Virus record (IMG/VR): IMGVR_UViG_3300030430_002218
Coordinates: 1-34,985 of that record
Length of the DNA stretch: 34,985 bases
Direction: 5' to 3' (one strand)
DNA from: a virus
Both the position numbers and the translations under genes were made by a program. The notes under the pieces are model-generated. The model was not told the origin of the DNA. It saw nothing but the letters and a program-made list of their open reading frames with translations, and did no database searches. Below are positions 1 through 34,985 of this stretch, one piece after another (the stretch's first letter is position 1; every line of letters starts with the position of its first letter).

Positions 1-15
1 TAATAGGGGTATCGT

Positions 16-1539
16 ATGCCTGTCGAACTGTTTGGCTTCTCTCTTGGTAGAAAAAAAGAGAGTGAAGCACTATCTTCTACTAACCTGACCGTAAAGCAAT
101 CGGGCAAGGCAAAATCCTTTGTCACACAAGAGATTGATGATGCGTATACCATCGATGCCGGTGGTGTGTTTGGCACATACGTTGATCTTGACGGCGCACT
201 CAAAACCGAAAACGATTACATCAAAAAGTATCGTGAGATGGCGAACCAGCCCGAGTGTGAGCAGGCAGTTGAAGATATTTGTAATGAAGCGATTGTCTAT
301 GATGAACAAAGATATCCAGTGTCCCTCGTCACTGACTTTGTTGAACTTCCTGCATCTGTAAAGAAAAGTGTTCACGAAGAGTTTCGAAACATTCTGAGAC
401 TTCTGGATTTCCAGAATCGTGGGTATGAAATTTTTAGACGCTGGTACATCGATGGCAAAGGCTATTATCACATGATCGTTGATCCCAAAAATGTCAAAAA
501 GGGTATCATCGAAATGCGTCCTGTGGATGCCGCAAAAATCAAGAAGATCGCAAAGGTTGAGAAAGACACTGATGCCAAGACTGGTGCAAAGATGGTCAAG
601 AGTGTCAAAGAGGTCTACGTCTATCGAGAAAAGCCAGACGATCCGAAGGGTCTTGAGATTGCCCCCGAAGCCGTGAACTACTATCCATCCGGACTGATGG
701 ACCCATCCCGAGCAAGAGCAATTTCATATCTTCACAAGGCAATCAAACCTTTGAATCAACTTCGAATGGTCGAGGATGCAACTGTGATCTACCGATTGTC
801 TCGGGCCCCAGAACGAAGAATCTTCTATGTTGATGTTGGTTCGTTGCCTAAAACAAAGGCAGAACAGTACGTCCGTGAACTGATGAATCGCTACCGAAAC
901 AAACTGGTGTACGATGCAACCACGGGTGACATTCGAGATGATCGAAAGTACATGTCAATGATGGAGGACTTTTGGTTCCCTCGTCGTGAAGGTGGTAAAG
1001 GCACTCAGGTGGACACACTTCAGGGTGGGCAGAACCTCGGCGAGATGGACGATGTTTTGTATTTTGAAAAGAAACTTTACAGAGCATTGAGTGTTCCTTT
1101 GTCAAGAATTGAATCTGACACCGGCTTCAACATGGGTCGGGCTTCAGAGATCGATCGTGATGAACTCAACTTCCAAAAGTTTATTCATCGTTTGAGAAAC
1201 AAGTTCAATGTTCTTTTCTTGAATGCTCTTCGTGTGCAGTTGATTCTCAAAGGAGTCATCACCGAAGAAGAGTGGTATTCAATTGTTCAAGATCTGCGGT
1301 TTGACTACGTTTCTGATTCGTTCTTTACCGAAAGCAAAGATTATGAAATCATTGAATCGAGACTTCGTGTTCTTCGTGACATGAACGATTACATCGGTGA
1401 GTATTACTCCCGTGAGTGGGTGCGAAGAAACATCCTGCGTCAAACAGATCGTGACATGGAAGAGCAAGACAAACAGATAGATAAAGAAAGAGAACTGGGC
1501 ATTCTTCCGCCTAAGTCCTCGGAGGGAATGGGCTTCTAA
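16..1539 (+). CDS. gp20: Portal vertex protein gp20 (T4-like)
   Basis: A 507-residue protein recognised as the T4-family portal, the dodecameric ring at the unique capsid vertex through which DNA is packaged and to which the neck binds. T4 gp20 is 524 residues, so the length fits. Portal-like stretches include EMANQPECEQAVEDICNEAI near residue 70, a basic RAPERRIFYVDVG segment near 265, and SRIESDTGFNMGRASEIDRD near 370, which is typical of T4-like portals. The ATG follows a GGGG Shine-Dalgarno at the very start of the window, so the gene looks complete. It overlaps the next ATG by one base (TAATG) and heads the head-assembly run that leads to gp23. Function rests on family recognition and gene order. 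Confidence 0.95.
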   Translation: MPVELFGFSLGRKKESEALSSTNLTVKQSGKAKSFVTQEIDDAYTIDAGGVFGTYVDLDGALKTENDYIKKYREMANQPECEQAVEDICNEAIVYDEQRYPVSLVTDFVELPASVKKSVHEEFRNILRLLDFQNRGYEIFRRWYIDGKGYYHMIVDPKNVKKGIIEMRPVDAAKIKKIAKVEKDTDAKTGAKMVKSVKEVYVYREKPDDPKGLEIAPEAVNYYPSGLMDPSRARAISYLHKAIKPLNQLRMVEDATVIYRLSRAPERRIFYVDVGSLPKTKAEQYVRELMNRYRNKLVYDATTGDIRDDRKYMSMMEDFWFPRREGGKGTQVDTLQGGQNLGEMDDVLYFEKKLYRALSVPLSRIESDTGFNMGRASEIDRDELNFQKFIHRLRNKFNVLFLNALRVQLILKGVITEEEWYSIVQDLRFDYVSDSFFTESKDYEIIESRLRVLRDMNDYIGEYYSREWVRRNILRQTDRDMEEQDKQIDKERELGILPPKSSEGMGF

Positions 1540-2252
1540 TGATCGATCCAAGAATCAAGCATCTCGTCAATGAATCACTTGAAGATTTTCAATTTGAAGT
1601 TGAAAACAAACTCTCTCAGTTTGCACTTCATCAATTGAAACTTCGTGAAGAGAAGCAACAAGAACTTGATGTCGAAGATCAGGATACTGAAGAAACCCAA
1701 GACGCTGAAGAGCAGAAAAGTGAAATCGAAAAGAACGATGCCGAGGCTGAAAAGATCAAGGCAGAAACAGAAAAGGCTGAGGCGGATGCTGATGACATCA
1801 CGCTCGATCCTAATTTTCAAAAAGAGTTTTTTCTTGACACCTTTGAGTACAAGGGCAAGGTGATCACCCTGAAGAAGATCGGAACAGGCAACAATGTTCC
1901 TGTGTCTGCATACGTCGATGGCAAGAGAACTGAAGTCTTTCTCACCATGAAGCAGGCGATGAAGGGCATCAAAAACATCATTGATTTGAAAGACAAAACA
2001 AACAAGAATGATGTCAAAGAAGCCACAATTGAAAATTTGAAAACCGCTGGGCGTGACGGTATTACTCTGAAGCACCTCGACGAATCGATGACTCACTTCA
2101 CAAACAACGATGTCAACGATGTTTTGAAAATTTACAATAATCTAAATAGAGAGAACAAAGAAAGTTTTCAAAAAGAACTCATGTCCTCGCAAGATGATGC
2201 CGTGAACATGATTCACTTCTTCCAAGAAAGGCTAAAAAGGGATCTAGTATGA
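1539..2252 (+). CDS. Acidic coiled-coil protein, possible prohead core component
   Basis: A 237-residue protein I do not recognise. Residues 30-85 are almost entirely Glu, Asp, Lys, Gln and Ala, including KIKAETEKAEADADD, and should form a highly charged helix or coiled coil. Residues 95-145 look like a small beta-rich domain (EYKGKVITLKKIGTG, SAYVDGKRTEVFLTM), and the C-terminus is helical. It lies between portal and protease, where T4 carries the small prohead core genes 67 and 68, and is coupled to gp20 by a one-base overlap and to the next gene by four bases. A prohead core or scaffold role is inferred from position and charge only. Confidence 0.7.
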   Translation: MIDPRIKHLVNESLEDFQFEVENKLSQFALHQLKLREEKQQELDVEDQDTEETQDAEEQKSEIEKNDAEAEKIKAETEKAEADADDITLDPNFQKEFFLDTFEYKGKVITLKKIGTGNNVPVSAYVDGKRTEVFLTMKQAMKGIKNIIDLKDKTNKNDVKEATIENLKTAGRDGITLKHLDESMTHFTNNDVNDVLKIYNNLNRENKESFQKELMSSQDDAVNMIHFFQERLKRDLV

Positions 2253-2905
2253 CTGACCAAGAACCGAAAAACGAACTTGTCGATATGATTATGAACGAGC
2301 GGTTTGTCGCCGCTGAGGAACTCATTCGTGAGTCTCTTCAAACCAAGATCCACGAATCTTTGATTCAAAGAAAAGAAGTTGTAGCCGAGAATCTTGCTGC
2401 GAACATTGAAGAAGAAAAGCAGGACTACGAAAGTTTTTTCAAGTCGGCGATGAAGAAGTTCGGCATTTCATCGCCAGCAGACCTGAAGACCGATGCGAAG
2501 AAGAAGGAATTCTTTGATTACGTTGATAAAAATTTCAAAGGAATGAAAGAGTCATATGTGAACGAGGGTTCGTATGGCATGATGCGTCGGGGCAGAGTGG
2601 AGGGTGAACAATCAAACATCCCAATCCCAAACCCATTCAACCCCGGTGTGCCGACTATTGTACCTAGCATCCCAAACATCCCAAACCCATTCGACACTCC
2701 AATCTATTTCCCTCGCGTACCCGGTAAGAGAGATCCCGATGGTGATGGAAGACCGGGAACACCAGCACCCCCAGTTGAAGGTGAAATGCCACAAATGGAT
2801 CCTCGAATGATGCAACAAATGATGCAACAAATGATGATGATGCAGCAACAAGGTGGCATGGGCGGTATGCCGCCTATGATGAACCCTCAGAAAAAAAAAA
2901 TCTAA
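2249..2905 (+). CDS. gp68-like prohead core protein with proline-rich C-terminal extension
   Basis: A 218-residue protein in two unlike halves. Residues 1-50 (LVDMIMNERFVAAEELIRES, then a run of basic and acidic helix) resemble the small T4-like prohead core proteins of the gp67/gp68 type. From about residue 115 the protein becomes proline-rich: MMRRGRVEGEQ, repeated IPNPF and PNIPNPF, then RDPDGDGRPGTP, then a Met/Gln-rich tail. The DPDGDGRPG piece recurs in the late gene starting at 13489, with 28 identical bases of DNA. The frame ends in three Lys codons encoded by a ten-A run and a TAA. A -1 slip there would join it to the following open frame. Core function is inferred from family resemblance and position; the role of the proline-rich tail is unknown. 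Confidence 0.75.
   Translation: MTDQEPKNELVDMIMNERFVAAEELIRESLQTKIHESLIQRKEVVAENLAANIEEEKQDYESFFKSAMKKFGISSPADLKTDAKKKEFFDYVDKNFKGMKESYVNEGSYGMMRRGRVEGEQSNIPIPNPFNPGVPTIVPSIPNIPNPFDTPIYFPRVPGKRDPDGDGRPGTPAPPVEGEMPQMDPRMMQQMMQQMMMMQQQGGMGGMPPMMNPQKKKI
2732..2759 (+). repeat. 28-base dispersed repeat, copy 1 (DPDGDGRPG module)
   Basis: These 28 bases are identical to 13834-13861, 11 kb away in a different gene, and the bases on either side differ. The first 18 also match 13564-13581. All three copies are read in the frame that gives DPDGDG. Identity at DNA level, not only protein level, suggests recent copying or recombination between the two genes. Confidence 0.9.
2891..2900 (+). other. Ten-A slippery run, candidate -1 frameshift or transcriptional slippage site
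   Basis: In the upstream frame the run reads CAG AAA AAA AAA ATC TAA. A slip of -1 anywhere on the A run moves reading into the frame of the next gene, which is open from 2779 through 3483 with no stop. The 38 codons between 2902 and the first ATG at 3016 contain no ATG, GTG or TTG yet translate to an ordinary-looking protein (VFQTPGQKDIEVGKDSSPF). A homopolymer error in the assembly would give the same picture. Confidence 0.5.
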
Positions 2906-3015
2906 GGGTATTTCAAACACCGGGTCAGAAGGATATTGAAGTAGGAAAGGACTCTTCTCCCTTCAAGTTCAAAGGTTTCAAAAACCAAGACCAACAGTCG
3001 AGACTTCCAGATCCA

Positions 3016-3483
3016 ATGGGACCGATGCAGGGCAACCCACTTGAGCAGCCCGGAAGTGCTGATCCGTATCAATCTGCGTCTACTCAAATCAGAGAACCCG
3101 GATCCCGAGCCGCACCTGAAGACAGGTACGATGAACTCACTGGTGAAATCAAAAAGCGTGCTGACTTTGGACTCGCCACGGGTGCTGTCCCTGTGCAAAG
3201 ACTCAAAGCCGGATCTCTGACATCCACAGATCTTGATCGTGGTTTTGACGAATATGATCTAGAGGACTATGAAGAAGAGTCAATGGCTGGCGGGGACGCA
3301 ATTGGACAGGGTGATCCAAGTCAGACACAACAACCAGAGACAAGAGAAGGCGATGAAGTTTTTCAAGCACATAGATATGATAGTGAAAGACTTCCTTTGT
3401 CGGATCCTTTCACACAGAATCTCAAACCAAAATTTGCGGAATTCGTTTCGCGTAGAAACCAAATTGCAAGAGGGAATTTCTAA
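3016..3483 (+). CDS. Unknown head-region protein; start uncertain, perhaps a frameshift extension of the upstream gene
   Basis: From the first ATG this is 155 residues, but the frame is open back to 2779 and looks coding from about 2902. There is no Shine-Dalgarno before the ATG at 3016 (upstream bases are CTTCCAGATCCA). The protein is hydrophilic and mostly disordered in appearance, acidic in the middle (EYDLEDYEEES), and ends in a possible structured segment, PFTQNLKPKFAEFVSRRNQ. I do not recognise a family. It sits between the core protein and gp21, overlapping the latter by one base. It is probably a minor prohead or head component, made either alone or as the tail of a fusion with the 2249-2905 product. 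Confidence 0.7.
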   Translation: MGPMQGNPLEQPGSADPYQSASTQIREPGSRAAPEDRYDELTGEIKKRADFGLATGAVPVQRLKAGSLTSTDLDRGFDEYDLEDYEEESMAGGDAIGQGDPSQTQQPETREGDEVFQAHRYDSERLPLSDPFTQNLKPKFAEFVSRRNQIARGNF

Positions 3484-4127
3484 TGCTCCTAATCACAGAA
3501 GTAAACGACAACATCAATCTTGTCACTGAAGAAGTCAATGGTGAAAAACAATATCACATCGATGGCATTTTCATGCAGGCAGAACAAAAGAATAGAAACG
3601 GTCGTGTGTACCCAAACAAAACTTTGATGAACGAAGTTCGTAAGTACAACGATGAGTATGTAAAGCCAAGTCGAGCAATGGGCGAGTTGGGACATCCCGA
3701 TGGTCCTCAACTCAATCTTGAAAGAGTTTCCCACTTGATCAAGGAACTTCGAATTGACGGCAATGATGTCTATGGAAAGGCAAAGGTTCTTGACACTCCT
3801 TACGGAAAGATCGTAAAGGATCTTATCAAAGAAGGTGTGAAGATCGGTGTTTCCTCTCGCGGCATGGGTTCGCTCAAGCAAAACAAAGATGGTATCAATG
3901 AAGTGCAAGATGATTTCTCTCTTGCCGCAGTTGATATTGTCGCAGACCCCTCTGCTCCCGATGCCTATGTCCAAGGTATCATGGAAGGCAAAGAGTGGGT
4001 GTGGGAAAACGGTATTCTCACATCAAAGGTTATTGAATCACATAAAGAAGTTATTGAAAAAACGGCTTCAAGAAATCTTGAGGAAGCGAAACTTTACTGC
4101 TTCGCAGATTTCCTGCGAAAATTGTAA
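3483..4127 (+). CDS. gp21: Prohead core protease gp21
   Basis: A 214-residue protein close to the 212 residues of T4 gp21, the serine-type protease inside the prohead that cleaves scaffold, core and capsid proteins after (L/I)-x-E. The sequence shows NRNGRVYP near residue 38, the conserved His in MGELGHPDGP (His71) and the Ser motif GVSSRG (Ser124/125), followed by DIVADPSAPDA. The ATG overlaps the previous stop by one base. Likely substrates in this window are gp22, the gp23 propeptide (LME48|AEIG) and, by inference, proteins with capsid-targeting-like N-termini at 16587 and 16990. The last 40 residues are outside the conserved core. Confidence 0.95.
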   Translation: MLLITEVNDNINLVTEEVNGEKQYHIDGIFMQAEQKNRNGRVYPNKTLMNEVRKYNDEYVKPSRAMGELGHPDGPQLNLERVSHLIKELRIDGNDVYGKAKVLDTPYGKIVKDLIKEGVKIGVSSRGMGSLKQNKDGINEVQDDFSLAAVDIVADPSAPDAYVQGIMEGKEWVWENGILTSKVIESHKEVIEKTASRNLEEAKLYCFADFLRKL

Positions 4128-4130
4128 TTC

Positions 4131-4138
4131 GCTAAATA
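4131..4138 (+). promoter_or_regulatory. Late promoter GCTAAATA
   Basis: This resembles the T4 late promoter TATAAATA read by gp55-RNA polymerase with the gp45 clamp. It lies in the only gap between gp21 and gp22, 24 bases before the gp22 ATG. An AGGAG Shine-Dalgarno lies between them. Confidence 0.65.
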
Positions 4139-4162
4139 CAAAGAACACATAGGAGAGTTCAC

Positions 4163-5332
4163 ATGAGTCTTGACAAAGCGTTAGAAACCGCCCGAGAGAT
4201 CCTCGGCGAAGAGTCCTTTACCGATCCACGAAAACTTAGTGCGATGAAGGGTGCTAGAAATGCAACCGAGCCTGCCGCTAAGAAGAGAAGACATTCCTCC
4301 GGTGGAGAAGCCGAAGATGTTTCTGAAGTTCCCGGCATGAAGGGTGGTGCTGTCTCTGCTGATGGCACGACTCCTAAGATTGCCGAACCTGTCGCTGGCA
4401 CTGCAAAAGCAGTCGATGACTTGGATGAATTCGAAGAAGAAGAAGGTGGTGTGACCACCCCTCCTCAAACACCGTTTGATCCTAAAAACGTGGCAGCATC
4501 TATGCCCAAGCCTAAACTCAGTATGCCAGAAGAAATGCAACGAATCAGACGATCCTCACACTATGAATCGGCTGACTTTGGTAATCTCTTCGACGGCGAG
4601 GAACTCTCAGAAGAATTCAAAGCCAAGGCTGCTATTGTGTTTGATGCTGCCGTTGACATGAAGATGGAAGAAGTTCGTTCTGAAATGTACGAAGAGTTCC
4701 AAGAAGCACTTCGTCAACAAGCCGACGCACTTGCTGACAAGATGGACGAATACCTCTCCTACGTTGTCGAAAACTGGATGAAAGAAAATCAAGTTGCAAT
4801 CGACTCTGGTATTCGCTCTGACATCACCGAATCATTCATGATGGGTCTGAAGCAACTCTTCGAAACCCATTACATCAATATGCCTGACGAAGCCTACAAT
4901 GTTGTCGAAGGTTTGAATCACAAAGTCTACGAACTCTCCGCTAGACTTGATGAGGCATACAAGCAAAATGTTCAACTCAAGGCACAGGGAACTAAGGCAT
5001 CTGCCGAAGCCGTCTACGAGTCCTATACAAAGGATTTGACTCAGACGGAAGAGCATCGCTTTAGAAACCTCGCTGAAAAGATTGACTTTGATACTCCTGA
5101 AGAATTCGCACACAAGTTGAGCATTCTGAAGGAAAACTTCTTTACACAATCCGTCGCTGACGGTTCCAGCGACTCTTACGTTGCCCAAAAAACTCCTCTT
5201 GTTGAGGAATTTTCCATGACCGAAGAAGAAGCAATTGAGGAAACTCAACCAGAACTTACTCGCTCGATGGAGGCTTACACTTCCGCTCTTACTCGATCCG
5301 CCAAGATTGAGAAGAATCGAACCACTTCCTAA
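4163..5332 (+). CDS. gp22: Prohead scaffold protein gp22
   Basis: A 389-residue scaffold protein forming the core around which the prohead assembles before gp21 digests it. The diagnostic block is around residues 135-180 (NLFDGEELSEEFKAKAAIVF and the acidic helix after it). This is followed by long acidic helices and a C-terminal acidic segment typical of T4-like gp22. It is longer than T4 gp22 (269 residues). The extra N-terminal 110 residues are low-complexity with KKRRHSSGG, DDLDEFEEEE and TPPQTPFDPK. Possible (L/I)-x-E cleavage points such as LSE are present. It follows its own late promoter and AGGAG, and directly precedes gp23. Confidence 0.92.
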   Translation: MSLDKALETAREILGEESFTDPRKLSAMKGARNATEPAAKKRRHSSGGEAEDVSEVPGMKGGAVSADGTTPKIAEPVAGTAKAVDDLDEFEEEEGGVTTPPQTPFDPKNVAASMPKPKLSMPEEMQRIRRSSHYESADFGNLFDGEELSEEFKAKAAIVFDAAVDMKMEEVRSEMYEEFQEALRQQADALADKMDEYLSYVVENWMKENQVAIDSGIRSDITESFMMGLKQLFETHYINMPDEAYNVVEGLNHKVYELSARLDEAYKQNVQLKAQGTKASAEAVYESYTKDLTQTEEHRFRNLAEKIDFDTPEEFAHKLSILKENFFTQSVADGSSDSYVAQKTPLVEEFSMTEEEAIEETQPELTRSMEAYTSALTRSAKIEKNRTTS

Positions 5333-5360
5333 TTAGACACTCATTCGAAAGGAAAAGAAT

Positions 5361-6812
5361 ATGTCTGACTCACTTTTAGTCGAAGGCCTGCGTGAAAAGT
5401 GGCAACCCGTCATCGAACACAGCGACCTTCCCGAAATCAAGGATGATTATCGCAAGAATGTTACTGCAATCATCCTCGAAAACCAAGAGAAGGCTCTTAT
5501 GGAAGCCGAAATTGGTAACCACTCCGGGGTTGACTCCATCTACGGCGATACCTCCGGTGCTTTCAACAGCGTTGCAGGTTTCAACCCTGTTCTCATCTCT
5601 CTCGTTCGTCGATCCATGCCTAACTTGATCGCTTATGACATCTGTGGTGTCCAGCCTATGTCTGGTCCTACGGGTCTGATCTTTGCGATGAAGTCTAAGT
5701 TGGGTGGTCAAGGCTCTGCTGAAGCCCTCTTTGACGAAGCACCTACTGGATTCTCCCGCAACACGGGTCAGGCTGGCACTGCTGATGGTGTTGGTTTCCC
5801 TGTTTCTGGCGGAACTGGTGATCCTTTGGGTATCGTCGCTGGTGCTACAGTCGGTGCTATGACTGGTGGTTCCTTCGGTTCTGGTTTCACTGGTCACACC
5901 TCTGAAGGTATTGATGTTCGAGAGTCCGGTGGTGCTACTACTTCGTTCTTCGAAGAAAAGGATCGTACCTTTAGTGAGATGTCATTCTCGATCGACCGTC
6001 AATCCGTGGTTGCTAGAACCCGTGCATTGAAGGCTGAGTACACCTCCGAACTCGCTCAGGATCTCAAGGCTGTTCACGGTCTGGATGCTGAAACTGAATT
6101 GGCAAACATTCTCTCGGCTGAAATTCTTGCTGAAATCAACCGTGAAGTTGTTCGTTCAATCTACAGCAACGCGAAACTCGGTTGTCAACAAGCCGACCTG
6201 CGATTCAAGTCATCCGGTGTCTCCGCGATGGGTGTTCTCGGCGGCGGCGGTATCTATGATGTCGAGTCTGACTCCGATGGTCGTTGGAGTGCTGAAAAGT
6301 TCCGTGGCTTGATGTTCCAAATCGAACGTGAAGCAAACGTCATCGCTAAGGAAACTCGTCGTGGTAAGGGTAACTTTATCGTCACGACTTCCGATGTCGC
6401 CTCGGCACTTGCCATGTCTGGTTTCTTGAACCTGACCCCAACTCCTAACATCAACCTCGATGTTGATGACACTGGTAACACCTTTGCTGGTACTCTGAAC
6501 GGTAAGATCAAGGTCTACATTGATCCTTACTCCAACTCTGGCAAGGACTATGTGTGTGTTGGTTATAGAGGAACCAGCCCATACGATGCTGGTATGTTCT
6601 ACTGCCCATACGTTCCGTTGCAAATGGTTCGTGCGGTTGGTGAAAGCGACTTCCAGCCCAGAATTGGTTTCAAGACTCGATACGGTCTTGTCAACAACCC
6701 ATTCGTGTCGGACGGAACTGACCGTTCCGATCCTCACGGTGCTGCCGCAGAAGGTAGAAACCAATACTATAGAATCTTCAGAGTTCTCAATCTCCACGGT
6801 GCGAGAGTCTAA
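5361..6812 (+). CDS. gp23: Major capsid protein gp23
   Basis: A 483-residue major head protein of the T4 HK97-fold family. The region LVRRSMPNLIAYDICGVQPM near residue 85 is the hallmark of the family, and SDVASALAMSGFL and the C-terminal FKTRYGLVNNPF also fit. The N-terminal propeptide ends at LME48|AEIG, matching the T4 gp21 cleavage site, so the mature protein should start at Ala49. The ATG follows AAAGGAAAAG. A strong hairpin terminator lies directly after the stop, as expected for a very highly expressed late gene. No separate vertex protein gp24 is seen in this window. Confidence 0.97.
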   Translation: MSDSLLVEGLREKWQPVIEHSDLPEIKDDYRKNVTAIILENQEKALMEAEIGNHSGVDSIYGDTSGAFNSVAGFNPVLISLVRRSMPNLIAYDICGVQPMSGPTGLIFAMKSKLGGQGSAEALFDEAPTGFSRNTGQAGTADGVGFPVSGGTGDPLGIVAGATVGAMTGGSFGSGFTGHTSEGIDVRESGGATTSFFEEKDRTFSEMSFSIDRQSVVARTRALKAEYTSELAQDLKAVHGLDAETELANILSAEILAEINREVVRSIYSNAKLGCQQADLRFKSSGVSAMGVLGGGGIYDVESDSDGRWSAEKFRGLMFQIEREANVIAKETRRGKGNFIVTTSDVASALAMSGFLNLTPTPNINLDVDDTGNTFAGTLNGKIKVYIDPYSNSGKDYVCVGYRGTSPYDAGMFYCPYVPLQMVRAVGESDFQPRIGFKTRYGLVNNPFVSDGTDRSDPHGAAAEGRNQYYRIFRVLNLHGARV

Positions 6813-6835
6813 GACTGAGTGTCTAACTCAATAAG

Positions 6836-6867
6836 GATAAGGGGGGCGAAAGCCCCTCTTATCTTTT
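6836..6867 (+). terminator. Intrinsic terminator after gp23
   Basis: A 12-base stem (arms 6836-6847 and 6852-6863, one G-T pair) closes a GAAA tetraloop and is followed by TTTT. This is the strongest hairpin terminator I see in the window and separates gp23 transcription from the next gene. Confidence 0.9.
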
Positions 6868-6868
6868 A

Positions 6869-6876
6869 CCTAAATA
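6869..6876 (+). promoter_or_regulatory. Late promoter CCTAAATA, very close to the start codon
   Basis: The motif begins just after the gp23 terminator and only five bases separate its last A from the ATG at 6882. If transcription starts 5 to 7 bases after the motif, as in T4 late promoters, the mRNA would begin at or next to the ATG. Confidence 0.6.
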
Positions 6877-6881
6877 CAAGT

Positions 6882-7547
6882 ATGACTGATGCAAAAGGCT
6901 TTGACAAGAATCCATTCTTGGATTTCAATGAAGAATTTACTTTTACAGGTGCTACCAAAGATTCAATTTTGACGAAGGGGTTCAATCTCCCCGGTGTCAC
7001 ATTTGGTGCTGAAACGTCAAAACCTAATACACTGAGTCGTAAGCAGCCTGACAATGTAAACTTTTTGTATCAAAACTACTTCAGATTTCAAATTCAAGGA
7101 TTTGATACATTCAACTATTTTTGTCAAACGGTGACTCTTCCCGGTTTCGGATCGCAGAGTGCAATTGAACAACCAACACGATTTACATCACTCAAGATCC
7201 CAAGCACAAAGGTTGCATTTGACAATCTCGAAATCGGATTCCTTGTGGATGAAAATATGTCAAACTGGAGACAGATTCAAGACTGGATGAAGACAATCTA
7301 CTTGGTTGACAGCCACAAGGGACATGAGAAAAACTTCAACAACCAGTATCGTGATGCTGAATTGATTCTTTTGAATAGCAAGAGCAATCCAAATCAGCAC
7401 ATCAAGTTCAAGAACGTATTTCCTGTTTCACTGACTGGTCTTGAGTTTGATTCAACGATTACTGACTTGGCTCCTTTCACTGCGACTGCATCCTTCGCAT
7501 TCGACACCTATGATTTCGTTGATCCCGAATCTGGATTTTCTCTCTGA
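6882..7547 (+). CDS. Tail-tube-fold protein (gp19-like; gp54 or another tube-related protein possible)
   Basis: A 221-residue protein with features of the T4 gp19/tail-tube family: CQTVTLPGFG near residue 75, PTRFTSLKIPSTKVAFDNLE near 95, then EIGFLVDENMSNWRQIQDWM, the motif typical of marine T4-like tube proteins. T4 gp19 is 163 residues, so this one has an N-terminal extension. The open frame continues upstream to an ATG at 6819, but that start would run through the gp23 terminator, so ATG 6882 is chosen. No Shine-Dalgarno precedes it. In related phages this slot between gp23 and uvsY carries a tail gene, so gp54 or gp3-type roles cannot be excluded without a profile search. Confidence 0.75.
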   Translation: MTDAKGFDKNPFLDFNEEFTFTGATKDSILTKGFNLPGVTFGAETSKPNTLSRKQPDNVNFLYQNYFRFQIQGFDTFNYFCQTVTLPGFGSQSAIEQPTRFTSLKIPSTKVAFDNLEIGFLVDENMSNWRQIQDWMKTIYLVDSHKGHEKNFNNQYRDAELILLNSKSNPNQHIKFKNVFPVSLTGLEFDSTITDLAPFTATASFAFDTYDFVDPESGFSL

Positions 7548-7554
7548 TTTTCTC

Positions 7555-7582
7555 TTGACACGCCCTTGACCATCTGTACACT
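7555..7582 (+). promoter_or_regulatory. Sigma-70-like promoter before uvsY
   Basis: TTGACA at 7555-7560, a 16-base spacer, then TACACT at 7577-7582. It lies in the 73-base gap between the tail gene and uvsY. Unlike the other three promoters of this type, it leaves a leader of about 32 bases with a purine-rich Shine-Dalgarno (GGGGAAAAGG) before the ATG. Confidence 0.6.
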
Positions 7583-7620
7583 ACGAGTGTCAACGAGGAA
7601 AAGGGGAAAAGGATTACATT

Positions 7621-8055
7621 ATGGAACTAAGTGATATTAGAAAAATGGTAGAGGCCGACGCTCGGATCGATGACACACAACTCGACACAGAATCGCTGCG
7701 GCTTCCCTCTCTTCATAACAAGTATTTGAATCTGTACCACGACTCAAAACTGCGTTTCGAAAAAGCAACAAATGAATACAATCGCTTGTATCGCCTCAAG
7801 TGGGAATACTATACAGGAAAGATGGATCAGGAGACACTGAAAGAGAAAGGTTGGGAGCCGTTTCAGCACAACATTCTGAAACAAGACATTCCAATCTTTC
7901 TAAACAGTGATGAAGATCTTTGTAAGAGAAAAGAGATCATCACATACATCAAATCAATTGTCGATTACCTTGAAGAAGTTGTGAAAGAGATTACCTTTCG
8001 ACACACCAAGATCAAGAATGCGATTGAATGGAGAAGATTTCTTTCTGGAGCATAA
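7621..8055 (+). CDS. uvsY: Recombination mediator UvsY
   Basis: A 144-residue protein matching T4 UvsY (137 residues), which loads UvsX recombinase onto gp32-coated single-stranded DNA. Recognisable features are LHNKYLNLYHDSKLRFEKA near residue 30, the YRLKWEYYTGKM segment near 57 and KGWEPFQHNILKQDIPIFL near 75. The last third is helical and charged. It is the first gene after a sigma-70-like promoter, consistent with early or middle expression, and stands before uvsW as in many T4-like phages. UvsX itself is not in the window. Confidence 0.93.
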   Translation: MELSDIRKMVEADARIDDTQLDTESLRLPSLHNKYLNLYHDSKLRFEKATNEYNRLYRLKWEYYTGKMDQETLKEKGWEPFQHNILKQDIPIFLNSDEDLCKRKEIITYIKSIVDYLEEVVKEITFRHTKIKNAIEWRRFLSGA

Positions 8056-8058
8056 ATA
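8052..8058 (+). promoter_or_regulatory. Late promoter ATAAATA overlapping the uvsY stop
   Basis: The motif contains the TAA stop of uvsY (8053-8055). Six bases separate it from the uvsW ATG at 8065. T4 uvsW is known to be expressed late, which supports a late promoter here. The predicted transcript start falls at or next to the ATG. Confidence 0.5.
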
Positions 8059-8064
8059 TGATGT

Positions 8065-9558
8065 ATGCCAGATTATGTGATCGAGGACTTAGACTCCTGT
8101 AACATCAAAGTCCGATGTGAAAGACACCATGCAAAAGAGTTGTCTGATTTCTTCACATTCAAGGTTCCCGGCCACAAGTTCATGCCCTCCTATCGTGCGA
8201 AAAAGTGGGACGGGCAGATCAAACTCTACAACATGTACTCACAGAAAGTCTATGCAGGACTTGAATCATACATTGACAAGTTCTGCAAGGATCGTGGCTA
8301 CACACTGGAAAGACCAGATAGAGCAAAAAGAAAATGGACAACAGACCACCTAGAATCGCTTCTGAGCGGTTTGAAGATTGAAATAGGGGGGAAGTCTGTA
8401 AAACCACACGATCACCAGAAGGAAGCCATTCTACACGGCATGAACAACGAACGTTGTTTACTTCTTTCTCCTACAGGATCGGGCAAGTCTCTCATCATCT
8501 ATACGCTCATGAGACACTTCATGAACCTCACACCAGAGGACAAAAAGGTTTTGGTCATCGTACCCACCGTGGGTCTGGTTTCACAAATGTTTCACGACTT
8601 TATCGAGTATGGCGGGGAAGGCTGGAATGCCCGAACGCATTGTCACATGCTCTACTCAGGAAAGGAGAAAGCAACTCGCAGTCGAGTTGTGATATCAACA
8701 TGGCAATCATTAGCAAATATGCCCGAAGAATTCTTTCAGCAATTTGGGACGGTCTTTGGCGACGAGGCTCATCTCTTCAAATCGAAATCGCTGAAACAAA
8801 TCATGTCCCGCTTGACCACATGCCCATACCGTATAGCGACAACGGGAACACTTGATGGACTGCTGACACACAAGTTGGTAATTGAAGGTTTGTTTGGTCC
8901 AACAAAAAAAGTTGTGACTACAAAGAAGTTGATGGAACGCAAACTACTTTCTGACTTGACTATTGACTGCTTACTGTTATCATACAACGGAACTGACCGA
9001 CAGTTCATGCGTAGAACACAGTATGCAGATGAGATAGAATGGATTGTGACAGACAATCGCAGAAACAAATTTATTTGTGACCTAGCGAAAAATACAAAAG
9101 GCAACACTCTCATACTGTTTCAATTTGTTGAAAAGCACGGAAAGGTGTTACACGAAATGCTCAAAGATTGTGACAAACCAGTTCACTTCATCTACGGCGG
9201 AACAGACGTAGAGCAGCGAGAAGAGGCTCGCAAACTGGTTGAACAAACAGATGATTCAATCATCATCGCATCCTACGGAACTTTTTCAACTGGTGTGAAC
9301 ATCAAACGCCTAAATAATATTGTGTTCGCGTCACCTTCGAAGAGTCGAGTAAGGGTGCTACAGAGTATTGGAAGACAACTTAGAAAGTCTGTCCACAAAA
9401 GCACCGCCCGACTCTACGATCTTGTGGACGATTTGTCATGGAAAAAATACGTCAACCACACGCTGCGTCACTTCCATGAGCGTAAAAAGATCTATGACGC
9501 AGAGGGCTTTGATTACAAAGTTATCAAAATGCCATTACAAGGAGAACGGAATGAGTAA
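8065..9558 (+). CDS. uvsW: UvsW helicase (RNA-DNA and branched-DNA helicase)
   Basis: A 497-residue superfamily 2 helicase, close to T4 UvsW (about 500 residues), which unwinds R-loops and branched DNA and shifts replication from origin-dependent to recombination-dependent mode. The N-terminal 100 residues form the substrate-binding domain. Walker A is SPTGSGKS (135-142), motif II is DEAH (233-236), motif III is ATTGT (258-262), and motif VI is SIGRQLRKS near 428. The only Shine-Dalgarno-like GGAG upstream (8047-8050) is 14 bases from the ATG, too far for normal use. Nearby ATGs at 8058 and 8061 are in other frames, so initiation may be leaderless or coupled to uvsY. Confidence 0.96.
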   Translation: MPDYVIEDLDSCNIKVRCERHHAKELSDFFTFKVPGHKFMPSYRAKKWDGQIKLYNMYSQKVYAGLESYIDKFCKDRGYTLERPDRAKRKWTTDHLESLLSGLKIEIGGKSVKPHDHQKEAILHGMNNERCLLLSPTGSGKSLIIYTLMRHFMNLTPEDKKVLVIVPTVGLVSQMFHDFIEYGGEGWNARTHCHMLYSGKEKATRSRVVISTWQSLANMPEEFFQQFGTVFGDEAHLFKSKSLKQIMSRLTTCPYRIATTGTLDGLLTHKLVIEGLFGPTKKVVTTKKLMERKLLSDLTIDCLLLSYNGTDRQFMRRTQYADEIEWIVTDNRRNKFICDLAKNTKGNTLILFQFVEKHGKVLHEMLKDCDKPVHFIYGGTDVEQREEARKLVEQTDDSIIIASYGTFSTGVNIKRLNNIVFASPSKSRVRVLQSIGRQLRKSVHKSTARLYDLVDDLSWKKYVNHTLRHFHERKKIYDAEGFDYKVIKMPLQGERNE

Positions 9559-10129
9559 GACCCCCTTTAGAATTCTCAAACTGAAGAGCGGTGAAGACAT
9601 TGTTGCACAGTTGGTGCAAAACAAAAAAGAGACAATCACAGTAGACCGACCGATGGTCATCAAAGTGATGCATTATGTCGAACCGATGAGTGGAATGAAA
9701 AAGGAATCTCTTGTTCTCTATGACTGGCTTCGTGCATGTATTCCAAACAAAGCAACGATTGAAAAGTCTCACATTCTCTCGATCTTTGACGCAGACCCAG
9801 AAATTTTGAAGGTCTATGAGATTCAAAAGAAACTTGACGATGAAAGCAAAAAGGGATTTACAATCGACACCAAGCCACCAAACACGATCATGAAAATGCC
9901 AAAGAACATGGGTGGTATTGATAATCTTTTGAAAGCAGTCCAAGATCAATTATCAAATAAAGAGGACATGATCAACAAGATTGAAAGCGACATGGAGTCA
10001 TTCATCGATGAGGTAATGGACGATCTCGAAGAGGGAGATGCCGATATCGAAATTGTCAAGGACGAGGATCGAGGTTCCGGAGAATCGTACACAGACTGGT
10101 CACCAAATCCAGAAGACTACTTGACATAA
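9551..10129 (+). CDS. Conserved T4-like protein, possible LSm/Sm-like fold with acidic tail
   Basis: A 192-residue protein starting at an ATG eight bases inside the end of uvsW, with AAGGAG at good spacing. The frame continues upstream through uvsW but that part is a shadow. Residues 1-60 (ILKLKSGEDIVAQLVQ, ITVDRPMVIKVMHY) look like the beta-strand pattern of Sm/LSm domains, where Gly-Glu-Asp-Ile is common. Proteins of this kind are found next to uvsW or gp55 in marine T4-like phages. Residues 130-192 are very acidic. RNA binding is only a suggestion. A -35/-10 promoter for gp55 begins within its last codons. Confidence 0.7.
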   Translation: MSKTPFRILKLKSGEDIVAQLVQNKKETITVDRPMVIKVMHYVEPMSGMKKESLVLYDWLRACIPNKATIEKSHILSIFDADPEILKVYEIQKKLDDESKKGFTIDTKPPNTIMKMPKNMGGIDNLLKAVQDQLSNKEDMINKIESDMESFIDEVMDDLEEGDADIEIVKDEDRGSGESYTDWSPNPEDYLT

Positions 10130-10148
10130 CAAAAAATCGAGGTACATT
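10121..10148 (+). promoter_or_regulatory. Sigma-70-like promoter for gp55, leaderless geometry
   Basis: TTGACA at 10121-10126, 16-base spacer, TACATT at 10143-10148, then six bases and the gp55 ATG. A sigma-70 promoter usually starts RNA about seven bases past the -10, which is exactly the A of the ATG. No Shine-Dalgarno is present. The same arrangement occurs at 17589 and 34449. Confidence 0.7.
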
Positions 10149-10154
10149 ATTGTA

Positions 10155-10685
10155 ATGGCAGGGGAACACTACATTGACAACAAAAAGTTTTTTGACGAAA
10201 TCGTTTCGTGGAAACGAGATGTCAAAGTAGCAGAAGAGGCAGGAGATCTCACACCACAGATCACTGAGTACATCGGTGAATGTTTTATTTTGATCGCCGA
10301 GCGTCTTTCGACCCGACCAAACTTTATCAACTATTCCTTTCGTGATGAGATGGTTGGTGATGCCATTGAAAATTGTTTGATTGCTGCGAAAAACTTTGAT
10401 CCAGAAAAGTCGAGCAATCCGTTTTCATACTTTACACAGATCACATACTTTGCTTTTCTTCGTCGAATCCAAAGAGAAAAAAAGCAAGACACGATCAAAT
10501 ACAAACTTATGGAATCGGCAGATGCGAAGGGGGAACTCGCAGCCATGCTAGATCCAGAGGGAAGTCAAAAAGATCCATACGCAGCACATTTGAAGTTGAC
10601 TGAAAATGACATCGTGAACATAGAACCAAAAAAGAAAAGAAAGAAAAGAGCCAAAGGCTCCACTGGTGACGGAGAGTTATTTTGA
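10155..10685 (+). CDS. gp55: Late sigma factor gp55
   Basis: A 176-residue protein matching T4 gp55 (185 residues), the minimal sigma factor that binds host RNA polymerase core and recognises the TATAAATA-type late promoter. Recognisable are the N-terminal helix, NYSFRDEMVGDAIENCLIAA and FDPEKSSNPFSYFTQITYFA near residue 80, the equivalent of sigma region 2, and the basic FLRRIQREKKQ. The C-terminus is a basic linker (KKKRKKRAKG) ending in GELF. In T4 the end of gp55 binds the gp45 sliding clamp, so this short hydrophobic end may do the same (inference). Its probable targets here are the CTAAATA/ATAAATA motifs. Confidence 0.95.
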   Translation: MAGEHYIDNKKFFDEIVSWKRDVKVAEEAGDLTPQITEYIGECFILIAERLSTRPNFINYSFRDEMVGDAIENCLIAAKNFDPEKSSNPFSYFTQITYFAFLRRIQREKKQDTIKYKLMESADAKGELAAMLDPEGSQKDPYAAHLKLTENDIVNIEPKKKRKKRAKGSTGDGELF

Positions 10686-11740
10686 AGATCGCAATTATCA
10701 CCGACACGCACTTTGGTGCGAAAGGTGATTCCCAACAATTTCTTGAATACACACTCAAATTTTTCGATAACATCTTTTTTCCAACCCTGAAAGAAAGGGG
10801 AATCGTAGATGTTCTTCACTTGGGTGATCTTATGGATCGTCGAAAGTATGTGAACTTTCATACGCTTCATCAAATGCGAACTCGATTTATGGATCGTCTC
10901 GAATCAGAAAACATCAACGTACACTGTATTGTTGGCAATCATGACACCTACTTCAAGAACACAAATGAGGTGAACTCACCAAAAGAATTGTTTGATGAGA
11001 AGTATCCAAACTTTCACATCTACACCGAGCCTGTTGTCATTGGTCTTGGAAACAAAAACTTTGCACTGGTTCCGTGGATCAACAAAGAAAATCAAGACGA
11101 AATTTTGCAGTGGGTCCATCAAGTGAATGCACCGATTCTCTGTGGTCACTTTGAACTCGATGGCTTTCAAGTCATGCGAAACGTCAAGCACTCGGGTGGT
11201 CTTGATTCGAGATTTTGTGATCGGTTCGACAGAGTGTGGTCTGGTCATTTTCATCAGAAGCATGAGCAGAACAATGTCACCTACTTCGGTACTGCATACC
11301 AAATGACATTTTCTGATCTCTTCGAAAAGAAGGGGTTCCACATCTATGACACGGAAACAGATGAAATTGAATTCGTCGAAAATCCATATCGTTTGTTTCA
11401 TGCCATTCCGTATCGTGACACTCTTGACATTGATGCAATTGACTACACTCAGTACAAGAACTGCTATGTGAAAGTTTTTGTTCACGACAAGAAGAGTCCG
11501 GCAAAGTTTGATCGAATGCTTGAGCGAATCTATGCCGAGTCTCCAGAGAGCGTAACATTCCTTGAAAACGAAGCGAACGATCCTGTCGATGATGCAACCA
11601 TCGATGAGGATGCTTTGTCTACAGATACCTTGACACTTATCAATCAACACGTTGATGAGTCATTTCGTGATGACCCAGAAGAATGTGAGAGGCTGAAAGA
11701 AGTGTTCAAGGACTTGTTCCTTGAAAGTTTTGATCTATGA
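10682..11740 (+). CDS. gp47: Recombination nuclease subunit gp47 (Mre11-like)
   Basis: A 352-residue calcineurin-type phosphoesterase, the nuclease partner of gp46 in processing double-strand ends for recombination-dependent replication. Metal-binding motifs are in order: DTHFG (Asp8, His10), GDLMD (48-52), GNHD (85-88), CGHFELDGF near 155 and SGHFHQK near 184. T4 gp47 is 339 residues. Translation starts at TTG 10682, overlapping the gp55 stop by four bases (TTGA), with GGAGAG upstream; no in-frame ATG lies nearby before the first catalytic motif. It overlaps gp46 by four bases, in keeping with a two-subunit complex. Confidence 0.96.
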   Translation: MKIAIITDTHFGAKGDSQQFLEYTLKFFDNIFFPTLKERGIVDVLHLGDLMDRRKYVNFHTLHQMRTRFMDRLESENINVHCIVGNHDTYFKNTNEVNSPKELFDEKYPNFHIYTEPVVIGLGNKNFALVPWINKENQDEILQWVHQVNAPILCGHFELDGFQVMRNVKHSGGLDSRFCDRFDRVWSGHFHQKHEQNNVTYFGTAYQMTFSDLFEKKGFHIYDTETDEIEFVENPYRLFHAIPYRDTLDIDAIDYTQYKNCYVKVFVHDKKSPAKFDRMLERIYAESPESVTFLENEANDPVDDATIDEDALSTDTLTLINQHVDESFRDDPEECERLKEVFKDLFLESFDL

Positions 11741-13455
11741 TTGAATTCAAAAAAATTAGATGTAAGAATTTTGGCTCTTTCGGAAATCACTTTACTGAGA
11801 TCGATCTCAATCGGCATCGCACCACTCTCGTTAGTGGTCTAAATGGACATGGCAAATCATTTGCACTGCTCGACTCTATCACGTTTGCTTTGTTTGGTAA
11901 GCCATTTCGAAAAATCAATATTCCTCAACTGGTGAACTCAGTCAATGAAAAGGACTGTGTGGTTGAGGTTGAATTCAATATCGGCGATGCCGAGTACAAG
12001 ATTCATCGGGGACTCAAGCCAAAGAAGTTTGAAGTCTACAAAAATGGTGAATTGATGGATGTGATTGCCCGCTCCAAGGACTACCAAAAGATGCTTGAGG
12101 ATCAGGTTCTCAAAATGAACTACAAGTCTTTCACACAGGTGGTGATCCTTGGAGCATCAGCGTTTGTTCCATTCATGCAACTGTCGGCAGCAGATCGTCG
12201 AACAGTCATTGAGGACATTCTTGATATTCAGGTGTTCTCAAACATGAACTCTGTTTTGAGAGACAAGTCATCTGCCATCAAAAGTGAAATTGGTGAAATC
12301 ACAAGAAATCTTTCGATCAACAAAGAGCGAGGAACAGGTCTTGTCAATCTCATCAAATCTTTGGAGAAGAAGAGCGGCGAGCAGTTGGAAAGTTTGAACG
12401 AAGAAGTGCGTGTCGCAAATGAAACCATCGATACGGCAGAACTGGGAATCGCTGAGATTGATAAAAAAATTAGTGATCTTCTTTCAAAAATCTTAGATGA
12501 AAAGACAGTCAATGATCGTATTCAAAAATATGCACAAGCCAGAATGCGGATGAATCGAGAGATCAAAGAAAATGAAAAGAATAGTCGGTTCTACACGGAC
12601 CATAAAAACTGTCCTACCTGTCATCAGGCAATCTCAGAAGAGAGTCGAGCCGAAGCCACGGCAAAAGCCGATAACGTGATTGACACATTGAATACGGCAC
12701 TGCGAGAACTGGACGAGATGGAAAAACGACAAATTGAACGAAGCAATGAGATTGCATCGATTCAGAAAAGTATTGAAGAACTAAGATCGGATCGGATCGC
12801 ATTCGTTACGACGCAGAAGACAGCAAAAGGTCGGGTGCAGGCGGTCGAAAATCGAAAAGAGAAACTTCAAGAGACAGAAGATGGAGATCTGCAAGATGTC
12901 AAGTCACAACTCGACATTGTGGCACAAGAGCGGGAAAAGTTGATCAAGAGAAAAGAGGATCTACTGATCAAACAAAACACCCTCACGCACGCAGGACACA
13001 TGCTCAAAGACTCAGGTATCAAAGCCAAGGTGATTCGCTACTATCTTCCGATCATCAATGCACTGGTGAACAAGCATCTCAAAGAGATGGATTTCTATGT
13101 TTCGTTTGATCTGGACGAGAACTTCAACGAAACCATCAAGAGTCGGCATCGTGACAAGTTCTCATACATGTCATTCTCCGAGGGTGAAAAGATGCGTATC
13201 GACCTTGCCATTCTGCTTGCATGGCGTGAGGTGTCAAGGCTCAAAAACTCTGCAAACACCAATCTGCTGATTCTGGACGAGGTGTTCGACGCATCACTGG
13301 ATGCCATCGGTTCCGATGATTTCTTGAAATTGCTGGACAACCTTTCAACAAAAAGTCATATTTTTGTGATCTCACACAAGGCAGATCAACTGGTGGACAA
13401 GTTCCAGAACCAGATTACCTTTCAGAAGCAAGGAAACTTTTCCCGACTTGTCTAA
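11737..13455 (+). CDS. gp46: Recombination ATPase subunit gp46 (Rad50/SbcC-like)
   Basis: A 572-residue SMC-family ATPase (T4 gp46 is 560) that works with gp47. Walker A is GLNGHGKS (34-41). Two coiled-coil arms flank a zinc hook CPTC at 292-295. The ABC signature SFSEGEKMR is near 479, Walker B LLILDEVFD near 510, and a switch His lies in VISHKADQL. The ATG overlaps the gp47 stop by four bases. The TAA stop at 13453-13455 is itself the core of the first of two tandem late promoter motifs. Confidence 0.97.
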   Translation: MIEFKKIRCKNFGSFGNHFTEIDLNRHRTTLVSGLNGHGKSFALLDSITFALFGKPFRKINIPQLVNSVNEKDCVVEVEFNIGDAEYKIHRGLKPKKFEVYKNGELMDVIARSKDYQKMLEDQVLKMNYKSFTQVVILGASAFVPFMQLSAADRRTVIEDILDIQVFSNMNSVLRDKSSAIKSEIGEITRNLSINKERGTGLVNLIKSLEKKSGEQLESLNEEVRVANETIDTAELGIAEIDKKISDLLSKILDEKTVNDRIQKYAQARMRMNREIKENEKNSRFYTDHKNCPTCHQAISEESRAEATAKADNVIDTLNTALRELDEMEKRQIERSNEIASIQKSIEELRSDRIAFVTTQKTAKGRVQAVENRKEKLQETEDGDLQDVKSQLDIVAQEREKLIKRKEDLLIKQNTLTHAGHMLKDSGIKAKVIRYYLPIINALVNKHLKEMDFYVSFDLDENFNETIKSRHRDKFSYMSFSEGEKMRIDLAILLAWREVSRLKNSANTNLLILDEVFDASLDAIGSDDFLKLLDNLSTKSHIFVISHKADQLVDKFQNQITFQKQGNFSRLV

Positions 13456-13466
13456 ATAACTAAATA
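13452..13466 (+). promoter_or_regulatory. Tandem late promoters CTAAATA-A-CTAAATA
   Basis: Two copies of CTAAATA (13452-13458 and 13460-13466) with one base between them. The first includes the gp46 stop codon. They lie 22 bases before the first gene of the proline-rich cluster. The doubling suggests strong late expression of the cluster or two alternative start sites. Confidence 0.7.
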
Positions 13467-13488
13467 ACTGGACAAGGGGAAAATTTTC

Positions 13489-14205
13489 ATGAGACTCAAT
13501 CCAAGACGAAATCGTAGTTACATTTCAGAGGAAGGCCCCGGAACATTTCCTCCAACGTGGTGGGATCCCGATGGTGATGGACAACCCGGACCAATTACTA
13601 TTCCCAACATTTTCGATCCAGAGAATCCAGTCAAAATCCCCAATCTACCGTATCCAGTAGATCCAATTGAAATTCCAAACATCTTTGATGATGAAAATCC
13701 AATACGACTTCCCCGACCACTCATACCGGGGGATCCGACAATTTTCCCAACTCAACCAATTTTCAAAAATCCAATACAAATTCCAAATCCATTCAAAGAA
13801 CCCATCTATTTCCCCGGTGGTATTGAACCCATTGATCCCGATGGTGATGGAAGACCGGGAAAAGTAGGTAGAGACTATGAGCCTTGGTGGTGGGACGATC
13901 CAATCGTACACCCAAATCCGGGTCCGCCTCATTATCCAGCAGGCGCACCTTGGCCTCCTCCATGGCCAGATCCACTTGGTGATCCCCCAGACTGGTGGCC
14001 TTCAGGTTGGAACTGGCCTCCAGATTTGCCAAACACATATCCTCCCGGTCATCCAGACAATCCGGATGAAAATCCGCAACCCGAATTTCCGGAACCTGAA
14101 CCAGATTATGGTGAACCTCCGGACAGATATCCAAGTAGACGTAGGCGACCTTCGGAATTCCCACCCCCTTCAATTGATATGCCGGATCAAGGAGGAGTAC
14201 AATAA
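13489..14205 (+). CDS. Proline- and tryptophan-rich protein with DPDGDG motifs (unknown)
   Basis: A 238-residue protein of no recognised family. After a basic N-terminus (MRLNPRRNRSYISE) it is dominated by Pro, Asp, Asn, Trp and Ile. DPDGDGQPG (near 26) and DPDGDGRPG (near 117) frame a run of repeats such as IPNIFD, ENPVKIPN and IPNPF. The second half is Trp/Pro-rich (YEPWWWDDP, PPDWWPSGWNWPPD) and ends with a basic SRRRR patch. The N-terminal YISE14 fits the gp21 (L/I)-x-E cleavage rule, and MRLN plus a Ser-Glu at position 14 recurs in the gene at 16216. The protein should be largely extended or disordered. It begins the late cluster and is coupled by one base to the next, related gene. Confidence 0.8.
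   Translation: MRLNPRRNRSYISEEGPGTFPPTWWDPDGDGQPGPITIPNIFDPENPVKIPNLPYPVDPIEIPNIFDDENPIRLPRPLIPGDPTIFPTQPIFKNPIQIPNPFKEPIYFPGGIEPIDPDGDGRPGKVGRDYEPWWWDDPIVHPNPGPPHYPAGAPWPPPWPDPLGDPPDWWPSGWNWPPDLPNTYPPGHPDNPDENPQPEFPEPEPDYGEPPDRYPSRRRRPSEFPPPSIDMPDQGGVQ
13564..13581 (+). repeat. 18-base partial copy of the DPDGDG repeat
   Basis: Identical to the first 18 bases of the 28-base repeat at 2732 and 13834, in the same reading frame, inside the first proline-rich gene. Confidence 0.85.
13834..13861 (+). repeat. 28-base dispersed repeat, copy 2 (DPDGDGRPG module)
   Basis: Exact match to 2732-2759 in the prohead core gene. Upstream of both copies there is also similar coding (PNPF, IYFP), so the protein-level similarity is longer than the DNA identity. 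Confidence 0.9.
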
Positions 14206-14999
14206 TGTACGGAATAGAAGAAGAACGTCCAGAGGGTCCAGTTCGACCATCTCCTGTGCATCCGTGGTTCACTCCGCAGCCATACAAACCACCACCGGAG
14301 CCTGATATCACTCCGGGTGTACCGTTCGAGGTTGATCCAGATTTTCCCGGTCTACCCGATCCCTTTGATCCCACACCATTTTTTACACCTCTAGATGTGC
14401 CTCTGGATCCCGGCATTTACAAACCATTTGGTCCGGGTGGTCCGGGTGTTCCTATGGACCCAAGACTCATACCATTTATGCCGAAAAGCCCGTTCCCATT
14501 TAGAATCCCAAAATCTATTCCGATAGACCCAAATAACCCATTTGATATTCCGGGCCCGAGTGAGACAGAGCCACCAGACTGGTGGCCAGATGATATTCCT
14601 TGGCCAGATAATAATCCTTTGGAGATTCCTATCGACATTCCCAATTTTCCTTGGGATGATCCAGACGAAAATCCCTATGCTCCCTTCAATCCGTTTGATC
14701 CTGAGCATGTAGATCCGTTAGGTGATCACGATGATGATGGCAGACCAAATTATCTTGACCCACAGAATCCATATTACTTTCCTCCCGGCGATCCAGATCC
14801 ACCAGAAGAGCCGGAAGACCCGGAACCTGCTCAAATGCCGGTGCGAGGTGGTCAACTTGATAGATTAGGAGCCACACCAAATCAACCTAAATTGACTTCT
14901 GATTTTTCTGTGCCTAATGTTGAAGGTGAACTTGCAAAAAGAGCAGCCCAAGCCATGTCTAGACAAAACAAAAATGGAATGATGCGTGGAGGGTATTGA
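14205..14999 (+). CDS. Second proline-rich protein of the cluster (unknown)
   Basis: A 264-residue protein related in style to its neighbour: EPPDWWPDDIPWPDNN matches the PPDWWP segment there, DPDENPYAPFNPF resembles its DENP units, and HDDDGRPN is a worn form of DPDGDGRPG. About the first 210 residues are proline-rich with short repeats (DPFDPTPFF, GPGGPGVPMDP). The last 40 residues differ (VEGELAKRAAQAMSRQNKNG) and may form a helix. GGAGGAG precedes the ATG, which overlaps the previous stop by one base; its own stop overlaps the next ATG. No enzyme motif is visible. A structural or packaged role is inferred from the late promoter and neighbours. Confidence 0.8.
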   Translation: MYGIEEERPEGPVRPSPVHPWFTPQPYKPPPEPDITPGVPFEVDPDFPGLPDPFDPTPFFTPLDVPLDPGIYKPFGPGGPGVPMDPRLIPFMPKSPFPFRIPKSIPIDPNNPFDIPGPSETEPPDWWPDDIPWPDNNPLEIPIDIPNFPWDDPDENPYAPFNPFDPEHVDPLGDHDDDGRPNYLDPQNPYYFPPGDPDPPEEPEDPEPAQMPVRGGQLDRLGATPNQPKLTSDFSVPNVEGELAKRAAQAMSRQNKNGMMRGGY

Positions 15000-16219
15000 T
15001 GGCAGAGTACAAAGGTAAGAAAGTCAAACTCGACGATCCGTTTCGTCTTCCATCTGGCTCCGACAAAAAGTTCGGTGTCTATGTGAAGAATCCGTCTTCG
15101 GGAAATGTGATCATGGTGAAGTTTGGTGATCCAAACCTTTCAATCAAGCGTGATGACCCTGAGCGTCTGAAAAACTTTCGTGCAAGACACAATTGTGCCG
15201 AAAAGAAAGATAAGACCACTCCCGGCTACTGGTCATGCAAGTTTTGGGAAAAGAACAAACCTGTATCAAAACTTTTGAAAAAGGGTGATGTGAGCGAGGC
15301 ACACTGTGAGGCAGAAACAGGAGCCATGTTCATGAACCTTACTCCGGCTCAAGCAAGAAAAAAGCAGGCTCAGATTTCGAGTAAAGGTGTCTTTGGATAC
15401 AAGAATGCCAAGGCAGAAGCCGAGCGTATCAAAAAACTCTACCCCAAGAACAATGTCACAATTATGCAGCATCCGAAAAAGGGTAACTTCAAGTTTGCCA
15501 CGGACAGTATTGGTATTCGTAGATTGGAAAATCAAGGATTTGAAATGGTAGAGGTGATCAAAGAGGACTGGTCGAAAAAGTACAAGGACTCGATTGACTG
15601 CGACAATCCAAAGGGTTTTTCACAAAAGGCTCACTGTCAAGGCAAGAAGAAGAGAGCCGAAGAAGAGCAAGAGTGCAACTGTGGTTGTGATGATTGCATG
15701 AAAGAAGATGTGAACGAAGTATACAAAGACTCTGGACTTGGCGACTGGTTCGGCAAAGGCGGAGGCGGCGGCAAAGAAAAGGGAGGCTGGGACAGATACA
15801 ACGCATCCGGTGAGCGTATTGGCAAGTGTGGTGATGCGAAGAAAGGTGATGCCTATTCAGCCTGTCTTTCCGCAGAGAAAGCCGATCAACTTGGCAAAGA
15901 AGGACGAGCAGAGTTTGTTCGACGCAAGCGGGCAGCACAGAAGAAAGCCGGAGACAAAGCCAAAGGTGGCGAGTCTAAAAAAGGTCAAAAACCAGTAATG
16001 GTCAAAACAGGAGCAAAAGGTTTGGACAAGAAGAATGAATCGTACATGTCGTTCGGTAAGTTTTTGCGTGAAGGTGAAAACAAACCAAACAATCCATCTT
16101 TGTGGAAAAAAGCCATTGCAAAGGCAAAAGAAAAGTTTGATGTCTATCCATCAGCCTATGCCAACGCTTGGGCATCGAAATGGTACAAGAGCAAAGGCGG
16201 GACTTGGAGTAAGAAATGA
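14999..16219 (+). CDS. Patchwork protein: small phage domains, Cys-rich linker, DUF5872-like C-terminus
   Basis: A 406-residue protein made of several small pieces. Residues 1-85 carry a phage domain with VMVKFGDPN-like strands, RARHNC and YWSCKFW. The middle is basic and helical. A cysteine cluster CNCGCDDC lies at 226-233 and a Gly-rich stretch near 250. GWDRYNASGERIGKCG and a basic FVRRKRAAQKKAG lie around 263-320. Residues 350-406 hold FGKFLREGE followed by WKKAIAKAKEKFDVYPSAYA, resembling DUF5872. A TTG lies one codon upstream, but ATG 14999 has GGAGGG at good spacing. MSFGKFLRE at 350 resembles a capsid-targeting sequence with a gp21 site (LRE|G), so the C-terminal domain could be released. 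Function unknown. Confidence 0.8.
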   Translation: MAEYKGKKVKLDDPFRLPSGSDKKFGVYVKNPSSGNVIMVKFGDPNLSIKRDDPERLKNFRARHNCAEKKDKTTPGYWSCKFWEKNKPVSKLLKKGDVSEAHCEAETGAMFMNLTPAQARKKQAQISSKGVFGYKNAKAEAERIKKLYPKNNVTIMQHPKKGNFKFATDSIGIRRLENQGFEMVEVIKEDWSKKYKDSIDCDNPKGFSQKAHCQGKKKRAEEEQECNCGCDDCMKEDVNEVYKDSGLGDWFGKGGGGGKEKGGWDRYNASGERIGKCGDAKKGDAYSACLSAEKADQLGKEGRAEFVRRKRAAQKKAGDKAKGGESKKGQKPVMVKTGAKGLDKKNESYMSFGKFLREGENKPNNPSLWKKAIAKAKEKFDVYPSAYANAWASKWYKSKGGTWSKK

Positions 16220-16572
16220 GACTCAACAAAAGAGGTCTAATGAGAGCCTACAGCGAGGGTGAAATGTTGCCATCGGGCTTTAGAGAGCCAATGCTTCCGG
16301 GTGAACTTCCACCCGGATTCTACGACCCCAATGCGATGGATCCATTCTATCCCGGCGTACCCGGAATACTTGATGATGAAAATCCTTATGGTCCGGGTTT
16401 CCCAAGCAAACCATTTGTCTACAATCCAATCGACACATCTAAACCATACCCCATCTTCCCAACACCAGATATCCCATACCCAGACATTCTGGACCCTTAC
16501 ATCATTACACCTGATGATATTCGTGACTTTGATCTCCCAGAATTTCTTCGTAGATTGTTCGATAGAGATTGA
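16216..16572 (+). CDS. Third proline-rich protein, short (unknown)
   Basis: A 118-residue protein whose N-terminus MRLNKRGLMRAYSEGE aligns with MRLNPRRNRSYISEEG of the gene at 13489, with the Ser-Glu pair at the same position. The rest is proline-rich (LPPGFYDPN, DDENPYGPGFP, PTPDIPYPDIL) and ends in a short acidic and basic tail LPEFLRRLFDRD. The ATG overlaps the previous stop by four bases. It looks like a shortened paralogue of the other proline-rich proteins. No function is known. Confidence 0.75.
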   Translation: MRLNKRGLMRAYSEGEMLPSGFREPMLPGELPPGFYDPNAMDPFYPGVPGILDDENPYGPGFPSKPFVYNPIDTSKPYPIFPTPDIPYPDILDPYIITPDDIRDFDLPEFLRRLFDRD

Positions 16573-16586
16573 AAGACAACCAAATT

Positions 16587-16982
16587 GTGAAATCATTCAA
16601 ACGTTACATCACGGAGGAGGAGTGCCAAGAGTATTCTCCCAAAGAGATAAAGGATCTGGAGATCTTTGCGGATCGCTTGCTTCGTAACTTTGACATTGAC
16701 ATGGAATTCACAAGACACTTCCGTGATCGAATGGGAGATGATCGAAATAGACCCTGTATCAAAATCAGTGAACTACAAAGATTGTTCAAAAAAATAAATA
16801 GGTACGGAGGTAGACAAATCAAAGGACACGGAGAGGGTCAGGCAGTCGTATACGACATGCAAAATGATTTGAATCTCCCTGTCGTAATCGACATGAAACC
16901 TGATGGTACTTTTGAAGTCAGAGCAAAGACCATCATGCGTAAGAAAAACTTCCGAACTCCAAACAAGAAAATTGTATACTGA
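16587..16982 (+). CDS. Small protein with capsid-targeting-like N-terminus and RelE/nuclease-like pattern (unknown)
   Basis: From the GTG at 16587 the 131-residue protein begins MKSFKRYITE|EE. This matches the T4 internal-protein targeting peptide MKTYQEFIAE at Met1, Lys2, the aromatic residues at 4 and 7, Ile8 and the cleavage Glu10. A TTG six codons upstream also gives an open frame but would bury this motif. The body contains FTRHFRDRMGDDRNRP, ISELQRLFKKI and VRAKTIMRKKNF. The HFxxR pattern and the AKTIMRKK ending recall small phage proteins related to RelE-like or other toxin-type RNases, which is a weak resemblance. Predicted, not shown, to be packed in the head and cut by gp21. Confidence 0.7.
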   Translation: MKSFKRYITEEECQEYSPKEIKDLEIFADRLLRNFDIDMEFTRHFRDRMGDDRNRPCIKISELQRLFKKINRYGGRQIKGHGEGQAVVYDMQNDLNLPVVIDMKPDGTFEVRAKTIMRKKNFRTPNKKIVY

Positions 16983-16989
16983 GGCAGCC

Positions 16990-17592
16990 ATGAAATCGTT
17001 TAGAAAGTTTTTACAAGAAGAGATTGACTTGCCGAAGCGAAAGTTTGTAAACATTCCTCGGGTCTTGCTTGGAAAAAACAATGACATCACAAAAGAAATT
17101 TTTGATTTGATTGACAAGACCTACGCATCAATCGGAGGTCACGTTGACTTTAGTAAGCCGGGAGATCTCCCCTCTGATTTCACCTTCTGGATTGGTGCAG
17201 ACACAGACAATGATCCGGATGTCGATGCGGTTCGTTTTGGAAAGCAAGGTCCGGGCGGCTTGAAGTTGGCTGGATCTGGCACGGACGGATCTGATGCAGC
17301 AAAGCAAATGATGATCAACAAGACAGCAAAAATGTTGAATACAAAAGGAAATTATGGAGAGATGAGTGGTGGTATTGCTCACATGATGATCAAATACAAA
17401 AAAGTTCCCTTTGTTTCAAATATTGAAGACATCAAAAAACTACTCCCCGGAAAAGATGTCACCTACATCGGTGAGCATCCAAACGGAAAATATCCCGGCT
17501 ACGATGGCTGGTATGAGCGAACCATCGGCGGCAAGAAGCATATGAAAATTATTCTTGGCAGTCCGAAGGGAGTCCGCGTAAAAAGACCTTGA
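16990..17592 (+). CDS. Candidate packaged protein with capsid-targeting-like N-terminus (GNAT-like?)
   Basis: A 200-residue protein starting MKSFRKFLQE|EI, again fitting the T4 capsid-targeting peptide with Leu8-x-Glu10. The ATG at 16990 has GAGG five bases upstream; an upstream in-frame start at 16903 would lie within the previous gene. The body has EIFDLIDKTYASIGGH near residue 37, FWIGADTDNDPDVDAVRFG near 66, GSGTDGSDAAKQMM near 95 and HPNGKYPGYDGWYER near 170. This domain is widespread in phages and may have an acetyltransferase-like fold, but I cannot confirm that. It is last in the late cluster, followed by a promoter for the next unit. Confidence 0.8.
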   Translation: MKSFRKFLQEEIDLPKRKFVNIPRVLLGKNNDITKEIFDLIDKTYASIGGHVDFSKPGDLPSDFTFWIGADTDNDPDVDAVRFGKQGPGGLKLAGSGTDGSDAAKQMMINKTAKMLNTKGNYGEMSGGIAHMMIKYKKVPFVSNIEDIKKLLPGKDVTYIGEHPNGKYPGYDGWYERTIGGKKHMKIILGSPKGVRVKRP

Positions 17593-17616
17593 CAGGATTG
17601 AAATCAGTGGTAGATT
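17589..17616 (+). promoter_or_regulatory. Sigma-70-like promoter, leaderless geometry
   Basis: TTGACA at 17589-17594 (overlapping the end of the previous gene), 16-base spacer, TAGATT at 17611-17616, then six bases and the ATG at 17623. No Shine-Dalgarno. Spacing is the same as at 10121 and 34449, and ATTGT follows the -10 both here and at 10149. Confidence 0.65.
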
Positions 17617-17622
17617 ATTGTC

Positions 17623-18156
17623 ATGAACATCTTCGTAGTAGACGAACATCCCGTCCGTGCTGCCCATCAAATGGTTGATAAGCACATCGTAAAAATGATT
17701 TTAGAGGCAGGTCAAATGCTCTCTACGGCTCATCGGGTTCTTGATGGTGACGAGTATTACGACCGCACCAAAAACAATAGACGCATCAAGCGATGGAAAC
17801 TCAACGACGAGCGAGAGGACAAACTCTGGAAGGCTTCGTTCGTTGGACATCCCTGTACACAGTGGACAATGAAAACACAGATGAACTATCGGTGGCACGC
17901 GACACACGCAATGGCATTGTGTCGAGAGTACACTCACCGCTACGACAAGATACACAAAGCACAGCCACTCATTGAGTATTTGTTCAATCGAGAGCCAAGA
18001 AACATTCCAGTCGGAAAACTTACCAAGTTTGCAGTTGCAATGCCTGACCAATACAAGGTAGAATGCCCTATCGAATCCTATCGAAACTACTACAAAGGAG
18101 AGAAGGCATACTTCGCAAAATGGAAGAAACGCGAAGTGCCGGAGTGGTGGCAATGA
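17623..18156 (+). CDS. Conserved phage protein, possibly pyrimidine-dimer glycosylase-like
   Basis: A 177-residue protein beginning MNIFVVDEHPVRAAHQMVDK and continuing HIVKMILEAGQMLSTAHR. Later come GHPCTQWTMKTQMNYRW and ALCREYTHRYDKIHKAQP. This pattern is common in T4-like and other large phages. The order (DKHxVKM, then HPCTxW, then an ALCxEY helix) faintly resembles the Pyr_excise family of DNA glycosylases, but I would not assign activity on that. It follows its own promoter with no leader and overlaps galE by four bases. Confidence 0.75.
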   Translation: MNIFVVDEHPVRAAHQMVDKHIVKMILEAGQMLSTAHRVLDGDEYYDRTKNNRRIKRWKLNDEREDKLWKASFVGHPCTQWTMKTQMNYRWHATHAMALCREYTHRYDKIHKAQPLIEYLFNREPRNIPVGKLTKFAVAMPDQYKVECPIESYRNYYKGEKAYFAKWKKREVPEWWQ

Positions 18157-19154
18157 ACAAAGATCAAAAAGTATTGGTGACAGGCGGTGCAGGATACATT
18201 GGTAGCCACATCGTTCTTTCGTGTTTGGATGCAGGCTATGGTGTCGTTGTGATTGATCGTGACGAAAAAGCCTGTAAGCATTTGCAGAAGTGTCTGAGTC
18301 GCAGAAAGAAACTCAAAGTCTTCAACGCAGACATTGAGAACGAGATCTACTTGGATGGGGTCTTTGAGAACGAGAACATCGGTGCAATCATTCACTGTGC
18401 TGCCGACATCTCTGTTCCAGAGTCCGTAGACAATCCACTCAAGTATTACTACAACAACACAGCAAAAAGCATCAAACTGCTTGAGAGAGCAAAGAAGTTC
18501 GGAGTGAATCGTTTCATTCTTTCGTGTACTGCTGCGGTGTATGGTGAACCATCTAGTGACGTTGCCAGTTGCATTCCAGAGACACAGCCCTGCAAACCGA
18601 TCAATGCCTACGGCGAGTCGAAGTTGATGTTTGAAACTATTCTCAAGAAGTACAGTGCCACCAACTCAAATTTCAAATACACATCGCTTCGGTATTTCAA
18701 TGTTGCAGGAAACGACATTCAGAATCGTGTGCAAGACATCAACTGGCGATACAAAGAAAATGTTGTTCCAAAAATCTTGTCTCGACTCATTCAAGGTAAG
18801 GGTGAGTTTACAATTTTTGGAAAAGATTACAACACGCCAGATGGCACATGCGTTCGTGATTACATTCATCCCACCGATCTTGCAAATGCACATTTGATGG
18901 CATTGAAGCAAGGAGTGACGGGTGTGTTCAATCTCGGTACAAACAAGGGACATTCAGTTTGGGATTTGGTCAAGGAAGCAGTCAATATTGTTGATGCCGA
19001 ATTGAATGTGTTGAAAGGAAACAGACGCAAAGGTGATCCCGAAATTCTTGTTGCCAACGCAACAAAGTTTATGAAGAAAACAGGATGGGAACCATCCTAC
19101 TCAATCAATGATATCATGCGAACAGCATACAAGGCATACTTGAAAGTAAAGTAA
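18153..19154 (+). CDS. galE: UDP-glucose 4-epimerase family (GalE)
   Basis: A 333-residue extended short-chain dehydrogenase/reductase. The NAD-binding motif GGAGYIGSH is at 11-19, the catalytic Tyr-x-x-x-Lys is YGESK (Tyr153, Lys157), and the SCTAAVYGEP and RYFNVAGND segments are typical of GalE. It should interconvert UDP-glucose and UDP-galactose or their N-acetyl forms. The chosen ATG overlaps the previous stop by four bases; an upstream in-frame ATG at 18063 lies inside the neighbour and would place 30 foreign residues before the Rossmann fold. It is the first of several sugar-nucleotide genes in the window. Confidence 0.9.
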   Translation: MNKDQKVLVTGGAGYIGSHIVLSCLDAGYGVVVIDRDEKACKHLQKCLSRRKKLKVFNADIENEIYLDGVFENENIGAIIHCAADISVPESVDNPLKYYYNNTAKSIKLLERAKKFGVNRFILSCTAAVYGEPSSDVASCIPETQPCKPINAYGESKLMFETILKKYSATNSNFKYTSLRYFNVAGNDIQNRVQDINWRYKENVVPKILSRLIQGKGEFTIFGKDYNTPDGTCVRDYIHPTDLANAHLMALKQGVTGVFNLGTNKGHSVWDLVKEAVNIVDAELNVLKGNRRKGDPEILVANATKFMKKTGWEPSYSINDIMRTAYKAYLKVK

Positions 19155-19167
19155 GAAAGGAAAGACA

Positions 19168-19770
19168 ATGGAAGAAGAAAAGTACAGTGAGTACACAGAA
19201 AACGTGTATGAATCCAACAAGCAAAACACAACAAACGCAAGAGAGGCAGTATCGGATTACTCTGAACAGCACAAGAAACTTTTTGAAACGGAAGGTGATG
19301 TGTTGCAAAACCTGTTGAAGCAAGAGGCTCAACAATCTGAGTCCCCAGCAGAGCAAGTAAAAAATGATGCCGAGGTTCGTTCCCGTGCGGCAAAACTGAC
19401 GGACGAAATTGCCACCCGTGTCCAAGAAAATTTTATGGACATCATGTTTGGTAGATACAAAGATGTACCATCATTCAAATCTTTGATTGAAGATGCAGAT
19501 ATTGATGCAGAGAATCTTTTGAAAATTTTGATTGCCTTTGAAAAACCACAGGCACAACTTCATGAGGTTGTTACGAATCCTGATTCTGACATCGCCAAAA
19601 AGTATTCTGAGTTCATGAAGCCTACCCAACAAAAACAACTAAATGAAGTTTTGACAGGGCTTGTAAATGACATCAAGACTCTGTATACTGATGAAGACAT
19701 CGAACTGGTTTCAAGCAAAATTACCAGTTTGTTCAGTCACATCGAAAAAGGAGAAATCACGGGACAGTAA
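19168..19770 (+). CDS. Unknown acidic helical protein
   Basis: A 200-residue, mostly helical, acidic protein with no motif I recognise. The first 70 residues are polar and rich in Glu, Gln, Asn and Ser. Residues 70-115 (AAKLTDEIATRVQENFMDIM) and 125-195 look like a helical domain. AAAGGAAAG precedes the ATG. It sits between galE and a small basic protein upstream of gp45. Confidence 0.75.
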   Translation: MEEEKYSEYTENVYESNKQNTTNAREAVSDYSEQHKKLFETEGDVLQNLLKQEAQQSESPAEQVKNDAEVRSRAAKLTDEIATRVQENFMDIMFGRYKDVPSFKSLIEDADIDAENLLKILIAFEKPQAQLHEVVTNPDSDIAKKYSEFMKPTQQKQLNEVLTGLVNDIKTLYTDEDIELVSSKITSLFSHIEKGEITGQ

Positions 19771-19771
19771 C

Positions 19772-19966
19772 ATGGGAAACATGAAGCGAAAGAAGGCAAA
19801 CCGAAATCCAAAGCGTAAGTTTTTTGACAATCGAGACAAAGGAGAAAAGAAGTCTGATCGTCGAAGTCAACGGCATCACGAACAAAATTATCTTCGGGGT
19901 GCAGCATTTGGAGATTTGAATATTGAAGACTATGAGGAATACATGGATGACAACCGCCAAAACTAA
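19772..19966 (+). CDS. Small basic protein (unknown)
   Basis: A 64-residue protein. Residues 1-37 are strongly basic (MKRKKANRNPKRKFF, KKSDRRSQRHH); the end is acidic (NIEDYEEYMDDN). The ATG is one base after the preceding stop. An upstream in-frame start at 19667 would run 35 codons inside the preceding gene and is rejected. The charge pattern would suit nucleic-acid or polymerase binding, but this is a guess. It is tightly linked to gp45, four bases downstream. Confidence 0.65.
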   Translation: MGNMKRKKANRNPKRKFFDNRDKGEKKSDRRSQRHHEQNYLRGAAFGDLNIEDYEEYMDDNRQN

Positions 19967-19970
19967 TACT

Positions 19971-20660
19971 ATGAAACTTTCAAAACAAACTGTGGCTATT
20001 CTGAAAAGCATGGCTGGAATCAATTCAAACATTCACATTCTTCCGGGCAACGAACTTGTTTCAGTCTCTCCGGGTAGAAACATTATGTTCAAGGCAACAG
20101 TCGAAGAACACTTTGCAACAGAGTTTGCGATCTGGGATCTGAGTCAGTTTCTCGGAACCTACTCATTGTTCTCCGATGCCGAGATTGATTTTGGCGAGGC
20201 AGCACTTCGTATCAAGTCTGGTCGCCAGTCTTGTGAGTATCACTATGCAGATCCACGACTTGTTGAGGGTTGTCGCCCACCGAGCAAGTTCAATTTGCCC
20301 GAGGTGAAAGTTGTCTTTGAACTTTCTCAGCAAGAATTGAATGACATTCTTCGGGCTTCTGCCGTTCTGCAACTTCCTGATATTTTGTTTACCAACGACG
20401 AGGGCAAAGTGAAGATCATCGCACTCGACAAGGAAAAGCCAAACTCAACAAACAAGTATGAAATCGAAGTGACACCATCAGACATGGATTTGAATTCTTC
20501 TTTCAAGATCTATCTCAAGTCCGACAATCTAAAAATTCTTCCCGGTGACTATGAGATCTCTCTGTGTGAAAAGTTGGCAATGACCTTGAAGCACAAGGAC
20601 ATTGATGCAAACTATACGCTTGCAGTGACCAGCGACTCCGTGTACAATGGACTCGTATGA
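19971..20660 (+). CDS. gp45: Sliding clamp gp45
   Basis: A 229-residue DNA polymerase processivity clamp; T4 gp45 has 228. It starts MKLSKQTVAILKSMAGINSN, and HILPGNELVSVSPGRNIMFK near residue 24 and the C-terminal YTLAVTSDSVYNGL fit the family. The trimer is loaded by gp44/gp62 and in T4 also activates late transcription with gp55. No Shine-Dalgarno precedes the ATG, and only four bases separate it from the previous stop, so translation is probably coupled. The final bases hold a weak promoter-like pair (TTGCAG 20620-20625, TACAAT 20643-20648, 17-base spacer) that could serve gmd. Confidence 0.95.
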   Translation: MKLSKQTVAILKSMAGINSNIHILPGNELVSVSPGRNIMFKATVEEHFATEFAIWDLSQFLGTYSLFSDAEIDFGEAALRIKSGRQSCEYHYADPRLVEGCRPPSKFNLPEVKVVFELSQQELNDILRASAVLQLPDILFTNDEGKVKIIALDKEKPNSTNKYEIEVTPSDMDLNSSFKIYLKSDNLKILPGDYEISLCEKLAMTLKHKDIDANYTLAVTSDSVYNGLV

Positions 20661-20681
20661 AAATTATGAAAGGGCAAGAAA

Positions 20682-21737
20682 ATGAGTAAAATTATTGATG
20701 GGAAGGTCGGAGGAGAACTCTGGAGAAAAGAAAACGGACTGCAAAAGACGGCTCTGATCACAGGTATCAATGGGCAAGATGGTTCGTACCTCGCTGAGTT
20801 TCTTTTGGGAAAGGGATACGAAGTCCACGGCATTCTGAAAAGAAACTCAGTATCAGAAAATCAAACTGCAAGACTTGATAACGTTTATGACAAACTACAT
20901 TTGCACTATGGTGATCTGAATGATCTGTCTTCTCTCATCTCTGTCTTGCAAAATGTGAACCCTGATGAAATCTACAACCTAGCGGCACAATCACATGTGC
21001 GGATTAGTTTCGATATGCCGATCTACACCGCTGCCACTACGGGTCTTGGTGTTCTCAATGTTTTTGAGGCGTGTCGTTTGATCTGTCCAGAGGCAAAGGT
21101 TTACCAAGCGTCATCATCCGAAATGTTTGGAAACTCTATCGACGATGATGGCTTCCAAAGAGAAACTACACCGATGATGCCAGTTAGTCCGTATGGTTGT
21201 GCAAAGGTGTTTGCATACAACATTGCAAGAAACTATCGTAATTCATACAACATGTTCATTTCAAATGGTATTTTGTTCAATCACGAATCACCCCGTCGAG
21301 GCTCAAACTTTGTGACGAGTAAGATCGTCAAGGGTGCGGTTGCCATCAAAAAGGGAAAACAAAAGTATCTCAGTCTTGGAAACCTGAATGCAACTAGGGA
21401 CTGGGGACACGCGAAAGATTATGTAAAAGCAATGTGGATGATGTTGCAACAAGAAACGCCTGATGATTTTGTGTGTTCGACAGGAACATCAAACTCTGTC
21501 CGTGACTGTGTTCAATATGTTTTTAGTAAATTAGATTTGGAAGTCGCCAAGCATGTTCGGGTTGATCCCAAATATTTTAGACCAGAAGAACTGACTGATC
21601 TAAAAGGGGATTCAACCAAACTAAGAACACAACTTGGCTGGACTCCTGATTACACGTTTGAAACTTTGCTTGACGAGATGATCGAGCATGAGTATACTGG
21701 ATCGTATGTTGATGTCCCCTATGATGCAATGAGGTGA
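20682..21737 (+). CDS. gmd: GDP-mannose 4,6-dehydratase
   Basis: A 351-residue SDR enzyme that turns GDP-mannose into GDP-4-keto-6-deoxymannose, the branch point to GDP-fucose, GDP-colitose and related sugars. The NADP motif is GINGQDGSYLAE (28-39). NLAAQSHV, QASSSEMFG, the catalytic SPYGCAKVF and FNHESPRRGSNFVTSKI are all Gmd hallmarks. The first 20 residues are not part of the usual fold, so a later start is possible but none is obvious. It lies between the clamp and clamp-loader genes, which are adjacent in T4, and probably feeds the enzymes at 32070 and 32966. Confidence 0.95.
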   Translation: MSKIIDGKVGGELWRKENGLQKTALITGINGQDGSYLAEFLLGKGYEVHGILKRNSVSENQTARLDNVYDKLHLHYGDLNDLSSLISVLQNVNPDEIYNLAAQSHVRISFDMPIYTAATTGLGVLNVFEACRLICPEAKVYQASSSEMFGNSIDDDGFQRETTPMMPVSPYGCAKVFAYNIARNYRNSYNMFISNGILFNHESPRRGSNFVTSKIVKGAVAIKKGKQKYLSLGNLNATRDWGHAKDYVKAMWMMLQQETPDDFVCSTGTSNSVRDCVQYVFSKLDLEVAKHVRVDPKYFRPEELTDLKGDSTKLRTQLGWTPDYTFETLLDEMIEHEYTGSYVDVPYDAMR

Positions 21738-21739
21738 AA

Positions 21740-22684
21740 ATGCAAACTACTGAACAACACTTATGGGTCGAGAAGTTTCGACCACGAAAAGTGAAAGACT
21801 GCATTCTTCCCGGTGGCTTGAAGCAAACGCTCCAAGCCATTGTGGATTCTGGTGAAATGCAAAATCTTTTGTTTTCTGGTGGTCCCGGTTGTGGCAAAAC
21901 GACTGCCGCAATCGCAATGTGTGAGGAGATCGGTGCGGAGTGGATCAAGATCAACTGCTCCGAAGATGGCAACATCGATACGCTTCGAACACGGATTCGT
22001 GACTTTGCCTCTGCACTATCACTTTCCGGTGAACAAAAAGTCGTGATCCTCGACGAGTTTGACTATGCAAATGCTAACAGTTTTCAGCCTGCCTTGCGTG
22101 GGTTCATCGAAGAGTTTGCTGCAAACTGTCGCTTTGTCCTGACCTGCAACTTCAAGAATCGGATCATCGAACCGTTGCATTCTCGATGCACCTGTGTTGA
22201 CTTCCGCTTCACAAAGGAAGAGCAGATGAAGATGGGGTCGCAGTTCTTGAAGCGTCTGGAGAGCATTCTACAGGGCGAGAGCGTCCACTATGATGGTCGT
22301 GTCATTGCGAAGTTGATCATGCGTCATGCCCCAGACTGGCGGCGTATCTTGAACGAGTGTCAACGATACTCTGCTTCCGGTGAGATCGATGTCGGCATCC
22401 TGTCTGAGATCGGTGACGTTGGCATTCACTCTTTGATGTCAATCTTGAAGAACAAGGACTTCTCCAAGTTGCGTGGTTGGGTGGTTGATAACAGTGGCAA
22501 TGAAGAGACTGAGATCTATCGCAAAGTCTATGATGCGTTGAGCGACAATCTCAAACCACAATCCGTGCCAGCGGTGATTCTGATTCTGGCAAACTATCAA
22601 TACAAGGCTGCGTTCGCTGCTGATTCGGAAATCAACATGATGGCGTGCCTGACTGAGATTATGATGGAGGCGGAGTTCAAATGA
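21740..22684 (+). CDS. gp44: Clamp loader large subunit gp44
   Basis: A 314-residue AAA+ ATPase (T4 gp44 is 319) that with gp62 opens gp45 and loads it on DNA. Walker A is GGPGCGKT (47-54), Walker B has LDEFD (104-108), and the SRC motif is HSRC near 147. It starts MQTTEQHLWVEKFRP, typical of the family. The ATG at 21740 has GAGG five bases upstream and follows the gmd stop by two bases; a GTG two codons upstream is possible but less good. It overlaps the next gene by four bases. Confidence 0.95.
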   Translation: MQTTEQHLWVEKFRPRKVKDCILPGGLKQTLQAIVDSGEMQNLLFSGGPGCGKTTAAIAMCEEIGAEWIKINCSEDGNIDTLRTRIRDFASALSLSGEQKVVILDEFDYANANSFQPALRGFIEEFAANCRFVLTCNFKNRIIEPLHSRCTCVDFRFTKEEQMKMGSQFLKRLESILQGESVHYDGRVIAKLIMRHAPDWRRILNECQRYSASGEIDVGILSEIGDVGIHSLMSILKNKDFSKLRGWVVDNSGNEETEIYRKVYDALSDNLKPQSVPAVILILANYQYKAAFAADSEINMMACLTEIMMEAEFK

Positions 22685-23346
22685 TAACAGCACAAGAACT
22701 CTACTTTGCGACAAGAGGTCTTCCAAAGCACGAAATGATTTTTGTAGAGACTGGCACTTATACTGGTGACATGGTTGACATGGCACTTGAATTTGGATTT
22801 TCTGAGGTTAGAAGCGTGGAGATTGCTGAAAAATACTACAATCAGTCTAAGGAGCGTTTTAGTGATGAGGTAAAATCAGGGAAGGTGAAACTGTATCACG
22901 GAAACTCTGCTGACCTGTTGGAAAAAATGATTGGAAAAACAAAGAAACGCATAGTGTTTTGGTTGGACGCACATTGTAGCCAAGGAGACACGGGAGGGAA
23001 TGATAACAAAAATCCTCTAATTGATGAACTAAAAACAATCAAAAAAGTTTCATCTAGGAATGATCATGTGATCATGATTGACGATTTGCATTTTGTACGA
23101 GGCGGGTTGTATCTACATCATCACACACCCTTCACAGAAGCGGATTTGAATAATCTAGTTAGGGACATCAACTCCGATTACAAATTCAAGTACGCCGATT
23201 GTCGAACGCAAGTCACACATAAAGACACACGAAAAGAATTTCGCGTGTCTCTCATTGATAAAAATATTGTCACCATGTATACTGAAGATTGTCTTGTCAC
23301 ACCAAAGTCTGTGCTGATTGCGAGAACAGATTGGAAAGATAAATGA
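22681..23346 (+). CDS. SAM-dependent methyltransferase-like protein
   Basis: A 221-residue protein with a Rossmann-type opening: IFVETGTYTGDMVDMALEFG near residue 20 followed by VRSVEIAEKYY (the acidic residue after the second strand), then KVKLYHGNSADLL and VFWLDAHCSQGDTGG. This pattern fits class I methyltransferases that often act in glycan modification. The substrate is unknown. It is inserted between gp44 and gp62, which are adjacent in T4, and overlaps both by four bases, so it is co-translated with the clamp loader. Its link may be to the phage's sugar genes rather than replication. Confidence 0.7.
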   Translation: MITAQELYFATRGLPKHEMIFVETGTYTGDMVDMALEFGFSEVRSVEIAEKYYNQSKERFSDEVKSGKVKLYHGNSADLLEKMIGKTKKRIVFWLDAHCSQGDTGGNDNKNPLIDELKTIKKVSSRNDHVIMIDDLHFVRGGLYLHHHTPFTEADLNNLVRDINSDYKFKYADCRTQVTHKDTRKEFRVSLIDKNIVTMYTEDCLVTPKSVLIARTDWKDK

Positions 23347-23720
23347 AACTTGGCGACTATCTAAACGCGATCAACTACACGAAGGACAATCTCTTTGAGG
23401 ACGTAGCCGCTCACGGTGGCTACGTTCCCTTCGTGATCAATCGAAGCCTGTCATACTTCCCTGACACCGTTCTACAAGCCAATGAGATGAACACACACCA
23501 TCACCTTGGAAAGCGTGAGCAGTTTGACTATCTCCGTCATTCGATTCGGAAACGAAGACGATTCAGCAAATGGCTCAAGAAAGGCTCTGATGAACGAGTC
23601 GAATCAATCAAATTGTTCTATGGGTACGGCACAAAAAAAGCACTCGAAGCAATGAAAGTCCTGTCTGATGAGCAGATTGACGAGATCCACGGTCAAATGC
23701 GAAAAATGCAAGGCTCCTAA
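23343..23720 (+). CDS. gp62: Clamp loader small subunit gp62
   Basis: A 125-residue protein recognised by GGYVPFVINRSLSYFPDTVL near residue 26 and QFDYLRHSIRKRRRFSKWLK near 59, conserved in gp62 of T4-like phages. T4 gp62 is 187 residues; shorter forms are usual in marine relatives. One gp62 joins four gp44 subunits in the loader. The TAA stop is embedded in a late promoter motif. Confidence 0.9.
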   Translation: MKLGDYLNAINYTKDNLFEDVAAHGGYVPFVINRSLSYFPDTVLQANEMNTHHHLGKREQFDYLRHSIRKRRRFSKWLKKGSDERVESIKLFYGYGTKKALEAMKVLSDEQIDEIHGQMRKMQGS

Positions 23721-23723
23721 ATA
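23716..23723 (+). promoter_or_regulatory. Late promoter CCTAAATA overlapping the gp62 stop
   Basis: CCTAAATA includes the gp62 stop codon (23718-23720) and lies 42 bases before the regA ATG. A GGAG at 23757-23760 can serve as Shine-Dalgarno. RegA in T4 is made early, so this may add late expression for regA and the glycosyltransferase genes behind it. Confidence 0.55.
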
Positions 23724-23765
23724 CGATTGTGGGATTGATACCCCTTTTCGTATCATGGAGTTATC

Positions 23766-24185
23766 ATGGAAAATACAGACAAGATCGTGGAATCTCTTGT
23801 AGAAGTTACATTGAATGATCCACAAGACTTTTTGAAAGTCAAAGAAACACTAACAAGGATTGGAGTGTCATCCCGCGTTGGGAACAAACTTTACCAGTCG
23901 TGTCACATTTTGCACAAACGAGGTAAGTATTACATCACACACTTCAAAGAACTTTTCGCCCTCGATGGCTTGCCATCCAAAATGACAGATGATGATTTCG
24001 GTCGTAGAAACACAATTATTGGTCTACTTGCCGAGTGGAACTTATTGAAAATTGTCGATGAAAAAAGTTGTGAGAATCCTCTTGCATCTTTGAGAAAAAT
24101 CAAGATAATCTCTCATAAGAATCGACATGAATGGGAACTGATTCCCAAATATCACATTGGACACAAGCCACCAAAGGAGGAGTGA
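23766..24185 (+). CDS. regA: Translational repressor RegA
   Basis: A 139-residue protein matching T4 RegA (122 residues), which binds early mRNAs at their initiation regions and represses translation, including its own. The diagnostic parts are TLNDPQDFLKVKETLTRIGV (residues 15-34), LYQSCHILHKRGKYYITHFK and HEWELIPKYHIG near the C-terminus. Relative to T4 it has about 14 extra N-terminal residues (MENTDKIVESLVEV). In T4 regA is followed directly by gene 43; here about 10 kb of other genes come between. It overlaps the next ATG by one base. Confidence 0.95.
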   Translation: MENTDKIVESLVEVTLNDPQDFLKVKETLTRIGVSSRVGNKLYQSCHILHKRGKYYITHFKELFALDGLPSKMTDDDFGRRNTIIGLLAEWNLLKIVDEKSCENPLASLRKIKIISHKNRHEWELIPKYHIGHKPPKEE

Positions 24186-24874
24186 TGGAAATTGATCTTC
24201 GTAATGTAAGAACTCGTTGGATGAATCTAGACAGAGACACGGAAAAAGCAGAACTCATGATTGAGTTGCTTGATCGTCTTGGCATGAAAAACCACGAAAG
24301 ATTTTCCGCCGTCACCGGCATCGAACCACATGAGGGTGTTCGTCGTGGTGAAGAACATTATCGAAGTTGTGCAGAATCCCATTTTGCAATTCTTGAAGAA
24401 ACAATTCTCAAAGACGGAGAGCCTGTTCTGATTCTTGAAGATGATGTTGAAAATACAGAGGCGATACACGACTTTGTTTCTAAAGAATACGAATCCCAAC
24501 TCCTGTGTCCCGATGACTCAGACGCAATCTATCTTGGCACATCTCATGGCGATGGTCAGTACCACGCAGAGAAAGTTGAAAACTCCAGTTGGCTCAAAAT
24601 CCGAGGTGTTTTTGCCACACACGCGATTCTGTACCTTAGTAAAACTTATGCGGAAAAAACAATTGAAGTTGGCAAAAGGTACATCTACGAAAAAAACACA
24701 CCCTTTGATGTAGGATTGGCAAAAGATCTTCAACCTACGAAGTCTGTGTATGCCCCAATTATTCCTTTCTTCTACCAAGCAGACTCAAAAAATTCTGTGA
24801 ACAAATGGGAAGGTATTACAAAGACCCCATTGAAATTTGGCACTCAGTTCAAAATCGGTACTGTGTCGTGGTGA
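24185..24874 (+). CDS. Glycosyltransferase family 25-like
   Basis: A 229-residue protein with the GT25 (LPS galactosyltransferase type) pattern: RWMNLDRDTEKAELM near residue 10, RFSAVTGIEPHEGV near 38, AESHFAILEETI and PVLILEDDVE near 80, the acidic motif that binds metal and sugar nucleotide. It may use UDP-galactose, which the GalE at 18153 could supply (inference). AAGGAGGAG precedes the ATG, which overlaps the regA stop; an upstream start at 24131 lies inside regA and is rejected. It begins the inserted sugar block. Confidence 0.8.
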   Translation: MEIDLRNVRTRWMNLDRDTEKAELMIELLDRLGMKNHERFSAVTGIEPHEGVRRGEEHYRSCAESHFAILEETILKDGEPVLILEDDVENTEAIHDFVSKEYESQLLCPDDSDAIYLGTSHGDGQYHAEKVENSSWLKIRGVFATHAILYLSKTYAEKTIEVGKRYIYEKNTPFDVGLAKDLQPTKSVYAPIIPFFYQADSKNSVNKWEGITKTPLKFGTQFKIGTVSW

Positions 24875-25626
24875 AAAAAAATCTATCTTTCAATTCTCTC
24901 GGGGGCTACGGTAGACTTGGTAACCAAATGTTTCAATACGCAGCAGTATACTCTGCGGCAAAAAGTCTTGGTATGTCTGCCACTGCAAACTTGTCCGCAA
25001 GCACACTCAAAGATTGTTTTGTCTTAGGGGGTGTCAAGGATGAAATTGTCGAGCCAGATGCCATATACAATGAAGCGAATTTTGCATACGATGGAATTTT
25101 GAAAACTGCACCTACCGACATGAACATTGATGTTGTCGGTTACTTTCAAAGTGAAAAAAACTTTTCAGAACACAAGACTCAGATCAAAGAGCAATTTGAA
25201 TTCAAGGATGAGGTAAGGGAATCTGCACTGGAAAAATTACCTGATGGTGTTTTGGTTTCTGTTCATGTTCGAAGGGGTGACTATTTACAACTGTTCGATA
25301 CTCACACGAATCAAGGTGAAATGTATTACAAAAAGGCTATCGAAAAATTCAAAGATCATCGACCAGTAGTTTTCTCTGATGACATTGAATGGTGTAAAAA
25401 CGAAATGGAATGGCTTGACAATGATCCTGTATTCATGGACAATGATCAATACACCGATCTTTGTCTCATGTCTAATTGTAATACACACATCATAGCCAAT
25501 AGCAGTTTTAGTTGGTGGGCTGCATGGTTGAGTGGTGGACAAACTGTTGCCCCCAAAGAATGGTTTGGTCAGAAAGGACCAGAGAATTGGTCAGACATCT
25601 ATTGTGAAGGGTGGGTTGTATGTTAG
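24871..25626 (+). CDS. Alpha-1,2-fucosyltransferase family (GT11)
   Basis: A 251-residue GT11 enzyme. GYGRLGNQMFQYAAVYSAA near residue 12, VSVHVRRGDYLQLF near 128 (the HxRRGDY motif that binds the GDP-sugar) and IIANSSFSWWAAWLSG near 208 are the three family motifs. I prefer the GTG at 24871, which overlaps the previous stop as GTGA like many junctions here; an ATG at 24805 would overlap the neighbour by 70 bases. Neither has a clear Shine-Dalgarno. The donor could be GDP-fucose or GDP-colitose, since some GT11 relatives transfer colitose in O-antigens. Expected to act on lipopolysaccharide or a phage glycan. Confidence 0.85.
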   Translation: MKKNLSFNSLGGYGRLGNQMFQYAAVYSAAKSLGMSATANLSASTLKDCFVLGGVKDEIVEPDAIYNEANFAYDGILKTAPTDMNIDVVGYFQSEKNFSEHKTQIKEQFEFKDEVRESALEKLPDGVLVSVHVRRGDYLQLFDTHTNQGEMYYKKAIEKFKDHRPVVFSDDIEWCKNEMEWLDNDPVFMDNDQYTDLCLMSNCNTHIIANSSFSWWAAWLSGGQTVAPKEWFGQKGPENWSDIYCEGWVVC

Positions 25627-26408
25627 TGAAAAATAGTCTTGATCCTAGTCTACTTTACCTAAGTGAAGTTTTTGATAATGATGAGACACTGCTTGTTGAT
25701 ATTTCAATTTTGGCAGATTACGATAAAGATGCGATTTGTTGGATGGTGGAAAGTCCTGACATTCTTCAAGAGTGGGGCAAGTTGTACCGCGTAGATTTTT
25801 ATGATGCAATGAACAAACTATTGGAAAAAAACTTTTTCAAACATGTGATAACGGCAGACCCTACGTTCGCAAAATATGAATGTGTTCATATGACAAAACC
25901 ATGTGCGCCGTCGTGGATCAAAAATGAAGATGCTAAGATGTATGAAAAATCAGATCTTGTCACCTTCATCACATCAGCAAAAACATATACTCCACTTCAA
26001 AAAAAGCGTCGAAAACTCGCCGAGGACATGATCTCAAAAAACATCAAAGTCTATGGTCGAGGCTTTGTTGAAGTTGACAACAAACTTGATGTCTTGAAGC
26101 ATTATCGTTTTTGCGTGGTGATTGAGAATGGTATTCACGAAAACTACCATACAGAAAAAATTCTGGATTGTCTTCGCACAGGAACAGTTCCAATCTATCT
26201 TGGTGATCCTATGATCGGAAACAATTTCAACATCGAGGGTATGATTACTGTTGAAGACACAGATCAAATTCTTGAGATCCTTGATTCCTTGTCTGACGAA
26301 AAATACGAGTCTATGCTTCCCGCCATTCAAGACAATCTAGAAAGAGCGTTGAAGTATGACAATAGCCCTGAGAAAATTCTAGAAGAGTTCTTTGCGGCAC
26401 ATAAATAA
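25620..26408 (+). CDS. Alpha-1,3-fucosyltransferase family (GT10)
   Basis: A 262-residue protein with the GT10 C-terminal signature FCVVIENGIHENYHTEKILD and LRTGTVPIYLGDP near residues 165-195, which binds the GDP-sugar. The N-terminal half resembles the acceptor domain (AICWMVESPDILQEWG). The ATG at 25620 lies seven bases inside the previous gene and has AGGGTGGG upstream; a GTG three codons before is less likely. Two different GDP-sugar transferase families side by side suggest a dedicated glycan. The last codons contain a late promoter for the next gene. Confidence 0.85.
   Translation: MLVKNSLDPSLLYLSEVFDNDETLLVDISILADYDKDAICWMVESPDILQEWGKLYRVDFYDAMNKLLEKNFFKHVITADPTFAKYECVHMTKPCAPSWIKNEDAKMYEKSDLVTFITSAKTYTPLQKKRRKLAEDMISKNIKVYGRGFVEVDNKLDVLKHYRFCVVIENGIHENYHTEKILDCLRTGTVPIYLGDPMIGNNFNIEGMITVEDTDQILEILDSLSDEKYESMLPAIQDNLERALKYDNSPEKILEEFFAAHK
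26401..26407 (+). promoter_or_regulatory. Late promoter ATAAATA at the end of the GT10 gene
   Basis: It overlaps the TAA stop of the GT10 gene (26406-26408) and lies 22 bases before the ATG of the next gene, with CAGGAG in between. Confidence 0.6.
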
Positions 26409-26429
26409 TTGAACACACAGGAGAAAATT

Positions 26430-27689
26430 ATGAGTAAGCGACCCAGCGTAACCCTTTGTATGATTGTCAAAAACGAAGAACACATCATCAAAGAATGTCT
26501 TGAATCCATTTACAAGCACATCGACAGATACGACATTTCCGACACCGGCTCAACCGACAAAACAAAAGAAATCATCAAAGAGTTCTTTGATGAAAAAGGC
26601 ATTCCCGGTGAAGTCTATGACATTCCTTGGAAGGGATTTGGTAAGTCAAGAACACAGGCATTTGAAAACGCAAAGCCTCACGCTGACTATGCATGGGTTA
26701 TCGACGCTGACGATAGACTTCAAGGAGACTTCAAGTATCCAAAGGAGATGACTGCCGACAGTTACGCACTCAACATTCATCGAGGTGAGTTCAACTGGTG
26801 GCGACAGCAGATTTTCAAACTTGAGGCAGACTGGGAATACGTTGGGGTGCTTCACGAATACGCAACAAGCCGAAAGGCAGCAGAGGGAGGCTTCACACCA
26901 TCCTCGACGAAACTTGAGGGAAAGTATTGTATTGATGCTCGTACAATGGGTGACAGAACTGTTCAGTTTGGTGAAGATCAAGCCGCAAAGTATACAAAAG
27001 ATGCTGAAACATTGATTGACTGTCTTGAAAATCCTGAAAATGAAAACTATGAACCGGACAATCTTCGCTACATGTTCTACACGGCACAGTCATACTTTGA
27101 TGCTCAAAATTATGAAAAGGCGTGTGAGTGGTATGAAAAGCGAGCAGTCAAGGGTGGCTGGGAAGAAGAAGTTTGGTATTGTGTCTATCGCATTGCCATC
27201 TGTAAGTGTTTGTTGAAAAAGCCTTGGGAGGAAGCACAGGATCACTTCTTACAAGCATGGAACATTCGCCCATCTCGCCCAGAGCCACTATATCATCTCG
27301 CAAGAATTCATCGGCAAAATGGAAATCCAAGACTTGGCTACCTGTTTGCAATGCAGGCAAACAAAATCCCACCACCAGTGAATGACATTTTGTTCTTGGC
27401 ACACGACATCTATAACTGGATGATTCTCGACGAAGTTGCTTCGACTGCATGGCACGCGGGTGACATGATCGCAGGTCTTGAAGCCTCTAATAAACTGTTG
27501 GAGGAGAAAAGGTTCCCCAAAGAACATCAAGAAAGAATCGTAAACAACTTTGCTCAGTATGCCCAGTGGCTTGAACAAAAACGTCTTGAAGAACAGGCTC
27601 AATACGAAGAGCAGGTCAAGAAGGCAGCCGAGGAAAAAATGAAAAGAACAAAGACACCCGCACCAAGGAGAAAAAAGGCTAAGAGGTAA
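26430..27689 (+). CDS. Family 2 glycosyltransferase with TPR-like C-terminal half
   Basis: A 419-residue protein. The GT2 domain starts SVTLCMIVKNEEHIIKECLE, then SDTGSTDKTKEI and the DxD-type motif WVIDADDRL near residue 90. LEADWEYVGVLHEY near 137 is typical of GT2 enzymes that carry tetratricopeptide-like helices behind, and the segment 200-370 has such helices (AQSYFDAQNYEKACEWYEKR). The tail is a Glu/Lys helix ending in very basic RRKKAKR, unusual for this family. ATG 26430 with CAGGAG is preferred over a TTG at 26409. The acceptor is unknown. It overlaps the collagen-like gene by one base. Confidence 0.85.
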   Translation: MSKRPSVTLCMIVKNEEHIIKECLESIYKHIDRYDISDTGSTDKTKEIIKEFFDEKGIPGEVYDIPWKGFGKSRTQAFENAKPHADYAWVIDADDRLQGDFKYPKEMTADSYALNIHRGEFNWWRQQIFKLEADWEYVGVLHEYATSRKAAEGGFTPSSTKLEGKYCIDARTMGDRTVQFGEDQAAKYTKDAETLIDCLENPENENYEPDNLRYMFYTAQSYFDAQNYEKACEWYEKRAVKGGWEEEVWYCVYRIAICKCLLKKPWEEAQDHFLQAWNIRPSRPEPLYHLARIHRQNGNPRLGYLFAMQANKIPPPVNDILFLAHDIYNWMILDEVASTAWHAGDMIAGLEASNKLLEEKRFPKEHQERIVNNFAQYAQWLEQKRLEEQAQYEEQVKKAAEEKMKRTKTPAPRRKKAKR

Positions 27690-28900
27690 TGGCAGGATTC
27701 ACCTTCCCATCTAGTGTGACTTTCGGAACCACCCTGACCATCGGTGTAAAAAAATATCGATGGAACGGGTTTGGTTTCGATTTGCTTAGTCTGGAAGGTC
27801 CAACTGGTGCTACTGGTTCTGATGGTGCAACAGGAGCCACAGGAGCCACGGGTACAACGGGAACCACAGGAACCACGGGTACAACGGGAACCACAGGGAC
27901 TACAGGAACCACGGGTACAACGGGGACTACAGGAACCACCGGCACGACAGGAACTACGGGATCAATGGTTGGTGTCGGCGACTACACTGGTTTGAATAAT
28001 TCTTTCCTAACTCCGGGGTCAGACGGTCAGGCAAACTTTTCAACCTTCTTCGCCCAGTTCTTTGCGGATGACGCAGATAATACAGACTTGACAACATACT
28101 TCAATGCAGCAACTCGCGGCACAGTTTTTGTCACACACGCAACTGACCCATCAAGATTTGTCAACTATGCGTTTACAAGTCATATTGTGCCAACGGGGCG
28201 TGTTCATCAATTCAATGGTTCAATAATTTCAACAAGTGAAGACACAAGTTCCTTGCCACTTTTTGCAAACACAGCCGTCAAAATGTTTTATGTGAATGAT
28301 GGTGCAACTGGAGCCACCGGACCTGTCGGTGACTTTGTTGAGTTTTTGAACGGAGCAACCGGAGCGATTACGACTGAGGGCTTGACTTTTGGCTTTGCTG
28401 GCATCTCGGTTGGTGCTTCTGGGATTACAAACAATGGTGCTTTTCACAAAGTCGTAAAGACAAGTGCTGGTATCTCAATGGATACCGCAGGACTCACCTT
28501 CCCCGACAGCACTCATCAAAAAGGTGCGGCAAAGGGTGTCGCAATATTTACGATAAAGTCTTCATCAGCCTTTTCGCTTGGTCAAAAGATTGAGGGAATG
28601 TATCGTATGCCATACGACGCAAAATTACTTGAGTTGGAGGGTAAACTCTCGTCCGCAGGAAATGTTAGAGGTCACATTGAGATTGCTGGTCCCGACTTTG
28701 GTAACCCAACAACAAGCCGCCAAGTAGCGATAGATTTTACTCACAACGCTGGTGGCATTTCTTTCGATAATGGTAGTCTGGGTACTTTCAATCTTTCTAT
28801 ACCATCAGTCACAGCAGGAAACTTTCTGTATGTCAACATGACATCGAACAATGCTGGTGCGACTGGTATGCAACTATTCTTGACTTACGAAACGAGGTAA
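27689..28900 (+). CDS. Collagen-like phage fibre or adhesin protein
   Basis: A 403-residue protein. Residues 1-36 form a short N-terminal domain (TFGTTLTIGVKKYRWNG). Residues 37-90 are 18 perfect Gly-x-y triplets, twelve of them Gly-Thr-Thr, which should form a collagen-type triple helix. A second short run, GATGATGPVG, lies near 205. The C-terminal 120 residues (IFTIKSSSAFSLGQKIEGMY to the end) look like a beta-sandwich head. This design, trimeric stalk plus globular tip, is common in phage tail fibres and baseplate or capsid appendages. It is coupled to the GT2 gene upstream and followed by a beta-helix protein, so host recognition is likely, though virion location is inferred. Confidence 0.85.
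   Translation: MAGFTFPSSVTFGTTLTIGVKKYRWNGFGFDLLSLEGPTGATGSDGATGATGATGTTGTTGTTGTTGTTGTTGTTGTTGTTGTTGTTGTTGSMVGVGDYTGLNNSFLTPGSDGQANFSTFFAQFFADDADNTDLTTYFNAATRGTVFVTHATDPSRFVNYAFTSHIVPTGRVHQFNGSIISTSEDTSSLPLFANTAVKMFYVNDGATGATGPVGDFVEFLNGATGAITTEGLTFGFAGISVGASGITNNGAFHKVVKTSAGISMDTAGLTFPDSTHQKGAAKGVAIFTIKSSSAFSLGQKIEGMYRMPYDAKLLELEGKLSSAGNVRGHIEIAGPDFGNPTTSRQVAIDFTHNAGGISFDNGSLGTFNLSIPSVTAGNFLYVNMTSNNAGATGMQLFLTYETR
27797..27958 (+). repeat. Tandem 9-base repeat coding Gly-x-y triplets
   Basis: Eighteen 9-base units in frame, most GGAACCACR or GGTACAACG. A 21-base stretch is identical at 27868-27888 and 27904-27924. Such repeats can change copy number by slippage in units of three codons without breaking the frame. 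Confidence 0.9.
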
Positions 28901-28903
28901 TGT

Positions 28904-30148
28904 ATGGCGTTTGGCGGAACATACGATGAAATTTTTATATCGCCTGCGGGAGCCGGAAGTAAAGATGGTTCATCCGTTGCGAATGCGTTGCAAGCGATTG
29001 ACTCAAATGACTGGAGTTCGTCTTACCTTGCATTAGACAGACAAAGAGTGCGTTTCAACTTCTTACCCGGAACCTACAATGTATCCAGTACCGCGATCTA
29101 TACAGGCACGACACCGGATGATGACAACCCGAATATGTGGCGTGGCTGCTCGGCTGACGGAACACCTCTGACTGATCATGGATTGCCAAAGTTTGATGAA
29201 ACAGGAATGTCTCTTGATGTATCAAACTATCCAAAGTTCAACACGACCACCAGTGCTTCCATAACAAGATCAGATCAACACACGTTTATTCACTGCCTTC
29301 ATATTCATAATACCGCATCCCAGTGTAACTTCGGAGGAAGTATATTTGGAAACGGAAGAAATAGTGACAACAACGGATTCCAAGGTGCTGCACGGAGAGT
29401 ATTTTATGGCGTAAAGATGGAGGTTGACAATCCAAATAATAATAACTTGGAAATGTTTTACTCTCCGCTCGGAACCATGACCATGTGCGAGGGCAGGTTC
29501 CATCCGACTATTTACGACGGTAGATACAAATCGTGCTTCAGGGCGAATGGATCGTTCTACACCACTTTTGACACCTGTGTTGCCGTAGGTCACGGACAAA
29601 GCGCAGGTGCAGCACCGGATGATATTAGTGGTGCTAATGCTATGAGTGCGTTTGTAACTGGTGAACCTCACGCAAATAACGTGGTCAATTGTATTGGATA
29701 CAATCATGGTGGTCACTTCTTGCACATGGGTACATCATCAAGCACGACAAGGCAGAATCTTTTGTTTGCAAATAATACAGGAATTTCTCTTGGCGGTCAC
29801 TTCATAGATTCCAGCGGTGAGGTTAGTGATGAAAATGTCGCAGAAAGTTTCAATGCAAACCTTTGTTACAAAATAGGGGGGAAAGTATTCCGTGATGCAA
29901 ATGCTAACCCAAACACAGACTACGGCAACTTCTTTGAAATTGCATATGGTGATGTCGGGGGGACATTTGAGAATCTTTCGATGTTGCCAACAAGAGAGAT
30001 CAGCGGTGTCTCTGCAAGTGATTTTATAGATTTCGCTAATGAAGATTTTAGAATCCATAGAGAGTCATCACTTTACAAAGGCACTCTGGCACGAAGAAAC
30101 TTTGGTGCTTTGCAAAACGAAGATTTCGAGTTTACATCAGTTTCCTAA
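28904..30148 (+). CDS. Parallel beta-helix (pectate-lyase-like) surface protein
   Basis: A 414-residue protein with the usual opening of beta-helix proteins, IFISPAGAGSKDGSSVANAL, and later VRFNFLPGTYN, HTFIHCLHIHNT, CVAVGHGQ, CIGYNHGGHFLH and FANNTGISLGG, a ladder of Gly/Asn-rich turns. The C-terminus DFRIHRESSLYKGTLARRNFGALQNED is typical of pectate-lyase-like proteins. In phages such folds are tailspikes or glycan-binding fibres. No catalytic set can be assigned by eye. It follows the collagen-like gene by three bases, so the two may belong to one appendage. Confidence 0.75.
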   Translation: MAFGGTYDEIFISPAGAGSKDGSSVANALQAIDSNDWSSSYLALDRQRVRFNFLPGTYNVSSTAIYTGTTPDDDNPNMWRGCSADGTPLTDHGLPKFDETGMSLDVSNYPKFNTTTSASITRSDQHTFIHCLHIHNTASQCNFGGSIFGNGRNSDNNGFQGAARRVFYGVKMEVDNPNNNNLEMFYSPLGTMTMCEGRFHPTIYDGRYKSCFRANGSFYTTFDTCVAVGHGQSAGAAPDDISGANAMSAFVTGEPHANNVVNCIGYNHGGHFLHMGTSSSTTRQNLLFANNTGISLGGHFIDSSGEVSDENVAESFNANLCYKIGGKVFRDANANPNTDYGNFFEIAYGDVGGTFENLSMLPTREISGVSASDFIDFANEDFRIHRESSLYKGTLARRNFGALQNEDFEFTSVS

Positions 30149-30151
30149 ATA
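30144..30151 (+). promoter_or_regulatory. Late promoter CCTAAATA overlapping the beta-helix gene stop
   Basis: CCTAAATA includes the TAA stop (30146-30148) and precedes the next ATG by 15 bases, with AGGAG between them. Confidence 0.6.
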
Positions 30152-30166
30152 GGATAGGAGAATCAC

Positions 30167-30589
30167 ATGGCTGCCGAATACAACATCACTCACGACAAAG
30201 GAACCACGTTCAAGTTTTACGCATTGTATAAAGACTCATCTGGCAATGCGGTTGATCTCTCAGGTCAGTCTGCAAGAATGCAGATTCGTCGTAGTCCTGA
30301 TGACACACAACTTGCACTTTTTGTGACAACCACTGGAGTCACGAGCGGTGGTACGACTGGTGAGTTTAGTGGCACAGGCGGTGCTGCCGGAACTGGTGGT
30401 ATTACTCTCAATGGATCATCGGCAGGTGCAGCGGGAACAAATGGTGGAATCTATGTTGAATTTGACGCTGCGTCCTCATCTTTCTTGCCGACTGGAAGAA
30501 TGTTCTACGACTTTGAACTTGTGAATGGCGAGGAAGTCACACGAATTGTTCAAGGTAGATTTGAAACTATTTCTAACATTACGCGATGA
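30167..30589 (+). CDS. Small tail-fibre-type beta domain protein
   Basis: A 140-residue protein with the pattern of an immunoglobulin-like or BppU-type phage domain: YNITHDKGTTFKFYALYKDS, VDLSGQSARMQIRRSPDD, then a Gly/Thr-rich insert near 60-90, then FYDFELVNGEEVTRIVQGRF. Such domains are common in baseplate and fibre proteins of large phages. The Gly-rich insert is unusual. AGGAG precedes the ATG behind a late promoter, and its stop overlaps the next ATG by four bases. Confidence 0.75.
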   Translation: MAAEYNITHDKGTTFKFYALYKDSSGNAVDLSGQSARMQIRRSPDDTQLALFVTTTGVTSGGTTGEFSGTGGAAGTGGITLNGSSAGAAGTNGGIYVEFDAASSSFLPTGRMFYDFELVNGEEVTRIVQGRFETISNITR

Positions 30590-30810
30590 GCAAATTACAA
30601 ATTGAAACAAAAAGAAACTCTGTCATTTCAGGTCTTGATGCAAAATCAAAACTTGAGATTGAGGATCCTCGTACTCCAATTATTTCTGGAGAGCAGACAA
30701 ATCTTACACTACAAAATAGAACAGATTCCAAGATTACTCTTTACATGACCGAGCCTCAGAGTATAATCATCCAACAGAGATCGGATGTCACTGAGACATT
30801 TCAAGTGTAA
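30586..30810 (+). CDS. Small repetitive beta protein (unknown)
   Basis: A 74-residue protein made of short similar units: LQIETKRNSVISGLD, LEIEDPRTPIISGEQ, LTLQNRTDSKITL, SIIIQQRSDVTETFQ, each a strand followed by Arg and a polar turn. This four-fold pattern suggests a small beta-solenoid or trimeric fibre segment. It is coupled to the preceding fibre-type gene by four bases, so a virion or fibre-assembly role is plausible but unproven. Confidence 0.65.
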   Translation: MSKLQIETKRNSVISGLDAKSKLEIEDPRTPIISGEQTNLTLQNRTDSKITLYMTEPQSIIIQQRSDVTETFQV

Positions 30811-30824
30811 GGAGACTTTAGATT

Positions 30825-31292
30825 ATGATTGATTGTGCGGCTACTAAGACAAAAGTTCTTGGATTCTACGCTCTACATCCACGGGCAAAACTTCCAATGA
30901 AACAGACACATGGTGCGGCGTGTTTTGATATACACGCTTGCTGTGATGACTTGATTACTCTCAACCCCGGTGAAAGAGCATTGATTCCTACAGGTTTGAT
31001 TTTTGATATTCCCGAAGACCATTCCGTGAGGATTCACACACGATCTTCATGGGCGGCTATCAAAGGTATTGGTCTTTCTGTGTCACAGGGGATTATTGAT
31101 TCCGATTATGTTGAAGAAGTCTTTGTGCCAATGGTAAACAATACTGACAAACTGTTTCACATTCGCAGCGGTGAACGCATCGCACAGATTGAACTTGTAA
31201 AAACCATTCCGACAATCAACACATGGATCGAAGACCGTCCCACAAAACGTGGCAATCGTGATGGTGGATTCGGAAGCACGGGAGAGGAATAA
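30825..31292 (+). CDS. dut: dUTP diphosphatase
   Basis: A 155-residue trimeric-type dUTPase that hydrolyses dUTP to dUMP, keeping uracil out of DNA and feeding dTMP synthesis. All five motifs are visible: GAACFDIHA (30-38), RSSW (73-76), GIIDSDYVEE (89-98), RIAQIEL (118-124) and RGNRDGGFGSTG (142-153). AAGGAG lies before the ATG. It is a nucleotide-metabolism gene placed within the fibre and sugar block and overlaps the next gene by one base. Confidence 0.95.
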   Translation: MIDCAATKTKVLGFYALHPRAKLPMKQTHGAACFDIHACCDDLITLNPGERALIPTGLIFDIPEDHSVRIHTRSSWAAIKGIGLSVSQGIIDSDYVEEVFVPMVNNTDKLFHIRSGERIAQIELVKTIPTINTWIEDRPTKRGNRDGGFGSTGEE

Positions 31293-32062
31293 TGTTTGAT
31301 CATGTAATTGTGACGCATCCAAAAGATTTTGAATGTTTGCCTTTATGTGTCGAAGGTCTTGAAAACATTTCAGGAAGTTCAGGCAAAGCGTATGTAATCT
31401 CATCGGAAGATCCAAAGTTGAATGGTGTAGAATTTGTGAATGAAAAAGAGTTTGATCACATCATCAAATTTTCAGATATTAGAGATCGCCTTGTAAAAGC
31501 ATACCCATCAACGAATGGTTTGCAGGATGGGTCGGATAGAACTGGGTGGTACTACCAACAGTTTTTGAAGATGTACTCGGGAGAACTTTTGAACACCACT
31601 GACAGGTTTCATGTTCTTTGTTCTGACACAATCTTTTTGAATGATCCGGGTTTCAATGAAAATGTTTTTCATTTTCAACTCAATCCAATGAACTGGCAGC
31701 CCTACAAAGTTTCAATCAACAATATTTTCGAAGAGGGATTTTGGATTGGAGACATGACAATGCACCACATGTTGTTCTGTCGAAATGGATTACAGAAAAT
31801 GAAAGAACGTATCGAGGAACAACACGGGAAAGACATGTGTAACTCAATCTTAGATCGCATGACATATGAAAGTGGTGCAAACATGTCAGAGTATGCTTTG
31901 TTTGGAAACTGGATGGTAAGAACCGAACCCGAAAAATCTATTCAATATTTTTTGAGGCAACAGGATCTTTTGGACCAACCACTACCTACAAAAGAAGTCT
32001 TGAAACAATACAAAGATAATGGTTATCATTATGTCAATTCCCATGAGCATAGTAGAACGTGA
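31292..32062 (+). CDS. Glycosyltransferase-like protein (DUF6492 type)
   Basis: A 256-residue protein resembling DUF6492-type putative glycosyltransferases: HVIVTHPKDFECLPLCVEGL at the start, GWYYQQFLKMYSGEL near residue 85, and VLCSDTIFLND near 108, which takes the place of a DxD motif as SDT. WIGDMTMHHMLFCRNGLQKM follows near 152. Donor and acceptor are unknown. It is followed by the epimerase at 32070 after seven bases. Confidence 0.7.
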   Translation: MFDHVIVTHPKDFECLPLCVEGLENISGSSGKAYVISSEDPKLNGVEFVNEKEFDHIIKFSDIRDRLVKAYPSTNGLQDGSDRTGWYYQQFLKMYSGELLNTTDRFHVLCSDTIFLNDPGFNENVFHFQLNPMNWQPYKVSINNIFEEGFWIGDMTMHHMLFCRNGLQKMKERIEEQHGKDMCNSILDRMTYESGANMSEYALFGNWMVRTEPEKSIQYFLRQQDLLDQPLPTKEVLKQYKDNGYHYVNSHEHSRT

Positions 32063-32069
32063 GGTGAAT

Positions 32070-32966
32070 ATGAATACTTTTGTTACTGGTGGAAATGGAA
32101 TGCTTGGATCTCATATTTCGTACGGGTTGAAGCCTACGGCAAATGAGGTCAATCTTTTGAACTTCAACGAAACACTAAAGTTCATGAGAGAAAATGATGT
32201 CACAACTGTGATTCATTGTGCAGCGAAAGTTGGTGGTTTGAAGTACAACATGGATCACAACTCTGACATGCTTCTTGAAAATCTTGAAATGAACAATAAT
32301 TTGTTGAGGGCATCGATCGAGTGTGGTGTGAAAAAAATTCTTTCAGTTCTTTCAACATGTGTTTTCCCTGCAACCGCACAAGAGCCGTTCGGAGAAGATG
32401 ACATTCACAACGGATTTCCACACCCTACAAACTTTGGTTATGCCTACTCAAAGAGAACTCTTCTTGTTGCGTCGGAGGCAATACGACAACAACATGGAAT
32501 CAATTGCATGAACATCATTCCAAGTAATATGTTTGGTGCAGGAGACAATTTCAATTTGAACGAGTGTCATGTAATCCCAGCGTTGATTCGCAAAGCATAC
32601 GAATCAAAAAATGGTAAGTTGCTTGTAGGTGGAACTGGTGTCGCACGAAGAGAATTTCTTTATGCAAAGGACGCAGCCAGAGTTATGGAATGGATGATTG
32701 ACAATATTGATACGTCAGTCCCCGTGATCGTTTCACCTGATGATGACATTTCGATTCTTGAAATTTCCAAACTAATCGCATCAAGGTTTGATCTTGAGAT
32801 TGAATTTGATGAAACAATTCCAGATGGTCAAATTACACGGAGATCTGACAACTCGCACTTCAAGTCATACTCAGATCAGTGTGATGTCAACCTTACAAAT
32901 TTTGAAGATGCTTTGAATGAGACAATAGATTGGTTCGTCGAAAACTACAAAAATGCGAGGCTGTAA
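32070..32966 (+). CDS. GDP-fucose synthase or GDP-colitose synthase (Fcl/ColC-type)
   Basis: A 298-residue SDR epimerase/reductase. It has GGNGMLGSH (7-15) for NADP, STCVFP with Cys97, Tyr124-x-x-x-Lys128 and His167 in CHVIPALIRKAY. In GDP-fucose synthase the equivalent Cys and His are the acid/base pair that epimerises C3 and C5 of the keto sugar, so activity is likely intact. ColC is a homologue that converts the ColD product to GDP-L-colitose, so the neighbour at 32966 makes either role possible. GAGG precedes the chosen ATG. An upstream in-frame ATG at 32019 lies inside the preceding gene and is not used. Confidence 0.88.
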   Translation: MNTFVTGGNGMLGSHISYGLKPTANEVNLLNFNETLKFMRENDVTTVIHCAAKVGGLKYNMDHNSDMLLENLEMNNNLLRASIECGVKKILSVLSTCVFPATAQEPFGEDDIHNGFPHPTNFGYAYSKRTLLVASEAIRQQHGINCMNIIPSNMFGAGDNFNLNECHVIPALIRKAYESKNGKLLVGGTGVARREFLYAKDAARVMEWMIDNIDTSVPVIVSPDDDISILEISKLIASRFDLEIEFDETIPDGQITRRSDNSHFKSYSDQCDVNLTNFEDALNETIDWFVENYKNARL

Positions 32967-34135
32967 TGACTATAAAACTTGTGGATGATACAATCACACA
33001 AAAAGACTTAGACGCTGTATCTGATTGGCTGCGATCTGGACCGAGATTGACCAAGGGTGACCTGACAGTTCAATTTGAAAATGCGTGGAGTGAATGGGTC
33101 GGATGCAAACATGCAGTCTTTGTAAATTCAGGTTCATCTGCTAATCTCGCAATCATCTATGCTCTTACACTTACTGAAAAACTCAAAAACAAGAAGATTG
33201 TCTATCCTTGTTTGTCATGGGTAACCACAGTTGCACCTGCCATACAATTTGGCTTAGAACCAATTTTGTGTGATACAGACAGATCAACTCTTGGTCTAGA
33301 TCTCATGCACCTTGAAGTTTTGTTCAAAGAACATAAGCCTGCTGCACTAATGCTTGTTCATGCTTTGGGATTTCCAAATCAGATGAAAGAGATTCTTTCT
33401 CTTTGTGAAAAATACGGAGTGCTTTTGTTGGAGGACTCCTGCGAAACAGTTGGTAGCACATACGGCAGAACAAAGACAGGAAACTTTGGGTTTGCTTCTT
33501 CATTTAGCACTTACTTTGGTCATCATTTCTCGACGATTGAGGGTGGATTTGTTTGCACAAATGATACTGAATTTTGCAATCTTTTGAAAAGTATTAGATC
33601 GCACGGGTGGTCCCGGGATCTAGATTCAGTGACACAAAAAAAATTACAGTCGGACTACAATGTTGATGATTTCAGAAACCTGTATACCTTTTACTATCCG
33701 GGTTTCAATCTTAGATCAACAGATCTTCAAGCGTTCATTGGTCTTCGACAACTTGAAAAATTAGATGACATCTGTGAAAAAAGAAATCAAAACTACAAAA
33801 TCTACCACTCACTGATTGAAAACAATTTTTGGAAAATTGATGATTCGGCGTTTGAGTACGTTTCTAATTTTGCGTACCCAATCATTCACCCAAACAAAGA
33901 TCACATTGTCGCTGCTCTTGAGGCAAATGATATTGAATGCAGACCGTTGATCGCAGGCAACATCGGCAAGCAGCCTTTCTATACGTCAAGGTATGGATCA
34001 CAAAACTACCCGTTTGCAGATGTGATACATGACTACGGACTGTATGTTCCAAATCACCAAAATCTTTCGGTGAAACAAATCGAAACTATTTCGCACATCG
34101 TAAACAAATCAATCAAGACTAAGGAGATATTATGA
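32966..34135 (+). CDS. ColD-type GDP-4-keto-6-deoxymannose 3-dehydratase
   Basis: A 389-residue DegT/DnrJ/EryC1/StrS-family PLP enzyme, the same size as E. coli ColD (388). NSGSSANL (54-61) and LLLEDSCET (153-161, Asp157 binding the PLP nitrogen) are present. The usual Schiff-base lysine in SFxxxKxLxxGEGG is replaced: the sequence reads STYFGHHFSTIEGG with His186-His187. This His is the mark of the dehydratases ColD and the CDP-sugar E1 type, which deoxygenate C3 instead of aminating a sugar. Gmd makes the ColD substrate and the gene at 32070 could finish GDP-colitose. The E1 type needs a reductase not seen here, which favours ColD. GAGG precedes the ATG. Confidence 0.85.
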   Translation: MTIKLVDDTITQKDLDAVSDWLRSGPRLTKGDLTVQFENAWSEWVGCKHAVFVNSGSSANLAIIYALTLTEKLKNKKIVYPCLSWVTTVAPAIQFGLEPILCDTDRSTLGLDLMHLEVLFKEHKPAALMLVHALGFPNQMKEILSLCEKYGVLLLEDSCETVGSTYGRTKTGNFGFASSFSTYFGHHFSTIEGGFVCTNDTEFCNLLKSIRSHGWSRDLDSVTQKKLQSDYNVDDFRNLYTFYYPGFNLRSTDLQAFIGLRQLEKLDDICEKRNQNYKIYHSLIENNFWKIDDSAFEYVSNFAYPIIHPNKDHIVAALEANDIECRPLIAGNIGKQPFYTSRYGSQNYPFADVIHDYGLYVPNHQNLSVKQIETISHIVNKSIKTKEIL

Positions 34136-34452
34136 CCCGAGATGAACTTTTGAAAAATCACGAAACGATCTGTCAAGAAGCCAGAAACCTGATGGAATTG
34201 AAAAATAAAGATTACGCGGGGAACGGCGGACTTGAACCGTTTGCAAACTTTACTCGCTGTGAGGCGATGGGGGTCTGTTCCACAGAGCAGGGTTTCCTTG
34301 TTCGAATTGTTGATAAACTTTCTCGCATGAGTTCCTTCATTGAATCAGGAACCATGCACGTTGAAAACGAATCTTTTCATGACTCCTGTGTTGATATCAT
34401 CAATTACATGGTACTGCTGTCTTCCTATGTCGGCGAAAAAGATTCTGCTTGA
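34132..34452 (+). CDS. All-alpha NTP pyrophosphatase-like protein (Nmad1/DUF1599-like)
   Basis: A 106-residue helical protein. LMELKNKDYAGNGGLEPFAN near residue 20 and FLVRIVDKLSRMSSF, then ESFHDSCVDIINYMVLLSSY, match the pattern of small MazG-related or nucleotide-modification-associated proteins common in phages (KDY, then KLxR, then DxxNY). It may hydrolyse a nucleotide or act in nucleotide modification; the substrate is unknown. AAGGAG precedes the ATG and it overlaps the ColD-like gene by four bases. Confidence 0.75.
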   Translation: MTRDELLKNHETICQEARNLMELKNKDYAGNGGLEPFANFTRCEAMGVCSTEQGFLVRIVDKLSRMSSFIESGTMHVENESFHDSCVDIINYMVLLSSYVGEKDSA

Positions 34453-34476
34453 CACAGACGGAACTGGCGTTACAAT
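34449..34476 (+). promoter_or_regulatory. Sigma-70-like promoter for gp43, leaderless geometry
   Basis: TTGACA at 34449-34454, 16-base spacer, TACAAT at 34471-34476, then six bases and the gp43 ATG at 34483. No Shine-Dalgarno. It gives gene 43 its own early promoter after the 10-kb sugar insertion. Confidence 0.75.
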
Positions 34477-34482
34477 CCATAC

Positions 34483-34985
34483 ATGAGTCGGTTTTATACT
34501 AATGTTAGTATTCGTGGAGACAACATCCTCTACAGGGGATACGAGGATGGCAAGAGAGTCGAGGGCAGAGTAGATTACCGCCCCACTCTCTTTGTCTCCA
34601 CAAACAAATCATCAAAATTCCATACGATGAGTGGTCAATCTGCCGAACCGATTCAGCCGGGGTCCATGTCCGACTGCCGCGACTTTATCCTGCGACACGA
34701 AAGTGTGACGGGCTTCGAAATCTACGGAAACACTGACTACATCTACCAGTTCATCGGAGACAAGTTTCCGGATGAAGTCGATTACGATCAAGGCACACTC
34801 AAAGTTGCATACATCGACATCGAAACCACAGCGGAGAATGGCTTCCCGCAAGTGACAAATCCAAACGAACGTGTCATCACTATCACGCTCATCGTGCAGG
34901 ATCGTGAGTACGTTTTTGCACTTGGCGACTGTGTGATGCCAGAGGGAATCAATCTCTACACCTTCACGAACGAACAAGACTTGCT
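34483..34985 (+). CDS. gp43: DNA polymerase gp43, N-terminal part (cut by window end)
   Basis: The first 167 codons of a family B DNA polymerase. It starts MSRFYTNVSIRGDNILYRGY and reaches the exonuclease I motif VAYIDIETT, with Asp112 and Glu114 at the same numbers as the T4 gp43 exonuclease residues. The open frame runs to the last base of the window, so the polymerase domain is not seen. It is the replicative enzyme that works with gp45, gp44 and gp62 upstream. The start has no Shine-Dalgarno and fits the leaderless promoter at 34449. Confidence 0.95.
   Translation, partial: MSRFYTNVSIRGDNILYRGYEDGKRVEGRVDYRPTLFVSTNKSSKFHTMSGQSAEPIQPGSMSDCRDFILRHESVTGFEIYGNTDYIYQFIGDKFPDEVDYDQGTLKVAYIDIETTAENGFPQVTNPNERVITITLIVQDREYVFALGDCVMPEGINLYTFTNEQDL

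Follow-up and report, generated by a model that had tools for sequence, protein, structure and literature searches.

A ten-adenine run probably recodes a prohead-core-position gene in a marine T4-like phage lineage

Introduction

T4 head assembly is the textbook case of scaffold-core proteins guiding the size and shape of a head. In the head proteins of Lactobacillus phage A2 and of T7 (10A/10B), the longer form carries its added residues at the C-terminus. Both the A2 major head protein and the product of T7 gene 10A/10B are made in a short and a C-terminally extended version by a shift near the gene end (PMC5009743), and lambda gpG/gpGT and related tail assembly chaperones also obtain two lengths from one morphogenetic gene, by a low-efficiency -1 shift (PMC5009743). 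The tail chaperone pair of T4-like phages is reportedly made without frameshifting, as reference 44 is represented in PMC10885494. The T4 core proteins gp22, gp67 and gp68 are digested by gp21, and frameshifting is absent from the T4 head review (PMC9958956). The alpha-carboxysome protein CsoS2, a disordered, repeat-rich scaffold, has two forms made by a -1 frameshift that depends on a 3' stem-loop (PMC5009743).

Polymerases can also change the frame. Runs of at least nine A's cause bacterial RNA polymerase slippage (PMC1088944), slippage on nine A's is known (PMC5009743) and purposeful transcriptional slippage is recognized, by a published criterion, from 9A/9T runs whose length is conserved across homologues (PMC1088944). 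On the A9-type runs of bacterial IS elements, Shigella type III genes and dnaX, the homopolymer is at least nine bases long and of conserved length, and the other frame is reached without a downstream ribosomal stimulator (PMC1088944, PMC5009743).

The locus described here shares these last features, having a conserved run of ten A's (A10) and no stimulator that we could find. It differs from A2 and T7, where major shell proteins and other slippery motifs are involved, because its gene holds a core position in a T4-like operon; lambda gpG/gpGT likewise differs in gene and structure, and CsoS2, an unrelated protein, is a functional analogy only. Like T4 gp67/gp68, the recoded candidate lies between gp20 and gp21, but no sequence match to them was found. 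Recoding of phage structural genes is already known; in the literature that we searched, what is new is its place in a prohead-core-position gene, as we found there no earlier report of a recoded prohead core gene and no description of programmed transcriptional slippage in a tailed-phage head gene. If true, T4-type heads would have a new means of controlling stoichiometry: a core protein of two lengths whose proportions a homopolymer fixes.

Results and Discussion

The head operon and its core-position gene

The window, meaning the whole stretch of DNA that was analysed, spans the 34,985 bases of a virus record, and its first genes form a T4-type head operon. The nearest named relatives of its gp21 are found in marine T4-like phages of Synechococcus, Prochlorococcus and Pelagibacter (57-59% identity). 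The genes that concern us are:

16-1539, + strand: gp20 portal protein
1539-2252: ORF between gp20 and the 0-frame gene
2249-2905, + strand: the 0-frame gene, 218 codons, a prohead-core candidate in the gp68 position between gp20 and gp21, its start preceded by an SD-like AGGGA
3483-4127, + strand: gp21 prohead protease (Peptidase_S77), with SD AGAGGG and a start that overlaps the end of the extension (TAATG)
4163-5332, + strand: gp22 head scaffolding protein
5361-6812, + strand: gp23 major head protein, followed by tail tube and UvsY/UvsW
10155-10685: gp55-like late sigma factor

The T4 gene order is 20-67-68-21-22-23, and the order around the 0-frame gene (20-x-x-21-22-23) fits the gp68 position. 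The first-pass annotation had called this gene gp68-like, which its place in the operon supports and its sequence does not: no Pfam family gave a match near the cut-off, and its one weak match is to PHROG 28651 (function unknown, E = 3.4e-4). We treat it as a gp68-type prohead core protein by position only. Its product has a conserved N-terminal part of about 100 aa, a hypervariable proline-rich linker, a Met/Gln-rich tail and a KKKI-stop end, encoded by CAG AAA AAA AAA ATC TAA.

The junction and its relatives

Re-reading the window confirmed that a ten-A run closes the 0-frame gene while the -1 frame continues beyond it. The junction contains:

2891-2900, + strand: A10, the proposed slip site, with an in-phase heptamer A_AAA_AAA at 2893-2899
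2903-2905, + strand: 0-frame stop, TAA (TGA in contig L001)
2899-3483, + strand: -1 frame extension, 194 codons and a stop, predicted to be largely disordered with a C-terminal helix
2935-2937, + strand: ATT, a near-cognate start with an SD-like AGAAGG only about 2 nt upstream
3016-3018, + strand: first ATG of the -1 frame, without a good SD; a conserved internal Met codon (DPMGP) in L001, L002 and L003

Across the run, the -1 frame reads AAA AAA AAA AAT CTA AGG and stays open to its stop at 3481-3483. It had been described as open from 2779, but a TGA occupies 2782-2784 and the frame is therefore open from 2785. Nine A's, which were said to join the two frames, would not do so; continuity needs 11 (or 8).

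A junction search of 2.9 million viral contigs (IMG/VR) yielded three junction contigs beyond the window: L001 (81% identity to the window across the full extension), L003 (98% over 53 residues) and L004 (94% over 32 residues). The comparison rests on four junctions from one lineage, read from consensus assemblies, with L003 and L004 close to the window. The upstream part of L003 is L005, on the same contig, and L006 is probably the upstream part of L001, because the two share a sample and their ends overlap. The remainder of the extension lies on L002; this contig and L004 share the source metagenome 3300030108 and so may be two halves of a single phage.

Selection on the -1 frame and its possible starts

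Between the window and L001, the -1 frame from 2899 to 3015, upstream of its first ATG, differs by 17 substitutions (3, 3 and 11 by codon position) that cause 6 residue changes and no stop, compared to 11.6 changes expected when the same substitutions are placed randomly (P = 0.0002); a stop arises in 74% of such trials. The comparison of L001 with L003 gives 5 residue changes versus 13.4 expected (P < 0.0001). The other two frames contain stops and show no saving (12 changes versus 10.9 and 11.4 expected). Within the extension, a Pro-rich stretch of 63 residues is inserted in frame in L002, as coding sequence would show. These substitution patterns show protein-level selection on the -1 frame ahead of ATG3016, while the 0-frame stop is kept. 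The signal is weak for 2899-2934, where the 12 codons before ATT2935 differ between L001 and L003 by 4 substitutions and 1 residue change (P = 0.035), a result in the same direction but weak alone. Synonymous-site suppression 3' of the slip site was considered and dropped, because its longest run of 13 identical codons had a permutation P of 0.10 and similar runs occur in gp21.

The extension is acidic. Its predicted fold, from a shallow alignment, is mostly of low confidence (pLDDT 52, pTM 0.13), and the sole helix is C-terminal (176-190); with that low confidence, the model suggests an extension that is mostly disordered save for this helix.

The ATG at 3016 had been noted as the first of its frame and as lacking a Shine-Dalgarno sequence, and both points are borne out. 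Its anti-SD pairing energy (-3.0 kcal/mol) is near the random background mean (-2.5 kcal/mol), unlike those of most window genes (between -5 and -11 kcal/mol), with gp21, gp22, gp23 and most others having a useful SD. Because selection acts upstream of ATG3016 and because it has no useful SD, a start at 3016 cannot explain the data. The further claim that no alternative start precedes it holds for ATG, GTG and TTG, but overlooks the near-cognate ATT at 2935; an AUU start there could only just explain the data.

It is unlikely, then, though the best placed of the alternatives, that the extension is a separate protein started at AUU 2935 or AUG 3016 and coupled to upstream termination. All four sequences keep the ATT, which AGAAGG precedes, and the ATG is conserved as well. 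Yet the frame is selected well upstream of 3016, AGAAGG sits only about 2 nt from the ATT, the codons before the ATT also tend towards synonymous change and neither start explains the constant length of the A run. Since its coding sequence lacks a usual start codon, the extension is apparently made by a slip, and gene callers will split such genes, with a false start at 3016.

Constancy of the A run

The A10 is the sole single-base run of at least nine in the window. In a dinucleotide-shuffled window 1.1 such A10 runs are expected, and 56 of 100 shuffles contain one or more, so the run by itself is unremarkable. Chance does not account for the run being kept at exactly this length in three other phage populations alongside a -1 frame under selection. 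Whether homologues keep the run had been proposed as a check, and they do: the A10 is identical in the window, L001, L003 and L004, though its flanks vary (CAG/CCG, TAA/TGA). TCTRAGGG directly follows the A10 in all three further junctions, and thus each retains a 0-frame stop: TGA in L001, TAA in L003 and L004. Between the window and L001, gp21 retains 97% of its residues but only 66% of its third bases, which we count in favour of recoding; AAA and AAG switch at 5 of its 17 conserved Lys codons, and window genes use AAA and AAG in a 285:287 ratio.

Two candidates from these searches were set aside. L170-L175 have the same AAAAAAAAAATCTRAGGG string and encode no relatives of these genes, and in L048 a continuous ORF reads straight through the A10.

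Replication slippage is also likely on long A runs, as discussed in PMC1088944, and gains or losses of A's in the DNA could leave each genome with either the short or the fused form. We regard such phase variation as very improbable, because all four consensus sequences have exactly A10, with no A11 or A8, and the contigs carrying the downstream motif show no junction of another run length. Homopolymers are common sites of indel errors, but a sequencing or assembly error that hides truly continuous frames (A11 or A8) is hardly credible when the window agrees on A10 with contigs of three metagenome records, and when the 0-frame stop is conserved while its codon has changed from TAA to TGA.

Two predicted forms by recoding at A10

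The A10, the kept stop and the selection on the -1 frame together predict two products. The standard reading would stop two codons past the run and give a 218 aa, 25 kDa protein, while a fraction of readings would step one base back and translate 194 more codons into a 411 aa, 46 kDa protein. From comparative sequence evidence we therefore think it probable that recoding at A10 lets the gene specify a prohead-core protein with two alternative C-termini, and we infer that the slip occurs in cells. The first-pass annotation had proposed a slip on the A run that fuses the two frames. The fusion is upheld by the A10, the kept stop and the selected -1 frame in four populations. The set ratio of the two forms that it also proposed is so far a conjecture, and on so long an A run the slipping machine may be RNA polymerase rather than the ribosome.

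Two mechanisms would produce the same fusion, KKK-NLR. In the transcriptional route, the host RNA polymerase would slip on the A10 and add one A; the run has at least nine A/T bases and a conserved length. With a gp55-like late sigma factor among its genes, the phage probably has its head operon transcribed by the host polymerase. In the ribosomal route, -1 slippage would take place on A_AAA_AAA, an in-phase heptamer of the X_XXY_YYZ type.

Ribosomal stimulators are common, though not obligatory, and none was found here. The downstream RNA folds no better than its shuffles (z = -0.25), compensatory changes are absent from its pairing (0 of 45 consensus pairs, 4 sequences) and TATGATGAACCCTCAG, just 5' of the run, contains no SD-like stretch that could act as an upstream stimulator. 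For a larger fold that takes in the A run (z = -2.1), the alignment likewise offers no compensatory pair, and L001 disrupts the pairing at several positions. In E. coli cell-free translation, little sliding was seen on A9 or A10 compared with A11 (PMC4363877), which argues against the ribosomal version. Transcriptional slippage is slightly preferred for these two reasons, the missing conserved RNA stimulator and the limited sliding of E. coli ribosomes on A10, and we give it about an even chance. Ribosomal -1 slippage is kept as a possible but less probable route, because low-level, unstimulated shifts matter in tailed phages (PMC5009743).

The longer form would be a minor, mostly disordered scaffold chain in the core, later digested by gp21. 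We tentatively propose, at somewhat less than an even chance, that in this marine T4-like lineage conserved A10 slippage by the host RNA polymerase makes a long, disordered core form in a ratio fixed by run length, and that the added part was acquired within the lineage as an extra scaffold module.

Origin of the extension

Homologues of the extension outside the lineage are absent from 50,697 phage records, a profile search of IMG/VR added none, and none was present in genome contigs with the junction motif. Five related contigs (L007, L008, L009, L011 and L084) have gp21 proteins that are 83-88% identical and 0-frame genes with the same N-terminal domain, and these 0-frame genes lack the extension, stopping either at gp21 or shortly ahead of it; L007 has a Met-rich end resembling that of the 0-frame gene. 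A continuous fused gene, the other outcome that the first-pass annotation wished to see checked, was not found in these relatives. As related phages lack it, the extension was seemingly added in a single lineage, where a slip and not a start codon of its own gives access to it.

In L001, a 66-aa ORF with GGAAAAAAA in front (1256-1456) lies between the extension and gp21. The window has no such ORF; there, extension and gp21 start overlap.

A second set of marine T4-like contigs (L025, L026 and L027) also has an A10, at 2277-2290 (GAG GAA AAA AAA AAG TAA). There, a 646-aa ORF stops at the A10 and the -1 frame enters DUF5824 directly (E = 8.9e-22, profile from position 36), while in relatives such as L024, L028 and L063 DUF5824 apparently lies within long continuous ORFs. 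The site is a candidate for a second slip site or a real indel.

The hypervariable linker

The linker of the 0-frame gene was compared over window 2609-2785, L001 1-540, L002 280-470 and L005 5310-5509. In the window it carries:

2609-2785, + strand: 59-residue Pro-rich insertion in the 0-frame gene; in L004, RVEGE is joined directly to MPQMDP

Repeated GGRPGPKITRDP units occur in the linkers of L001 and L007, and L002 has a similar insertion in its -1 frame part. The variation resembles an in-frame exchange of short Pro-rich cassettes. Within the window's Pro-rich insertion, a 28-bp repeat at 2732-2759 recurs at 13834-13861. The two adjacent window ORFs at 13489-14205 and 14205-14999 are Pro/Trp/Asp-rich, with good SDs and no PHROG match, and the first of them has in common with the head-core linker this identical 28-bp stretch (DPDGDGRPG) and an IPNPF..PIYFP pattern.

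Follow-up and report, generated by a model that had tools for sequence, protein, structure and literature searches.

GDP-L-colitose, a rare 3,6-dideoxy sugar, serves in the decoration of cell surfaces, and the pathway leading to it is known. The closest described system is that of E. coli ColD (WbdK; structures 2gms, 2r0t, 3b8x and 3gr9), whose reaction scheme and contrast with E1 are set out in a review of nucleotide-sugar dehydratases (PMC8987622). Unlike E1 and SpnQ, ColD does without a [2Fe-2S] cluster and hydrolyses its own intermediate, PMP being recycled by glutamate, and neither ColD nor E1 displays transaminase activity under such conditions (PMC8987622). True ColD operons of Parasedimentitalea, Paracoccus and Chelatococcus, with proteins 61–67% identical to E. 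coli ColD, have the order gmd-'fcl'-colD, and in E. coli O55 'fcl' and colD overlap by 4 nt. Among phages, a contiguous gmd-fcl-dehydratase-GT11 block is present in two cultured cyanophages, S-CAM7 and ACG-2014f. Phage homologues of the dehydratase are named in GenBank "aminotransferase", "hypothetical protein" or "putative CDP-4-keto-6-deoxy-D-glucose-3-dehydrase", the protein of S-CAM7 being the one under an RfbH-type (CDP-4-keto-6-deoxyglucose 3-dehydratase) label. The idea of an earlier note on the DNA studied here that few phages carry such genes is thus contradicted by the same gene set in cultured cyanophages and by relatives in hundreds of viral contigs. Phage-encoded colitose synthesis itself is the subject of no paper found in an open-access library. 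Here, we describe a locus from the 34,985-base virus record IMGVR_UViG_3300030430_002218 of IMG/VR (the whole stretch is called the window below), for which the best explanation, with a probability of roughly 0.55, is a ColD-type 3-dehydratase of a sister clade that would lead to GDP-L-colitose together with Gmd and an Fcl-family enzyme. What is new is this clade beside ColD, how widely it occurs in phages and the other partners with which its members are found, the pathway and the phage homologues in GenBank, under other names, being known already.

Genes of the Window

The window is a fragment of the genome of a T4-like phage, bearing a portal protein (PHROG 213, 9e-192) and a major head protein (PHROG 138, 2e-145); the latter is at most ~54% identical to its counterparts from marine cyanophages, pelagiphages and phages of Methylophilales, too little to point to a host. 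The following genes, all on the plus strand, are relevant to the synthesis or transfer of sugars or give the context:
32966..34135, +, predicted ColD-type PMP/PLP-dependent nucleotide-sugar 3-dehydratase with His186 (PF01041, DegT_DnrJ_EryC1, 8.6e-64; ColD 2gms 2.8e-56; model; tree)
32070..32966, +, Fcl-family GDP-sugar epimerase/reductase, candidate GDP-L-colitose or GDP-L-fucose synthase (NF047922 2.9e-55; 4e5y 2.9e-61; catalytic set; TAATG overlap)
20682..21737, +, GDP-mannose 4,6-dehydratase (Gmd), maker of the expected substrate (PF16363 1.6e-121; TIGR01472 410.2 bits)
24805..25626, +, GT11 glycosyltransferase, fucosyl-/colitosyltransferase candidate (PF01531 2.8e-32)
25611..26408, +, GT10-type glycosyltransferase of the alpha-1,3-fucosyltransferase family (PF00852 1.2e-10; alpha-1,3-fucosyltransferase 2nzw 3.2e-8)
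24131..24874, +, GT25-like glycosyltransferase, context (PF01755 7.9e-5, under cut-off)
18063..19154, +, GalE-type UDP-hexose 4-epimerase, context (TIGR01179 326.8 bits, cut-off 262)
31292..32062, +, DUF6492-like putative glycosyltransferase directly 5′ of the Fcl-family gene, context (PF20102 1.6e-4, under cut-off)

The block of S-CAM7 and ACG-2014f resembles this locus in being phage-borne, T4-like and composed of the same four gene families, and the nearest cultured-phage counterparts of the window GT11 gene are the ACG-2014f genes located directly 3′ of the dehydratase. The genes are contiguous there, whereas in the window Gmd and GT11 lie 7–12 kb from the Fcl-dehydratase pair; identity is ~35%, and both the dehydratase and Fcl of the cyanophages fall on other branches. 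Elsewhere in the window, a collagen-like (GTT)n repeat protein (27689–28900), a possible glycosylated fibre, follows right after a GT2-TPR glycosyltransferase (26409–27689), and two proline-rich low-complexity ORFs with no assigned role (13489–14999) are placed between a gp46-like gene (11737–13455) and an ORF at 14996.

A Predicted Dehydratase of a Sister Clade to ColD

The dehydratase ORF is open and intact, and its product, as had been noticed before, has the length of E. coli ColD (389 versus 390 aa) and histidines at the place of the PLP lysine, within the motif FSTYFG-H186-H187-FSTIEGG. Of 206 aligned homologues, 184 have His and 22 have Lys in the column of His186. Since the ColD mutants H188N (3b8x) and H188K (2r0t) alter the first histidine of the pair, which aligns with His186, this residue is taken as catalytic, and H187, being variable in the clade, is not. 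Homologues with the catalytic histidine kept but Thr, Ile, Ala or Gln at the second position (e.g., FGHT and FGHI) include L137, L141, L148, L150, L154, L165 and others. The invariant active-site set is complete: all residues compared in the alignment are identical to those of ColD (S55, G56, A59, N60, W85, D157, C159, E160, S181, H186, E192, R211, R217, F242, N248, R250, E324, R326, P327, G331 and N332). The protein shares with E1/RfbH enzymes (AscC; 3bcx, 3bb8) the fold, His in place of Lys and a GN motif near the C-terminus; unlike the window protein, E1 is ~437 residues long, acts in a CDP context and has [2Fe-2S] cysteines, and its CxCxxxC stretch was not found in the dehydratase upon alignment. 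At W85, E160, F242, R250 and E324 the dehydratase sides with ColD and not with E1, RfbH carrying F, D, Y and K at the first four of these positions.

The same placement follows from searches and trees. Sequence search against the PDB returned the four ColD entries first (2.8e-56 to 5e-55), E1/RfbH next (1e-39) and then aminotransferases. For the AlphaFold model (pLDDT 95.6), the top Foldseek matches were all ColD, and VIA Z was 49.2 with ColD (1.9–2.0 Å over ~370 residues) as against 45.7 with E1 and 45.1 with GDP-perosamine synthase, a modest gap, so that sequence and tree weigh more. In the IQ-TREE phylogeny of 67 sequences, lysine-type enzymes separated (99), then RfbH, and then a group joining ColD with phage and bacterial proteins (SH-aLRT 97); FastTree with 179 sequences gave the same grouping of ColD and the window clade apart from RfbH (0.997). 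Inside this group, two sister clades were resolved, one comprising ColD and operon-confirmed relatives (99) and the other, large and composed of phage and bacterial proteins, comprising the window dehydratase (99). In both trees, the dehydratase fell outside the clade to which E. coli ColD belongs, in an unnamed sister clade, and it is about 30% identical to ColD. The attribution to the ColD type proposed in the earlier note is upheld: sequence, phylogeny, residues of the active site and the structural model all make E. coli ColD the nearest characterised enzyme, in preference to E1/RfbH and aminotransferases, with the correction that the protein groups beside the ColD clade and not within it. 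We consider it very probable from these comparisons that the gene encodes a DegT-fold 3-dehydratase of ColD type without Fe-S cluster, which is not a ColD orthologue.

Substrate and Partner Enzyme

The Gmd postulated as the source of substrate is a real full-length gene (TIGR01472 E-value 6.8e-123, score slightly under the cut-off of 415) located 11 kb from the dehydratase. Among 53 phage records with the dehydratase gene, some of them near-identical, raw counts gave 37 with Gmd, 42 with strong Fcl (E < 1e-40), 6 with an RmlB-like gene, 4 with transketolase and none with CDP-glucose 4,6-dehydratase; the scan with a Lys-type DegT protein, serving as gene-context control, matched two loci only. 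For comparison, Fcl was detected in 77 of 50,697 phage isolate records, which suggests that it is rare among them overall. The Rhodobacteraceae L011 and L013, belonging to the closest bacterial relatives, have dehydratase, gmd and fcl in a row. Taken together, the co-occurrence with Gmd, the lack of CDP-glucose 4,6-dehydratase among the 53 records and the gmd-fcl-dehydratase arrangements make GDP-4-keto-6-deoxymannose, the Gmd product, the likely substrate.

As in the ColD operons, the neighbor is an Fcl-family gene and Gmd resides in the same element. The TAA of the Fcl-family gene overlaps the ATG of the dehydratase by one base (TAATG), and its product, an extended SDR, keeps the Ser-Cys...Tyr-xxx-Lys...His catalytic set of E. 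coli Fcl. The earlier description of this upstream gene as an Fcl/ColC-type epimerase with intact Cys and His therefore stands for the family and the catalytic residues, and is not supported for ColC. The NF047922 score is 188 versus an equivalog cut-off of 500, and the nearest characterised relative, by the best PDB match, is human GDP-L-fucose synthase FX. At seven positions picked after the fact, where one residue is common to four ColC sequences and another is present in E. coli Fcl and human FX, the window protein has none of the seven ColC states and six of the seven Fcl states. The tree likewise puts it on the FX side away from ColC, in a wider clade including many plain fcl-gmd pairs. 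By tree and residue signature, the partner is accordingly classed as Fcl/FX-type and not as ColC, in which it differs from the partner of ColD, and colitose as the end product is what we infer.

Search with the window Fcl sequence alone retrieved one relative, and that with an alignment 498. In the Fcl tree, the window gene groups (98) with those of L005 and L115, both dehydratase carriers, and not with 18 plain fcl-gmd sequences. More generally, phage Fcl genes adjacent to the dehydratase mostly branch separately from Fcl genes of phages lacking it: on this tree, the adjacent/absent labels change 9 times versus a shuffled mean of 23 for the group without dehydratase. Closely related dehydratases nevertheless adjoin different Fcl lineages, E. 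coli-like in L096, L097 and L101 and FX-like in the window, and a true reductase of the ColC clade is the neighbor of a dehydratase in both L045 and L059, the dehydratase of the bacterium L045 falling into the larger clade of the window dehydratase in the IQ-TREE phylogeny.

In the proposed pathway, PMP of the dehydratase would react at C4 with the ketone that the phage Gmd introduces, forming a Schiff base. His186 would act as base and acid expelling the C3 hydroxyl, and glutamate would presumably regenerate PMP, no Fe-S cluster and no partner reductase being required. The Fcl-family enzyme, whose gene overlaps translationally, would, if it accepts the 3-deoxy intermediate, as we infer, then epimerise C5 and reduce C4 giving GDP-L-colitose, which the GT11 and GT10 transferases of the phage may use. 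The three-gene route to GDP-L-colitose suggested earlier thus retains its dehydratase type and likely substrate and loses the ColC identity of its epimerase. We slightly favor GDP-L-colitose as the end product on the grounds of the gene order shared with true ColD operons, of the largely separate lineages of phage Fcl genes adjacent to the dehydratase and of the ColC-clade reductase accompanying the L045 dehydratase. Counted against it are the FX-like partner devoid of ColC states, the clade rich in plain fcl-gmd pairs, the distance to Gmd and the fact that GDP-fucose alone explains the two fucosyltransferase-family genes.

Alternative Readings and Alternative Partners

The main rival to colitose is a branch point, where Gmd and the Fcl-family enzyme supply GDP-L-fucose to GT10 and GT11, and the ColD-type enzyme diverts a part of the intermediate towards a different 3,6-dideoxy sugar. 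Its synthesis would be completed by the host or by an enzyme encoded outside the 35-kb fragment, such as an SDR-like reductase or a split transketolase yielding a branched sugar. The window Gmd and Fcl-family gene would suffice for the GDP-L-fucose route (Gmd plus Fcl, WcaG/FX), which, unlike the locus described here, uses no 3-dehydratase. The FX/Fcl character of the partner and the presence of both fucosyltransferase families speak for this possibility, and so does the gene context of relatives. The closest phage dehydratases among the matches listed (L091, L092, L098 and L099, 62–64% identical) have as neighbor, in place of Fcl, an SDR-like protein of ~260 aa that is divergent (L092:9144–9977, L098:8849–9649, L091:8836–9651 and others), matching GDP_Man_Dehyd of Pfam with 32 bits at best or nothing at all. 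In at least 20 related phages, this SDR is situated directly 5′ of the ColD-like gene, and in no case do it and Fcl both adjoin that gene; it is a candidate alternative reductase; because the closest relatives adjoin it instead of Fcl, the end product of the clade may vary. Split transketolase (N and C halves, the closest solved relative being a split-chain transketolase) together with SDR is located at or near the dehydratase in phages L005 (11155–13810), L115, L096 and L097, all from the subclade of the window, and in bacteria L049, L071, L077, L079, L084, L087 and L088, suggesting a C4-branched 3,6-dideoxy sugar. Searches of the window found neither the SDR nor transketolase, which for a fragment of 34,985 bases means little. 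Weighing further against a branch point are the one-base overlap of the Fcl-family and dehydratase genes and the single copy of Fcl (E < 1e-40) in every phage record but one among the 42 with strong Fcl. Altogether, we regard the branch point as a possible but doubtful explanation, and the synthesis of GDP-L-colitose remains the preferred one.

A 3-dehydratase of the same fold acting on another nucleotide sugar (e.g., dTDP), or being inactive in this phage, is improbable: the RmlB-like gene in 6 of the 53 records and the lack of Gmd in the sequenced part of 16 could be read in this way, against which stand the intact ORF, the full invariant active-site set and Gmd in the same window. An E1/RfbH-type CDP-4-keto-6-deoxyglucose 3-dehydratase, as the S-CAM7 homologue is labelled, was rejected by the tree, by the missing Fe-S cysteines and RfbH-specific residues and by the zero count of CDP-glucose 4,6-dehydratase in the 53 phage records, so that its rank as second-best family by sequence and 211 bits with NF011936 (RfbH), versus a cut-off of 423, leave it very little probability. 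A protein resembling RfbH/E1, with the stretch WGRGCYC rich in cysteine, does occur in Synechococcus phage S-H68 (L191:7830–9125), clustered with genes annotated as dTDP-glucose 4,6-dehydratase and 3,5-epimerase and not with Gmd. A 4-aminotransferase such as GDP-perosamine synthase, sharing fold, Pfam family and substrate (3bn1 and 3dr4 are among the matches) and the name of PHROG 3139, is just as hard to credit in view of His for Lys throughout the clade, the separate clade of Lys-type enzymes (99) and the lack of transaminase activity in ColD and E1, and a lysine aminotransferase was rejected by His186.

Spread and Meaning for Phages

Scanning viral sequences with the family alignment revealed at least 589 relatives, lysine-type members perhaps included, the best 80 of which are 46–64% identical to the window dehydratase. 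PHROG 3139, called "aminotransferase", matches this His-type protein at 4.9e-70, and members of this type are probably misnamed by it. A wider picture, less likely than not, is that environmental phages may harbor a modular 3,6-dideoxy-sugar factory, where the partner of a ColD-related dehydratase can be exchanged among Fcl-type reductases, the undescribed SDR of ~260 aa and split transketolase to produce several 3,6-dideoxy GDP sugars, 4-C-branched ones included, some of them new. If the explanation preferred here is right, a widespread phage family filed as "aminotransferase" would consist of sugar 3-dehydratases, and many phages would be equipped to produce 3,6-dideoxy sugars for surfaces, with which virions might be glycosylated or the envelope of the infected host altered.
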